In this document: positions 1 through 64,000 of the stretch, in pieces
How the letters are laid out: every line of letters starts with the position of its first letter
Position numbering within the stretch: position 1 is the stretch's first letter
From: Chromatiales bacterium
Lineage (GTDB): Bacteria > Pseudomonadota > Gammaproteobacteria > JAGRGH01
Reading direction: 5' to 3'
Length of the DNA stretch: 64,000 nt
Assembly (NCBI GenBank): GCA_020445605.1
Contig: JAGRGH010000047.1
Location: forward strand, 1-64,000
Position numbers and translations under genes: made by a program
Notes under the pieces: model-generated
The model's database searches: none
What the model saw: the letters and a program-made list of their open reading frames with translations, nothing else
Told to the model about the DNA's origin: nothing

Positions 1-2
1 AA

Positions 3-95
3 TCAGCGACCATTTCAGGCCCGGATGGCTGGACGCGTCTATCGGTCAACACCGATCAGCCGCACCCGCCTACAACAGTCGAAGTCTGGACGTAA
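3..95 (+). CDS. Possible C-terminal fragment of a gene inside the transposon (partial at left edge)
   Basis: Frame 3 is open from the window edge to TAA at 93-95 and ends in residues RLSVNTDQPHPPTTVEVWT. About two thirds of its third-codon positions are G or C, which is compatible with coding. A competing open reading in frame 2 runs to TAA at 168-170. I do not recognise either peptide. If real, this is the tail of a cargo or tns gene running toward the element's end. Confidence 0.2.
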   Translation, partial: SATISGPDGWTRLSVNTDQPHPPTTVEVWT

Positions 96-149
96 GCGGA
101 AACCAAGCCCAATCCGCTTCGCCCCTCAACACTGCCAACAGGTCCAATT

Positions 150-228
150 TGTACAGACTTTTTTCCTAAGGGCTATTTCTGTACAGACTCTTCTTAGTTG
201 TACGGACTATATTCCTAATGTACAGACT
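150..228. repeat. Four direct repeats, candidate TnsB-binding sites
   Basis: Cores TGTACAGACT (150-159), TGTACAGACT (180-189), TGTACGGACT (199-208) and TGTACAGACT (219-228) lie in the same orientation at spacings of 30, 19 and 20 bp. Each is followed by a T-rich stretch, and three of these contain TTCCTAA or a near match. The last copy starts 20 bp before the proposed transposon tip at 239. Closely packed copies near the tip resemble the right end of Tn7, which is the end next to glmS in Tn7 insertions. Confidence 0.75.
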
Positions 229-239
229 TTATTCCGACA

Positions 240-244
240 GACCA
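240..244. other. Candidate 5-bp target duplication (GACCA) at attTn7
   Basis: GACCA directly follows the CCGACA terminus and sits 24-28 bp beyond the glmS stop codon, the spacing used by Tn7. The matching copy would lie at the far end of the element, outside the window. Confidence 0.45.
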
Positions 245-268
245 CAACAATCACTCAACCAAAGGTGT

Positions 269-2101
269 TCACTCAACAGTGACCGACTTTGCAAGGTTGC
301 GCGGCTGATCGACGTCGGTTCCCTTGACGATGGCGACATGGTAGGCGAGCAGTTGCAGCGGGATGGTCGCGACGATGGGCGCGGCGACGCCGGACGAATG
401 ACCCACACGAATCAGTTCAACGCCGGCATCCTCTTCAAACGCGGCATCCTCGTCCGCAAAGACAAACAGCTGACCATCGCGCGCGCGCACTTCGTGCAGG
501 TTGGATTTGAGTTTGTCGAGCAGGTCATCGTCGGGCAGCACCGCCACGACCGGCATGTTGCGGTCGATGAGCGCCAGCGGACCATGCTTCAATTCGCCGG
601 CCGGATACGCCTCGGCGTGGATATACGATATTTCCTTGAGCTTCAGCGCGCCTTCCATCGCAATCGGGTAGTGCGCGCCGCGACCGAGGTACAGCGCATG
701 CGACTTGTCGGCGAGGTGCTGTGCGAGCAGTTCGATGGCCGGGTCCAGTTCAAGCGCACGCTCGCAGAGCAACGGCAGCGCGCGCAGTTGCCGGACGACC
801 GCTGTCTCGATGTCCGCTCCATTCGCAGTCTCGCGCCCAAGCAGCGCAACCAGCAGCGCGAGCACCGTCAACTGGGTGGTGAACGCCTTGGTCGATGCAA
901 CGCCGATTTCCGGCCCCGCGCGCGTGAGCGCCACCAGATCGGACTCACGGGTCAGCGAGCTTTCCGGTACGTTGCAGATCGTGAGACTCGCACGGTAGCC
1001 AAGCGTTTTGGCAAGTCGCAATGCCGCGAGCGTGTCGGCGGTTTCGCCGGACTGCGATACGGTTACGAACAGCGTGTCCGGTGCCACCACATGCGGTCGG
1101 TAACGATATTCGCTTGCGACCTCGACGTTGCAGGGAATGCCGACGAGGCTCTCGAGCCAGTAGCGGGCCACCAGCCCGGCGTGGTAGCTGGTGCCGCAGG
1201 CGACGATCTGCACCGCGCGCACGCCCGCGAGTATCGACTGGGAGTTCGCGCCGAACACCTCGGGCGACACGCCGTCGCCGACCAGGCGACCTTCGAGCGT
1301 ATCGATGATCGCGCGCGGCTGCTCGTGAATCTCCTTGAGCATGTAATGGCGGTAGCCACCGCGTTCGGCCGCCTCGGGCGACAGTTCGCTGGTGCGCACG
1401 GCACGCTCGACCCGGGTGCCGGATGCGTCGTAGACAACGATCGAGTCGCGGCGTACATCGGCGATGTCGCCTTCTTCGAGGAACATGAACCGTTGCGTGA
1501 CGGGCAGTAGCGCGTAGACGTCGGAGGCGACGAAGTTCTCGCCGATTCCCAGCCCGATCACCAGCGGACTGCCGCGTCGCGCGGCGACGAGCCGGTCCGG
1601 TTCGTTACGGCTGACGACCCCGAGTGCATACGCACCGTCGAACGAAGCGGTGGCACCGCGCACGGCCTCCAGCAGATCGCCTCCCGCTTCGATGCGGTCG
1701 AACACCGCGTGGACGATGACCTCGGTATCGGTATCCGAGGTGAAACGGTGACCGGCCGCGGACTGCTGTTCGCGCAGTTCCGCGAAGTTTTCGATGATGC
1801 CGTTGTGCACAACCGCGACCGTGTCACGGCAGACATGCGGATGTGCGTTGCGGGTGGACGGCGCGCCGTGCGTGGCCCAGCGCGTGTGGGCGATGCCGGT
1901 TCCGCCGCCAAGCGGGTGTTCTTCGACAATCCCCGCAAGCCGGGCCACCTTGCCCTCGGTGCGGTGACGGGTGATGCAGCCGGCGGCGTCGAGTACGGCA
2001 AGACCGGCCGAATCGTAACCGCGGTATTCGAGCCTGCGCAGGCCTTCGATCAGGATGGGGGCGACGTCGCGCTGGGCGACCGCACCTACGATGCCACACA
2101 T
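269..2101 (-). CDS. glmS: Glutamine--fructose-6-phosphate aminotransferase (isomerizing)
   Basis: This 610-residue cytoplasmic enzyme makes glucosamine-6-phosphate from fructose-6-phosphate and glutamine, the first step toward UDP-GlcNAc for peptidoglycan and LPS. The N-terminal class II glutamine amidotransferase domain starts MCGIVG, with Cys2 as nucleophile, and contains HTRWATHG. Two SIS sugar-isomerase domains follow, with [14 protein letters not shown] and ASTKAFTTQ. The end, [15 protein letters not shown], is the highly conserved tail whose DNA is the TnsD recognition site in Tn7 systems. Length equals the family norm. It is the last gene of the minus-strand atp-glmU-glmS run, 91 bp after glmU, and its downstream flank has been replaced by a likely Tn7-type element. 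Confidence 0.98.
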
Positions 2102-2192
2102 GGCGGTTTTCGGCTCCGCAGTAGTTCCGGTGGGCGCTATCGTAGCGCAGCGGCGGAGGGATGCTCCCGAATGCTCGCCTGCCGCGGGCGGG

Positions 2193-3575
2193 TCAGGTCT
2201 TGGCCGCGTCCTTTTTCGGGCGTTTCCAGTGCTTAAGGGAACGTTGCTCGGGCCGCGTCAGCGCGAGCGTACCCGGCGGAACGTCGGCGGATATGGTCGA
2301 GCCGGCGCCAATGGTCGCGCCCTCGCCGACGGTGACAGGCGCGACCAGGGCGGTGTTCGAGCCGATGAAGGCGTCGTCGCCAATGGTCGTATGGTGTTTA
2401 TTGGCGCCGTCGTAATTGCAGGTGATGGTGCCCGCGCCGACGTTCACGCGCCGCCCCACCGTGGCGTCACCGAGGTAGCTCAGGTGATTCGCCTTGGCGC
2501 CGACACCCAACCGGGAATTCTTGATCTCCACGAAGTTGCCGACGTGGACCTGTTCGGCCAGCACGGCGCCGGGGCGCAGCCGCGCATAAGGCCCGATGAT
2601 GCAGTCGTCGCCGATCTCGGCGCCCTCGATCACGCTGAAGGCGCGAATCTCGACGCGCTCGCCGATCACCGCGTCGCGAATCACGCAGTGCGGTCCGATC
2701 CGGCAGCCCTCGCCGAGCACCACCCGCCCCTCGAACACGCAGTCGATATCGATCGAGGTATCGGAACCCGCCGTCAGGCTGCCGCGCAGATCGAAACGGT
2801 CGGGGTCCGCGAGCGTGATGCCGGCCCGCATCAGGGCCTCGGCCTCCAGGCGCTGGTGTTCGCGTTCGAGTCTGGCGAGCTGCACACGGTCGTTCACGCC
2901 AAGCACCTCCTCGATGCGGTCGGGCTGGGCGCTCGCCACGCGTTCGCCGTCACCGACGGCAAGCCCGACGACATCGGTCAGGTACAGCTCGTGCTGCGCG
3001 TTGTTCGAGCGCAGACGTTCAAGCCAGCCGATCAGGGCGTCGGTCCGGGCGGCGAGGATGCCGGAATTGCACTCGGGAATCCGGCGTTCGGCATCCGTGG
3101 CGTCACGCTCTTCGACGATGCGCTCGATTGCGCCCATGTCGCCATCGCCACGCACGATCCGGCCATAGCCCTGCGCGGAATCGGGAAACATCGTCAGCAG
3201 CGCCAGTGGCGCGTGTTCGAGCTCGGCGAGCAGGCGTTGCAGGGTCGGCACCTCGATCAGCGGCACGTCGCCGTACAGCACGAGGGTGTGATCATGGCCG
3301 GCAATGTTCGGTATGGCCTGCTGCACGGCGTGGCCGGTGCCGAGCTGTTCCAGCTGTTCGACCCAGTCGACCGATGCGTGGCCGGCCACCGCGGCCTGCA
3401 CCTGCGCGCCGTGATGACCGTAGACGACGCAGATGGTGTTCGCTTCGAGCTGGCGCGCCGCGGTGATCACGCGCACGAGCATGGGCTGGCCGCCGATCGG
3501 GTGCAGCACCTTGGGCAGACGCGAGCGCATGCGCGTGCCCTGTCCGGCGGCGAGGATGACGACAGCGAGGCTCAT
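2193..3575 (-). CDS. glmU: Bifunctional GlcNAc-1-P uridyltransferase / glucosamine-1-P acetyltransferase
   Basis: At 460 residues (about 456 in E. coli) this enzyme carries out the last two steps to UDP-GlcNAc: acetylation of glucosamine-1-phosphate, then uridylyl transfer. The N-terminal pyrophosphorylase domain shows [15 protein letters not shown] at residues 8-22 with the nucleotide-binding Lys22. The C-terminal half is a left-handed beta-helix of hexapeptide repeats, including [20 protein letters not shown], the acetyl-CoA and active-site region. It lies 10 bp from the FKBP gene and upstream of glmS, so the amino-sugar pathway genes are clustered. Confidence 0.98.
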
Positions 3576-3585
3576 CGCGCCGGGC

Positions 3586-4080
3586 TCAATGCGGGGCCTT
3601 CAGCGGGATGGCGGAGCGCAGTTCGGCGACCATGCGGCGGTCGTCATCGGTGGCATCGCGCACCTCGACGATCTCCAGCCGGAACCGGAGAGTCCGGCCC
3701 GCGTACGGATGATTGCCGTCGGCGGTCAACTGACCGTCTTCGATCCTGGTGACGTGGAAGATCATCGTCTCGCCACGATCGCTCTGCATCGTGACCGCCG
3801 CCCCGAGGTAGGAGAATTCCGCGGGGACCTTCTCGATATCGTCGGTAAAGACAAGGTCCGGGTTATGCGGGCCGAAGCCTTCTTCGGGTGGTACGTCGAC
3901 GGTGACCACGTCGCCGACGGATTTGCCGGCCAGCGCGAGTTCGATCTTCGGCAGCAGAACGCCGCCCTCGCCGTGTACATAGGGCACGGGCTGATCGCTC
4001 CGTTCGGCGACCTGTCCGGTTTCGTCGCTCACGCGGTAGGTGAACCGAACGTATTTGCCCTTGCGGATGGTGTCGGCCAT
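3586..4080 (-). CDS. FKBP-type peptidyl-prolyl cis-trans isomerase, SlyD-like
   Basis: A 164-residue cytoplasmic prolyl isomerase and chaperone. I chose the ATG at 4080 (MADTIRKGKYVRFTYRV). The frame stays open upstream to 4290, but that extension is Arg/Pro/Ser-rich, overlaps atpC antisense-free coding on the same strand, and has no FKBP homology. The FKBP core carries YVHGEGGVLLPKIE, the SlyD-type insert-in-flap region with VPPEEGFGPHNPDL, and DGNHPYAGRTLRF near the C-terminus. The His-rich metal-binding tail of E. coli SlyD is absent. It sits between atpC and glmU on the same strand, an unusual place for this family and probably just operon hitch-hiking. Confidence 0.85.
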   Translation of the reverse strand: MADTIRKGKYVRFTYRVSDETGQVAERSDQPVPYVHGEGGVLLPKIELALAGKSVGDVVTVDVPPEEGFGPHNPDLVFTDDIEKVPAEFSYLGAAVTMQSDRGETMIFHVTRIEDGQLTADGNHPYAGRTLRFRLEIVEVRDATDDDRRMVAELRSAIPLKAPH

Positions 4081-4135
4081 CGGGCCCCCGGTGCGGTCCG
4101 GCTGGCGCGCGGCTGCCGGCAATGGGTCGACAGGT

Positions 4136-4561
4136 CTAGCGCTTGGCCTGCTTGCGGATTCGGTCGATTGCGCGCAGCTCCGCGGCCCGCTCGGCCAGTT
4201 CGGCCTGGGCGCGGGCAGTGTCGAACTCCGTCCTTGCATCGGCCAGTGCGCGTTCGGCGCGTTCGCGCGCGGCGATCGCCGCGGCTTCATCGAGATCGGC
4301 GGCCCGCACGGCCGTGTCGGCCAGCACCGTCACCACGTCCGGCTGCACCTCGAGGATGCCGCCGGAGATGAAGAACGACTGCTGGGTGCCGGGCGTGGTC
4401 TCCACCCGCACCTCGCCGGCCTTCAGGCGCGTGATCAGCGGCGCGTGGCGCGGCGCAATGCCGACCTCGCCCATCACCGCGGGTGCGTACACCATTTCCG
4501 CCAGTCCCGAGAAGATGTTCTTCTCGGCGCTGACGATGTCGACATGGATGGTCATTGCCAT
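4136..4561 (-). CDS. atpC: F1FO ATP synthase epsilon subunit
   Basis: 141 residues, normal for epsilon, the central-stalk subunit that couples gamma to the c-ring and inhibits the F1 ATPase. The N-terminal beta-sandwich shows VDIVSAEKNIFSGLAE and GEVGIAPRHAPLITRLKAG. A C-terminal Ala/Arg/Glu-rich helical hairpin follows and ends RIRKQAKR. The start may be Met1 or Met3 (MTIHVD). It is the last subunit gene of the atp operon, 22 bp after atpD. Confidence 0.95.
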   Translation of the reverse strand: MAMTIHVDIVSAEKNIFSGLAEMVYAPAVMGEVGIAPRHAPLITRLKAGEVRVETTPGTQQSFFISGGILEVQPDVVTVLADTAVRAADLDEAAAIAARERAERALADARTEFDTARAQAELAERAAELRAIDRIRKQAKR

Positions 4562-4583
4562 GGCCGTGACTGGTCAGCCGGCC

Positions 4584-6879
<2,296 letters not shown>

Positions 6880-6899
6880 TGTCTGATTCCGTCAGCCGC

Positions 6900-8447
<1,548 letters not shown>

Positions 8448-8984
8448 TTAAGTACCTAATTGACTGGCAAGCGCTTCAAGTCGAGCGCGCACCGAGCCGT
8501 CGATGACCAGATCACCGGCGCGAATCTTCACGCCGCCGATCAGGGATTTGTCTTCACTTGCACTCAGTCGCACCTCGCGACCCAGCCGTTTGCCCAGCGC
8601 CGCCGCCAGCGACTGACGCTGAGCGTCGTTGACCGGATAGGCCGCGGTCAGCTCCACGTCGATTGCGCCGCCGTGTTCGGAACGCAGCACCTCGTACAGG
8701 CGTGCGATCTCGGGCAACAGCGCGACGCGACCATTCTGCGCGAGCAGCCGCACGAGATTCTGCCCTTCTTCGGAGATGCGCCCACCGCCGATGTCGAGCA
8801 GAAAATCCGCAAGCCGTTCGGCGCCCAGATCGGGGCGACCGATCAGCGCGCGGACCTGGCGGTCGTCAACGACCGCGGCCAGCAGCGCAAGCACTTCCGA
8901 CCACAGATCGGGCTTGTCGGTCTCGAGCGCACGCGCGAACACCGCATCGGCGTAAGGACGGGCAAGGGTTGTGAGTTCGGCCAT
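8448..8984 (-). CDS. atpH: F1FO ATP synthase delta subunit
   Basis: The 178-residue delta (OSCP-type) subunit joins the peripheral b-stalk to the top of F1. It starts MAELTTLARPYADAVFARA, where the ARPYA(D/R)A pattern is family-typical. The C-terminal region includes SLIGGVKIRAGDLVIDGSVR, the conserved delta signature. It follows atpF by 9 bp and abuts atpA. Confidence 0.96.
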   Translation of the reverse strand: MAELTTLARPYADAVFARALETDKPDLWSEVLALLAAVVDDRQVRALIGRPDLGAERLADFLLDIGGGRISEEGQNLVRLLAQNGRVALLPEIARLYEVLRSEHGGAIDVELTAAYPVNDAQRQSLAAALGKRLGREVRLSASEDKSLIGGVKIRAGDLVIDGSVRARLEALASQLGT

Positions 8985-8993
8985 GGCGTTGTG

Positions 8994-9464
8994 CTACAGC
9001 GCCGCCGCGACCTTGTCGACCACGCCGCGATGCGTCTCGGCGTCCACTTCGCGTTCGAGGATCTTTGCAGCCCCCGCGACCGCGAGTTCGACGACCTTGC
9101 CGCGCAGCTCCTCACGGGCACGCGCGACCTCCTGGTCGATCGCGGCCTGGGCGGCGTGCAGCAGGCGTTCGCCTTCGCTCTTCGCCGCGACCTTGGCCTC
9201 TTCGACGATTTCGCCCGCACGCTTGTTGGCCTGGCCGATGATGTCGGCGGCCTGCTGCTTGGCCTCGTGAAGCGTTTCAGTCGCGCGCTTCTGCGCAAGT
9301 TCCTGCTCGTGCACGCCACGTTCGGCGGCCGCCAGACCCTCGGCGATCTTCGCCTTGCGTTCTTCGAGCGCCTTGACGATCGGCGGCCAGATGAACTTCA
9401 TGGTGAACCATACGAACACCACGAACGAAAGCATCTGCCCAATCAGTGTCAGGTTGATGTTCAT
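8994..9464 (-). CDS. atpF: F1FO ATP synthase b subunit
   Basis: 156 residues, the same as E. coli b. One N-terminal membrane helix (about residues 5-25, ending [13 protein letters not shown]) is followed by a long charged Ala/Glu/Arg coiled coil (residues 30-140) that dimerises as the peripheral stalk. It starts [11 protein letters not shown]. It lies between atpE and atpH in the standard order. Confidence 0.96.
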
Positions 9465-9513
9465 GCCGGATTCTCCCGCTGGACGATTGCGGCTGCGGCC
9501 GCAGGCGACGTCT

Positions 9514-9774
<261 letters not shown>

Positions 9775-9797
9775 TTAGAGATGGATCAGAGTAGGAA

Positions 9798-11077
<1,280 letters not shown>

Positions 11078-11134
11078 CGATCGAGTCGTCGCGTGTGGGC
11101 TTCACGCCCGAAACCGCCTGCCAAAGACCCGGGG

Positions 11135-11163
11135 ATTCTACGGAGCGACCCGATGGCGGTCAA
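11135..11163 (-). promoter_or_regulatory. Sigma70-type promoter of the atp operon
   Basis: Reading the minus strand, TTGACC (11158-11163) and TAGAAT (11135-11140) are separated by exactly 17 bp, 58 bp upstream of the atpI start. It is the best consensus promoter I found in the window, and the expected place for the atp-fkbp-glmU-glmS transcription start. Confidence 0.75.
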
Positions 11164-11270
11164 TGCGCAACCCACACCGGCGAACTACGGGATGCGTGGT
11201 TTTTACTGGGAATTGCGCCGCAGCGGCGAGGCTTGATCCAGACTATTGAAAACGATCATGCCCACGGGCG

Positions 11271-11306
11271 AAAAAAAGCCGCCGGAACGCAACGCGCTCC
11301 GGCGGC
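11271..11306 (-). terminator. Intrinsic terminator after the IPTL-CTERM gene
   Basis: On the minus strand GCCGCCGGA (11298-11306) pairs perfectly with TCCGGCGGC (11278-11286) across an 11-nt loop, followed by seven Ts (11271-11277). It lies 16 bp past the stop of the 11322-12392 gene and insulates it from the atp promoter. Confidence 0.88.
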
Positions 11307-11321
11307 CGATGCAGGCTGCGG

Positions 11322-12392
11322 TCAGCCGCGACGGCGACGCAGGCCGCCCACCAGACCGATCAGGGCGATCAGGCCGGCGATGCCGAACACATTGAGCGTC
11401 GGCACGTGCTGCGGCTCTTCGTCCACCGGCGGCGGATCCACGACGTTCACGGTCGCGGAATCCATGGCGCCATCCGGGTCGTCCGAATCGGAGCTGGCAC
11501 TGGCGTTGTTGATGGTGTTCGTGGGCGAACCAGGCGCGGTCACGTTGATCGTGATCGTCGGCGCGGCGGACATGCTGGCGATGCTCGCCCGGGTGCAGGT
11601 CACGATTCCGGCGGCATGACCGCAGGACCAGCCGCTACCCGAGGCGGACACGTAGCCCACACCGCCAGGCAGCGTGTCGGTCACGGTGACGTTCGTGGCG
11701 GCATCCGGACCGGCATTCGAGACCACGAGCGAGTAGCTGAATGCCGCGTTCGTCTGCACGGTCGGCGCCGACGCCGTCTTCACGAGCGTCAGATCGGCAT
11801 CGGCCGTTTCGACTGCGACCACGACGTTCGCAATCAGACCCGACGGGCCACCCGCGACGTCAGGCGCGTACAGATAGACGGTGTTCGCGCCGGTCGAAAC
11901 CAGCCCCGTGATGTCGGTCGGGCCGTAGGTCGTCTGCGCGGCAAACCCGCCACCGGTCGTGCCGGCAAGCGGCGTGCCGTTGACGAACACACCCTGGTTG
12001 GGCGCAGCGGCGTGACCGAGCGCATCATCGGCCGCGAACGCGACCGTCAGGGTGACCGACCCGATCGCCGTCTCGGTGATCGTGAACGGGAATGCATAGA
12101 GACCCGAGGGTCCTGCGGTACCAGGATCGGCCGAGGCGCCAATCCACTCCGCGGCCGCGTCGGCGGGTAGCGCAGCGATCCAAGCCCCGGCCGGCGTCAG
12201 GTCGACGGTGGCCGCCGGCCCGCTCGAAGCGGCCGTGAAGTCGGCCGCGACGAACGATGCAGCGAACGGCGTATCGGCCGGGCCGGCCAGCACGGTCACC
12301 GGCGCCACACCACTATTCAAAGTGATGGTTTCGTCGGCGAGCGCGGAAGCGGATGCCAGCAGTGCGGCAGCCGCGAGGAGAGATCGATTCAT
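11322..12392 (-). CDS. Secreted DUF11-type adhesin-like protein with IPTL-CTERM sorting signal
   Basis: A 356-residue exported protein. A Sec signal peptide (about residues 1-19, cleavage after ALA) is followed by an Ala/Thr/Val-rich beta-sandwich region with two cysteines (WSCG, VTCT). Residues about 200-315 resemble a DUF11 repeat: ADLTLVKTASAPTVQTNAAF, VVSNAGPDAATNVTVTDTLP. The C-terminus has VPTLNVFGIAGL, a hydrophobic helix and RRRRG, the pattern of the IPTL-CTERM sorting tail, which is probably processed by an exosortase-like enzyme and leads to surface or matrix localisation. It has its own promoter and terminator and interrupts the usual parB-atpI neighbourhood, so it is likely a later insertion. 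Its specific function is unknown. Confidence 0.78.
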   Translation of the reverse strand: MNRSLLAAAALLASASALADETITLNSGVAPVTVLAGPADTPFAASFVAADFTAASSGPAATVDLTPAGAWIAALPADAAAEWIGASADPGTAGPSGLYAFPFTITETAIGSVTLTVAFAADDALGHAAAPNQGVFVNGTPLAGTTGGGFAAQTTYGPTDITGLVSTGANTVYLYAPDVAGGPSGLIANVVVAVETADADLTLVKTASAPTVQTNAAFSYSLVVSNAGPDAATNVTVTDTLPGGVGYVSASGSGWSCGHAAGIVTCTRASIASMSAAPTITINVTAPGSPTNTINNASASSDSDDPDGAMDSATVNVVDPPPVDEEPQHVPTLNVFGIAGLIALIGLVGGLRRRRG

Positions 12393-12424
12393 GTCCCTGG
12401 GCCTCCCTTGTGAAAATTGCGGCT

Positions 12425-12476
12425 ATTATGCGGCAGGCCACAACGGGCAAACAACAACACTGTGATCTGCGCCACA
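12425..12476 (-). promoter_or_regulatory. Promoter with CRP/Vfr-like dyad upstream of the IPTL-CTERM gene
   Basis: On the minus strand TTGTTT (12449-12454) and CATAAT (12425-12430) are 18 bp apart. A GGGAGG ribosome-binding site follows, shortly before the ATG. Further upstream 12461-12476 reads TGTGN8CACA with a TGTGA half-site, close to the CRP consensus, centred about 51 bp before the predicted start of transcription. Functional binding is inference. Confidence 0.42.
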
Positions 12477-12493
12477 TCCCCAACCCGGGGCCG

Positions 12494-13354
12494 TCAGCGG
12501 ATGTGCGCGAGGATGCCGTCGAGTTCGTCGAGACTGTTGAAGCCGATCACGAGCCGCCCGCGGCCCTTCGGGTCCGAGCTGATCTCGACCTTCGCGCCGA
12601 GCCGTTCGCCGAGATCGTGCTGCAGCCGCTCGACGTTCGGATCGCGCGCGGGCTTCGCGGCTGCCGGCTGCGGATTGGCGAGCCGGCGCACCAGCGCCTC
12701 GGTCTGACGCACGCTCAGGCCCTGCTCGGACGCATGCCGGGCCGCATCGCTCTGCGCCTGCCCGTTGAGCGCCAACAGTGCGCGCGCGTGACCCATCTCG
12801 ATGTCGCCGCGGTCCAGCCGCTCCTTGACGTCGAGGTTCAGTTCCAGCAGCCGCAGCAGGTTGGTGACGGTCGCACGGGATTTGCCCACGGTCTCGGCGA
12901 TCTGCTGGTGGGTCAGCTCGAATTCGCGTTGCAGGCGGCTCAGGGCCGTGGCCTCTTCCAACGGGTTGAGGTCCTCGCGCTGGATGTTCTCGATCAGCGC
13001 CATGGCCATGGCGGCCTGGTCCGGCACATCACGCACGACGACGGGCACGTCTTTCAGGCCGGCGATCTGCGCGGCGCGCCAGCGACGTTCCCCAGCGATG
13101 ATCTCGTAGCGGTCGGCGTCGACCGGTCGCGCGACGATGGGCTGCACCAGCCCCTGGGCGCGGATGGATTCTGCAAGTTCCTCGAGCGCTTCCTGGTCGA
13201 AATGGCCGCGCGGCTGGAACCGGCCGCGTCTGAGCTGGTCGACGCCGAGCTGCAAGACCCGCTCGCCGGCCGCCGGCGTCGGCGCGCTGGCCGCCACCGC
13301 GCCGCCGAGCAGTGCGTCGAGCCCGCGGCCGAGTCCGCGTTTGCGCGTGCTCAA
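12494..13354 (-). CDS. parB: Chromosome partitioning protein ParB
   Basis: The 286-residue CTP-dependent DNA clamp binds parS and organises the origin region for segregation. The N-terminal ParB/Srx fold includes GRFQPRGHFDQEALEELAES and the CTP-binding GERRWRA. The central helix-turn-helix contains LTHQQIAETVGKSRATVTN. The C-terminal part is the dimerisation domain. Its start overlaps the parA stop by 4 bp. Confidence 0.96.
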   Translation of the reverse strand: MSTRKRGLGRGLDALLGGAVAASAPTPAAGERVLQLGVDQLRRGRFQPRGHFDQEALEELAESIRAQGLVQPIVARPVDADRYEIIAGERRWRAAQIAGLKDVPVVVRDVPDQAAMAMALIENIQREDLNPLEEATALSRLQREFELTHQQIAETVGKSRATVTNLLRLLELNLDVKERLDRGDIEMGHARALLALNGQAQSDAARHASEQGLSVRQTEALVRRLANPQPAAAKPARDPNVERLQHDLGERLGAKVEISSDPKGRGRLVIGFNSLDELDGILAHIR

Positions 13355-14139
13355 GCCGGCTGCGCCTGCGGCTCGCGCCGGTAGCGGTGCAGCATCTCGC
13401 TGGCCAGCGCCAGATAAGAAAGCGATCCGCGCGAGGCGCGGTCGTACAGCGTGACCGGCACGCCGTGGCTCGGCGCCTCGGCGAGCCGGACGTTGCGCGG
13501 GATGACGGTGCGGTAGACCTTGTCGGCGAAATGCATGATCAACTGGGCCGAGACCTGCGTGGCGAGGTTGTTGCGCGGGTCGTACATGGTACGCAGGATG
13601 CCGTCGATGCGCAGCGCCGGGTTCGCCTGCTCGCGCACCCGATCAATCGTCGTCATGAGCGCCGTCAGGCCCTCGAGCGCGTAGTACTCGCACTGCAGCG
13701 GCACCAGCACACCGTCGGCCGCAACCAGCGCATTCACGGTGAGCATGTTCAGCGACGGCGGGCAGTCGACGAGTATGAAATCGTAGCGATCGCGCACGCC
13801 TTCCAGCGCCGAGCGCAGCCGCCGCTCGCGGCCGCTGATCTGCAACAGCTCGACCTCCGCGGCGGTGAGGTCACCGTTGGCGGGCAGCACGTCGAAGCCG
13901 GCCTCAGCGGGCGTGACGAGTGCCGAGGCGGCCGCCGCTTCGCCGAGCAGCACGTCCAGCACCGTGGTGTTCAGGTCATTCTTGGCGACGCCGGAACCGA
14001 CCGTTGCGTTGCCCTGCGGGTCCATGTCGACCAGCAGCACGCGCTGGCCGCTCAGGGCCAGCGCCGCAGCGAGGTTCACGCTGGTCGTCGTCTTGCCGAC
14101 CCCGCCTTTCTGGTTCGTGACGGCGATGGTGCGTGCCAT
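13351..14139 (-). CDS. parA: Chromosome partitioning ATPase ParA
   Basis: 262 residues, a ParA/Soj-type ATPase with the deviant Walker A motif KGGVGKTT (residues 11-18, starting MARTIAVTNQKGG), LLVDMDPQGNATVGSG and the Walker B region ILVDCPPSLNMLTVNAL. It binds non-specific DNA when ATP-loaded and moves ParB-parS complexes. It lies 2 bp after rsmG and is coupled to parB. Confidence 0.97.
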   Translation of the reverse strand: MARTIAVTNQKGGVGKTTTSVNLAAALALSGQRVLLVDMDPQGNATVGSGVAKNDLNTTVLDVLLGEAAAASALVTPAEAGFDVLPANGDLTAAEVELLQISGRERRLRSALEGVRDRYDFILVDCPPSLNMLTVNALVAADGVLVPLQCEYYALEGLTALMTTIDRVREQANPALRIDGILRTMYDPRNNLATQVSAQLIMHFADKVYRTVIPRNVRLAEAPSHGVPVTLYDRASRGSLSYLALASEMLHRYRREPQAQPA

Positions 14140-14141
14140 GT

Positions 14142-14753
14142 TCAGACCGGACGGGTGAGGAGAACCGCGTGGCGCTCGGCCGCCGTTCCCGCGGCGTTCA
14201 GGCGCTCGATGCGCGGCGCGAGGCCCGGGGCGACCGTGGCGAGTTCGGAATTGTCGATGCGCCCTTTCATCGCGACCCAGAGCCCTCCCGGGCGCAGCAG
14301 GTGCCGGGTCGCGGCGAGCATATCAGAAAGCGCCGCGAACGCCCGGGTGACCACGCAGTCGTAGGGCACGGCCGGCTGGTGATCCTCGGCACGGCTCGCG
14401 ACGACCTCGACGTTGTGCAATCGAAGCTCGATCGCGACCTGGCGCAGGAACCGCACACGCTTGGCACGCGGTTCGACCAGGGCGAAGTGCGTTTCGGGCA
14501 GCACGATCGCCAGCGGCACCCCGGGCAGCCCGGCCCCGGACCCGACATCCGCAACGCGTTGACCTGCGATCCACTCGCGCACGCTGAGGCTGTCGGCCAG
14601 ATGCCGGGTGACCATCTGCGCGCGGTCGCGCACGGCGGTGAGATTGTGCACGCGGTTCCACTTCTCGAGCAGGTCGAGATAGGCGTCCAGCGCCGCGGCC
14701 TGCGCGGGTGTCAGCGCGAATCCCAGCCCTGTCAGTTCAGCCGCAGTCGTCAT
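14142..14753 (-). CDS. rsmG: 16S rRNA (guanine-527-N7)-methyltransferase
   Basis: A 203-residue SAM-dependent methyltransferase acting on G527 of 16S rRNA. I chose the ATG at 14753 (MTTAAELTGLGFALTP). The frame stays open for another 1.4 kb upstream, but that is only the antisense of chrA. Key motifs are LLEKWNRVHNLTAVRDR, the SAM-binding VADVGSGAGLPGVPLAI and VVTRAFAAL. The neighbours mnmG and mnmE, which often precede it, are absent here. A divergent chrA starts 78 bp away. Confidence 0.95.
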   Translation of the reverse strand: MTTAAELTGLGFALTPAQAAALDAYLDLLEKWNRVHNLTAVRDRAQMVTRHLADSLSVREWIAGQRVADVGSGAGLPGVPLAIVLPETHFALVEPRAKRVRFLRQVAIELRLHNVEVVASRAEDHQPAVPYDCVVTRAFAALSDMLAATRHLLRPGGLWVAMKGRIDNSELATVAPGLAPRIERLNAAGTAAERHAVLLTRPV

Positions 14754-14831
14754 GCCGGCGATTATCGCAGGGGTCGCTACTGGTGCTGCGGCGTATGATG
14801 CGCGGCCCGCCCGCCACTGACCGACCGCCCC

Positions 14832-16193
14832 ATGGACCACGCCGACACCACGCCGTCGCGACCGGCTCCGGTCGCGTTCACCACCGCTTTGCGCTACTGG
14901 CTGAAGCTCGGCTTCATCAGCTTCGGCGGTCCGGCCGGGCAGATCGCGATGATGCACCAGGAACTCGTCGAGCGCCGGCGCTGGATCAGCGAACGGCGCT
15001 TCCTGCACGCCCTGAATTACACGATGGTGCTGCCGGGACCGGAGGCGCAGCAGCTGGCGACCTATATCGGCTGGCTGCTGCACGGGATACGCGGCGGCAT
15101 CGCCGCCGGCGCGCTGTTCGTGCTGCCGTCGCTGGTGATCCTCGGCGCGCTGACCTGGATCTATCTGGCCTTCGGGGATGTGCCCGCGGTCGCCGCCGTG
15201 CTCTACGGCATCAAGCCCGCGGTCACGGCCATCGTCGTGCATGCGGCCTGGCGCATCGGCTCGCGCGCGCTGCGCAACGGCCTGCTCTGGGCGCTCGCGG
15301 CGGCCGCGTTCGTCGCGATCTTCGCGCTGCACGTGCCGTTCCCGCTGATCGTGGTCGGCGCGGCGGTGATCGGGCTCGTCGGCGGCCGCATCACCCCCGA
15401 GCGGTTCCGCGGCGGCGGCGGCCATGGCGGCGGCCACGCCGGCAGCGGTCCGGCCCTGATCGACGACGACACACCACCGCCGGCCTGGGGCCGGTTCAGC
15501 TGGCCGCGAACGATTGCGATCGGCGCCGTGGGTCTCGGCCTTTGGGTGGCCGTGGAAGCGGCGCTGTACCTGCGCTGGGGCGTGGACGGCACGCTCACGC
15601 AGATGGGCTGGTTCTTCACCAAGGCGGCGCTGGTGACCTTCGGCGGCGCGTATGCGGTGCTGCCGTATGTCTACCAGGGCGGCGTGGAGACCTATCAGTG
15701 GCTGACCGGTCCGCAGATGATCGACGGGCTGGCGCTCGGCGAGACCACGCCCGGACCGCTGATCATGGTCGTCGCGTTCGTCGGCTTCGTCGGCGGCTGG
15801 ACCAAGGCGCTGTTCGGGCCGGACCTGCTGGCCGCGGCCGGCATGGCGGGCGCGGCGGTCGCGACGCTGTTCACGTTCCTGCCGTCGTTTCTGTTCATCC
15901 TGATCGGCGCACCGGCGGTCGAGGCGACGCGCCACGACATCAAGTTCACCGCGCCGCTCACCGCGATCACCGCGGCCGTCGTCGGCGTGATCCTGAACCT
16001 CGCCGTGTTCTTCGCCTGGCACGTGCTGTGGCCGGATGCGGGCACCGATGCGCCGTTCAGCGGCCGGTTCGAATGGTTCGCGCTGGCCATCTCGGTTGCG
16101 GCGTTCCTGGCCCTGTGGCGCTGGAAAATCGGCATCATGCCCGTGCTCGCGGCCTGCGCTGCGGCCGGCCTGCTGCATCACTGGATGTTCTAG
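14832..16193 (+). CDS. chrA: Chromate efflux transporter ChrA
   Basis: A 453-residue inner-membrane protein of the long-chain CHR family with two homologous halves. The N-terminal half has KLGFISFGGPAGQIAMMHQE and MVLPGPEAQQLATYIGWL. The second half repeats the pattern with TFGGAYAVLPYV and LGETTPGPLIMVVAFVGFVG. The halves are joined by a Gly/His-rich linker near residues 195-215. Family members export chromate using the proton gradient. No chrB regulator or chrC is present, so substrate and regulation are inferred from family alone. Confidence 0.9.
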   Translation: MDHADTTPSRPAPVAFTTALRYWLKLGFISFGGPAGQIAMMHQELVERRRWISERRFLHALNYTMVLPGPEAQQLATYIGWLLHGIRGGIAAGALFVLPSLVILGALTWIYLAFGDVPAVAAVLYGIKPAVTAIVVHAAWRIGSRALRNGLLWALAAAAFVAIFALHVPFPLIVVGAAVIGLVGGRITPERFRGGGGHGGGHAGSGPALIDDDTPPPAWGRFSWPRTIAIGAVGLGLWVAVEAALYLRWGVDGTLTQMGWFFTKAALVTFGGAYAVLPYVYQGGVETYQWLTGPQMIDGLALGETTPGPLIMVVAFVGFVGGWTKALFGPDLLAAAGMAGAAVATLFTFLPSFLFILIGAPAVEATRHDIKFTAPLTAITAAVVGVILNLAVFFAWHVLWPDAGTDAPFSGRFEWFALAISVAAFLALWRWKIGIMPVLAACAAAGLLHHWMF

Positions 16194-16198
16194 AACGC

Positions 16199-17011
16199 AT
16201 GCTCGGCTACCGCCACGCGTTTCATGCCGGCAACCATGCCGATGTGCTCAAGCACGTCGCGCTGGCCGCGACGCTTGCGCGCCTGGTCGAGAAACCCAGG
16301 CCGCTGCTGTATCTAGAAACCCACGCCGGGGCCGGCCGCTACGACCTCGCCAGTGAGCAGGCCCGCAAGACCGGCGAGGCGGCGAGCGGAGTCGAACGAA
16401 TCTGGCAGGCGCAGGACGCGCCAGCGGCCGTCGCGCGCTACCTCAAGTGCATTCACGCGGAAAACCGCGACGGCGAGCTGCGCTGGTATCCGGGCTCGCC
16501 CGCGATCGCCGCACGCCTGCTGCGTGGCGAAGATCGCATGGCGCTCTACGAACTGCATCCGGACGATTGCGCACGGCTTGGCGCGGCACCACCGGCACAC
16601 CGACGCGTGCAGATCGAGCAGTCCGACGGGCTCGCCGGGCTGCGCGCACGGCTGCCGCCGCTGGAGCGGCGCGCACTGGTGATGATCGACCCGAGCTATG
16701 AACTGGATCGCGATTATCAGGACGTGCCGCGGGCGCTGGAGGACGCACTCAAGCGTTTCGCGACCGGGGTGTACCTGCTCTGGTACCCGGTCCTCGCGGG
16801 CGCACCCGTCGAACGCATGCTGCGCGCGGTCGAGCGCGCCGCACCCGGCTCGCCGCTGCGCATCCAGCTCGAGCCGCGCGCGGCCGGTTCGGCGCGCGGC
16901 CTAACCGGCGGCGGCGTGCTCGTGATCAATCCGCCGTGGAAACTCGACCGGGATCTGGCCGACGCGGTCGACTGGCTGCGGCCACGCCTGGCTGCTCAAG
17001 GGACACCGTAG
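16199..17011 (+). CDS. rlmJ: 23S rRNA (adenine-2030-N6)-methyltransferase
   Basis: 270 residues, starting at the ATG at 16199 (MLGYRHAFHAGNHADVLKH), the highly conserved RlmJ start, just after the chrA stop. It methylates A2030 of 23S rRNA. The catalytic loop reads MIDPSYELDRDY, whereas many N6-adenine methyltransferases have (D/N)PPY, so Ser replaces the second Pro. The C-terminal VINPPWKLD is also family-typical. The frame is open upstream through chrA, but that is an out-of-frame shadow. Confidence 0.93.
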   Translation: MLGYRHAFHAGNHADVLKHVALAATLARLVEKPRPLLYLETHAGAGRYDLASEQARKTGEAASGVERIWQAQDAPAAVARYLKCIHAENRDGELRWYPGSPAIAARLLRGEDRMALYELHPDDCARLGAAPPAHRRVQIEQSDGLAGLRARLPPLERRALVMIDPSYELDRDYQDVPRALEDALKRFATGVYLLWYPVLAGAPVERMLRAVERAAPGSPLRIQLEPRAAGSARGLTGGGVLVINPPWKLDRDLADAVDWLRPRLAAQGTP

Positions 17012-17099
17012 ACAATCGCGAACCAGGTCCGCGACGCCAGCGCCGTTTGCGCTTACATTCCAGCTTCGCCGTCGTGATCCGACGCACTCAGCCTCAACC

Positions 17100-18164
17100 A
17101 TGCACCAGACGCCAGGCCGCCAATCCCTGAAACGTGCCGGTGCGGGCCTCGTGTTCGCGCTCGCCGCCCTGATTTCCGCTTCGAGCCGCGCGGTGCCGAT
17201 GCTCGCCGACACCGCGCTCGGCACGCTGGAGCTGGTCGCGCACGATCCGCTGAACCTGCTGCGGGTCGACGGACTCACGTTCGACAGCCACGGCAACCTG
17301 TTCGCCGCGCTCGAGGTCATCGGCAACGGCGGTGTGTCGTACATCGACAAGACGACGGGCACCGTGGTGCGCCTGATCAGCAACATCTCCGGCGTGGACC
17401 AGATCGATTCGCACCCGTCGGGCGCGTTTCATTTCACGGTGGAACTCACACCCGCACAGACCACCGGTCGCGTATATCGCATGGACGTGACCTATGACGG
17501 CTCGAACACCCCGCAGTCGGCGACAGCAACCAGTATTTCCACGGGTGCCACGCCGACCAGCAACGTCGAGGGCCTGGTTACGCTGACCGGTTCAAATGCG
17601 TACGGCAACGCGGGCGACCTGCTCATCAGCGAAGACCTCAGCAACGGCCGCCTGCTGAAACTGGAACTGGCCGGAAACAACGCGACCCCCACGATACTGG
17701 TCGGCGCAGGCGCGGGGCTCCAGCGACCCGAAGGCATGGCGTTCGGAGACTTTGGCGGCGCGGCCACCCCGGCCCTGTATGTCTCGGAAACGCTGAACGA
17801 CCGCATTCTCAGGGTCGCGGGGAACGGGACGACCAGCGTGTTCGCGCTCGCGCCCGGCTCGACGCTGTTTCACCCCGACAATCTGGAATTCGGATTCGGC
17901 GGCTGGCTGTATGTAACGGAGGATCCTGGCATCGGCCTGAGCCGCGTGCTGCGTTATGACGCCAACGGCAACGAGCAGGTCGTTGCGACGGGTTTCAACG
18001 AACCGGCCGGACTGGCGATCGATCCCGCCACGGGCGATCTGTACATCTCGGAACAAAGCAGCCAGAACGTCTGGCGCATCCGCTTCGCGAGTGTTCCGGC
18101 ACCGGCGAGCCTGACACTGATTGCGCTTTCGTTACCCCTGCTGAGGCGATGGCGCGCGAACTGA
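17100..18164 (+). CDS. Secreted beta-propeller (SMP-30/NHL-like) protein with PEP-CTERM tail
   Basis: 354 residues. An N-terminal signal segment (about residues 15-31) is followed by repeated blade-like motifs of a six- or seven-bladed propeller: VDGLTFDSHGNLFAA, NVEGLVTLTGSNAYG, LQRPEGMAFGDFGG, LFHPDNLEFGFGGWLYVTED, NEPAGLAIDPATGDLYISEQ. The C-terminus reads VPAPASLTLIALSLPLLRRW, a PEP-CTERM sorting signal (Pro motif, hydrophobic helix, Arg cluster) recognised by exosortase. It is probably exported and matrix-associated; the ligand or reaction is unknown. No exosortase gene lies in the window. Confidence 0.75.
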   Translation: MHQTPGRQSLKRAGAGLVFALAALISASSRAVPMLADTALGTLELVAHDPLNLLRVDGLTFDSHGNLFAALEVIGNGGVSYIDKTTGTVVRLISNISGVDQIDSHPSGAFHFTVELTPAQTTGRVYRMDVTYDGSNTPQSATATSISTGATPTSNVEGLVTLTGSNAYGNAGDLLISEDLSNGRLLKLELAGNNATPTILVGAGAGLQRPEGMAFGDFGGAATPALYVSETLNDRILRVAGNGTTSVFALAPGSTLFHPDNLEFGFGGWLYVTEDPGIGLSRVLRYDANGNEQVVATGFNEPAGLAIDPATGDLYISEQSSQNVWRIRFASVPAPASLTLIALSLPLLRRWRAN

Positions 18165-18226
18165 CCACGCTGGCGCGTCCGCCCGCAAACAGCGCTCGAC
18201 CGGAAAACGCAACCCATCCAGACCTG

Positions 18227-18250
18227 AACGCCGCCCCTGCGGGCGGCGTT
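18227..18250. terminator. Hairpin between convergent genes
   Basis: AACGCCGCCC (18227-18236) and GGGCGGCGTT (18241-18250) form a perfect 10-bp stem with a 4-nt loop, between the convergent propeller gene and the superoxide-reductase-like gene. The flanks hold only short T runs, so it is a probable two-way terminator rather than a textbook one. Confidence 0.6.
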
Positions 18251-18264
18251 CGCGTTTCCGCAGC

Positions 18265-18687
18265 TCAGACGTCCGCTGCGTTCAGCCAGACGTCGTGCTT
18301 GTTGCACATGCTGAGCACGTAGATGCGGCCGCTGTAAGCGCCGAGTTCGTAGCGCGACAGCGGCGTCGTGTCCTTGTTCGGATCGAACATCGTCTCGTTT
18401 ACAAAGCCGAAGTCCTGATTCAGGACCGTGTGCTTGACGATGTAGTGCTCGAAGCCCTTCATCTCGTGCGGCGTGACCACCTGGATCGTAACCCCGGCGG
18501 CACCCTTCTGCGCCTCGATCTGCGGCAGATGGCCGGCGACCTTCTTGCTCCAGCGGCCCGGGGCATCCTTGGTGTAATAGACGCCACCGGCCATGCCTGG
18601 CATGCCCTCGGCCAGCACCTGACGCGGCAACACGATTCCGGCGGCGGCCCCGGCAAACGCCATGCGCACAAAACCTCTGCGATTCAT
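18265..18687 (-). CDS. Tat-exported desulfoferrodoxin/superoxide reductase-like protein
   Basis: 140 residues. I start it at the ATG at 18687 because AGGAG lies about 8 bp upstream and it gives a twin-arginine signal (MNRRGFVRMAFAGAAAG, cleavage near VLA-EG). The mature part resembles class II superoxide reductases: HLPQIEAQ, HEMKGFEHYI and the C-terminal CNKH (Cys128, His131). His53, His74, His81, Cys128 and His131 are candidate ligands of the Fe(His)4Cys centre. The His74-His81 interval is one residue longer than in characterised enzymes. Export suggests periplasmic superoxide reduction or iron-protein redox chemistry; activity is inferred. Confidence 0.68.
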   Translation of the reverse strand: MNRRGFVRMAFAGAAAGIVLPRQVLAEGMPGMAGGVYYTKDAPGRWSKKVAGHLPQIEAQKGAAGVTIQVVTPHEMKGFEHYIVKHTVLNQDFGFVNETMFDPNKDTTPLSRYELGAYSGRIYVLSMCNKHDVWLNAADV

Positions 18688-18786
18688 ACGAAGCAAACTC
18701 CTATTGGTTGGGTAGGGTGCGGCGCACACCGGGTTGGCGCGCGCCATCGGGTAACTATCGTACGGGTCCGGACCGAGACGACTCAC

Positions 18787-19731
18787 TCAACGCAGCGCGC
18801 CGGCGTTTTCGGCCACCCAGTCCCGAAAGCTTTTCAGCTCCGGGTTCAGCACGCGCGCCAGCTGCGGATCGCGGGCGGCGCAGAAACCGGCATTGAAGTC
18901 GCGCTTGAACTGGAACATGTTGCCGAGGTCCTCGGCGCCGGGGAATCCGAGCGCGCGATAGGCCGCCGGCTCCATCGCCTGATAGTCGACGGGCTCGCCG
19001 AGTCCATCGGCCAGAACACCGGCCATTTCCGCCCCGGTGGGCATCTCGCCGGCAATACCCACCATGCGCCCGACGAAATCGTCGCCACGGCGCAGAAGGC
19101 CGAGGACGCAGCGGCCGATGTCCGCGGCCGCGATTCCCGGCAGGCGCGCATCGCCCATCGGCAGCGCGAACACCAGTCGTCCGGCGGCGTTGCGCTTCGG
19201 CCCCATGCCGAAATGGATCAGGTTGTCCCAGTAGAACGAGGTCAGAAGACGGGTGGTCGGCACGCCCAGCGCGGCGAACACCGCGTCGGCCTCCCCCTTG
19301 CCGTCGAAGTGCGGCACCTTGTAATGGCCCATGAGCGTGGGCATGCGCGGGTCGTCGAGTGACATCCAGCGGCGGGTGTCTTCGAGCGTCGACCAGACGA
19401 CATGCCGGAGCCCGGCGAACACCGCGGCCTCGGCCATGTTCCTGACCTGCGCGATCTCGCGCTCGGGCGAGAAGTGCTCCCAGAAGTTCGTCACGCAGAA
19501 TGCCGCATCGGCGCCTGCAAACGCCGCACGCAGCGAGTTTGCGTCGTCCAGATCGGCCGCGACGATCTGCGCGCCCTGTGCGGCAAGTGCCTGTGCGCGC
19601 GCGGAATCCGGCTTGCGCGTCAGTGCACGCACCAGATAACCGGACTGCGGATCGGACAGCACGGCGTGCGCGAGACCGCCGCCCTGTGCGCCGGTCGCAC
19701 CGACCACAACAAGAATCTTCCTGGCACTCAT
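18787..19731 (-). CDS. NmrA-family NAD(P)-binding protein
   Basis: 314 residues with a Rossmann fold beginning KILVVVGATGAQGGGLA, the GxxGxxG dinucleotide-binding loop of atypical short-chain dehydrogenases. VIVAADLDDANSLRAAFAGA-type sequence and TNFWEHFSPEREIAQ follow, typical of NmrA/HSCARG proteins that sense or use NADP. The usual SDR Tyr-x3-Lys is replaced (GHYKVPHFDGKGE), so it may be a redox sensor rather than an enzyme. It stands alone; no partner is evident. Confidence 0.85.
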   Translation of the reverse strand: MSARKILVVVGATGAQGGGLAHAVLSDPQSGYLVRALTRKPDSARAQALAAQGAQIVAADLDDANSLRAAFAGADAAFCVTNFWEHFSPEREIAQVRNMAEAAVFAGLRHVVWSTLEDTRRWMSLDDPRMPTLMGHYKVPHFDGKGEADAVFAALGVPTTRLLTSFYWDNLIHFGMGPKRNAAGRLVFALPMGDARLPGIAAADIGRCVLGLLRRGDDFVGRMVGIAGEMPTGAEMAGVLADGLGEPVDYQAMEPAAYRALGFPGAEDLGNMFQFKRDFNAGFCAARDPQLARVLNPELKSFRDWVAENAGALR

Positions 19732-19821
19732 GGTGATTTGAACCGACCGGCCCCGATCGGCAGAGGCTACGACCGCGCCCGTGCGGCGGTCAATGGAATC
19801 GGGTGGCGGCCTGCGCGGAAG

Positions 19822-20499
19822 TCAGGGCAGCAGGTCGGCAAGCGTCGTGACACGCGCGTCCGGCGCGATGTGCTCCGCGGGCCAGTCGCGCCCGAACCGG
19901 TCCAGCCAGATCGCGCGCATGCCGACGGCACGCGCCGCGCCGACATCGAGCACCGGATCGTCACCGACATGCGCGGCCTCGTCTGGACTTACGCCGAAAT
20001 GCGTGAGCGCGGCGTTGAACAGCGCCGGATCAGGACGCATGGCGCCGACCTCCGCCGCAGTCAGCGAAAGCTCGAACAGCCCGGCCAGCGGCGTACGTTC
20101 GATTGCCGCGTTGCCATTGGTCACCGACGCAAGCACGACATGCCGACGCAGCGCACGCAGGGTGTCGATGACCTCGGGATACGGATCGACCTTCTGACGC
20201 TCGTTGACGAAGTGTTCGGATGCGGCGCTTGCAAGCTCCGCGTCATAGCCATGCGCGGCGAACAGACGGGTCAACGCCTCGAGCCGCAGTGCGGTGAGAT
20301 CGTGCGCCAGATGCGGACAGTCGCGAACGATCAGCCGCCGACCGGTGCGCATCGCGAGCGGATCGTAGTCATGCGCGGCACGCGGGGCGTGTTGCCCGAT
20401 CCAGCGTTTCAGGCTCTGCTCTGCGGCCTCGATGGTCGGCCAGCAGGGCCACAGGGTGTCGTCCAGATCAATCGTCAGCAGGCGCAGGCCTTCGATCAC
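19822..20499 (-). CDS. HAD-superfamily hydrolase, YigB/YjjG-like phosphatase
   Basis: 225 residues. HAD motif I is DLDDTLW (Asp11 nucleophile, Asp13), followed by a helical cap, motif II VLASVTNGNAAI, motif III near MRPDPALF (the usual Lys region reads MRPD) and motif IV HVGDDPVLDVGAARAVGM. Relatives include the flavin-pathway phosphatase YigB and nucleotidase YjjG; substrate cannot be set from sequence. Its start overlaps the glutaredoxin stop by 4 bp. Confidence 0.85.
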   Translation of the reverse strand: MIEGLRLLTIDLDDTLWPCWPTIEAAEQSLKRWIGQHAPRAAHDYDPLAMRTGRRLIVRDCPHLAHDLTALRLEALTRLFAAHGYDAELASAASEHFVNERQKVDPYPEVIDTLRALRRHVVLASVTNGNAAIERTPLAGLFELSLTAAEVGAMRPDPALFNAALTHFGVSPDEAAHVGDDPVLDVGAARAVGMRAIWLDRFGRDWPAEHIAPDARVTTLADLLP

Positions 20500-20753
20500 G
20501 CGCCGACCAGCGCGTCGAGCTCGCCACCCATGTGCAGTTCGGTCAGTTCGCTGAAGCCGCCGATCCAGCGCCCGTCGATGGTGATTTGCGGCACCGTGCG
20601 CGCGCCGTTGGTGATCTTCGCAAACTCGCGCAATGCCGAACGATCCCCGTCGACGCGCACTTCATCGAATCCGATGTTCCATTTCGCGAGCAGCGCCTTC
20701 GTGCGTGCGCACATCGGGCATTGTCCGGTGGAGTAGACCTTGACCCTCGCCAT
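20496..20753 (-). CDS. grxC: Glutaredoxin (Grx3 type)
   Basis: 85 residues, matching GrxC length. The redox pair CPMC is at residues 12-15, the cis-Pro is in RTVPQITIDG and the glutathione-binding GG is in WIGGFSELTELHMGG. It reduces glutathione-mixed disulfides in the cytoplasm. The common CPYC reads CPMC here. Translationally coupled to the HAD gene. Confidence 0.9.
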   Translation of the reverse strand: MARVKVYSTGQCPMCARTKALLAKWNIGFDEVRVDGDRSALREFAKITNGARTVPQITIDGRWIGGFSELTELHMGGELDALVGA

Positions 20754-20767
20754 GTTCGTCCCCGCGT

Positions 20768-22087
20768 TCAGTTGATCGGTTCGGCGAAAAGATCGTACGC
20801 ATCGGCATCGATGATGCGCGCGCGCACCACGCTGCCGGGCGCAGCCTCGTAGCCCGGCAGGTAAACACGACCGTCGATCTCCGGCGCATCGCCCGGGCCA
20901 CGGCCGATCGCGGCCTCGGCATCGCAGTCGTCGATCAGCACCTCGATCTCCGAGCCGATCCGCTCGCCGAGCCGCGCGGCGCTGATCTGCGCCTGCAACT
21001 GCATGAGCCGATCATAGCGTTCGCGCTTGATCTCGTCCGGCACGGGGTTCGCGAGCATGTTCGCGGGCGCACCCTCGACCGGCGAATACTCGAAGCAGCC
21101 AAGGCGATCGATCCGCGCCTCGCGCAGAAACGCGAGCAGTTCCTCGAACTCGGCGTCGGTCTCGCCCGGAAAGCCGACGATGAAGGTCGAACGCAGCGTG
21201 AGCTCGGGCACCTGCCTGCGCCATGCGGCGATGCGCGCGAGCGTGTTCTCGGCAGCCGCCGGACGCTTCATCGCCTTGAGGATGCGCGCGCTGGCATGCT
21301 GGAACGGGATGTCCAGATACGGCAGCACGCGGCCGGCGGCCATGAGCGGAATGATGTCGTCGACGTGCGGATACGGATAGACATAGTGCAGTCGCACCCA
21401 CACGCCGAGACCGCCGAGCGCATCGCACAGGTCATGCAGATTGGTGCGCAGCGGCCGCCCGGCATGAAACGCGCGTTCATAGCGCCGGTCCACGCCGTAT
21501 GCGCTGGTGTCCTGCGAAATGACGAGCAGTTCCTTCACGCCCGCGGCGACGAGTCGCTCGGCCTCGACCATGACATCGTCGATGCGCCGGCTGACCAGAT
21601 CGCCGCGCAGCTGCGGAATGATGCAGAAGCTGCAGCGATGATTGCAGCCCTCGGAGATCTTCAGATACGCGTAATGTCGCGGCGTGAGCTTGATGCCCTG
21701 CGCGGGAACGAGTGACGTGAATGCGTCCGGCGCTGGCGGCGGCAGGTTCAGGCGCACCGCACTGACGACCGCGTCGGTCGCATGCGGCCCGGTCACTGCG
21801 AGCACATTCGGATGCGCGCCCAGCACTTCGTCGGCATGCGCACCCAGACAACCCGTGACGATGACGCGGCCGTTCTCCTCGAGCGCCTCGCCGATGGCCT
21901 CCAGCGACTCGGCCTTCGCCGCATCGATGAAGCCGCAGGTATTGACGACGACGAGATCGGCCGAGGCGTAGTCCGGCGCGATCTCATAACCATCCGTGCG
22001 CAACTGCGTCAGGATGCGCTCGGAATCGACGAGCGCCTTCGGACAGCCCAGGCTGACGAATCCGACCCGCGGCAAACGTTCGCTCAT
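20768..22087 (-). CDS. rimO: Ribosomal protein uS12 methylthiotransferase
   Basis: A 439-residue radical-SAM enzyme that adds a methylthio group to an Asp of S12. The N-terminal cluster domain has Cys15 ([10 protein letters not shown]), Cys51 (NTCGFID) and Cys80 ([11 protein letters not shown]). The radical-SAM cysteines are C148, C152 and C155 (CNHRCSFC). The C-terminal TRAM domain ends near the stop. The start overlaps the upstream SirB2-like gene's stop by 4 bp. Confidence 0.95.
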
Positions 22088-22452
22088 ACCAGCGGCAGCG
22101 GCGTCCGGTGCATTGCGGTCAGGTAGACGTAGGCAACGGCAACGAGCGCCAGAACAAAGGCCGTTACACGCGCGCCGCGGGTACGTCCGCGGAAGGCCAG
22201 AATGCCCAGCACGATGTAGGCGACGACACCGGCGAGCTTTGCATCCAGCCAGGTGTCACGCGCCGGATCAAAGCCGATCTTCACGGCGAGCCAGATGCCG
22301 CTCGCGAGCAGCAGCGTGTCGACGATCGGCGGCAGTGCGCGCATCGCGAAGCCGCGTGCACGCCCCATGCTCGCGATGAGATAAAGCCCGCGTATCACGA
22401 ACAGCAGCACCGAGGCGGCGGCGATCACGGCGTGGACAAGTTTCAGATCCAT
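22084..22452 (-). CDS. SirB2-family inner-membrane protein
   Basis: 122 residues from the ATG at 22452 ([20 protein letters not shown]); the longer frame upstream is Ser/Arg-rich noise. Four hydrophobic segments are visible, including [18 protein letters not shown] and [15 protein letters not shown]. The family (SirB2/InvC-like) is common in Proteobacteria and has no settled function. It overlaps rimO by 4 bp. Confidence 0.82.
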
Positions 22453-22474
22453 TGCTGGCTCCCTGATGCTGGAG

Positions 22475-23269
22475 TTATACGGCCACCGGCGCCTTGATCG
22501 CCGGATGGCACTGATAGCGCTCGAGCGTGAAGTGCTCGAACCGGAAATCAAACAGACTGCGCACGGACGGATCGATGCGCATCGTCGGCAGTGCGAACGG
22601 CTCGCGCGCGAGCTGGGTTTCGACCTGATCGAGATGGTTCAGATACAGGTGTGCGTCACCGAAGGTGTGCACGAAATCACCCGGTTCCAGACCGGTGACC
22701 TGCGCGATCATCATGGTCAGCAGCGCATACGAGGCGATGTTGAACGGCACGCCCAGGAAGATGTCGGCACTGCGCTGATACAGCTGACAGGACAGCCGCC
22801 CGCCGGCGACATAGAACTGGAACAGCGCATGGCACGGCGGCAGTGCCATGCGTTCGACATCGGCGACGTTCCACGCGCTGACCATGAGCCGGCGCGAATC
22901 CGGATTGCGGCGGATGGACTCGACGACGTCGCTGATCTGGTCGATGTGCCGGCCGTCCGGCGCGGGCCAGGACCGCCACTGATAACCATAGACCGGCCCG
23001 AGGTTGCCCTGCCCATCGGCCCACTCGTCCCAGATCGTCACGCCGTTGTCGTTCAGATACCGGACGTTGGTGTCGCCACGCAGGAACCACAGCAGCTCGT
23101 GGATGATCGAACGCAGGTGCAGCTTCTTGGTCGTCACACACGGAAACCCATCGGCCAGATCGAAGCGCATCTGGTGACCGAACACACTCAGCGTGCCGGT
23201 GCCCGTGCGGTCTTCCTTGCGCGTGCCGTGGTCGCGCACATGGCGCATGAGGTCGAGGTACTGCTTCAC
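22475..23269 (-). CDS. thyA: Thymidylate synthase
   Basis: Converts dUMP to dTMP using methylene-tetrahydrofolate. I start it at GTG 23269, giving [15 protein letters not shown] and exactly 264 residues as in E. coli; the longer frame from 23308 adds 13 unconserved residues inside lgt. The catalytic Cys146 is in [28 protein letters not shown] and the dUMP contacts in [19 protein letters not shown] are present. The GTG overlaps the lgt TGA (GTGA), implying translational coupling. Confidence 0.97.
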
Positions 23270-24060
23270 GCGCCGGCCACCGTGGCGGGCCGACGCTGCG
23301 CCAGCCACATCAATGCGAGCCCGAAAACGATCATCGGCAACGACAGCAACTGGCCCATGGTCAGCCAGTCAAATGCCAGGAAGCCGATGTGGCGATCCGG
23401 TTCGCGCACGAATTCGACCAGGAACCGCGACAGCCCGTAGCCGATCAGGAACAGGCCGCTGACCGAACCCAGCGCACGCGGCCGGCGCGAATACAGCCAC
23501 AGCACGGCGAACAGCAGCACGCCCTCGAGCAGCGCCTCATAGAGCATGGACGGATGTCGCGGTTCGCGCCCGGCGTACGGAAACACCATGGCCCAGGGCA
23601 GGTCGGACACCCGCCCCCACAGTTCGCCATTGATGAAGTTGCCGATGCGGCCCGCAAACAGCCCGATCGGCACCAGCGGTGCGACGAAGTCCGCGACGCG
23701 AAAGAATTCGATCCGGCGCACGCGCGCATACAGGGCCATCGCAACGATGACACCGAGCAGCCCGCCGTGAAACGACATGCCGCCTTCCCAGATGCGCAGC
23801 AGCGACAGCGGGTCGTCGCGCACGCGGTCGAAACCATAGAACAGCGCATGACCGATGCGACCGCCGAGGATCACGCCGAACCCGCCCCAGACGATCAGGT
23901 CGTCGACCATGGGCGCGGAAATGCCGCGGAAACCCTGCCGCGCACGCCGGCGTCCCAGCAGCCAGAAACCCACGAAGCCGAGCAGATACATGAGCCCGTA
24001 CCAGCGCACCGCCAGCGGCCCGAGGTGAAACGCAACGGGATCGAAGTTCGGAAACAGCAT
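23266..24060 (-). CDS. lgt: Prolipoprotein diacylglyceryl transferase
   Basis: A 264-residue polytopic inner-membrane enzyme that attaches diacylglycerol to the lipobox cysteine of prelipoproteins. The signature [14 protein letters not shown] is present, as are [11 protein letters not shown] near the start and [13 protein letters not shown]. Directly precedes thyA, the same order as in E. coli. Confidence 0.97.
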
Positions 24061-24066
24061 CGGCGC

Positions 24067-25272
24067 TCAGGCGAGGTCCAGGGCGCGCAGTGCGAAACAC
24101 TTCAGATAGGCGGTTTCTGGCATCGCCGGATGCACGGGATGATCCGCGCCCTGGCCGCCGCGATGGATGCATTGCAGCGTGCGCTCCGCGCGCTGCGCGG
24201 CGTTCTGCGTCAGTGCAAGCAGTTCATCGGCCGGCAGGTGATAGGAACACGAACAGTTCACCAGAATGCCGCCGGGCGCGAGCACGCGAAGCCCCGCCTG
24301 GGCGAGTCGCGCATAGGCGGCCGTGCCGGCCTTCGCGTCCTTCCGACGCTTGATGAACGCCGGCGGATCGAGCACGACGATGTCGAACGACTGGCCGTCC
24401 GCTGCGAACGACTGCAGCGCGTCAAACGCGTCGGACTGCACGAACGACACTCGTTCGTCGAGCCCGTTCGCGGCCGCGCCCACGCGCGCCTGACCGAGCG
24501 CCACGGCGGAGCTGTCGACCAGCAGCGCCTCGCGCGCACCGGCCTGCGCGAGGCCGAGCCCCCAGGCGCCGATATAGCTGCACACATCCAGCACGCGCGC
24601 ATCCCGCGCATACGGCAGCATCGCGGCCCGGTTGTCGCGCTGATCGAAGAACCAGCCGGTCTTCTGACCATGCAGCACGTCGATCGCGTGCCGCACGCCG
24701 TGCTCTTCGATCACGACCGGTTCCGCAAGCTTTCCGCGCACCACGCCGCTGGTTTCGTCGAGGTGCTCGAGCGCGCGCAGGCCGGAATCGCCGCGCACGA
24801 CGATTGCCGCGGGCGCGAGCACCGCTTCGAGGGCATCGAAGACCAGTTCGCGCACGCGCTCCATCCCGGCCGTGGTGATCTGCACGACCAGCACGGCCCC
24901 GTAGCGGTCCACGACCAGGCCCGGCAGACCGTCGGATTCGCCGAACACCAGCCGGTAGGCAGTGCCTTCATACCGGCGCACGCGCAGTGCCAGGGCCTGG
25001 CGGATGCGCGCCTCGAGCCAGGCCGGGTCGAGCCGGCCGGAGCGTTCGCGGCCGAGCACGCGCGCGGCCAGCAGGGTGTGCGGGTTCGCATAGCCCCAGC
25101 CGAGCCAGCGACCGGAGGCCGCGATGATGTCCACCGGATCGCCGGGCGCAAGCGCCGTCAGCGGGGTCGCCTGGGTATCGACCTCGTTGGAATAGACCCA
25201 CAGGTGGCCGGCGCGCAGGCGGCGGTCCTCGCGGGGTTTCAGGCGCAGCGGAGCTCGGTCGGTGGCGGACAT
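24067..25272 (-). CDS. rlmI: 23S rRNA (cytosine-1962-C5)-methyltransferase
   Basis: 401 residues. An N-terminal PUA RNA-binding domain (RLRAGHLWVYSNEV, VDIIAASGRWLGWGYANP) is joined by a beta-hairpin region (YRLVFGESDGLPGLVVDRYG) to a C-terminal Rossmann methyltransferase (VLDVCSYIGAWGLGLAQAGA, DIVVLDPPAF, NCSCSYHL). The catalytic Cys lies in the CSCS segment, as in RlmI. It lies 6 bp upstream of lgt; the divergent yyaL gene starts 98 bp away. Confidence 0.93.
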   Translation of the reverse strand: MSATDRAPLRLKPREDRRLRAGHLWVYSNEVDTQATPLTALAPGDPVDIIAASGRWLGWGYANPHTLLAARVLGRERSGRLDPAWLEARIRQALALRVRRYEGTAYRLVFGESDGLPGLVVDRYGAVLVVQITTAGMERVRELVFDALEAVLAPAAIVVRGDSGLRALEHLDETSGVVRGKLAEPVVIEEHGVRHAIDVLHGQKTGWFFDQRDNRAAMLPYARDARVLDVCSYIGAWGLGLAQAGAREALLVDSSAVALGQARVGAAANGLDERVSFVQSDAFDALQSFAADGQSFDIVVLDPPAFIKRRKDAKAGTAAYARLAQAGLRVLAPGGILVNCSCSYHLPADELLALTQNAAQRAERTLQCIHRGGQGADHPVHPAMPETAYLKCFALRALDLA

Positions 25273-25370
25273 CGGGCGGGTCGGGTGAACGGGCGCGAAA
25301 GTATAGCCGACGCCGGATCGGCCCCCGCGTGTAACAATGCGCGCCCGCCGCGCCCCCCAGCCATCCGCCC

Positions 25371-27434
25371 ATGAATCGCCTGCAGCACGCCACGAGTCCG
25401 TACCTGCGCCAGCACGCCGACAACCCGGTCGACTGGTATGAGTGGGGCTCGGAGGCGCTGAAACGCGCCCGCGCCGAGGGGCGCCCGATCCTGCTGTCGA
25501 TCGGCTACTCGGCCTGCCACTGGTGCCATGTCATGGCGCACGAGTCGTTCGAGGATGACGACACCGCCGCGCTCATGAACCGGTTGTTCGTGAACATCAA
25601 GGTCGACCGCGAGGAACGCCCGGACCTCGACAAGATCTACCAGACCGCCCACCACCTGCTCGCGCGTCGCGCGGGCGGCTGGCCGCTGACGGTGTTCCTG
25701 AGCCCCGACGATCACCTGCCGTTTTTTGCCGGCACGTATTTTCCGTCCGAGTCGCGACATGGCCTGCCGTCGTTTCGCGACCTGATGCTGAACATCGACG
25801 AAATCTGGCGCGAGCGGCGCGGCGACATCGAGCGCCAGAACCGCTCCGTGCAGGCGGCGCTGGATGCGATCGCGCTGGGCGCCGAGCCGCTCGCCGGCGC
25901 GCCGAATGCCGGACCGATGGACGCCAACCGCCGCGCGCTGGAATCCAGCTTCGATGCACGCCACGGCGGCTTTGGCCGCGCACCGAAGTTTCCGCACCCG
26001 ATGAGCATCGACAGCCTGCTGCGCTTTCACGCCCACACCCGCGACCGCGGCGAGGCCGACCGCAAATCGCTGGCGATGGCCCTGACGACCCTAGTGCGCA
26101 TGGCCGAAGGCGGCATGAACGACCAGATCGGCGGCGGCTTCTGCCGTTATTCCGTCGACGACCTGTGGATGATCCCGCACTTCGAAAAGATGCTCTACGA
26201 CAACGGCCTGCTGCTCGCGCTCTACGCGGACGCCTGGGCGCTGACCCGCGAGCCGCTGTTCGAGCGCACGGTGCGCGCGACCATCGGCTGGATGCTGACC
26301 GAGATGCAGGGCCCCGACGGCGCGTTCCATTCCGCGCTCGACGCCGACAGCGAGGGCGAAGAAGGCCGGTTCTATGTCTGGTCCCGCGCTGAACTCGCGC
26401 AGCTGCTCGGCGATGACTTCGCACTCGTCGCCGCGCGCTTCGGCTTCGACCGCGACGCGAACTTCGAAGGCCACTGGCATGCGCACGTGTTCACTTCGCT
26501 CGACAGCCTCGCCCAGCGCTTCGGACTCACGGTGCAGGACGTCCAGTCCCGGATCGATTCAGCCTGCGAACGACTGCTAGAGGCCCGCGCCGCGCGCGTG
26601 CGTCCCGGGCTCGACGACAAGATTCTGACGGCCTGGAATGCGCTGGCGATCCGCGGCCTGGCGCGTGCGGCGCGCGTGTTCGGCGAGCGCGAATGGATCG
26701 ACGCGGCGAGCGCCGCGCTCGAATTCCTGCACGCACGGATGTGGCGCGACGGCCGCCTGTACGCGACCGCGAAAGACGGCGAGGTTCGCCTGCCGGCCTA
26801 CCTCGACGACCACGCGTTTCTGCTCGACGCCGTCCTGGAACTGTTGCAGGTGCGCTGGCGCGACGACTGGCTGACGTTCGCCATCGCGCTGGCCGAGACC
26901 TTGATCGCACGGTTCGAGGACCCGGCCAGCGGCGGGTTCTTTTTCACCGCACACGATCACGAACAATTGATCCAGCGGCCCAAGCCGTTCACCGACGACG
27001 CGACGCCGGCCGGCAATGGCGTGGCGGCGTTTGCGCTCGCGCGCCTGGGGCATCTGGTGGGCGATCAGCGTTTTACCGATGCGGCCGAACGCGCGATCAG
27101 GGCCGGCTGGGAAGGCATGGAGCAGACGCCGCATGCGCACAACGCGCTGCTGAACGCGCTCGAGGAACTGCTGTATCCGCCGACGCTCTGCGTGATCCGC
27201 GGTGCGCAGGCCGCAATGCTCCCCTGGCTGCATCATGCCTTCGAGGGGTATCACCCGCGGCGGCTCGCATTCGCGATCCCGGACGATGCCGCCGATCTGC
27301 CCGAGCTGATCGTCGCGCGCACGCCGCGCGACGAAGTGACCGCGTATGTGTGCACCGGCCGCGCATGCCTGGCGCCGGTCGATTCGCTCAGCGACTTCGT
27401 CGAACAGCTGCGCCCGGCCGCAAAGAGGCAGTGA
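25371..27434 (+). CDS. Thioredoxin-fold / six-hairpin-glycosidase protein, YyaL (SPATA20) family
   Basis: 687 residues. The N-terminal DUF255 thioredoxin-like domain has [20 protein letters not shown] with the CHWC pair Cys49/Cys52 and [17 protein letters not shown]. The long C-terminal part is an alpha/alpha-barrel resembling GlcNAc 2-epimerases ([59 protein letters not shown]). The family is widespread, with a conserved CxxC but no established reaction. It overlaps a five-codon remnant ORF at its stop. Confidence 0.92.
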
Positions 27435-27451
27435 TGAAAAAGTATCTGTGA
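27434..27451 (+). other. Five-codon ORF, possible decapitated gene start
   Basis: ATGAAAAAGTATCTGTGA overlaps the YyaL-family stop as ATGA and encodes MKKYL, the typical opening of an exported protein's signal peptide. It stops at once, 8 bp before the Fic gene. It could be the remnant of a gene whose body was lost when the Fic gene arrived, or chance. Confidence 0.25.
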
Positions 27452-27458
27452 GGGCGGC

Positions 27459-28475
27459 ATGACGAAATCCACCTACCAACCGCCCTACACCATCACCCCC
27501 GAAATCTTGAACCGGGTCGCCGCGATCAGCTTTGGCCTAGGGCGGTTGACCTTGCTCACCGATCAGGCGAGAGCCTTACGGCTGCGGCGCATCAACCGTA
27601 TCCGCAGCATTCACGGCTCGTTGGCCATCGAGGGCAATACCCTGAGCGAGGCGCAGATCACCGCGATTCTGGAGGGCAAGCGGGTCATCGCCCCGCCGAG
27701 GGAAGTCCAGGAGGTGCGCAACGCGCTGGACGCTTACGACCGCTTCGAGACCTGGATGCCCGGCGCGGAAAAGGACCTGCTGGCCGCGCATCGGCTGTTG
27801 ATGGCCGGCCTGATCGACGAGGCCGGGGCTTATCGGCGCGGCGGTGTGGGGGTGATGGCGGGCAGTCGCGTGGTGCACATGGCCCCGCCCGCCGAGCGGG
27901 TGCCGCGATTGATGGCCGATCTGTTCGACTGGCTCACGGCGACCGACGCGCATCCGCTGATCGCCAGTTCGGTGTTCCACTACGAGTTCGAATTCATCCA
28001 TCCGTTTGCCGACGGCAATGGCCGCATGGGGCGGTTGTGGCAAAGCCTGATCCTGGCCCGCTGGAACCGGCTGTTCGCGGAACTCCCGGTCGAAAGCCTG
28101 ATCCACGCGCACCAGGACGAGTATTACCGGGCCATCCAGGACAGCACGCGCCGGACCGACTGCGCCCCCTTCGTCGCCTTCATGTTGCGCATGATCCTGG
28201 ACGCCGTGACCAACGCCACCCCCCAAGCCGACCCCCATGTCAACCCCCAAGTCGACGCGCTGTTGAAGGTGATCCGGGGCAAGATGAGCCGCGAGGCGCT
28301 GCAAGCCGCGTTGGGTCTCTCGGACCGCAAGTCGTTCCGCGATCGCTACCTCAAGCCGGCCCTGGCGGATGGTCTGATCGAGATGACCATCCCGGAAAAA
28401 CCGAACAGCCGCTCGCAGAAATACCGCTTGACCGACAAGGGCCGTCAGTGGTGCTCACAGCATGACGACGAATGA
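27459..28475 (+). CDS. Fic-domain protein (probable AMP-transferase), self-inhibited class
   Basis: 338 residues. The Fic core is HPFADGNGRMGR at residues 181-192, with the catalytic His181 and all consensus positions intact. The N-terminal inhibitory helix motif SLAIEGN (residues 54-60) matches the (S/T)xxxE(G/N) pattern, placing it in the class with the inhibitory helix in cis. The C-terminus (about 265-338) looks like a winged-helix domain: KMSREALQAALGLSDRKSFR. Such proteins transfer AMP to targets or de-modify them. No separate antitoxin is visible. A likely acquired gene; there is no integrase beside it. Confidence 0.88.
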   Translation: MTKSTYQPPYTITPEILNRVAAISFGLGRLTLLTDQARALRLRRINRIRSIHGSLAIEGNTLSEAQITAILEGKRVIAPPREVQEVRNALDAYDRFETWMPGAEKDLLAAHRLLMAGLIDEAGAYRRGGVGVMAGSRVVHMAPPAERVPRLMADLFDWLTATDAHPLIASSVFHYEFEFIHPFADGNGRMGRLWQSLILARWNRLFAELPVESLIHAHQDEYYRAIQDSTRRTDCAPFVAFMLRMILDAVTNATPQADPHVNPQVDALLKVIRGKMSREALQAALGLSDRKSFRDRYLKPALADGLIEMTIPEKPNSRSQKYRLTDKGRQWCSQHDDE

Positions 28476-28502
28476 ATACCAGCCGACACCCCATTCACCA
28501 GG

Positions 28503-29546
28503 TCATTCATCCGCAAGGCGCTCGCGCGAATAGTCGCGTTTGGTGCCGTCGGGCAGGCGCTTGAAGCGTTTGAGCATCCACCAGTAGCGCTCCGGGTACG
28601 GCTCGATGATGCGCTCGACGGCGGCATTGACGGCTCGTGCATCGGCCACCTCATCGCCACTCGGGAACCGCTCCAGCGCCGGCCAGAACTTCACGCGATA
28701 ACGCCGACCCCGCTGCTCGCGATAGTGCGCCATGGGCACGACGAGGGCGCCGCTGCTCTGCGCGAGCCGGCCGGTGATGGTGCTCGTTGAAGCCGGGGCG
28801 CCGAAGAAGTCCACGAATACATTCACGCGAAACGGCGCGTCCAGATCCGGGGCATACCACAACGCCGCCCCGGACTTGAGTTCGCGCAGCAGCGGGCGGA
28901 GGTATTCAGTTGCATACAGCGGGCCGCCATAACGAGCGCGAACGCTGCGCAGAAAGCGGTCCACGACGGCATCGGCCGGCGCCCGGTAGCTGCCGATCGA
29001 ACGCCGCCCGGCGGGCGCCAACTGCCCCGCGAGCGCGGCGTTGAGATCCAGCGAACCGAAGTGGCTTGAGAGCAGGATCAGGCCGCGGCCGGTCGCAAGC
29101 GCCGCCTGCCAGTGTTCGAGTCCGTCCACGACCACGCGCTTGTCCCAGAACGCACGCAGGTTTCCATACCAGGCGAGCTGCGTCTCCATGATCGAATAAC
29201 CGAGTTCGCGAAAACTCGCGCGCACGCGGCGCGTTCGCTGGCGCGGCGTGAGGCACGGAAAGCAGCGCGCGATGTCCAGGGTTGCCACCCGCCGCAGGCG
29301 CGGATTGAGCACATAAAACGCCATGCCCAGCGGCCAGCCCAGGGCCAGCATCAAGCGAAACGGCAACAGCGCGGACAGGCGCCCGAGGAACAGTACGCTG
29401 CCGATCAGCCAGTACTTTGGATGTCGCTCCCAGAAGAACGCACGCCAGCGCCCGGAATGCCGCGCGGTCTCCGGTGTTCTGGCCTCCGCTGGCTCCACGA
29501 TCAGCAACCGTTCAGATGCGAAGGGCCGGGAGATCGCCCGGGCCAC
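28503..29546 (-). CDS. Lysophospholipid/lipid A acyltransferase, LpxL/HtrB family
   Basis: 347 residues. A membrane-anchoring hydrophobic segment (about 46-80) precedes the acyltransferase domain with the HX4D catalytic pair His162/Asp167 (SSHFGSLDLN). Downstream is APDLDAPFRVNVFVDFFGAP, and near the end RYWWMLKRFKRLPDG, both typical of LpxL/LpxM. It adds a secondary acyl chain to Kdo2-lipid A in the inner membrane. Whether it is L, M or P type cannot be decided. It starts just downstream of a hairpin-rich repeat. Confidence 0.9.
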   Translation of the reverse strand: MARAISRPFASERLLIVEPAEARTPETARHSGRWRAFFWERHPKYWLIGSVLFLGRLSALLPFRLMLALGWPLGMAFYVLNPRLRRVATLDIARCFPCLTPRQRTRRVRASFRELGYSIMETQLAWYGNLRAFWDKRVVVDGLEHWQAALATGRGLILLSSHFGSLDLNAALAGQLAPAGRRSIGSYRAPADAVVDRFLRSVRARYGGPLYATEYLRPLLRELKSGAALWYAPDLDAPFRVNVFVDFFGAPASTSTITGRLAQSSGALVVPMAHYREQRGRRYRVKFWPALERFPSGDEVADARAVNAAVERIIEPYPERYWWMLKRFKRLPDGTKRDYSRERLADE

Positions 29547-29553
29547 AATCTAA

Positions 29554-29703
29554 GGAAACTCTGAATTGTCAGAGCTTCCCGCGGCACAGGGAAGTGCCGC
29601 CACAACGACGGCTGCACGCCGTTGAAAATGAAAGAAAACGAAAAATCACACTTTTTCGTTTTCGCTGCGCTGGCGATCCGGGACGGATTGATCAGAGCTT
29701 CCC
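29554..29703. repeat. Hairpin-rich MITE-like intergenic element, copy A
   Basis: About 150 bp between pfkB and the acyltransferase gene. The outer ends form imperfect inverted repeats (GGAAACTCTGA at 29554 against GGAAGCTCTGA inward from 29703). Inside lie several hairpins: 29554-29579, a 7-bp stem at 29581-29600, and a perfect 12-bp A/T-rich stem (29634-29645 with 29652-29663). Its right 50 bp recur between gcvT and gcvH. No coding frame is convincing. Confidence 0.65.
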
Positions 29704-29714
29704 CAGGCAGTTGA

Positions 29715-30647
29715 TCAGAAGCTGTATTCGAAGGCCTCGACGAAGCGATCGTGAAACTCATCGCGGGTGAAACGATGATTCTGCGTGCCGGGGCTCTCGA
29801 ACTTGATCGCACCGATGAGCGCGGCGATGCGACCGGTGGTTTCCCAGTCCATGCCGTTCATGAGCCCGTAGATGAGACCTGCGCGATAGGCATCGCCGCA
29901 GCCGGTCGGATCGGCGGCATTGCGGATCGGCGCGACCGGAATCTGCAACACCTTTTTTCCGGCGTAGATCGTCGAGCCCTCGCCGCCGCGCGTGACGATC
30001 ATCGCCTCGCAGCGCGCGGCGATCTGCGCGAGAGACAGATCCGTACGCTCGGCGAGCAGGCTCGCCTCGTAGTCGTTCACGGCGATGTAGTTCGCGTGCT
30101 TGATGAACCACAGCAGTTCGGTGCCGTTGAACATCGGCAGGCCCTGGCCCGGATCGAACACGAACGGAATGCCGGCCTCGGCAAACTGGCGCGTGTGATC
30201 GAGCATGCCCTGACGACCATCGGGCGAAACCATGCCGAGCGTGATGCCGGCATCGGTCGGCACCGCGTTGCGGTGCGCCTCGCCCATTGCACCCGGATGA
30301 AACGCGGTGATCTGGTTGTCGTCCTGATCGGTGGTGATGAAGGCCTGCGCCGTATAAAAACCATCGACCTCGGTCACGTGGTCACGCACCACACCGTTGG
30401 CGTCCAGCCACTGCGCGTACGGTGCAAAGTCGGTGCCCACGGTGCCCATGGGCTTGCCTTCGCCGCCGAGCAGCTTCAGGTTGTAGGCAATGTTGCCCGC
30501 ACAACCGCCGAATTCGCGGCGCATCTTCGGCACCATGAACGAGACGTTCAGCATGTGCACCTGGTCCGGCAGGATGTGATTGCGGAACCGATCCGGAAAC
30601 ACCATGATCGAGTCGAATGCAAAAGACCCGCAGATCAGCGCGGACAT
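29715..30647 (-). CDS. PfkB-family sugar/nucleoside kinase
   Basis: 310 residues of ribokinase/adenosine-kinase type. The N-terminal GG motif region is REFGGCAGNIAYNLKLLGG and the C-terminal signature DPTGCGDAYRAG (residues 246-257) has the catalytic Asp252. IAVNDYEASLLA and VTRGGEGSTIYAG form the nucleotide site. Close relatives are annotated adenosine kinase or ribokinase; the substrate is not resolvable here. It starts 6 bp after the gcvPB stop, so it is probably co-transcribed with the glycine-cleavage genes. Confidence 0.87.
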   Translation of the reverse strand: MSALICGSFAFDSIMVFPDRFRNHILPDQVHMLNVSFMVPKMRREFGGCAGNIAYNLKLLGGEGKPMGTVGTDFAPYAQWLDANGVVRDHVTEVDGFYTAQAFITTDQDDNQITAFHPGAMGEAHRNAVPTDAGITLGMVSPDGRQGMLDHTRQFAEAGIPFVFDPGQGLPMFNGTELLWFIKHANYIAVNDYEASLLAERTDLSLAQIAARCEAMIVTRGGEGSTIYAGKKVLQIPVAPIRNAADPTGCGDAYRAGLIYGLMNGMDWETTGRIAALIGAIKFESPGTQNHRFTRDEFHDRFVEAFEYSF

Positions 30648-30653
30648 GGGTGT

Positions 30654-32144
30654 CTAGGCCCCCGCGGCAGCGGCGACTGGCGTCGCGGCCGGTTCAGCGG
30701 GCCGCCAGGCGATGTCGAGTTCGCGCGCGGCCTTCACGTCGTCGAGCCTGCGCACCGGCAGGGTGTGCGGGGCGAGTTTGAGCTGCTGCACGTCGGCCTG
30801 CGCCTCGGCGCGAATCGCGCTCATCGCGTCCACGAAGCGATCCAGCACGTCCTTGGATTCGGTCTCGGTCGGCTCGATCAGCAGACACTCCGGCACGAGC
30901 AGCGGGAAATACGTCGTCGGCGCATGCATGCCGTAGTCCAGCAGACGCTTGGCGAAGTCCATGGCCGTGGCGTCGAGTTCCTTCGCCTCACGTTTGAGCG
31001 TGATGATGAACTCGTGGGTGGCACGCCGGCCGGCAAAAGCCGCCGTGAATCCGGCCTGTTGCATGCGCTTGAGCATGTAGTTCGCGTTCAACGTCGCATA
31101 TTCGGCGACGCGCGGCATGCCCTCGCGGCCGAGCATGCGCGCATAGACATAGGCGCGCAGCAGCACGCCGGCGTTGCCGGCGAACGCCAGCAGCCGGCCG
31201 ATCGTCTGCGGCCGCTGGGCCTCGGTGATCCAGTGGTACTCGCCGTCATCACCACGGCCGACCATGGGCACCGGCAGGAACGGTTTCAGTCGCTCGCTGA
31301 CGCCGACCGGCCCGGCGCCCGGTCCGCCGCCGCCATGCGGGGTCGAAAACGTCTTGTGCAGATTGATGTGCACGACGTCGAAGCCCATGTCGCCCGGACG
31401 CGTCTTGCCCAGAATCGCGTTGAGGTTCGCGCCGTCGTAATACAACAGCCCGCCGGCCTCGTGGACGATGCGCGCAATCTCCTTGATGCGCCGTTCGAAC
31501 ACGCCGAGTGTGGACGGATTGGTGAGCATGATTCCGGCGGTCTGCGGCCCCACGGCCGCGCGCAGCGCTTCGAGTTCGACATCGCCGTTGGCGTCGGTCG
31601 GGATTTCGCGCACCTTGTAGCCGCACATCACCGCCGTCGCGGGATTCGTTCCGTGCGCGGCATCCGGCACCAGGATCTCCGTGCGTGCCTCGTCACCGCG
31701 TGCGTCGTGATAGGCGCGGATCATCGCAACGCCGGCAAACTCGCCCTGCGCACCGGCGGCCGGCGCCAGCGACACCGCGCGCATGCCGGTCACCGCAATC
31801 AGCATCTGTTGCAGTTCATAAACACAGCCCATATAGCCCTGGCTGTGCGTGACCGGCGCCAGCGGGTGCCGGTCGATCATGCCGGGCAGGAGGGCCGCGG
31901 CGTTGCAGGCACGCGGGTTGTACTTCATCGTGCACGAGCCGAGCGGATAGAACTCGGTATCGATCGAGAAGTTCTTCTGTGACAGCCGGGTGTAGTGGCG
32001 CACCGCCTGCATTTCGGACACCGCGGGCAGCGCCGGCGGCCGCTTGCGCAAGAAGCGCTCGGGAAGATCCGGCGTTTTGACCGTTGCCGCCGGCGCCTGC
32101 GCACTCGCGCGGCGGCCGTCGACGGATTGCTCGAAGATCAGCAC
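30654..32144 (-). CDS. gcvPB: Glycine dehydrogenase (decarboxylating) subunit 2
   Basis: 496 residues from GTG 32144 ([14 protein letters not shown]), chosen because the upstream part of the open frame is antisense-like and overlaps tpx, while an AGGTG site lies about 9 bp before the GTG. With subunit 1 it forms the PLP-dependent P-protein of the glycine cleavage system. Motifs: [14 protein letters not shown], the PLP-binding region [19 protein letters not shown] with the Schiff-base Lys after His, and [12 protein letters not shown]. The two-subunit form is typical of some Gammaproteobacteria and Gram-positives. Confidence 0.95.
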
Positions 32145-32175
32145 GTTGTTTGCACCTGATGTGATTTTCTTTGGC

Positions 32176-32673
32176 TTACAGCGCGGCAAGGGCCTTGTCG
32201 TAATCGGGTTCCTGGCCGATTTCCGGAACCATTTCGGTATAGAGAACCTTGTCGTTGGCATCCAGCACCACGACCGCACGCGCGGTGATACCGGCCAACG
32301 CGCCATCGGTGATCAGCACGCCGTAATCCTTGGCGAACCTGCGGTCACGCATCAGCGACAGCGTTACCACGTTCGCCGTGTGCTCGGCACCGCAGAAACG
32401 CGCCTGGGCAAACGGCAGGTCGGACGAAATGATCATGAACACCGTATCGGTGTGTTTCGGCGCCTCGGCATCGAAGCGCTTCGTGGACGTCGCGCACACG
32501 CCCGTGTCCAGGCTGGGCACGATGTTCAGCAGCTTCTTCTTGCCGGGGAATTCCTTGAGGCCGACATTATTCAGATTCTTGTCGACCAGCGAGAAGCCGG
32601 GCGCCGTTGAACCGACGGCGGGCAGATCGCCATTGGTGTTGATCTCGTTACCGTGCAGCGTGATCTTGGCCAT
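32176..32673 (-). CDS. tpx: Thiol peroxidase
   Basis: A 165-residue atypical 2-Cys peroxiredoxin. Peroxidatic Cys60 is in [16 protein letters not shown] and resolving Cys94 in ARFCGAEH, the spacing of Tpx. It reduces lipid and alkyl hydroperoxides using thioredoxin. A good AGGAG site precedes the ATG. It sits between the two subunit genes of glycine dehydrogenase on the same strand, an unexpected position that suggests it shares the gcv transcript. Confidence 0.95.
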
Positions 32674-32727
32674 GTTTATCTCCTGAATTCGCTTGATCGG
32701 TCACAGCTTCATTAGAACGGCGGGTGG

Positions 32728-34089
32728 CTAGCGCGAAACGATGCGACCGAGCAGTTCGCCGTAGTGTTCGATATCGGCCGGCGTGCGCGTTTCCGTCGCG
32801 CACACGAGCACGCAGTCGGCCAGTTCCGGGTAGTCGGCGCCGAGCGCAAAACCGCCGATGACGTTGTCGGCGGCCAGTGCGCGCAGGGCGGAATCGACCT
32901 CGACCGGCAGGCGCAGGACGCGTTCATGGAAGGACGGCCCGTCGAATACGGATTCGACCCCGTCAATGCTGGTGAGTCGCTCGACCAGCGCGGCGGCATT
33001 CGCGTGGGACACGGCAGCCACCCGGCGCAGTCCCTCGGCGCCGAGCAGCGACATGTGGATCGTCGATGCGGTCACCGCCAGACCCTGGTTCGTGCAGATG
33101 TTGGACGTGGCCTTCGAACGCCGGATGTGCTGTTCGCGCGCCTGGAGCGTCAGCGTGAATCCGGGCTTGCCATCGAGATCGACCGTGCGCCCGACGATGC
33201 GCCCGGGCATCTGCCGGACGTGGTCGAGCTTCGTGCACATGAAGCCGTAATACGGACCACCGGACGACAGCGGCACACCGAGCGGCTGACCCTCGCCGAC
33301 GGCGATGTCGGCACCGGTCTCGCCCCAGTGGCCCGGCGCCTCGATCAGCGCCATGGCAACGGGATTGACGGCGGCTATCGCGAGCCAGCCGTTGGCATGC
33401 GCGAGATCGGTCAGCGCGTCGACCTCTTCAAGCATGCCGAAGACGTTCGGCTGCGGAACCACGAGTGCCGCGAAGTCCTGCCCGGCGTACGCGGACACGG
33501 TTGCCGGGTCGACGCGGCCAGTGCTGCGGTCGTAGTCCAGCTCGACGAGTTCGATGTCCTGGTTGTGCACGATCGAATGCACGGCGCGCCGCCACAACGG
33601 GTGCACGGTGCGCGGCATCAGTACGCGACGGGATTTCGACTTGCGGTTGGCGCGCACTGCCATCAGCACGGCCTCGGCCAGCGCCGACGCACCGTCGTAG
33701 AGCGACGCGTTCGCGGCCTGCAGCGCTGTGAGCTGCGTCATCATCGACTGGAATTCGTAGATGACCTGCAGCGTGCCCTGGCTGGCCTCGGCCTGATACG
33801 GCGTGTAGGCACTGTAGAACTCGCCGCGCGTGGCGATCTGCCAGACCGCTGCGGGGATGTGGTGTTCGTAGGCGCCGGCACCGAGAAACAGCATCGGCTG
33901 GCCGTCACGGCGCGCGCGCGACTGCATCTCGCGCATGATTTCCATTTCCGTGGCCGCCGGTGGCACGGCGTCCAGCGGCCCGCAGCGCAGCTCACGTGGA
34001 ATCTCGTCGAACAGATCGTCGATCGAGGCGGCGCCGACGGTATCGAGCATCGCCCGGACTTCGGCTTCGGTATGCGGAATGAATGGCAT
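32728..34089 (-). CDS. gcvPA: Glycine dehydrogenase (decarboxylating) subunit 1
   Basis: 453 residues from ATG 34089 ([20 protein letters not shown]), the usual GcvPA start, preceded by GGAG at about 8 bp. Contains [40 protein letters not shown] and [14 protein letters not shown]. It pairs with gcvPB to decarboxylate glycine and load the aminomethyl group on GcvH. The longer frame to 34248 is not supported. Confidence 0.95.
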
Positions 34090-34183
34090 GCAGCGAACTC
34101 CGTGGGTCGCAGTGCTGACAGCTTGGAGAAGAACTCTGCGGGAAGACGCGATCGCGCCGTCCCGGCAGAACCTCGACGGCTGG

Positions 34184-34579
34184 CTAGTGCGAGTCGGCTT
34201 CGGCGACCTCGCCGTAGGCCTCGGCATCGAGCAGATCGTTGACCGCATCGGCGTCCGCGACGCGGATGCGAAACAGCCAGCCGTCGCCGTATGGATCCTG
34301 GTTCACCGTCTCCGGCGCATCGTTCAGGGTTTCGTTGACGGCGACGATCTCACCGGTCAGCGGGCAATACACATCCGAGGCCGCCTTTACGGACTCGACC
34401 ACCGCGCACTCGGCACCGGCGGCGAAATCGGCGCCGACCTCGGGCAGTTCCACATACACGAGATCACCGAGCGCGGCCTGCGCATGGTCGGTGACGCCGA
34501 CGGTGATGGTGCCGTCGTCTTCGACACGCAGCCATTCATGCGATTCGGTGTAGCGCAGATCGTTGGGAATATCACTCAT
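34184..34579 (-). CDS. gcvH: Glycine cleavage system H protein
   Basis: The 131-residue lipoyl carrier that shuttles the aminomethyl group between P, T and L proteins. The lipoylated lysine is Lys65 in [13 protein letters not shown]. It starts [20 protein letters not shown], with the conserved Y-T-x-S/E-H-E-W. It lies 81 bp after gcvT with a repeat fragment between them, and 94 bp before gcvPA. Confidence 0.97.
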
Positions 34580-34604
34580 GGTTCACACGCCTCGACAGAT
34601 ATCA

Positions 34605-34658
34605 GGGAAGCTCTGATCAATCCGTCCCGGATTGCCAGCGCAACGAAACCAAACAAGA
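34605..34658. repeat. Fragment of the hairpin-rich element, copy B
   Basis: GGGAAGCTCTGATCAATCCG starts here and continues nearly identically for about 50 bp to the minus-strand sequence of copy A from 29703 downwards (a few mismatches). Only one end is present. It lies in the gcvT-gcvH gap inside the operon. Confidence 0.65.
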
Positions 34659-34660
34659 GA

Positions 34661-35752
34661 CTACAGTTCAATGCGGGCTTTGCCGTTGCGCACGAACGGC
34701 GGACGCACGACGCGCACTGGAAGGCGTTTGCCGCGCAGGTCCACCTGCAGGGCAGCGTTGTCCGCATCGGCGTCGATGCGCGCCATCGCGATGGATCGCT
34801 CCAGTGTCGGCGAAAAACCGCCGGAGGTGATCTCGCCGACTTCCTGATCGCCGACGAACAGCTTCAGGTGATTGCGCAGCACGCCACGCCCCTCGAGCAC
34901 CAGCCCGACGAACCGGTGCGGGCTGCCGGCGGCCTTCTGTGCGGCGAGCCTGGCGCGGCCGACAAAATCGCGGTCTTCCGGTTCCCAGGCCACCGTCCAG
35001 CCGAGGCCGGATTGCAGCGGCGTATAACGCTCGTCCATGTCGGTGCCATAGAGATTCATGCCGGCCTCCAGGCGCAGCGTGTCGCGCGCGCCAAGCCCGC
35101 AGGGTGCGACGCCGGCCTTGGCGAGATGCCCCCAGAACACCGGAGCCTCGGCGGCCGGCAGGATGATTTCGTAACCGTCCTCGCCGGTATAGCCGGTACG
35201 TGCGACGAAGCGGTCGCCCAGGGCCACGGCCGTGAACGGCTTGAGCGAGTCGGCAATGACCGCCGCGCGGTCGCCGAGCGCCGCGGTGGCCTTTTCACGC
35301 GCGTTCGGGCCCTGTACGGCGACCATCGCCAGATCCGGACGCTCCTTGATCTCGACGTCGTAGCCGTCGGTCTGCTGCTGCAACCAGGCGAGGTCCTTGT
35401 CGCGCGTCGCGGCATTCACGACCGTGCGAAAGAACCGGTCCTCGACGTGATAGGTGATCAGATCGTCGATCACGCCGGCGTTCTCGTCGAGCATGCACGA
35501 GTACAGCGCCTTGCCCTTGGGCAGCTTGGCCACATCGTTGGCGAGCAGGCGGCGCAGGTAGCTCGCGACGCCCTGCCCGCGCATGTCGACGACAGTCATG
35601 TGCGAGACGTCGAACATGCCGGCATCGCGCCGCACGGCGTGGTGTTCCTCGAGCTGGGAGCCGTAGTGCAGCGGCATGTCCCAGCCGCCGAAGTCGACCA
35701 TGCGCGCCCCGGCGGCGACATGCGTGTCGTGGAGTGGCGTCTTTTTGCCCAT
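34661..35752 (-). CDS. gcvT: Glycine cleavage system T protein (aminomethyltransferase)
   Basis: 363 residues from ATG 35752 ([20 protein letters not shown]), the standard start; the frame continues upstream into the riboswitch terminator and is not coding there. It transfers the methylene group to tetrahydrofolate and releases ammonia. Motifs: [33 protein letters not shown] and [12 protein letters not shown]. First gene behind the glycine riboswitch. Confidence 0.96.
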
Positions 35753-35808
35753 CAGCGTCGTTCTCGGTGGCGAAATCGGTTTCCCGCGCCGGCCCCAGGG
35801 CCAGCACG

Positions 35809-35859
35809 AAAAAGGGGCGGCGTGGACGCACCCGTGCGGGGATGCACCCACGCCGCCCC
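35809..35859 (-). terminator. Riboswitch-controlled intrinsic terminator upstream of gcvT
   Basis: On the minus strand a 12-bp perfect stem (35848-35859 with 35814-35825, GGGGCGGCGTGG) is followed by five Ts (35809-35813). It lies directly downstream of aptamer 2 and 57 bp before the gcvT ATG, so it is the likely expression platform: glycine binding should prevent its formation. Confidence 0.85.
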
Positions 35860-35860
35860 T

Positions 35861-36034
35861 CTGTCCTGGACCTGAGAGTGTACCGGCCGCAACGCGGCCG
35901 CCCCCTTCGGTGGGCCGCGCAATGACGGCCGCTCTCCAGAGCCGGATGATTCCCCCGAGGTCCGGTGGCCTGAGCGATTCCGGGCGGACGTTGCGCCTTC
36001 GGCGCCCCGCGCGCGGCGGGGACTCTCCCAGGGG
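35861..36034 (-). ncRNA. Tandem glycine riboswitch (gcvT leader)
   Basis: Two glycine aptamers are readable on the minus strand. Aptamer 1 (36034-35958) has GGGAGAGTC, GCCGAAGGCGCAACG and CGCTCAGGC. Aptamer 2 (35945-35861) has TGGAGAGCG, CACCGAAGGGGGC and CTCTCAGGTCCAGGACAGAG. These GGAGAG / CCGAAGG / CTCAGG blocks are the class consensus. A short linker joins them, as in cooperative tandem forms, and a terminator follows. It should switch on the gcvT-H-PA-tpx-PB-pfkB operon when glycine is high. Confidence 0.93.
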
Positions 36035-36054
36035 GGACGGTATCCGGACGGGCG

Positions 36055-36083
36055 ATGATACCGGCCCGGCCCGGGCGTCGCCA
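36055..36083 (-). promoter_or_regulatory. Candidate promoter of the gcv operon
   Basis: On the minus strand TATCAT (36055-36060) lies about 20 bp before the first aptamer, with a weak TGGCGA (36078-36083) 17 bp further upstream. The -10 is good, the -35 poor. Confidence 0.4.
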
Positions 36084-36164
36084 CCAGCAACCGGGCCATT
36101 GCAGACGGCACCGCTCCGCCAGTCGCGCTACGCTTCCCCGCCAGGCAGGACGCACGGCGGCAGT

Positions 36165-36650
36165 ATGAATCTGAAAGACGCATTTCGGGCCTTGGCGGCG
36201 CTGACGGTGTTCGTGCTATGCGTCACGCCGGCGCCCGCGTTCGCGGGCACGATCTATAAATGGACCGATGACCAGGGCAAGGTCCATTTCGGCGACCGGC
36301 CACCGGCGCGGGAGACGGCCGAGCCGGTGAAACTGCGACCGATCAACACCTACACGGCACCGCCCATCGTCGAGACCGCGCCGATCGACCCGGGGCTGGC
36401 GAATCTCGCCGCCGGGGAGCTGCTACTGTTCAGCGCGCCCTGGTGCGGCCACTGCCAGACGGCCAAGCGCTACCTGCGCGAACACGGCATTGCGTACACG
36501 GAACTCGATGTCGAGGCATCCGCCGACGCACGCCGGCGCTTCGAACGGCTCGGCGGCCGCGGCCTGCCCCTGTTCGTCCACGGCCAGCGCCGACTGACCG
36601 GCTTTTCGCCGGAGAGCTTCGAGCGATTCTGGAGCCCGAGGTCCAACTGA
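36165..36650 (+). CDS. Periplasmic DUF4124 plus glutaredoxin-like redox protein
   Basis: 161 residues from ATG 36165 (the longer frame upstream crosses the riboswitch antisense). A signal peptide (about 1-27, cleavage after AFA) leads to a DUF4124 segment (GTIYKWTDDQGKVHFGDRPP) and then a thioredoxin-fold domain with LLLFSAPWCGHCQTAKRYL; the redox pair is Cys94/Cys97 (CGHC). Cis-Pro is in GRGLPLFVHGQ. Expected to be a periplasmic thiol-disulfide protein; the partner is unknown. Divergent from the gcv operon. Confidence 0.82.
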   Translation: MNLKDAFRALAALTVFVLCVTPAPAFAGTIYKWTDDQGKVHFGDRPPARETAEPVKLRPINTYTAPPIVETAPIDPGLANLAAGELLLFSAPWCGHCQTAKRYLREHGIAYTELDVEASADARRRFERLGGRGLPLFVHGQRRLTGFSPESFERFWSPRSN

Positions 36651-36705
36651 GCGGGACCCGCACGAGCCAACGGCGGACACGCGGAGCACCCCGTACTCGA
36701 AAATC

Positions 36706-36745
36706 TGTAGTGGCTTGCTACGGATTGTGTAGTGCGCTGCTACGG
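36706..36745. repeat. Two phased dyad repeats, candidate operator
   Basis: TGTAGTGGCTTGCTACGG (36706-36723) and TGTAGTGCGCTGCTACGG (36728-36745) are near-identical, start 22 bp apart (two helical turns), and each contains a GTAG...CTAC dyad. They lie 95-134 bp upstream of the membrane-protein ATG at 36840. The arrangement looks like a pair of binding sites for a dimeric regulator; the regulator is unknown. Confidence 0.5.
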
Positions 36746-36839
36746 GTTTGTGAGTATTGGCGCCGACGCGACCGGCCTAGGCTGTTCCTCAACGCGATCA
36801 CAACCGCGATCGCACTCACCCGAACACGAGGAGACCGCC

Positions 36840-37343
36840 ATGCAGACCCTGACCGCCGTCCAATCCGACCTGCTGAAACTCGAGACCCACCCGGGAGCGA
36901 GCTGCAAGACCGACAGCAACTCCATCCTGATGCTGGAATACAAGAGCGTGGCCTGGTGGTACTGGGTTGCGTCGACCACGACCCTCTGGCTGACCGTGCT
37001 GAACGTCTACCCGGCGTTTCCGATCACGCTCGCCATCGCCGTCGCCCAGTTGCTGCACTTTCTGGTTCGCGATCGCGGCCGCGCCAGCATGACGGTTCAG
37101 ATTCGCACCGGCTACCTCATGGTGCTGCTGATGACCGTTCCGGATTTCATGAGCTGGTTTCTCTGGGTTCCTGCGATCGGCACGCTCGGGCGCGTACTGT
37201 TCAGCTACTGCATCATGGCCAGAATGCTGGTGCTGCTGCCGTTCAACCGCCGCGAGCCGTTGAGCATGCCATTTGTGCAAAAGGCCTTTTTCACGCCGCC
37301 GCGCAAGGCCACGCCGATCCACTCGATTCCGCTGGCGATGTAA
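36840..37343 (+). CDS. Unrecognised four-helix membrane protein
   Basis: 167 residues. ATG 36840 is chosen because GAGGAG ends 6 bp before it; the open frame to 36732 has no such site. I do not recognise the family. A soluble N-terminus of about 33 residues precedes about four hydrophobic segments: SVAWWYWVASTTTLWLTVL, FPITLAIAVAQLLHFLV, TGYLMVLLMTVPDFMSWFLW and TLGRVLFSYCIMARMLVLLP. A 33-residue basic tail ends the protein. Preceded by two phased dyads that may regulate it; stands between a redox protein and the convergent arsJ. Confidence 0.7.
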   Translation: MQTLTAVQSDLLKLETHPGASCKTDSNSILMLEYKSVAWWYWVASTTTLWLTVLNVYPAFPITLAIAVAQLLHFLVRDRGRASMTVQIRTGYLMVLLMTVPDFMSWFLWVPAIGTLGRVLFSYCIMARMLVLLPFNRREPLSMPFVQKAFFTPPRKATPIHSIPLAM

Positions 37344-37365
37344 GCCCCGTCCAAACGGCGGCACC

Positions 37366-37388
37366 CAGGGCCGGCATCGCCGGCCCTG
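37366..37388. terminator. Hairpin between convergent genes
   Basis: CAGGGCCGGC (37366-37375) and GCCGGCCCTG (37379-37388) pair perfectly over a 3-nt loop between the membrane-protein stop and the arsJ stop. No clear T tract follows on either strand. Confidence 0.5.
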
Positions 37389-37408
37389 CGTTCATGGGCG
37401 GAAACAAC

Positions 37409-38605
37409 TCACGCAGTCGTGACGGCCGGCAGCCGCAATGACAGCAGCAAGGTGACGAGGACAAACGCCGCGGACACCCACAGGCAGCCCACCATGCCGA
37501 ACTGCTGGTAGACCCAGCCCGACAGCACGGTGCCGGCGAGCCGACCCCCGGCGTTCGCCATGTAATAGAACCCGACGTTCATGGACACGCCGTGGCGGTC
37601 TGAATACGCCAGGATCAGATACGAGTGCAGGGCCGAGTTGATCGCAAACACCACACCGAACGCAGCGAGCCCACTGATCATCACAGTAGCCGGATCGGCC
37701 CTGGTCCCGAGCGCGGCCGCCATCGCGACCGGCACGAGAATCAGGGCCAGCGCCCAGACTCGCGCCGCAGCCCCGCCGGGTTGGCGTCCGCCGCGACGCA
37801 GCAGCGTCGGCGCCAGCGCCTGCACGACGCCGTAGCCGATCACCCAGGACGCGAGAAACGCACCCACGCCCGTGAAACTCCAGCCCAGCACGGCCGACAG
37901 GAACACCGGCAGGGCGACCACGAACCAGACATCGCGCGCGCCGAACAGGAAAAACCGCGCGGCACTGAGTTGGTTGATCGCCGCCGATTTTGAAAACAGC
38001 TCGCGGAACTTCGGCTTGCCGGACATCCGCCCGAGATCGCCAGGCAACATCCAGCTGGTGGCGACGAGCGCGACGGCCACCAGCGCAGCCAGCGCAATCA
38101 CTGCGCCGCGAAATCCGATCGCCGCGAGCAGCGCGCCGCCGACGAAGAAGCCCACGCCCTTGAGCGCATTCTTCGAGCCGGTCAGCACCGCGACCCAGCG
38201 CAGCAGCGGCGAGTCGCCGCCGGCCGGCGCCATGAGTTTGACGCTCGCCTTGGCGCTCATCTTGTTGAGGTCCTTGGCGATGCCCGACAACGCCTGGGCC
38301 GCCATCACGTAGGGCACCGTGAGCCACGCGGCCGGCACGACCAGCATCCCGAGTGCGACGACCTGTAAGGCCATGCCCAGATGCATGGTGCGGTTCAGCC
38401 CGATGCGCGCGCCCAGCCAGCCGCCGACGAGGTTCGTGACCACGCCGAAGAACTCGTAGAACAGGAACAGCATCGCCACTTCGAACGGCGAGTAGCCGAG
38501 GCGATGGAAATGCAGCACGACGAGCATGCGCAGCGCGCCGTCGGTGACCGTGAACGCCCAGTAGCCGCCGGTGACGACGGCATAGGACCGCGCGGCGCCG
38601 TTCAT
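37409..38605 (-). CDS. arsJ: Organoarsenical efflux permease ArsJ (MFS)
   Basis: A 398-residue major-facilitator protein with about 12 hydrophobic helices. The segments [37 protein letters not shown]-like [15 protein letters not shown] and [18 protein letters not shown] are characteristic of ArsJ. Its start overlaps the stop of an upstream GAPDH gene by 4 bp, the hallmark pair: GAPDH makes 1-arseno-3-phosphoglycerate from arsenate and ArsJ expels it, after which it hydrolyses outside. Confers arsenate resistance in characterised systems. Confidence 0.92.
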
Positions 38606-39609
38606 GTCATCTGCCGGGCCACCAGGCGCGCGAGTTCAGCAAGGCGGTTGGCATATCCCCACTCGTTGTCGTACCAGGCCAGGACCTTCACCTGGGTGGA
38701 ATCTATGACCATGGTCGACAGCGCGTCAATGACCGACGAGCGCGGATCGTCACGATAGTCCACCGACACCAGTGGACGCTCCTCGTAACCGAGGATGCCG
38801 GCGAGCTCACCTTCGGCAGCCGTCTTCAGGTACCCGTTGACCACCTCGGGCGTGGTCGGCCGCGCGCTCTCGAACACGAAATCGGTCAGGGATGCGTTGA
38901 GCAGCGGCACCCGCACGGCGAGCCCGTTCAGCTTGCCTGCGAGTTCCGGAAAGATGTCGACGATGGCCTTGGCGGAACCGGTTGTCGTCGGAATCAGCGA
39001 TTCGCCACAGGCGCGCGCGCGGCGCAGGTCACGATGCCCGATATCGACGATGCGCTGGGTATTGGTGATGTTGTGGATCGTCGTCATCGCACCATGCACG
39101 ATGCCGAGCCGCTCGTGCATGACCTTGACGACCGGCGCCAGACAGTTCGTGGTGCACGATGCAGCCGTGACGATGTCATCGCGCCGCTCGTCGTAACGGT
39201 CGTGGTTGACGCCCATCACGATGTTCAGCGCGCCCTTCACGGGCGCCGCGACCACGACCTTGCGCACGCCCTGGTCGAAATACGGCGCCAGCGACTCGAC
39301 GCTGCGGAACGCCCCGGAGGCCTCGATCACGAGTTCCACACCGGCATCGGCCCAGCGCACCTCGGCGGGGGTGCGCAGTCGACTGTAGCTGAGCGTTCGA
39401 CCGTCGACGACCATGGCGTCACCCGTCGCAGTGGTTTCACGCGCCCAGCGGCCGTGAATGGAGTCGAACTTCAGCAGGTGGGCGCTGCCAGCGGCATCAC
39501 AGGACGGTTCGTTGACATGAACGAACTCCAGCTCCGGCGTGTCCCAGGCCGCGCGCAGGGCGAGCCGCCCCATGCGCCCAAAGCCGTTGATCGCGGTTCG
39601 CACAGGCAT
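38602..39609 (-). CDS. ArsJ-associated glyceraldehyde-3-phosphate dehydrogenase
   Basis: 335 residues. An NAD-binding Rossmann domain ([15 protein letters not shown]) is followed by the catalytic domain with Cys152 in [21 protein letters not shown] and [15 protein letters not shown] near the end. In the ArsJ pathway this enzyme uses arsenate in place of phosphate. The coupling to arsJ (ATGA-type overlap) argues for the arsenical role rather than glycolysis. AGAGG precedes the ATG, and a 269-bp inverted-repeat element begins just 15 bp upstream, so its own promoter has probably been displaced or is shared with pst-phoU. Confidence 0.92.
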
Positions 39610-39624
39610 GAACGACCTCTTGGT

Positions 39625-39893
39625 TAGGGCCTGTTTACACTACGCGTGACGCAGCGTTGCTGCCCCAAAATGTGTCAGGCAAGGCGCGAGGAGAGAAGTT
39701 TAGTGAGTCTAAATGAACGACGAGCGACGCCGCATGACGCATTTTGGGGCGCGACCCGAAGGGACGGGGCCGTTTTTCCGCCCAACGGTGTTGCTGCTCG
39801 CTTATGTACGTCAAGTACACCGCGCTCACAGCGCCTTGTTGGCCAAAAAAACGGCCGCCGTCGCTGCGCCACGCGTAGTGTGAACAGGCCCTA
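39625..39893. mobile_element. 269-bp MITE-like element with 32-bp terminal inverted repeats
   Basis: The left end begins TAGGGCCTGTTTACACTACG and the right end, read inward, TAGGGCCTGTTCACACTACG; over 32 bp only two positions differ. Inside are nested inverted repeats: CCCCAAAATG near 39662 pairs with CATTTTGGGG near 39740, and CCGTTTTTCCGCCCAAC pairs imperfectly with GTTGGCCAAAAAAACGG near 39838-39854. No transposase is encoded, and short ORFs inside are not convincing. It lies between the GAPDH gene and the 62-codon gene, whose stop codon it supplies. Confidence 0.85.
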
Positions 39894-40079
39894 GTCAGAT
39901 GTAGAGTAGTGAATGTCGCGCTCGGCCAGCCAGTTGCCGAAGCGCGTGTGCTTTTCGTCCAGTGAACAGGTGGGCGGCAGGGTGTCGAGATACGCGCCGT
40001 AGTCGATTCGCAGTCTGAGCCGCTCGTCGTCGCTGAGCTGTGACCATTCGCGCGCGGTTGCCGCGTCCGCCTCGCTCAT
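39891..40079 (-). CDS. Small acidic hypothetical protein coupled to phoU
   Basis: 62 residues, MSEADAATAREWSQLSDDER..., charged and helical with no signal peptide or membrane segment. I do not recognise it. The ATG overlaps the phoU TGA, so translation is probably coupled. Its stop codon (TAG, 39893-39891) comes from the tip of the adjacent MITE-like element, so the C-terminus may have been altered by the insertion. Confidence 0.65.
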   Translation of the reverse strand: MSEADAATAREWSQLSDDERLRLRIDYGAYLDTLPPTCSLDEKHTRFGNWLAERDIHYSTSD

Positions 40080-40786
40080 CGGCCGGCATTTGCCGGGCTG
40101 CGATGTCGCACGTCCTCGCCGCGGCCGAGATAGATGACCTGCTGGGCGACGTTTTTCGAATAGTCGCCGATGCGTTCGAGCGCCTTGGTCACCAGCAACA
40201 CGTCGATCACCAGACCGATCGAACGCACGTCCTCGAGCATGAAGGTCGCAAGCCGGCGCAGCGAGGCGTCGAACTGCTCTTCGAGCGCATGCTGCTCGAC
40301 CAGCACCGCAGCGGCCTTGTCGGCGTCGAGCTTGTCGAACACCTCGAGCGATCCACGCAGCATGGTGGAGACCATCGCACCCATGCGCTTGGTGTCGTAG
40401 AGCAGCGAAGCGCTTGGTTCAGCGCCGTTCTTGCCTTCTACGATGTGGACGACGACTTCGCCGATGCGCTTGCACTCGTCACCGATGCGTTCGAGGTCGG
40501 ATGCGGCCTTGGAGATGGCCAGCACCACGCGCAGATCGTGTGCGAGCGGCGCGCGGCGCGCGAGAAGCTTGGCGATCTCCTCGTCCACGGAACGTTCGAG
40601 CGCGTTGATCTGCGCGTCGTCGACCATCGCCGAGCGCGCCTCTTCGGCGTTGAGGTGTTCCATGGCGCCGATCACGCGACCGACGAGATGCAGCGTGAAG
40701 CCGCCCATCTCCAGGAACCATTCGAACAGCCGCGACAGCTCGCTGTCGTAGCGGGCAACGGTGTGCCCTTCAAGTTTCGGATGCAT
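40076..40786 (-). CDS. phoU: Phosphate transport regulator PhoU (pst-operon copy)
   Basis: 236 residues, two PhoU three-helix repeats. Conserved blocks are ASDLERIGDECKRIGEVV and ALERIGDYSKNVAQQVIYL, the E/D-rich metal-binding motifs. Starts MHPKLEGHTVARYDSELSRL. It dampens PhoR signalling when Pst senses sufficient phosphate. It follows pstB by 26 bp. A second PhoU is encoded at 45755-46483. Confidence 0.95.
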   Translation of the reverse strand: MHPKLEGHTVARYDSELSRLFEWFLEMGGFTLHLVGRVIGAMEHLNAEEARSAMVDDAQINALERSVDEEIAKLLARRAPLAHDLRVVLAISKAASDLERIGDECKRIGEVVVHIVEGKNGAEPSASLLYDTKRMGAMVSTMLRGSLEVFDKLDADKAAAVLVEQHALEEQFDASLRRLATFMLEDVRSIGLVIDVLLVTKALERIGDYSKNVAQQVIYLGRGEDVRHRSPANAGR

Positions 40787-40812
40787 ACCGCCTCCGCGGT
40801 ACGTTCGATCGC

Positions 40813-41706
<894 letters not shown>

Positions 41707-41734
41707 TTTCCGCCAAGGAATGCAGCGGCCGGGT

Positions 41735-43009
41735 CTACCAGCGGCGCTCGAAACGTTTGCGCAGCATCACGGCCGCAGCGTTCATCAGGATCAGGAATCC
41801 GAGCAGCACCATGATGGCGGCCGAGGTGCGCTCGACGAACGCGCGCTCGGGGCTGTCGGACCAGAGGTATATCTGCACGGGCAGCGCCGTCGCCGGATCG
41901 AACACGCCGCCGGGGATATCGACGACGAACGCGATCATGCCGATCATGAGCAGCGGCGCGCTCTCGCCGAGCGCCTGCGCCATGCCGATGATCGTGCCGG
42001 TCAGCATGCCGGGCAAGGCCAGCGGCAGAACGTGATGAAAGATCGCCTGCACCTTGGATGCGCCGACGCCCAGCGCAGCCTCGCGGATCGACGGCGGCAC
42101 GGCCTTCAGCGCCGCACGGCTCGCGATGATGATCGTCGGCAGGGTCATGAGCGTCAGCACCAAGCCGCCGACGATCGGTGCGGAACGCGGCAGGCCGAAG
42201 AAGTTGATGAACACGGCAAGGCCGAGCAGACCGAACACGATCGACGGCACGGCCGCGAGGTTGTTGATGTTGACCTCGATGAAGTCGGTGAACCGGTTCT
42301 GCGGCGCGAACTCCTCAAGGTAGATCGCCGCGGCAACGCCGATCGGGAACGATAGCACCAGCGTGACCAGCAGCATCAGGATCGAACCCGTCAGCGCGCC
42401 ACGAATGCCGGACAGCTCCGGTTCGCGCGAATCGCCCGCGTTGAAGAACGTGGTGTTGAACCGCTTGTCGATGCGGCCGTCGGCGACGAGCTTGTCGAAC
42501 CAGGCGATCTGCTGATCGTTCAGCCGCCGGTCGCCCTCGGCGACATTGCGATCGATGTAGCCCTTGGCAAGCATGTCGAAGTCATCATCGACCGGCACCC
42601 ACAGCGTCTGCGTGGTGCCGACCAGGGACGGGTCGGCGCGCACAAGGTCGCCCAGCATGAACTCCGCGCCGGGGCTCGCGAGGCTGGCCAACTGCCGACG
42701 GTCGCGCCGCGAGGTGACCTCGGGGAACAGGTCTCGCACGGCGTCCTTGACCATGCCGCCGAAATCGCTTCGGCGAAGATTGTCGCGGTCGATCTTCGCC
42801 TCATCGACCGTGATGTCCAGTCGCAGGTGCGTCTGCACGAACGCCTGATAGCCATTGCTGAAGATGCTGACAAACAGCAGCGAGAGCACGGCAAGCGCGA
42901 AAAGTACGGCGAACTGGCCATACAGACGGAACCGACGCTCCGCCGCGTAACGCCGGCGCAGGCCGGCCTTGACGCGTTCAATCGCCGGCGCCTTCTCGCT
43001 GTTACTCAT
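41735..43009 (-). CDS. pstA: Phosphate ABC transporter permease PstA (long form)
   Basis: 424 residues against about 296 in E. coli. The extra length is a periplasmic insert between the first helix ([20 protein letters not shown]) and the core. The core has the permease motif [20 protein letters not shown] and a C-terminal helix ending [15 protein letters not shown]. Its first codons overlap the end of pstC. Long PstA proteins of this type occur with long PstC in marine and sulfur-oxidising Gammaproteobacteria. Confidence 0.95.
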
Positions 43010-44384
43010 ACTGTTCCCGATATTTGCGCACGATATGCAGGGCGATCACGTTCAGCATCAGCGTGACGACGAACAGCATCAGCCCGAGCGCGAAGGCCGC
43101 AAGGGTCTTGGCGCTGTCGAATTCCTGGTCGCCGACCAGCAAGGTCACGATCTGGACCGTTACCGTCGTCACCGCCTCGAGCGGGTTCGCCGTCAGGTTC
43201 GCCGACAGGCCCGCGGCCATGACCACGATCATGGTCTCGCCGATCGCGCGCGAGACCGCCAGCAACATGCCGCCGGCGACGCCGGGCAGGGCGGCCGGCA
43301 GGACGACGCGGCGAATGGTTTCCGATCGCGTGGCGCCGAGCGCGAGCGAGCCGTCGCGCATCGCCTGTGGAACGGCGGTGATGACGTCGTCGGACAGCGA
43401 CGAGACAAACGGAATGATCATGATGCCCATGACCAGTCCGGCCGCCAGCGCGCTTTCGGATGCGACGTCAAGACCGATGCTCTCGCCGAACCCCCGAATC
43501 GTGGGGGCCACGACCAGGGCGGCAAAAAAGCCATAGACCACGGTCGGCACGCCGGCCAGGATCTCCAGCACGGGTTTGAAGATCGCGCGTGCCCGCGCGC
43601 TGGCGTATTCCGAAAGATAAATGGCCGCCAGCAACCCGGTCGGGGCCGCGACCAGCATGGCGATCGCCGAAATCAGCAATGTGCCGGCAAACAGCGGTAT
43701 GGCGCCAAACGCGCCGGACGAGCCGACCTGGTCCTCGCGAATCGCCGTCTGCGGGCTCCACTCCAGGCCGAACACGAAATTGGTGACTGGCACCAGATTG
43801 AAAAAGCGGATGGACTCGAACAGCACCGACAGCACGATGCCGATCGTCGTCAGGATCGCAATCAATGAACAGGCAATCAGCAGGCTGCGCACGATCCATT
43901 CGACGGACTGCCGCGCACGAAGCCGCGGATCGATGCGGCGCCAGGCCAGGGCCGCACCAAGGATCATGACCGCGAATACGGTCACGCTCAGGATGATCTG
44001 GCCGCCGGACTGCAGGGACCGATAGTTGTCGGCCGCCTCCAGCGTCATCGCATCGGGCGTCGCCGAGGTGATTCGGCCGGTCGCCACGTTGCGGATGTCG
44101 TTCAGGACCAGACCGAGCCGCGACGGCTCCAGCGCGCGCGTTTCGGCTGGAAGATCGCCGACCACCATCTGGGTGATCACGCGCTCGCCGACGAATGCCC
44201 AGATCAGGGTAATCAGCAAGGCCGGCAACAGCGCCCACAGCGCCACCATCCAGCCGTAATGCGCGGGCAGCGAATGCAGCCGGCTGCGCCGACCGCCGGC
44301 CACGGCGAAGGCGCGCCGCCGCCCCAGGGCGAACGCCAGCACGGCCAGCCCGACGATGACGAGAAGCAGGGTGGAAATGGGCAT
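43002..44384 (-). CDS. pstC: Phosphate ABC transporter permease PstC (long form)
   Basis: 460 residues, longer than E. coli PstC (319) through an N-terminal extension that has its own membrane helix (PISTLLLVIVGLAVLAFAL) and a periplasmic loop. Core features are IYLSEYASARARAIFKPVLE, GVPTVVYGFFAALVVAP and the EAA-like loop ALGATRSETIRRVVLPAALPG. It overlaps pstA by 8 bp and is separated from pstS by a terminator-like hairpin. Confidence 0.95.
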   Translation of the reverse strand: MPISTLLLVIVGLAVLAFALGRRRAFAVAGGRRSRLHSLPAHYGWMVALWALLPALLITLIWAFVGERVITQMVVGDLPAETRALEPSRLGLVLNDIRNVATGRITSATPDAMTLEAADNYRSLQSGGQIILSVTVFAVMILGAALAWRRIDPRLRARQSVEWIVRSLLIACSLIAILTTIGIVLSVLFESIRFFNLVPVTNFVFGLEWSPQTAIREDQVGSSGAFGAIPLFAGTLLISAIAMLVAAPTGLLAAIYLSEYASARARAIFKPVLEILAGVPTVVYGFFAALVVAPTIRGFGESIGLDVASESALAAGLVMGIMIIPFVSSLSDDVITAVPQAMRDGSLALGATRSETIRRVVLPAALPGVAGGMLLAVSRAIGETMIVVMAAGLSANLTANPLEAVTTVTVQIVTLLVGDQEFDSAKTLAAFALGLMLFVVTLMLNVIALHIVRKYREQYE

Positions 44385-44406
44385 TGGATGGCTAACCGGT
44401 TGAGCG

Positions 44407-44441
44407 AAAAAGGGCGGCCGGGGGTTGGGTCCCGGCCGCCC
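44407..44441 (-). terminator. Terminator/attenuator between pstS and pstC
   Basis: On the minus strand GGGCGGCCGGG (44431-44441) pairs with CCCGGCCGCCC (44412-44422), followed by TTTTT (44407-44411). It lies 44 bp past the pstS stop. Partial termination here would leave the binding protein more abundant than the permease. Confidence 0.85.
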
Positions 44442-44484
44442 GTTTCGTGACGGGTCAGATTACAACCCGTGCGCTCCCCGCACC

Positions 44485-45543
44485 TTACATGGACAGCGGC
44501 GCAAGCGACTTGGCGTCGGCCGAGAACTTCTTGCGCTCGGCGTCCGGCATCGGGATCAGACCCTTCTCGGAGAGGTAGCCCTCCGGGCCCCAGGCCTTCT
44601 CGCTGGTGAACTCGGCGACGTATTCCTCAATGCCGGGCACGGCGCCGATGTGTGCCTTCTTCACGTAGAAGTACAGCGGACGCGAGACCGGGTAGCTGCC
44701 ATCGGCTATCGAGTCGAATTCCGGCGCCACGCCTTCGATCAGCGAGCCCTGCACCTTGTCCAGGTTCTGGTCGAGGAAGCTGAAACCGAAGATGCCGAGC
44801 GCCGACGGATTGGCCGCGAGCTTGTCGACGATTAGGTTGTCGTTCTCACCGGCCTCGATGTAGGCGCCGTCTTCACGCACCGTGAAGCACTTTTCCTTGA
44901 ACAGCTTCTTGTCGGATTTCGCCAGGGCCTTGACCCACTTCTTCTGTTCGCAGCCATGCTCGAGCACGAGTTCCACGAAAGCGTCACGGGTGCCGGAGGT
45001 CGGCGGCGGACCGAGCACCTCGATCTTCTCCGCCGGCAGAGCCGGGTTCACGTCCTTCCAGGTCTTGTGCGGGTTCGGGATGAAGCGGCCGGCATCATAC
45101 GGCTCGTCACCCTGTTTCGGATCCGGAATCTCCTTCGCCAGGGCCAGGTACAGCTCCTTGCGGGTCAGGCTGTAGCGCGGATGCTGCTTGGAGTTCGCAA
45201 TCGCGATGCCGTCATAGCCGACCTTGACCTCGATGACTTCCTTGACCCCGTTCTGGGCGCAGGTCTTCACTTCGGAAGACTTGATGCGGCGCGAGGCGTT
45301 GGTGATGTCCGGATGCTCGACGCCGACACCGGCGCAGAACAGCTTCAGGCCACCACCGGAACCGGTCGACTCGACCTTCGGCGCCGGGAACTTGGTGGTG
45401 CGGCCGAAGCGCTCGGCGACGACCGTGGAAAACGGATACACCGTCGACGAACCGACGATATTGATGGTGTCGCGCGCCAGGGCGGCGGACCCGGCGGTGG
45501 CCGCGGTCAGCGCCGCGACGGCCAAGGTGATCTTCTTCAACAC
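44485..45543 (-). CDS. pstS: Periplasmic phosphate-binding protein
   Basis: 352 residues from GTG 45543 (VLKKITLAVAALTAATAGSA), chosen because GGAG lies about 8 bp upstream and it gives a clean signal peptide cleaved after ALA-R; the longer frame has no leader character. The next codon, TTG, is an alternative start. Phosphate contacts are NIVGSSTVYPF, VESTGSGGGLKLFC and PTSGTRDAFVEL. Two Pho-box-like sites precede it. Confidence 0.95.
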   Translation of the reverse strand: MLKKITLAVAALTAATAGSAALARDTINIVGSSTVYPFSTVVAERFGRTTKFPAPKVESTGSGGGLKLFCAGVGVEHPDITNASRRIKSSEVKTCAQNGVKEVIEVKVGYDGIAIANSKQHPRYSLTRKELYLALAKEIPDPKQGDEPYDAGRFIPNPHKTWKDVNPALPAEKIEVLGPPPTSGTRDAFVELVLEHGCEQKKWVKALAKSDKKLFKEKCFTVREDGAYIEAGENDNLIVDKLAANPSALGIFGFSFLDQNLDKVQGSLIEGVAPEFDSIADGSYPVSRPLYFYVKKAHIGAVPGIEEYVAEFTSEKAWGPEGYLSEKGLIPMPDAERKKFSADAKSLAPLSM

Positions 45544-45584
45544 AGTAGATTCTCCAATCAAACAGGGACGGTTGACGGGCGGAA

Positions 45585-45679
45585 AGACTACCCCTGCGTT
45601 GTGACAGCCGTGTGACACCAGGCGCCGGGCGCTCCGGCCGGAAAAACCGCGCCGCTGCGCCGGTGACGGACAGATGACA
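45585..45679 (-). promoter_or_regulatory. Pho boxes and -10 of the pst promoter
   Basis: On the minus strand TGTCACACGGCTGTCA (45602-45617) contains two TGTCA units 11 bp apart, as in the PhoB consensus, and is followed at the proper distance by TAGTCT (45585-45590). A second, weaker site TGTCATCTGTCCGTCA lies at 45664-45679. The layout (Pho box in place of a -35) is that of PhoB-activated promoters. Confidence 0.75.
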
Positions 45680-45703
45680 GAACAGGCAAACCCGATCCCC
45701 GGC

Positions 45704-45719
45704 TGTAATATAGATGTAA
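45704..45719 (+). promoter_or_regulatory. Degenerate Pho-box-like repeat upstream of phoU-phoB-phoR
   Basis: TGTAATATAGATGTAA holds two TGTAA units 11 bp apart, the PhoB spacing but with A for C in both units. It lies 36 bp before the phoU ATG, on the side facing phoUBR. Confidence 0.4.
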
Positions 45720-45754
45720 CGTTTCCTCGGTTACCCTGCCCGGCACTGAACTCC

Positions 45755-46483
45755 ATGGTCACCAACCGCATGAATCTTGGCCGCCACATCCTCCATCGCT
45801 ACGATCAGGAACTCGAAAGCCTGCGCTCGCGCGCGCTGGCGATGGGTGGGCTCGCCGAGCGCCAGATCAGCGACGCCCTGACGGCACTCAACGAGCGCAA
45901 CACCGAACTCGCCGATTACGTCGTACGCACCGACCACCGGGTCAACGCCCAGGAGGTCAGCATCGACGAGGATTGCACCTACATCCTCGCGCGGCGCCAG
46001 CCGGCCGCGGGCGACCTGCGCATGGTCATGGCCATCATCAAGACGATCACGGACATCGAGCGCATCGGCGACGAATCCGAGAAGATCGCGAAGATGGCGA
46101 TCCGCCTCGCGGCAACCACGGTGCCGCATTTCGAGCGGCTGATCGAGCACATCAACGAACTCGGCGCGATGGTGCGAGAGAGCCTGCGCGACGCACTGGA
46201 CGCCTTCGTGCGCATGGACGTCGACGCGGCGATCGCCGCGGCCAAAAAGGACAAGGCCGTCGACAGCCGCTATGCCGCGCTGCTCGGCGAACTCGGCGAC
46301 GAGATCAAGACCGAGCCGTCCGCCGCCGACGCCTACCAGCAGCTGATCTGGGTGGTGCGCTCGCTGGAGCGGATCGGCGACCACTCGAAGAACATCTGCG
46401 AATACGTGATCTATCTCGTGCGAGGCCGCGATGTCCGGCATATCTCCATCGATGAGCTCGAACGCGAACTCGCGAACCCTTGA
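45755..46483 (+). CDS. phoU: Phosphate regulator PhoU (phoBR-linked paralogue)
   Basis: 242 residues from ATG 45755; ATG 45770 (MNLGRHILHRYDQELESL) is an equally plausible start, and neither has a strong Shine-Dalgarno. Conserved PhoU motifs are TDIERIGDESEKIAKMAI and LERIGDHSKNICEYVIYLVR. It is more E. coli-like than the pst-linked copy. It overlaps phoB by about 50 bp, so phoU-phoB-phoR form one unit divergent from pstS. Confidence 0.94.
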   Translation: MVTNRMNLGRHILHRYDQELESLRSRALAMGGLAERQISDALTALNERNTELADYVVRTDHRVNAQEVSIDEDCTYILARRQPAAGDLRMVMAIIKTITDIERIGDESEKIAKMAIRLAATTVPHFERLIEHINELGAMVRESLRDALDAFVRMDVDAAIAAAKKDKAVDSRYAALLGELGDEIKTEPSAADAYQQLIWVVRSLERIGDHSKNICEYVIYLVRGRDVRHISIDELERELANP

Positions 46484-47180
46484 GCACGACGCCGGCGCAC
46501 GGGTGCTCGTCGTCGACGACGAGCCGGACCTGCGCGAAATGCTGGTGTTTTCGCTCGAGTCCGCGGGTTATACCGTCGACTCCGCGCCCGACGGCCTCAG
46601 CGCCTGGGCCCGCATGGCCGACACGACACCGGATCTCGTGCTGCTCGACTGGATGCTGCCGGACCTGAACGGGGTCGAGCTGCTGCGGCGGATGCGCCGC
46701 GAGCCGCGGCTGGCCGAAACACCGGTGATCATGCTCACGGCGCGCGGCGAGGAAACCGACCGCGTGCGCGGGCTCGACAATGGCGCCGACGACTATGTGA
46801 CCAAGCCGTTCTCGATGCGCGAACTGCTCGCGCGCATGCGCGCGAACCTGCGCCGCGGCACCGGCGGCGGCGGTACCGAGGTGCTGCAGATCGGCCCGGT
46901 GCGCATGGACCTCGCCAGCCACCGCGTCACCGCCTCCGACGAGGGCGTGGATCTGGGACCGACCGAGTTCCGGTTGCTGCGTCATTTCATGCAGCATCCT
47001 GACCGCGTCTACAGCCGCACGCAGCTGCTCGATTCGGTCTGGGGCACGAACGTGTATGTCGAGGAACGTACCGTCGACGTGCACATCCGCCGGCTGCGCA
47101 AGGCACTGGAGCCGACCGGCGCCGACAGTCTGGTACAGACGGTTCGCGGCGCCGGGTACCGGTTCTCGCCGGCGGGCTGA
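46431..47180 (+). CDS. phoB: Phosphate regulon response regulator PhoB
   Basis: 249 residues from ATG 46431, which has GAGG about 6 bp upstream; ATG 46452 would give 242. The receiver domain has the DDEPD acidic pocket, phospho-acceptor Asp73 (LLDWMLP), Thr in MLTARGEE and Lys in VTKPFSMREL. A winged-helix OmpR-type DNA-binding domain follows (GPTEFRLLRHFMQHPDRVYS, VDVHIRRLRKAL). Expected to bind the Pho boxes next door. Confidence 0.96.
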   Translation: MSGISPSMSSNANSRTLEHDAGARVLVVDDEPDLREMLVFSLESAGYTVDSAPDGLSAWARMADTTPDLVLLDWMLPDLNGVELLRRMRREPRLAETPVIMLTARGEETDRVRGLDNGADDYVTKPFSMRELLARMRANLRRGTGGGGTEVLQIGPVRMDLASHRVTASDEGVDLGPTEFRLLRHFMQHPDRVYSRTQLLDSVWGTNVYVEERTVDVHIRRLRKALEPTGADSLVQTVRGAGYRFSPAG

Positions 47181-47215
47181 GCACGACCACCGCCGCGATG
47201 TCCGCCTGATCTGCC

Positions 47216-48526
47216 ATGGGCCATCTCTCACCATGGCGCAGTGAACTATGGCTGGTCGTGCTCGCGAGCGCGGCGCTGCTGATCATCGGCCAGACCCACG
47301 ATCTCGGGCTGTTGCCGCTGGCGGTCGGCGGGCTTGCCTACCTCGTCTGGCACGCCTACAACCTCGCCCGGCTGCTGCGCTGGCTCAGTCGCGAGGGACG
47401 CACCCCGCCGCCCGATCCGTTTGGCGTGTGGGGTTTCGTGTTCTACCGCGTCGACGTGCGCGAGCGCCGCTCGCGCGAGCGCAAGCGCAAGCTCGGCAAG
47501 CGACTCAAGCGCCTGAACCAGTCCGTGCGCGCGCTGCCCTACGCGCTGCTCGAGCTCAACGACCGGTTCGAAATCCAGTGGTCGAATCCCGCCGCGAAGA
47601 AACTCCTGGCCCTGCATGGCGAGGACACCGGCCAGTCCATCGCAAACCTCGTGCGCGCGCCCGAGTTCACGCGCTATCTGCAACAGCGAAATTTCAACCA
47701 GCCGGTCACCGTGGACGCGACACTCGATCGCCCGGCGCTGGCGCTGCGCGCCGTGCCCTACGGCAAGCGCGCCTTCCTGCTGACCGCCCGCGACATCACC
47801 GCGCAGCGCAGGAGCGAGCAGTTACAGCGCGACTTCGTCGCGAACGCCTCGCACGAGCTGCGCACACCGCTGACCGTGCTGTCCGGCTCGATCGAACAAC
47901 TGCGCATGCAGGCGTCGGAAGACCCCGCCTGGGCCCGGCCGCTGGGCTGGATGGAACGCCAGACCGAGCGCATGACGCGCATCGTCGAGGATCTGCTGCT
48001 GCTGGCCCGGCTCGAACGCGCACGCGACGCGAGCGAGGCCGGCGAGCCGGTGGACCTGTCGGGCCTCGCGCGCGCCTGCGTGGACGAGGCAACCGAACTC
48101 AGCCGCCGCGAGGGCGGGCACGCCATCGACGCAAGGATCGAATCCGGCGTGCGGATCGTCGGCTTCGTCGACGAGTTGCGCGCTGCACTGGCGAATCTGC
48201 TCGTCAACGCGGTGCGCTACACACCGGCCGGCGGCGCGATCGAGATCCGTCTCGCGACCACCGGCGACGGCGTGCGGTTCAGCGTGAAGGATTCGGGGCC
48301 CGGCATCCCGGCGGCACACCACGCCCGGCTCACCGAGCGTTTCTACCGCGTGGACGCCGGCCGCTCGCGCGAGGCGGGTGGAACCGGACTGGGGCTCGCG
48401 ATCGTCAAGCATGTGCTCGATCGCTACGGCGCGAAACTTGCGATCGACTCGGCCCCGGGCCGTGGCTCGACCTTTGGCTTTGTGATCGGCGCGGACTACC
48501 GCGTGGACACCGCCAGGGCGTCGTAA
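47216..48526 (+). CDS. phoR: Phosphate regulon sensor kinase PhoR
   Basis: 436 residues. Two N-terminal membrane helices (about 11-26 and 30-50), a basic linker, a PAS-like domain (about 105-195, with ELNDRFEIQWSNPAA), the HisKA box NASHELRTPLTVLSG with His213, and HATPase motifs NLLVNAVRYTPAGG, DSGPGIP and GGTGLGLAIVKH. Phosphorylates PhoB. It lies 35 bp after phoB. Confidence 0.95.
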   Translation: MGHLSPWRSELWLVVLASAALLIIGQTHDLGLLPLAVGGLAYLVWHAYNLARLLRWLSREGRTPPPDPFGVWGFVFYRVDVRERRSRERKRKLGKRLKRLNQSVRALPYALLELNDRFEIQWSNPAAKKLLALHGEDTGQSIANLVRAPEFTRYLQQRNFNQPVTVDATLDRPALALRAVPYGKRAFLLTARDITAQRRSEQLQRDFVANASHELRTPLTVLSGSIEQLRMQASEDPAWARPLGWMERQTERMTRIVEDLLLLARLERARDASEAGEPVDLSGLARACVDEATELSRREGGHAIDARIESGVRIVGFVDELRAALANLLVNAVRYTPAGGAIEIRLATTGDGVRFSVKDSGPGIPAAHHARLTERFYRVDAGRSREAGGTGLGLAIVKHVLDRYGAKLAIDSAPGRGSTFGFVIGADYRVDTARAS

Positions 48527-48554
48527 GCCATCAGCCGACGCCCGGCGCCGTCCG

Positions 48555-50804
48555 TCACGGCGACGATTCGCGGGTCAGGTTGCGAATCTGCGGCAGCGTG
48601 GAATCGTAGATGCCGAAGGCCTGGTTGAGGCGCTGGCGCATCTCCTCGGTGACCTTGTTCGCCTCGTCGGAGTCGCGAATGATCCGCGGGGTGATCAGCA
48701 CGATGAGTTCGGTGCGCGACAGGCTGTCGTTGGTCGATCCGAACAGGTTGCCGATCACCGGCAGCCGGTACAGGAGCGGCACGCCACTCTTGCCACGCGT
48801 CTGGTTGTCCTGGATCAGGCCGCCGAGCACGATGGTCTGGCCCGACTGCACCGCGATCACGCTCTCGATCGTGCGCTGCAGGAATGAGCGCTGCCCCGTG
48901 GCCGTGTCGATCTGGCCGACGTCGGTGACCTCCTGGGTCAGTTCCATGGTGATCAGCCCGCCGGCGTTGATGCGCGGGGTGACATCCAGGGAGATGCCGG
49001 TGTCCTTGAACTGGATCTGGTTGGTGACGATGTTGTTCGTCACACCACCGGTCTGGTCGAGGTTCTGGGTGGTCGAGGTGAACACCGGCTGCTGATTGCC
49101 GACCCGGATGTTGCCCGATTCGTTGTCGAGCACCATCAGGTGCGGCGCCTGCAGGATGCGCACCTTCGAATCGCGCGCCAGCGCCTGCAGGAACGCACTG
49201 ACCACGCCACCGGCATCGGTCAGCGCATAGCTGAAGCCGTTGGCGATGGCCGCGCCGGTCTGGCCGATGGACAGCGAATCGACGTTGCCGGACACCGCAC
49301 CGGTGCCGGTGTAAGCATCGCCGAAGGCCTTGATGCCGCTGTTCTTGAAGTACCACTGCACGCCGTACTCGAGATTGCCGGTCAGGCTGACCTCGGCGAT
49401 CGTCGCCTCGATCAGCACCTGGCGACGCGGCACATCCAGACGCTTGAGCGTCTCCTCGATGATGCGGTAATCGCGCGGCGAGGCGAGGATCAGCAGCACG
49501 TTGTTGTCTTCGTCGGCGATGACCCGGACCTGTTCGCGGTCGATCGCACCGGTCTTGTCGCCATCCGCAGACGCACGGGTCGTACGCCGGTTCTGGGTGG
49601 TCTTGTCGTTTTTCTTTTCGTCCTTTTTGTCTTTGCTGGTCGAGCTCACGCTGGTCTGCTGGCGATTCGGCGCCGTGCGTGCGGCCGGCGTCGAACTCGA
49701 CGAACTGCCGCCCGAAACCTCGAAGACGTCCTGCAGCAGATCGGCCAGATGCGCCGCCTCGCTGTTCTGCACCTGATAGACGTACAGGCGCTGTTCGCCG
49801 AGCACCTCTCCGGCGCCCGAGTCGAGCCGGTCGATCCAGATGCGCGCCTGTTCCAGGTACGCGGGCTGCGGGGTGATGACGAGCACCGATTCCAGCCGCT
49901 CGATCGGCAGGAACTGGAACAGCCCGGACACCGGCGATTCCGAGCCCGCGCCGAGCACCTTGTCTAGCTCGCCGACCAGGGTCTGCGGGTCGGCGAAGCG
50001 AACCGGGAAGATGCCGACCGACATGCCCGCCAGCCAGTTCACGTCGAAGACGTCGATCGTCTCCTGCATGCGCGCCAGATCACGCGCCGTACCGGCCAGC
50101 ATCAGTAGATTTCGCGCCGGGTCGACCGACAGGATCCCGGACGGCGGCGCGAACGGCTTGAGCAGCTTTTCCATCTCCGTGGCGCTGATGAACGCCAGCG
50201 GTACCACGCGCACGCTGTAGCCGATCGCTGACAGGTTCGCGCCGGCCTGCGGGCGCAGATTGCCCGCGACGGCCTTGTCCAGCATGACGACCTTGTAGAG
50301 CTTGCCATCGGCGACCAGGGCCACGCCGTAGAAACGCAGCAGGTCCTCGAACACGGTCAGCAGGTCGTTGCGCGCGATCGGCCGTCCCGTGGTGATCGAC
50401 ACCGCGCCGACGACCCCCGGGTCGATCACGAAGTTCTCCTGCAGGATGTCGCCGAGCACCGACTGCACGACCTCGCGCACATCGGTGTTCTGGAAGTTCA
50501 GCGTGACCTTGCCACCGCCGGCATCACGACCCGGCCCGGGCGGGCCCTTCGGGTCGGCGGTAAACCGGCCCGAGCCCGGAAACAGCTGTGTCTCGCGAGA
50601 CTCATCATCACCCGCAGCGAGAGCCCGGTCGGACAGGTCAACGCTCGCCGGCAGTCCCGGCGGCGGCGCCGTCGTGCCGGTCAGCTCGCGCGGCAGCGGG
50701 GCCGCCGGCCCTTCGGACGCGGGTGGCGTGGCACAGGCCCCGACAATCGAGACCAGGCCGGCGACGCCGAGCGCACGCACGGCGGAAGTGAGCTTTGCAA
50801 TCAC
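48555..50804 (-). CDS. gspD: Type II secretion secretin GspD
   Basis: 749 residues from GTG 50804 (VIAKLTSAVRALGVAGLVSI), chosen because it gives a lipoprotein signal with lipobox VGAC; upstream codons of the open frame look non-coding. Periplasmic N0-N3 domains (VTLNFQNTDVREVVQSVLGD, IPVRFA-type NGFP region), a charged Lys/Asp/Ser-rich insert near residues 420-465, then the secretin domain (VPRRQVLIEATIAEVSLTG, GLIQDNQTRGKSGVPLLYRL). Forms the outer-membrane channel. Confidence 0.95.
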   Translation of the reverse strand: MIAKLTSAVRALGVAGLVSIVGACATPPASEGPAAPLPRELTGTTAPPPGLPASVDLSDRALAAGDDESRETQLFPGSGRFTADPKGPPGPGRDAGGGKVTLNFQNTDVREVVQSVLGDILQENFVIDPGVVGAVSITTGRPIARNDLLTVFEDLLRFYGVALVADGKLYKVVMLDKAVAGNLRPQAGANLSAIGYSVRVVPLAFISATEMEKLLKPFAPPSGILSVDPARNLLMLAGTARDLARMQETIDVFDVNWLAGMSVGIFPVRFADPQTLVGELDKVLGAGSESPVSGLFQFLPIERLESVLVITPQPAYLEQARIWIDRLDSGAGEVLGEQRLYVYQVQNSEAAHLADLLQDVFEVSGGSSSSSTPAARTAPNRQQTSVSSTSKDKKDEKKNDKTTQNRRTTRASADGDKTGAIDREQVRVIADEDNNVLLILASPRDYRIIEETLKRLDVPRRQVLIEATIAEVSLTGNLEYGVQWYFKNSGIKAFGDAYTGTGAVSGNVDSLSIGQTGAAIANGFSYALTDAGGVVSAFLQALARDSKVRILQAPHLMVLDNESGNIRVGNQQPVFTSTTQNLDQTGGVTNNIVTNQIQFKDTGISLDVTPRINAGGLITMELTQEVTDVGQIDTATGQRSFLQRTIESVIAVQSGQTIVLGGLIQDNQTRGKSGVPLLYRLPVIGNLFGSTNDSLSRTELIVLITPRIIRDSDEANKVTEEMRQRLNQAFGIYDSTLPQIRNLTRESSP

Positions 50805-50908
50805 GCTTTCGGGTTCCCGATTGATGTTCTTGTCAGTGCGCACGTCTTGAGACCGGTACCAGTTCGAACGTCGGCCGCGGCGGTGGTTCAAGCCCGCGCC
50901 GGTCACGG

Positions 50909-51709
50909 TCAGCCGCCCGCGTCGGATGCGCCATCGGACTGCGACTTGGTTTTGCGTGCAGCCTCTTCCTGCACGGCCCACGGCGACTTGCGATAGCGAA
51001 ACTCGCGCTCGACCGTTGGGGCTGCCGGGTTCGCGCTACGGCGTCCGGCGCGCGCGGCGGCCTGTGCCCGCCGACGCACCTCCGCCGCGGCATTCGGCGC
51101 CGCCGGATTGGCCGGCATTCCGGCCGGGACGCTGGCGGGCTTGGCGGCCCCGGGGACCGCAGGTGCGGCCCGCGACGCGGGACGCGCCGGCGCCGACGGC
51201 TTCGACGTGCGGTCGATCTCCATGTTCAGTGTACGGCCGGCATTTTCGACGCTGAGGTTCGTGTTGTCGATGTTCGTGATCCGCCAGCCTTCCAGTTCCG
51301 CACCGACCGGCAGGCGTACCACGTCGCCGCCCGATCGCGGCCGCAGCAGGGCAAGATTTCGATCCGGAGTGGTGACCACACCGATGAGATCGTAGGCCGG
51401 CGGTTCGAGCGGTGGCGGTTCGTCGTCAGGCTCCTCGCTGACCTCGGTCTGCTCGGGCGGCGGCTTGCGGCGATCCTCACGAAACACCGTACGATCGACG
51501 ATTTCCGCGTAGTGATCGAATGGCGGCACGCCCAGCCCGGCGATGGGAATCGGCGCGTCCGACTGTGTCACCTCGACCTCTGGTGGCGTCGGCGGCAAGG
51601 TCGGCGCACGCACCGGCCATAGTACGTGGTAGAGCGTAACCGCGCACGCGACGGCAATCAGGACCAGCAGGGCCGCCGTGAGCGGATTCGTGGAACGCGC
51701 GCGTTTCAC
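50909..51709 (-). CDS. Type II secretion inner-membrane protein, GspC/GspN-like
   Basis: 266 residues, GTG start. One N-terminal membrane helix (NPLTAALLVLIAVACAVTLY), a proline-rich periplasmic stretch (about 35-105), a small beta domain (YDLIGVVTTPDRNLALLRP, PVGAELEGWRITNID) resembling the homology region of GspC/GspN, and an Ala/Pro/Arg-rich low-complexity tail with no PDZ domain. Links the inner-membrane platform to the secretin. The letter assigned differs among databases. Confidence 0.78.
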   Translation of the reverse strand: MKRARSTNPLTAALLVLIAVACAVTLYHVLWPVRAPTLPPTPPEVEVTQSDAPIPIAGLGVPPFDHYAEIVDRTVFREDRRKPPPEQTEVSEEPDDEPPPLEPPAYDLIGVVTTPDRNLALLRPRSGGDVVRLPVGAELEGWRITNIDNTNLSVENAGRTLNMEIDRTSKPSAPARPASRAAPAVPGAAKPASVPAGMPANPAAPNAAAEVRRRAQAAARAGRRSANPAAPTVEREFRYRKSPWAVQEEAARKTKSQSDGASDAGG

Positions 51710-51710
51710 G

Positions 51711-52307
51711 TCACGGCACCTCGCGCCGATAGCCGGTGATGTCGAAGGTCGCCGTCACGTCCGTGATGCTTTCGACCACGCGCTTGTTGTCCACACGCCG
51801 GGTCTGCCGACGGTTTCGCGACTGCAATTGCAACTCGTCAAGGATCAGCAGCGGCTCGGCCTGACTCTCGATGCTGTGCAGCACGGAGGCGACGGCCTCG
51901 GTATCACCGCTGATGTTGACGCGCACGGCGACGGCCTCGAACGGCGACTCGGCGCGGGTCGGCAGCTTCTGCGAGGACAGCAGGGTGCCGCCGGCGGCCT
52001 CGACGATTTCCTTGACCTGCTGCTGCAACCGGTTCGCGGCGAGCACATCCGAGGCGTCCGGCAGATAAAGCGTTGCGAAGCTGGTATCGGCACGCAGCCG
52101 CTCGACGCGCGCCTGCACCGCCGGCCCCGAATCGATCACACCCTGGGTCGCGGCGATCTGGCGCGCGCGCTGGTCGATGCGTTGCGAATTGACCCGATAC
52201 TCGGTCACCAGCGGATCGTAGACGACGATATACACGGCCGCGACCAGCAGCAGCAGCAGCGCCAGCGCGGCACCACAATGCAGGATCCGTCCCATGCGCG
52301 ACTTCAA
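51711..52307 (-). CDS. gspM: Type II secretion protein GspM
   Basis: 198 residues: one membrane helix (about 9-30, ALALLLLLVAAVYIVVY), a coiled-coil region (residues 38-75) and a ferredoxin-like periplasmic domain (SPFEAVAVRVNISGDTEAVA, PLLILDELQLQSRN). This is the GspMb-type architecture. Overlaps gspL by 4 bp and is 1 bp from the GspC/N gene. Confidence 0.85.
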   Translation of the reverse strand: MKSRMGRILHCGAALALLLLLVAAVYIVVYDPLVTEYRVNSQRIDQRARQIAATQGVIDSGPAVQARVERLRADTSFATLYLPDASDVLAANRLQQQVKEIVEAAGGTLLSSQKLPTRAESPFEAVAVRVNISGDTEAVASVLHSIESQAEPLLILDELQLQSRNRRQTRRVDNKRVVESITDVTATFDITGYRREVP

Positions 52308-53419
52308 CGGCCTTCTCCTGGCGGGTCGCCTGTTGCACCAGGCGCATCCGGCGGCGCCAGCTCGCCGCCCATGCGCGCGCGCATTTCGATATGGAAGCGC
52401 TCGCGACTCGTGCGCGTGTTCTGGGTGACGGTCGAGCGAAACTTGACGTCTTCGAACAGCGGCGAGGCCTCGAGCAGCGGAATCAGCGCGTAGGCCTCGC
52501 TGGATTCGCCGCGCAGTTCGAGCCTGCCCTTCTCGTAGCTGATCTGCTGCACCCAGGTGGAATCCGGCAACAGGTGCGTCACTTCGAGCAGCAGGTCGGG
52601 GACATGCGGAACCGCAATGCGTCGCTCGATTGCAAACCGCTGCGCGCGCTCGAGAATACTCGCCTCCTCGCGCAGCTTGATGACCGCATCGGCCTGCTCG
52701 CGTGCCTTCGCAAGCTGCGCCGCCTGGGCATCGAGCGCCTTGCCCTGCTGATGCACCGGCAAGGCGAGCGCCGCGGCGACAAGCCCCAGAAGCACCAGCC
52801 CCAGCAGCAGATTCAGCCCCGCGGACGAGCGCCCGCGCGGACGCTTTTCGACCGGCAGAAGGTTGAGCGAGCGCGGTGCACCGTCCACGCTGACCCCGGC
52901 GATCTCCACATGCCCGCGGCCGAGTTCCGCAATGGCCGCATCGACACCCGCACGCGCCGTTGTGAACAGGCGCGCGGCGACATGCTGGGCGTCGGCTTCG
53001 CCGGTTTCGGCGACGTAGTCGAAATAGACCTGCTCGGCGCGAAACGGCGTGCGGCGTTCCATTTCAAAGCCCAGCACTTCGCGCAGGTTCTCTTCGGCCG
53101 CGCGCGGCAGCACCACACGGGTGACCAGAACCTCGCCGGATTCCAGCTGAAGCACGGTCGCACGCGGGCGACCGGCGGTTCGCTCGATGAGGTGCAGCGC
53201 GAGTTCTTCAGTCCGCAGCGGATCGCCCGCCTCGCCGTTGATCTGCCAGCCGTCCCCGCTGCGGCGAACCGCGAGCGGTGCATCGCCCGCCGCGATGCGC
53301 GTGCGCACGGCTGCGGGAATGCAACCGGCCAGGCCTTCGCGCCACCAGCCCCACAGGCGCGCGAGCGTCGAATTGCGTCCGCCCAGCGCTTGACCGATGG
53401 CTCCCGCGCCTAATGCCAT
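52304..53419 (-). CDS. gspL: Type II secretion GspL-like protein (PilN domain)
   Basis: 371 residues. The N-terminal cytoplasmic portion is actin-like and partly PilM-like (VLPRAAEENLREVLGFEMER), a membrane helix lies at about 203-222 (LLGLVLLGLVAAALALPV), then a coiled coil and a PilN/ferredoxin-like periplasmic domain (LLEVTHLLPDSTWVQQISYE). Anchors the secretion ATPase GspE, whose gene is not in the window. Confidence 0.83.
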   Translation of the reverse strand: MALGAGAIGQALGGRNSTLARLWGWWREGLAGCIPAAVRTRIAAGDAPLAVRRSGDGWQINGEAGDPLRTEELALHLIERTAGRPRATVLQLESGEVLVTRVVLPRAAEENLREVLGFEMERRTPFRAEQVYFDYVAETGEADAQHVAARLFTTARAGVDAAIAELGRGHVEIAGVSVDGAPRSLNLLPVEKRPRGRSSAGLNLLLGLVLLGLVAAALALPVHQQGKALDAQAAQLAKAREQADAVIKLREEASILERAQRFAIERRIAVPHVPDLLLEVTHLLPDSTWVQQISYEKGRLELRGESSEAYALIPLLEASPLFEDVKFRSTVTQNTRTSRERFHIEMRARMGGELAPPDAPGATGDPPGEGR

Positions 53420-53505
53420 GGGCGGCTCACTCCGGTCACTGCGGTTTCGCGGCGCGCGGCTTCGCGCGTGCCAGAGGGTCGGTCAGATCGGGCGCTGGTG
53501 TGCAT

Positions 53506-54387
53506 TCAGATGCCTTGTTCGCGCCACTCGATCGTGCGCAGGAAGCCGTCGATGGTACCGGGCATCAGCGTAACCGCAAGCGAACCCTTGACGCCGCCCG
53601 GAGAACGGGCGCTGATCTCCACAATATAAGCTCTGCCTTCCGCACCCGACAAACCCAGACCGGCCACGGGAACCTGCGGCGCCTCGATCCCGTCACGGTG
53701 CGCCGCTGCGCGCTCTTCGAGGTACTGGTCGATCAGCTCGTGGTCGACGCCGGGCAGCGCGTGCAGCGCACCGGGAGAGACCACACTCGCGGAGACCTTC
53801 GCACTGCCCGAGTACACGGTCAGCGCGTCGCGCACCCGCGCGACCAGCCGCGCATCCACGGACAGCAGCTGCTGCAGCTCGTCGACGGACTCGAAGGGCG
53901 CATCCTTCGCGCCGGCCATCCGGCCGACCGCACGGTAGTCCTCATCCTCGGCGCCGCTGAGCCGCCGCAGGTCATCGACATCCCGCCAGTCCTCGATCTC
54001 GTCGAGCACGCGATCGAGATCGCCCGCCTCGACGCCGGCCTGCTCGAACACACCACTGAGCGTTTCCCGGTCCGCGGCGTTCAGATCGATCCGCCCAGCC
54101 ACATCGTTGATGCGCAGCACGGTCTCAAACCCGGCAAAGGTCCAAGGCACGGCCGTGCCATCGGCTGGAAAGCGCCGCTGGTCGACCGGTCGCAGCAGGT
54201 CGAAGGCAACGTAATTCAGCGCCGCCTGGGCAACGGCACGCGCCTGGGCCTGTTCGACGACGTTGCGCGCAAGCCGGGTCTCGGTGCGCGTGGTCGAGGT
54301 AAACGCGGCGGCCAGCACGGTCAACAGCGCGACGGTCCAGACCACCGCCAGCAGTGCCACCCCGCGCTCCGCGAGTCGGTCGCTCAC
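53506..54387 (-). CDS. gspK: Type II secretion minor pseudopilin GspK
   Basis: 293 residues from GTG 54387, which overlaps the gspJ TGA (GTGA). The leader SDRLAERG precedes the pseudopilin helix VALLAVVWTVALLTVLAAAF; the usual Phe after cleavage is Val. The globular part carries the GspK helical insert (NAADRETLSGVFEQAGVEAG, IEDWRDVDDLRR). It caps the pseudopilus tip with GspI and GspJ. The longer frame lies inside gspJ. Confidence 0.9.
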   Translation of the reverse strand: MSDRLAERGVALLAVVWTVALLTVLAAAFTSTTRTETRLARNVVEQAQARAVAQAALNYVAFDLLRPVDQRRFPADGTAVPWTFAGFETVLRINDVAGRIDLNAADRETLSGVFEQAGVEAGDLDRVLDEIEDWRDVDDLRRLSGAEDEDYRAVGRMAGAKDAPFESVDELQQLLSVDARLVARVRDALTVYSGSAKVSASVVSPGALHALPGVDHELIDQYLEERAAAHRDGIEAPQVPVAGLGLSGAEGRAYIVEISARSPGGVKGSLAVTLMPGTIDGFLRTIEWREQGI

Positions 54388-55115
54388 CGGCGCGTCCCCC
54401 CATCGCTGTCGGTCTGCGGGATCGGCTGGCGGTCGCCGGGCCGCGGAAAGCTCGCGCCGGGCCGCACGGATGAAACCGCGCGTCCGGCGAGCGCCACGTA
54501 GACCTCGGGCCATGGACCGCCGTCGGCGCCCAGCTGCACACGCACCGCGAGCGGCAGCTCGGCGCGTTCCAGCCATTCGTCCTGCCAGACCGAATCCTCG
54601 TCACCCGGGTCTTTCGGACCGTAGTACTCCAGGCGCCCGGCATCGAGGGACTCGACCATGACGACGGCATCCCACGGTTGATCCGTGTCGTCGTCGCCGA
54701 ACTTAAGGCTCGCGTCGGAGGCGAAATGCGGCTGCCAGGCCATGTGCAGTTCGACGCCATGGTCACCGTCGACGAGCCACAGGCGCTGGCGGTACAGCCC
54801 GCCGAGATCGAGATGCGTGAGCATCGGCGCAACGAACTCGATCGAATCGGGCCGCCCCTCGAACGCGAAGACCTGGCCGTCGTCGGCGTCGGTCCGCCAG
54901 GCGATCATCGTCTGCGCGAGCTGCCGGCGCACGAGCTGCTGGACGATGCGCAGGTCCTCGCTGCGCGCGGCGCGGGTGTCCACCCGCTCGGCGGAACGAA
55001 TGGCCAGCGCAAGCCCGCTGCCGACGATCACCATGAGCGTCGCAAACAGCGCGATCGCGACGATCACCTCGATCAGGGTGAATCCGCGCGCACGGCCCGC
55101 GGTGGTATTCTTCAG
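54384..55115 (-). CDS. gspJ: Type II secretion minor pseudopilin GspJ
   Basis: 243 residues if started at CTG 55115, the only in-frame start close to the prepilin cleavage motif RARGFTLIEVIVA; no ATG, GTG or TTG lies nearby in frame. The N-terminal helix IEVIVAIALFATLMVIVGSG and the globular Trp/Asp-rich part (WLVDGDHGVELHMAWQ) fit GspJ. The start is uncertain: either a rare CTG or a frameshift relative to ATG 55138. First gene of the block; gspI is missing before it. Confidence 0.82.
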   Translation of the reverse strand: MKNTTAGRARGFTLIEVIVAIALFATLMVIVGSGLALAIRSAERVDTRAARSEDLRIVQQLVRRQLAQTMIAWRTDADDGQVFAFEGRPDSIEFVAPMLTHLDLGGLYRQRLWLVDGDHGVELHMAWQPHFASDASLKFGDDDTDQPWDAVVMVESLDAGRLEYYGPKDPGDEDSVWQDEWLERAELPLAVRVQLGADGGPWPEVYVALAGRAVSSVRPGASFPRPGDRQPIPQTDSDGGTRR

Positions 55116-55205
55116 GGCGCCGAACGCCGGGCCTGCATGCGCAGCCGGATGCCCGGCCGCCCCGTCCCGCCTGCCAGACAGCGACTGTCGACCTGAATCC
55201 GACCG

Positions 55206-55535
55206 ATGCCGAAGAAACCCGTTTTTCGTGTGATCTTCCACAACCAGGGCAAGGTCTATGAAGTCTATGCCAGCCGCGTGACGGGCGCCGAGCTGTTCGG
55301 CTTTGTCGCGATCGAGGGGCTGCGCTTCAGCGAGACCGATCGCGTCGTGGTCGATCCGCACGAGGAACAGCTCAAGCGCGAGTTCAGCGGTGTCGACCGC
55401 ACGCTGGTGCCCATGCACGCGGTCGTACGCATCGACGAGGTCAAGAAAGCCGGCGTCGCGCGCATCGGCGATGCGGGCGACACCACATCCAACGTCACAC
55501 CGTTTCCGATGCCGGTGCCGCCGCGACGCGAATAG
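55206..55535 (+). CDS. DUF1820 family protein
   Basis: 109 residues, cytoplasmic, starting MPKKPVFRVIFHNQGKVYEV. The motifs YASRVTGAELFGFVAIEG and VVDPHEEQLKREF are family-typical. Found across Gammaproteobacteria; function unknown. Divergent from the gsp block and convergent with nadC. Confidence 0.88.
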   Translation: MPKKPVFRVIFHNQGKVYEVYASRVTGAELFGFVAIEGLRFSETDRVVVDPHEEQLKREFSGVDRTLVPMHAVVRIDEVKKAGVARIGDAGDTTSNVTPFPMPVPPRRE

Positions 55536-55554
55536 GCCGGTTCGAGCCGCGCGC

Positions 55555-56391
55555 TCACGCCGGCAGGAAACGCATCGACAGATCGACCGCCGAGACGTTC
55601 TTGGTCAACGCGCCGACCGAGATGTCATCGACGCCCGTCAGCGCGATCTCGCGGACATTGTCCAGCGACACCCCACCGGACGCTTCCAGCCGCGCACGCC
55701 CGGCGTTCAGTTCCACGGCCGCGCGCAGATCGGCGAGACTGAAATTGTCCAGCAGCACGCGCGCCGCACCCGCGGCCAGCGCGCGCTCGAGATCGGCAAC
55801 GGACTCCACCTCGATCTCGACCTCCAGCCCGTGACCGTGCGCCAGCGCCCGACCCAGGGCCGCTTCGATGGAGCCGCTCGCGGCGATGTGGTTTTCCTTG
55901 ATCAGGATGGCGTCGTCCAGGCGCATGCGATGGTTGCTGCCGCCGCCGACCCGCACGGCGTATTTCTGTGCCGTACGCAGGCAGGGGACGGTCTTGCGGG
56001 TATCGAGGATGCGCGCGCCGGTGCCGGCGACCCGCTCGACATAGCGGGCGGTCACGGTCGCCGTCGCCGACAGGGTTTGCAGGAAATTCAGCGCCGTGCG
56101 CTCGCCGGTCAACAGACTCGCCGCGGGCCCGGTTAGTTCACACAGGCAGGCAGCGGGCGCGGCCCACTCGCCCTCGGCGATCTGCCAGCTGACGCGCACG
56201 CGCGGATCGAGATACTCGAACACGCCGTCGAACCACGGCCGGCCGCAGACCACGGCGGACTCGCGCGCGATCACCCGCGCGCGGCCCGCGGCAGCGGGCG
56301 GAATCAGCAGGGCGCTGGCGTCGCCGGCGCCGAGGTCCTCCTCGACGGCGCGCGCGACTACCGTGCCGACATCATCAGGCGTCCCGATCAC
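55555..56391 (-). CDS. nadC: Nicotinate-nucleotide pyrophosphorylase (carboxylating)
   Basis: 278 residues. Converts quinolinate and PRPP to nicotinate mononucleotide in de novo NAD synthesis. Motifs: EEDLGAGDASALLIP, NFLQTLSATATVTARYV, ILDTRKTVPCLR, GGGSNHRMRLDDAILIKENH, LEASGGVSL. Its start overlaps the symporter gene's stop by 17 bp. Confidence 0.96.
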   Translation of the reverse strand: MIGTPDDVGTVVARAVEEDLGAGDASALLIPPAAAGRARVIARESAVVCGRPWFDGVFEYLDPRVRVSWQIAEGEWAAPAACLCELTGPAASLLTGERTALNFLQTLSATATVTARYVERVAGTGARILDTRKTVPCLRTAQKYAVRVGGGSNHRMRLDDAILIKENHIAASGSIEAALGRALAHGHGLEVEIEVESVADLERALAAGAARVLLDNFSLADLRAAVELNAGRARLEASGGVSLDNVREIALTGVDDISVGALTKNVSAVDLSMRFLPA

Positions 56392-57730
56392 GCCGCCGTC
56401 CGGCCTCGCGCGTGATGGCGAACACGACGGGACTCAGCAGCAGCAGCGCGACGAGGTTCGGCAGCGCCATGAGGCCGTTGAGCACGTCGGCGAACACCCA
56501 CACCAGACCGAGTTTGACGATTGAGCCGCCGAAGATCGCCGCGATCCACAGGATGCGGTAGGGCAGGATCACCTTCGTACCGAACAGATACTCCGCGCAG
56601 CGTTCGCCGTAGTAGCTCCAGCCCAGCAGCGTGGTGAACGCGAAGATCACCAGCCCGAAGGTCACGATGTACTGGCCACCGGCGATGCCGTTGCTGAACG
56701 CGCTCGACGACAGCGCCGCGCCCGTCGCACCGCTGGTCCACTCGCCGGTCACGACGATCACCAGCCCGGTCATCGAACAGACGATGATGGTGTCGATGAA
56801 CGTGCCCAGCATCGCGATCTTGCCCTGACGCACCGGGTCATTGGTGCGGGCCGCCGCGTGCGCGATCGGCGCCGAGCCGAGTCCGGATTCGTTCGAGAAT
56901 ATTCCGCGCGCGAAGCCGAACCGCAGCGCGGCCCAGACCGTTGCACCCGCGAAGCCGCCGGTCGCGGCGGTGCCGTTGAAGGCACTGTCGAAGATGGTCG
57001 CGAACGCCGCCGGCAGCGCTCCGGCATGCGCCACGAGAATGACCAGCGCGCCGACCACGTAGGCGATCGCCATGAACGGCACGAGTTTGCCCGCCACCTC
57101 GGCGATACGCTTGATGCCACCCAGGATCACCAGGCCGGCCAGCACGGCCATGACCACGCCGGTCAGCCACAGCGGCACATCGAAGTTCGACTGCATGGCG
57201 TCGGCGACGGAATTCGACTGCACGGTGTTGCCGATGCCGAACGCGGCAATCATGCCGAACAGCGCGAACGTCCCGCCCAGCCAGGCCCAGCCCGGGCCCA
57301 GTCCGTTGCGGATGTAGTACATCGGCCCGCCGACATGCTGGCCGAGTTCGTCGACCTCGCGGTACTTCACCGCCAGCACGGCTTCGGCGTATTTCGTCGC
57401 CATGCCGAACAGCGCAATGACCCACATCCAGAACAGCGCGCCGGGTCCGCCGAGATGGATCGCCGTCGCCACGCCGGCGATGTTGCCGGTGCCGATGGTC
57501 GCCGACAGCGCCGTCATCAGCGACTGGAACGGCGTGATGTCGCCGGGCGCGCCGTCGCTCGGCCGACGCCCGCGGAACAGCAGCCGAAAGCCTTCGCCGA
57601 TCCGCAGCCAGGGCATCAGCCGCAGCCCCAGCGTCAGATAGACGCCGGTGACCGCCAGCAGCGGAATCAGCAGGAATTCGCCCCAGATGATGCCGCTGAG
57701 GCGGTCCAACAGATCGTGGATGGCTTGCAT
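56375..57730 (-). CDS. Sodium:alanine/glycine symporter, AGCS family
   Basis: A 451-residue inner-membrane carrier with about ten helices. Signature stretches are FQSLMTALSATIGTGNIAGV, PGALFWMWVIALFGMATKY and FSNESGLGSAPIAHAAA. Members import alanine or glycine with sodium. The substrate is inferred; a link with glycine sensing elsewhere in the window is possible but not shown. Coupled to nadC by overlap. Confidence 0.92.
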   Translation of the reverse strand: MQAIHDLLDRLSGIIWGEFLLIPLLAVTGVYLTLGLRLMPWLRIGEGFRLLFRGRRPSDGAPGDITPFQSLMTALSATIGTGNIAGVATAIHLGGPGALFWMWVIALFGMATKYAEAVLAVKYREVDELGQHVGGPMYYIRNGLGPGWAWLGGTFALFGMIAAFGIGNTVQSNSVADAMQSNFDVPLWLTGVVMAVLAGLVILGGIKRIAEVAGKLVPFMAIAYVVGALVILVAHAGALPAAFATIFDSAFNGTAATGGFAGATVWAALRFGFARGIFSNESGLGSAPIAHAAARTNDPVRQGKIAMLGTFIDTIIVCSMTGLVIVVTGEWTSGATGAALSSSAFSNGIAGGQYIVTFGLVIFAFTTLLGWSYYGERCAEYLFGTKVILPYRILWIAAIFGGSIVKLGLVWVFADVLNGLMALPNLVALLLLSPVVFAITREAGRRRDRDA

Positions 57731-57831
57731 GGCTCCCCCGGTGTTATTGATCCGGCGCGACTATAGCCGATCGCCGTGGGGACGGGCCATGCAATGCGGA
57801 CCGGCCTGAATGGGGCCGGCCCGGTTGCCGA

Positions 57832-60180
57832 TCAGGCCGGATCAGACTCCGGTTTCGCGGGCGCCCGTGAGTCGGTACGCAGAACCGACAGCATCGCGTC
57901 CAGCGCGCGGTCCATCAACGGCACCTCGGCCTGTTCGAGCAGGCGCACGCCGCCCCTTCGCAGCGAGGCGGCCAGCCCGTTCGGCGAGACCTCGGCGACC
58001 CGCGCGCCGCGCCGGTCGACGAACACGTAGCGCGAGTTCACATCGCTCTTCCAGGCCAGCTTCGCGCGCACGGTGCGGTCGTCGCCCTGGATGAACTCGA
58101 CCCAGGCACCCTCGCCGAGTTCACGCGCCTGGGCGCTGAACTCGTCGGTGACATGCTCGTCGAGGCTGCTCGGCGAGGCCAGCACGATCTCCTCGACCTG
58201 GGCGGCGTGCCGGCTGGTCGGCACCACCGGCGCCGTGGGACCACGCGCCGGCTGCGGCGTGGCGGCCGCGCTGTCCGTTTCGCCGCCGGCCTCCTCGATC
58301 GTCTCCGCCGCGGCCGCGGCGATCTCGGCCGCATCGCCCTCGCCACGCAGACAGGCAAAGTGCAGCGCCTGCAAGTCCTTCAGCAGATGGCCGAGCCGGC
58401 GATGATCGAACGAAATACCGCCCAGGTTCTCGCGCACCGCCCGCAGCAGCGCCGGGATGCGGTTCAGCAGGGCCTGACGCGCATCACGCGTGGTCTTGGG
58501 CTCAACGCTCCAGATCAACAGCTCCAGCACCTCGAGGCGCTTGTGCCATTCCTGCGAGTCCGCGCCGTCGCGCAGCAGGGTCAGGCGCAGCACATCGCGC
58601 CAGCCCTCGTCGATCAGCGCCAGCACGGCTTCCGGCAACTGCCGCTCGCCGATGCGCCTGCGCACCTCGGTTTCGACACGCGCCTGCGCCTCGGCCATGC
58701 GGTGCTGACCGCGCGTCGCGGTCGTGACCCGGCGCTCGATCGCCGCGGCACTGCGCGCCTCGCGCTCGGAGACCGCCGTGAAATCGGCCAGCAGCGAATC
58801 GAACAGCGCGATGTCGTCGGTGAATTCCGCCAGGATGCGCTGGACGACGCCCTCGATCCGCGCGAACACGCTGTCGGCGCCGCGCCCGTCGGACTCGCTC
58901 CAGCCGATCGCGGCCTGCGCGAGCGCGTTGAGCAGGCGCCGCGCGGGGTGGGTCTTGTGCGAGAAGAAGCGCCGGTCGAGCAGGGCGACCTTGAGCATCG
59001 GGATCTGCAAGCGGCTCAGCAGCGCTTTCATGGCGTCGGGAAGCGCCGTGTCTTCGAGGATGAACTCGAACAGCATCGTGATGACGTCGATCGTGTCGCT
59101 GTCGGCACGGCCGAAGACCTTGTTGCGGTTCTGCGCGCCGAGCCCATGCAGGCGTTCGAGCAACACCTCACGACCGCCGCCGAGATACGCCCCGTGCGAG
59201 CCAGGCGGCAACAGCACCGGCGCGCCCTCCTGCACGCGTGACAGCGCGGTGATCAGCTCGTCGGACTCGAACGGCGCCATGCCCGGCGGAATGGCCTGGC
59301 GCGCGTTCGCGCGTCCGGGGTGACGCCCGAGCAGGCCGCGCAGGGTGTCGTAGAGCTGCACGTCGGCCCCGGCCTCGCCGGCGAATTCATGGAGCTGCTC
59401 TTTGGCCGCCGCCTCCTGCGGCGCAACCGATGCCGCGCTGCGCGAGCGATTCCCGGCCCCGGCCACCTCGTGGCGCAGCTCCGGCAGAACGCCGCCGTCC
59501 TTGAGCAGGTCGTTGATCGGGTCGAACAGTTCACCGAGCCGCACGATCATGAAGCGGTCGAACAGCTTGTAGATCACCAGCCGGATGCGCGGGTCGACCT
59601 TGATCGCGCCGACGGCCTCGCGGATCGCATAGCCCAGTGCCTTCGGACCGAGCGGGTTGTTGTCGTCGTTGACCACGGCGGCGCCGCCGGTCAGCGCCGA
59701 AAAGCGCCGGTTCAGACCATGCAGCGGACCGCTGAAACGGTTCTGCGCCTTGGCGATCATGTTGCTGACCGCCAGCGATTCCTCCAGTTCGGACTCGCCG
59801 AGGATGTTCAGTTCCTGCGCGTTGCGCGCCAGACCGGCGGCGTCCGAGTACGGCGCCGAGGCATCGATCCAGAAGCGGTCGAAGTGACCGAGCAGGGCGT
59901 TCTGGAAGCGCGTCTCGACGGCCTTGCGCTCGCGGCGCAGCACCAGCATGGCGTCGAAGTACGCGGCCTGCTGTTCGCCACGCTCGGCCTTGTCGGCGGA
60001 CTGAAACATGGCGTCGTCGGCGTGCTCGAAGACCTCGGTGACCATGCTCTGCAGCACATTCGCCGAGGTCGCGCGGCAGCTCGCCAGCAGACGCCGGGCG
60101 TGATCGTCGATCATGATGCGCCGGCGCGCACCGGATGCTGCGCCGCTGGAGATCGGGATGATGTTGTCACGTTGCGTCAT
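57832..60180 (-). CDS. DUF1631 domain protein
   Basis: 782 residues from ATG 60180 (MTQRDNIIPISSGAASG); the frame upstream to 60804 is the antisense of ampD. Nearly all alpha-helical, with the DUF1631 blocks FQNALLGHFDRFW, DLIFE-like MLFEFILEDTALPDAMKALL, SRLQIPMLKVALLDRRFF and HPARRLLNALAQAAIGWS. A C-terminal segment (ARELGEGAWVEFIQGDDRTV, RYVFVDRRG) resembles a PilZ-like or beta-barrel module. Widespread in Proteobacteria, sometimes mis-annotated as thymidine phosphorylase; role unknown. Confidence 0.88.
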   Translation of the reverse strand: MTQRDNIIPISSGAASGARRRIMIDDHARRLLASCRATSANVLQSMVTEVFEHADDAMFQSADKAERGEQQAAYFDAMLVLRRERKAVETRFQNALLGHFDRFWIDASAPYSDAAGLARNAQELNILGESELEESLAVSNMIAKAQNRFSGPLHGLNRRFSALTGGAAVVNDDNNPLGPKALGYAIREAVGAIKVDPRIRLVIYKLFDRFMIVRLGELFDPINDLLKDGGVLPELRHEVAGAGNRSRSAASVAPQEAAAKEQLHEFAGEAGADVQLYDTLRGLLGRHPGRANARQAIPPGMAPFESDELITALSRVQEGAPVLLPPGSHGAYLGGGREVLLERLHGLGAQNRNKVFGRADSDTIDVITMLFEFILEDTALPDAMKALLSRLQIPMLKVALLDRRFFSHKTHPARRLLNALAQAAIGWSESDGRGADSVFARIEGVVQRILAEFTDDIALFDSLLADFTAVSEREARSAAAIERRVTTATRGQHRMAEAQARVETEVRRRIGERQLPEAVLALIDEGWRDVLRLTLLRDGADSQEWHKRLEVLELLIWSVEPKTTRDARQALLNRIPALLRAVRENLGGISFDHRRLGHLLKDLQALHFACLRGEGDAAEIAAAAAETIEEAGGETDSAAATPQPARGPTAPVVPTSRHAAQVEEIVLASPSSLDEHVTDEFSAQARELGEGAWVEFIQGDDRTVRAKLAWKSDVNSRYVFVDRRGARVAEVSPNGLAASLRRGGVRLLEQAEVPLMDRALDAMLSVLRTDSRAPAKPESDPA

Positions 60181-60306
60181 GCGCGGCTTCGTTTTGGGGT
60201 GGATGAATCCTCGCGTATCCTTAGGCACTGCGGGTACCGGACACCGTGACCGGGTTCGCACCGGGCGCCGAGCGGCGCCTTCCCCCGACGGACGGCAGTC
60301 ACCCGC

Positions 60307-60894
60307 ATGCAGGTCAGGATCCCGATCGAGTTTAGCGTCGCGAATCCGCAGCGCGTGCGAAACGCGCGCTTCATCGCCTCGCCCAATCACAACGAGCGCC
60401 CCGCCGGCACCGCGATCGACCTGCTCGTGATCCACTCGATCAGCCTGCCGCCCGGACGCTTCGGCGGCCCCTGGATTGCCGACCTGTTTCTGAACCGGCT
60501 CGACCCGGCCGCCGACCCCTACTTTGCCGAGGTGCACGCCTTGCGCGTTTCCGCCCATTTCCTCGTCCGCCGCCGCGGCGGTCTGGTGCAGTTCGTCCCG
60601 GTCGACCGGCGCGCCTGGCACGCGGGCCGCTCCAGCTTTGCCGGCCGCGCGGAATGCAACGACTACTCGATTGGCGTCGAACTCGAAGGCGACGACCGGC
60701 ACGGCTTCACGGCCTCCCAGTACCGCCGTCTGGCGTCGCTGACGGCGGCACTGCAGAAGCGCTTCCCGGGCATCGGCCCGGAGCGCATCGTCGGCCACGA
60801 ACACATCGCGCCCGGGCGCAAGACCGACCCCGGTCCCGCGTTCGACTGGCCGCAGTTTCGCGCGCTGGTGCGCGCCGCCGGAGGCCGGGCATGA
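60307..60894 (+). CDS. ampD: 1,6-anhydro-N-acetylmuramyl-L-alanine amidase AmpD
   Basis: 195 residues, no signal peptide, so the cytoplasmic cell-wall-recycling amidase. Zinc ligands match AmpD: His43 (VIHSISLPPGRFGG), His164 (VGHEHIAPG) and Asp174 (KTDPGPAFDW). Glu125 and Lys172 correspond to the catalytic Glu and Lys. Divergent from the DUF1631 gene and coupled to the next gene by ATGA overlap. Confidence 0.95.
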   Translation: MQVRIPIEFSVANPQRVRNARFIASPNHNERPAGTAIDLLVIHSISLPPGRFGGPWIADLFLNRLDPAADPYFAEVHALRVSAHFLVRRRGGLVQFVPVDRRAWHAGRSSFAGRAECNDYSIGVELEGDDRHGFTASQYRRLASLTAALQKRFPGIGPERIVGHEHIAPGRKTDPGPAFDWPQFRALVRAAGGRA

Positions 60895-61493
60895 AGGACA
60901 CCCATCGCATCGATCTGCTGCGCCATGGCGAACCGCTCGGCGGCACCCGCTACCGCGGCGGGCGCGTGGACGACCCGCTCAGCGAAACCGGCTGGCGCCA
61001 GATGTGGGCCACCGTCGGCGAGGAAGCGGGTCGCTGGCAGCGCATCGTCAGTTCGCCGATGCTGCGCTGCGTGGAGTTTGCGCGCGCGCTGGGCGAGCGC
61101 GACGATCGGCCGGTGGAGGTCGACGAGCGTCTGCGCGAGGTCGGCTTTGGCGCCTGGGAGGGCCGAACCGGCGCCGAGCTGCGCGCGGACGACCCCGACC
61201 AGATCCGCCGCTTCTATGCCAATCCGCTGCACAACCGGCCGGCCGGCGCGGAGCCGCTGGGTGAGTTCATCGCCCGTACCGCGGCAGCCGTGGAGGCCCT
61301 GCTGGCCGGTCCGCCCGGCCATACGCTGGTGGTCTGTCATGCCGGCATCATCCGCGCCGCCGTCGTGCACCTGACCGGCATACCCCACGAGCGCATGTAC
61401 CGACTGAACGTCAGCTACGCGAGCCTCACCCGGATCAGCGCCGGCGGCGAACGACCGCCACGCGTGGATTGCTTCAGTTGCGGACAGGCCTGA
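60891..61493 (+). CDS. Histidine phosphatase family protein (CobC/GpmB-like)
   Basis: 200 residues. Phosphoglycerate-mutase fold with phospho-His12 in LLRHGEP, the Arg/Glu set in SSPMLRCVEFARALG and EVGFGAWEGRTGAEL, and the second His in LVVCHAGIIRAAVVHL. Because a BtuF-like gene follows with overlap, a role in cobalamin salvage (CobC, alpha-ribazole phosphatase) is reasonable but unproven. Confidence 0.85.
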   Translation: MKDTHRIDLLRHGEPLGGTRYRGGRVDDPLSETGWRQMWATVGEEAGRWQRIVSSPMLRCVEFARALGERDDRPVEVDERLREVGFGAWEGRTGAELRADDPDQIRRFYANPLHNRPAGAEPLGEFIARTAAAVEALLAGPPGHTLVVCHAGIIRAAVVHLTGIPHERMYRLNVSYASLTRISAGGERPPRVDCFSCGQA

Positions 61494-62386
61494 CGCTCCT
61501 GCTACTGGTCGCGGCGGCCCGTGCCACCGCGATCGATGTTGAGGACTACTCGGGGCACACGCTGCACCTCGACCAGCCGGCGCGCCGCGTCATCGCGCTC
61601 ACGCCACAGGCGACCGAACTGAGCTTTGCGGCCGGCGCCGGCCGGAGCCTCGTGGGCGTGAGCCGCTTTTCGGGCTTTCCGCCCGCGGCCCGCGAGCTGC
61701 CGGTGATCGGCGATGCCACCCTGCTGGAACGTGAGCGCGTGCTTGCGCTGGCGCCGGACCTCGCGATCGCCTGGGCCAGCGGCAGCGACCGCCGCGCGCT
61801 GGACTGGCTGGCGTCACGCGAGATCCCAGTCTTGCGGATCGAAACGCGCCGCCTGGACGACATCCCGGCCACGCTGCGCGCGATCGGCGCCCTCACCGGC
61901 CACGCGGCGACTGCCGCGCGCAACGCCGCCGGGCTGAAGCAACGGATCGGGCGACTGCGCGCCCAGAGCCGCACGCGCCGGCCGGTGCGGGTGTTTTACC
62001 AGGTCTGGCACCGGCCGCTGATGACGGTCAGCGACGCCCACATCATCGCTGACGGTGTCGCAGCCTGCGGTGGGCGCAACGTGTTCGCCGACGCCCCGGG
62101 CCTGACGCCGAGCGTGTCGTTCGAGGCCGTGCTCGCCGCACGCCCCGAAGTGATCGTCATTGCCGCGCCGGGCGGCGCGACCGAGCTGGCCATGGCGCCG
62201 TGGTCGCGCTGGTTCGCCGCCAGCGGCACGCAGCTGCCCGTGGTGTTCGTCGACCCGGACACCATGCACCGCGGCAGCGGCCGGATGCTCGACGCGGTCG
62301 AGCAGCTATGCGGGGCGCTGGGCCCGTTGGCTCAGTCGGCGGACCAGGCTGCGGCGAGCCGGTCGGGGAACCCCGCGGCACCGTAG
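61469..62386 (+). CDS. BtuF-like cobalamin-binding periplasmic protein
   Basis: 305 residues with a TTG start at 61469 (a second TTG at 61478 is possible), inside the end of the phosphatase gene. Signal peptide LRTGLTLLLLVAAARATA, then a class III substrate-binding fold: RRVIALTPQATELSFAAGAG, RERVLALAPDLAIAWASGSD, VFYQVWHRPLMTVSDAHII. Members bind vitamin B12 or iron chelates for BtuCD-type importers; no permease or ATPase gene is adjacent. Its last 55 bp overlap bioD on the other strand. Confidence 0.8.
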   Translation: MLQLRTGLTLLLLVAAARATAIDVEDYSGHTLHLDQPARRVIALTPQATELSFAAGAGRSLVGVSRFSGFPPAARELPVIGDATLLERERVLALAPDLAIAWASGSDRRALDWLASREIPVLRIETRRLDDIPATLRAIGALTGHAATAARNAAGLKQRIGRLRAQSRTRRPVRVFYQVWHRPLMTVSDAHIIADGVAACGGRNVFADAPGLTPSVSFEAVLAARPEVIVIAAPGGATELAMAPWSRWFAASGTQLPVVFVDPDTMHRGSGRMLDAVEQLCGALGPLAQSADQAAASRSGNPAAP

Positions 62387-63030
62387 GGCACGCGGGCCAG
62401 ACGCGGGGCCGGCAGCATCCGGTCCAGCGTCGCGAGATTGCCCTCGAGCGCGGGCAGCGCCGGCTCGACCTCGTTGGCGACCCAGCCGATGAGGTCGGCG
62501 CCCTCGGCGACGACGGCCCGCGCGGTCAGTCGCGCGTGGCTGATGCAGCCCAGCCTGAGCCCGACGACCAGCACGACCGGCAGCCCGATCCGCAGCGCGA
62601 GCGCGCCGAGATCGCCGTCCTCGCCCAGTGGCACCGCCCAGCCGCCGGCGCCCTCGACGATCACGACGTCGGCACGGGCCCGCAGCGCCGCCAATGCGGC
62701 CAGCACATTCCCGAACCGGATCGACACGCCCAGCGCCTGCGCCGCGAGATGCGGTGCGATCGGCGGCGCGAAGCAGTACGGATTCACCGCGGCCGGGTCC
62801 GCATCGACATTGGCCACCGCGCGCAGACGCTCGGCGTCGTCGTTGCGAAGCTCGCCGTTCCGATCGGGCTCGGCGCCGCTGGCGACCGGCTTGAGTACCG
62901 CCACGCGCAGCCCGGCGCCGACCAGGGCCGCCACCAGCCCGACGCTGACCTCGGTCTTGCCACAGCCGGTGTCGGTGCCGGTCACGAAGGCGCCGCCGGC
63001 CGCGGCGATCCGCGCGAGCGCCGCGTTCAC
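62332..63030 (-). CDS. bioD: Dethiobiotin synthetase
   Basis: 232 residues. ATP-dependent closure of the ureido ring from 7,8-diaminopelargonate. P-loop FVTGTDTGCGKTEVS (residues 15-29), Lys in VLKPVASGAE and VIVEGAGGWAVPL. Its start overlaps the bioC stop by 4 bp. The C-terminal 18 codons overlap the convergent BtuF-like gene. Confidence 0.95.
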   Translation of the reverse strand: MNAALARIAAAGGAFVTGTDTGCGKTEVSVGLVAALVGAGLRVAVLKPVASGAEPDRNGELRNDDAERLRAVANVDADPAAVNPYCFAPPIAPHLAAQALGVSIRFGNVLAALAALRARADVVIVEGAGGWAVPLGEDGDLGALALRIGLPVVLVVGLRLGCISHARLTARAVVAEGADLIGWVANEVEPALPALEGNLATLDRMLPAPRLARVPYGAAGFPDRLAAAWSAD

Positions 63031-63872
63031 CGTCGCGGGGGCGCGACGTGCAGCGCGGACATCGGCCGGGGCGCGGCACCCCAGGCGTGTCCATAGACGA
63101 TGTCCCAGGTTGCCGGCAGACGGCCGTCGGCATCGCGTTCACGCTCGTAGCGCTCGCGCATGCGTGCGAACGCGCGCGGCGAACTCAGGCCCCGGGCCCG
63201 ATCGCTGTCGGCGTTGTGCGCGCCGAGGTCCTTGAGATCGCGCAGCAGGTCGCCGACCGCGGCATAGGTCAGGGTGATCCGTTCGCAGTCCATGACCGGC
63301 TCGGCGAGACCGGCGGCCAGCAGCGCATCGCCGACATCGTGCAGATCGGCAAACGGATGCACGTGCACACCGTGATCCGCGGCCGCGAAGGCCACGCGCA
63401 GTTCGGCGAGGGTGTCCGACCCGAGCGTGGAGAACAGCAGCAGCCCGCCCGGTGCCAGCACACGCGCTATCTCGCGGTACTGCGCGTCGGCGTCCGGCGC
63501 CCATTGCAGGGCGAGGTTCGAGAACACGAAATCGAAGCTCGCATCCGCGAACGGCAGCCGCCGGCAGTCCGCGCAGACGAACGCCCGCCGCCGCTTCAGT
63601 CGCGCACCCCAAGGCACCCGCGACCGTGCCCGCGCGAGCATCGCCGGGGCAAAGTCGAGTTCGGTGATCCGCGCGCCGGGCAGCGCCGCGGCCAGGGCCT
63701 CGGTCGTTTCGCCCGTGCCGCTGCCCAGATCGAGCACACGCGCCGGCCGCGCGCGCATCAGCGCAAGCCGCTCGATCAGCCGGCGGCCGACCTCGCGCTG
63801 CACCACGGCGGCTGCGTCGTAGCTGGTCGCCGCGTGATCGAACGCACGGCGCGCGGCCTTCGGGTCGATCAT
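63027..63872 (-). CDS. bioC: Malonyl-ACP O-methyltransferase
   Basis: 281 residues. Methylates malonyl-ACP to start pimeloyl synthesis. SAM motif I VLDLGSGTGETTEAL, then DFVFSNLALQWAPD and VLAPGGLLLFSTLGSDTL, the BioC signatures; the N-terminus has FDHAATSYDAAAVVQREVG. Overlaps bioH by 4 bp. Confidence 0.94.
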   Translation of the reverse strand: MIDPKAARRAFDHAATSYDAAAVVQREVGRRLIERLALMRARPARVLDLGSGTGETTEALAAALPGARITELDFAPAMLARARSRVPWGARLKRRRAFVCADCRRLPFADASFDFVFSNLALQWAPDADAQYREIARVLAPGGLLLFSTLGSDTLAELRVAFAAADHGVHVHPFADLHDVGDALLAAGLAEPVMDCERITLTYAAVGDLLRDLKDLGAHNADSDRARGLSSPRAFARMRERYERERDADGRLPATWDIVYGHAWGAAPRPMSALHVAPPRR

Positions 63873-64000
63873 CCGGGCAGCCGGCCGTTGGCGGCGAAAT
63901 CCGCGACCAGGCGCGCGCAGACCTCCGCGGCATCGAGAAACGGCGTGTGTGCGGCGTCTTCCAGCACGTGCGTGGTCGCGTGTTCGGCGAGTGCGGCCAC
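63869..64000 (-). CDS. bioH: Pimeloyl-ACP methyl ester carboxylesterase, C-terminal part (partial)
   Basis: The last 43 codons of an alpha/beta hydrolase run off the right edge. The segment LEDAAHTPFLDAAEVCARL has the catalytic His and matches the BioH C-terminus. BioH removes the methyl ester after pimeloyl-ACP is made. The stop overlaps the bioC start (ATGA), giving the order bioH-bioC-bioD. Confidence 0.88.
   Translation of the reverse strand: MAALAEHATTHVLEDAAHTPFLDAAEVCARLVADFAANGRLPG

Follow-up and report, generated by a model that had tools for sequence, protein, structure and literature searches.

A probable subfamily of Tn7-like transposons with 4-bp target duplications, found behind glmS in a Chromatiales bacterium and in Pseudomonas

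The DNA immediately behind glmS in a Chromatiales draft genome belongs, at a probability that we put near 0.88, to a cut-and-paste transposon related to Tn7: it is the right end of an element from a divergent TnsAB clade, and the remainder of this element lies on another contig. This end occupies positions 1-244 of the window, the stretch of 64,000 nucleotides (contig C47 of the assembly) that was analysed. Very probably, the element is the deepest branch of a subfamily that inserts with a 4-bp instead of a 5-bp stagger, which would imply a differently spaced TnsB strand-transfer complex, and that would escape existing surveys. A 5-bp duplication has been regarded as a universal signature of Tn7 and its relatives, including the CRISPR-guided transposons used as gene-insertion tools. 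Our searches of the open-access literature turned up no Tn7-like element described with a 4-bp duplication.

Results

A reading of the window from its sequence alone had described four TGTACRGACT repeats in one orientation at 30/19/20-bp spacing, ending at CCGACA, and exact positions bear this out: the repeats lie on the plus strand at 150-159, 180-189, 199-208 and 219-228, followed by CCGACA at 234-239 and GACCA at 240-244. With up to one mismatch, the window holds eight matches against 1.6 expected, and none of 100 shuffles reached eight, which rules out chance as the source of the window repeats. The whole 3.36 Mb genome contains twelve exact copies: the four of the window, two at positions 212 and 279 of a second contig, C21 (21,168 bp), and six scattered singly. 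The C21 copies are inverted relative to those of the window, and these two places, one a left and one a right end, are the only clusters in the genome.

On the minus strand, the right end starts with an 11-bp tip that contains GACCA (234-244; TGGTCTGTCGG) and continues with four TnsB sites. The outermost, glmS-proximal site 1 (219-233; AATAAAGTCTGTACA) begins 11 bp inside the tip; further in lie site 2 (199-213; AATATAGTCCGTACA), site 3 (180-194; AGAAGAGTCTGTACA) and the innermost site 4 (150-164; AAAAAAGTCTGTACA). Outside the tip stand the target-site duplication CAAC (245-248, plus strand), an attTn7 spacer that reaches from the insertion to the glmS stop codon (249-268), and glmS itself (269-2101, minus strand), encoding a glutamine--fructose-6-phosphate aminotransferase of 610 residues that is 63% identical to Pseudomonas GlmS. 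Positions 1-149 represent the inner right end or the end of the cargo, cut by the contig end, and resemble none of the genome's other contig ends. Since the window begins at the first base of C47, with nothing to its left in the assembly, the missing part of the element must be on other contigs.

C21 carries a left tip (TGGTCCCCTGA) at 196-206, directly preceded by a copy of CAAC at 192-195. Behind the tip, tnsC (626-1978), tnsB (to 3978) and tnsA (3969-4928) are intact and overlapping and form a single operon on the minus strand, with small regulators next to it. The sequence-only reading had proposed a search for tnsA, tnsB, tnsC and tniQ, and all of them are present here; TniQ-type genes occur on no other contig of the genome. 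Two tnsD-like genes on the plus strand encode TnsD/TniQ proteins of 501 residues (15023-16528) and 567 residues (16930-18633). A small HTH gene (C21:16548-16976) sits between the two, overlaps the second and might regulate the choice of target protein. The sequenced cargo consists mainly of a type I restriction-modification operon (HsdR, HsdS, HsdM; 7048-13217, minus strand), in agreement with the defence cargo that had been anticipated, besides an HNH-type gene whose protein weakly matches PtuB and an LRAT-domain gene. The CRISPR-guided or otherwise undescribed cargo system also envisaged was not found in the sequenced part. C21 starts with an IS fragment that is also present at the end of contig C54, and its other end is another IS-like fragment. 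A CRISPR array (repeat GAATTCCTTGGCATTACGCCAAGGCCTCATTGAAGC) at C54:112500-113750 reaches that contig's end, where it is broken by the IS terminus that starts C21.

The two ends mirror each other. From window position 244 leftwards the right end reads TGGTCTGTCGG-AATAAAGTCTGTACA, and from C21:196 the left end reads TGGTCCCCTGA-AATAAAGTCTGTACA, so that both consist of TGGTC, 6 bp and AATAAAGTCTGTACA; the left end has two clear TnsB sites against four at the right. The same 4 bp flank both ends, a match with a chance of 1/256. Taken together, the repeats, the tips and the 4-bp match suggest that C21 and C47, which the draft assembly leaves unjoined, bracket one element. Its length of at least 21 kb and its cargo are minimum statements, the stretch between the contigs being unassembled. 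One could instead suppose that C47 holds only a stranded or partial right end and that C21 is a different element inserted elsewhere: no contig joins the two, a comparison of the genome's contig ends found no bridge between them, and the left flank of C21 is another transposon end and not chromosome. We consider this unlikely, because the genome has only two repeat clusters, one left and one right, with equal 4-bp flanks, and a left flank of the kind seen on C21 would be expected if two elements had inserted in tandem at one site.

That flank, C21:147-190, lies just outside the left tip and looks like a right end belonging to a different Tn7-like element. Read on the opposite strand it is TGTAACAGATG-AATAAAGTCGTA, AATAAAGTCGTA recurs after 19 bp, and its own tip stops 5 bp before the left tip of the Chromatiales element. 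Probably, two elements stand in tandem at one attachment site, the Chromatiales element having inserted beside an older one. The older neighbour is cut by the IS fragment shared with C54, and other parts of it were not found. In the nearest genome compared, a second copy of the last approximately 71 glmS codons (contig C31:46398-46506) follows about 1.9 kb downstream of where the real glmS ends and may be a duplicate of the attachment site.

The position of the insertion relative to glmS is that of Tn7. Counted from the glmS stop, the duplication occupies bases 21-24, compared to 21-25 for Tn7 in E. coli, with the right end towards glmS, and a clade member in P. frederiksbergensis sits behind glmS within one base of Tn7's distance. 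The earlier view that a Tn7-family right end is docked at attTn7 is upheld, and the inverted end, tnsABC and tnsD/tniQ are present on C21. The boundary that came with it has to be moved. In that version the tip was TGTCGG and GACCA was the 5-bp target duplication of an ordinary Tn7-type insertion. GACCA is indeed at the right place, beside a TGT-like hexamer, although 25-29 bp past the stop and not 24-28. However, these five bases are the terminus of the inverted repeat, and each end of the transposon starts with TGGTC; its tip is TGGTCTGTCGG, and the duplication is CAAC. The inverted end with the same repeats that had been predicted does exist on C21, but it begins with TGGTC, not TGTCGG. In the genome, GACCATGTCGG has nine matches, all without end repeats and none a transposon end, and every clade member has its tip 11 bp outside the core. 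We therefore regard a TGTCGG tip with a GACCA duplication as highly improbable; it is refuted unless the C21 left end belongs to another element. Nor is the repeat core foreign to Tn7, as had been thought: the Tn7 right end likewise contains AATAAAGTCT at 11 bp from its tip and reads TGTGGGCGGAC-AATAAAGTCT in 110 E. coli genomes. The core and 11-bp tip distance of site 1 are shared with Tn7 and with seven Pseudomonas elements.

C21 and the window together show the components of a Tn7-like element: a TnsB DDE transposase, a TnsA endonuclease and a TnsC AAA+ ATPase in a tnsAB operon, TniQ/TnsD target selectors, and inverted ends with arrays of TnsB sites. TnsB matched E. coli Tn7 TnsB (7pik) at 6e-6 by phmmer and at 2.3e-13 with a clade profile, while the TnsA and TnsC clade profiles matched Tn7 TnsA (1f1z) at 2.8e-6 and Tn7 TnsC (8glu) at 0.0023. 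The predicted fold of a clade TnsA (from BN411; a model of low to moderate confidence, pLDDT 66) matched only TnsA structures (1t0f/1f1z) at E below 0.001, the best at 9e-6. Residues D308, D396 and E431 of TnsB are invariant in 10 members, and E78, D145 and K165 of TnsA are likewise invariant; their motif positions make them candidate catalytic residues. The TnsD and TniQ Pfam models gave 4e-29 and 3e-13, with two C21 genes over the cut-offs. At E 0.01, Pfam models matched none of ten TnsB and eleven TnsA clade members, and the Chromatiales TnsC scored below the AAA_22 cut-off. The Pfam TnsA and Mu-transposase-C models matched nothing in the Chromatiales genome and nothing in the control genomes either, so this result is no evidence of absence.

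Both TniQ-type proteins on C21 are long TnsD forms. TnsD1 aligned over most of its length, at 25% identity, with TnsD from the P. frederiksbergensis element behind glmS. Of the two proteins it is the one more likely to select glmS, and TnsD2 may be directed at some other target. A CRISPR-guided Tn7-like element (CAST) would also possess tniQ and tnsABC. We hold this identity to be extremely unlikely for the Chromatiales element, considering that both of its selectors have TnsD length, that attTn7 is a protein-guided site, and that none of the scanned C21 proteins was recognised as the product of a cas gene, with the segment from C21 to C47 lying outside the assembly.

In the collections searched, close relatives were found in Pseudomonas only, on two plasmids and in seven species genomes. 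Their proteins are about 30-38% (TnsA), 30-32% (TnsB) and 26-31% (TnsC) identical to those of the Chromatiales element. When the genome contigs were searched, TnsB alone found no relative, but its alignment with the TnsBs of the two Pseudomonas plasmids did. In a sample comprising 369 genomes from the class and 398 from the phylum, further strong matches to TnsA came from two genomes of a single genus. In the TnsB tree, the Chromatiales protein groups with the Pseudomonas clade at 100/100 on a long stem, apart from Tn7 and the TnsBs of seven other genomes, which agrees with the divergent family that the first reading had suspected. The Chromatiales TnsB is the first branch of the clade, and its own branch is long.

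The Pseudomonas elements, among them those on P. koreensis P19E3 p1 (CP027478.1) and the CIP-10 plasmid (NZ_CP087161.1) and those of P. frederiksbergensis 38F7 and BN411, carry tniQ, a divergent tnsD and tnsABC. They have in common with the Chromatiales element a tip of TG and 9 bp followed by the core AAT(A/T)AA..CTGT, as well as 4-bp duplications, and the P. frederiksbergensis element also shares the glmS site. TGTACRGACT is not enriched in the P. koreensis locus, the conserved part being AAT(A/T)AA..CTGT. The Chromatiales element differs from them as a deep branch whose TnsB sites end in GTACA where theirs end in GTCGC, with tnsABC at the end away from glmS and with two TnsD-length target proteins separated by the small HTH gene. 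Its cargo is restriction-modification, whereas one CIP-10 member carries metal resistance.

The flanks share exactly 4 bp in all eight clade elements: CAAC in the Chromatiales element, and CTCT, CGGA, TCGG, GAGA, CAGA, ACGG and TCGA in seven from Pseudomonas. None match as 5 bp with symmetric tips, and wrong pairings of flanks never matched (0/56). Four of the eight end pairs lie on one contig or record and the other four (Chromatiales, P. sivasensis, BN411 and GM4FR) on different contigs. As a control, Tn7 in E. coli CFSAN051542 gave 5 bp by the same procedure. When the flanks of the P. koreensis and CIP-10 elements are joined with a single 4-bp copy, they equal natural empty plasmids at 500/500 bases without a gap, examples being P. 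aeruginosa pBM908 and pSTY of Pseudomonas sp. VLB120. This match is direct evidence for a 4-bp stagger in the clade. Three of the eight elements (P. frederiksbergensis, Irchel s3f7 and CIP-10) would fit a 5-bp repeat if the T of the left tip were counted as target, leaving a left tip one base shorter and asymmetric ends. The fifth base matches here at near the chance level of 1 in 4, the asymmetric reading fails in five of eight elements including the Chromatiales one, where symmetric 4 bp fits all eight, and the Tn7 control yields 5 bp by the same method. A 5-bp duplication is thus very unlikely, and we retain the 4-bp stagger.

Several further observations were made at the Pseudomonas loci. 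In P. koreensis plasmid p1 (record 228710-268359), the clade member lies inside a gene annotated as a helicase, which is uninterrupted in many Pseudomonas megaplasmids, and no TnsE was noticed there; the clade therefore has at least one further kind of target besides glmS. The CIP-10 plasmid (locus 1-49001) carries two members close together. The first has copper and arsenic resistance, and an IS5-family insertion interrupts its tnsB; behind the second comes a type I restriction gene. Pseudomonas arcuscaelestis P66 (locus 7307-9685) contains stacked short elements of about 0.38-0.67 kb that are bounded by clade ends and separated by 4-5 bp, e.g. CCAA and CCAAC. No tns genes were found at this locus, which looks like a stack of miniature non-autonomous relatives inserted side by side. 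In P. putida GM4FR, three copies of TTGTGTCAAACTATA directly outside the element end (locus 5306-5440) probably represent the end of yet another transposon family.

Discussion

Tn7 of E. coli resembles the Chromatiales element in its TnsA, TnsB, TnsC and TnsD homologues, in its arrays of TnsB sites with the core AATAAAGTCT 11 bp from the tip, and in its insertion 21 bp past the glmS stop with the right end towards glmS. In contrast, it makes a 5-bp duplication, has the tip TGTGGGCGGAC, carries tnsA beside the glmS-proximal end and possesses TnsE, and the two TnsB proteins are only about 24% identical over 431 residues. Tn7-family tnsABCD genes linked to metal resistance have been described in P. 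putida KT2440 and W619 (PP_5404-5407; PMC3056050). Their gene order is compatible with the clade and makes them candidate members.

By analogy with Tn7, we propose that the conserved 3' end of glmS, the expected docking site, is bound by a TnsD protein and that TnsC is then recruited as a bridge. TnsB, bound to the end repeats, would cut and join the 3' ends and TnsA would cut the 5' ends, so that insertion would take place 21-24 bp beyond the glmS stop codon, the right end facing glmS. The element has both inverted ends, a matching 4-bp duplication, intact genes and conserved candidate catalytic residues, and it may be active at present.

Two large surveys searched for Tn7-like loci with the Pfam models PF00665, PF08721 and PF08722, one of them requiring a TnsB hit of 60 bits, the other a pair of hits to different components, with two of the genes in an operon; one also used its own CRISPR-transposon models (PMC8649781; PMC10293859). 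Since no Pfam model matches TnsA or TnsB anywhere in the clade, the stated Pfam-based rules of both surveys would be expected to miss it. Surveys seeded in this manner can thus overlook a branch whose Pseudomonas members bear islands of metal resistance and defence. Likewise, rules for locating ends that presuppose 5 bp will set the boundaries wrongly, and the first reading of the window is a case in point. If true, a 4-bp subfamily implies a TnsB strand-transfer complex with a different spacing. A natural TnsAB clade with a 4-bp stagger would mean that this spacing can change, and it provides a matched enzyme pair for finding out how.
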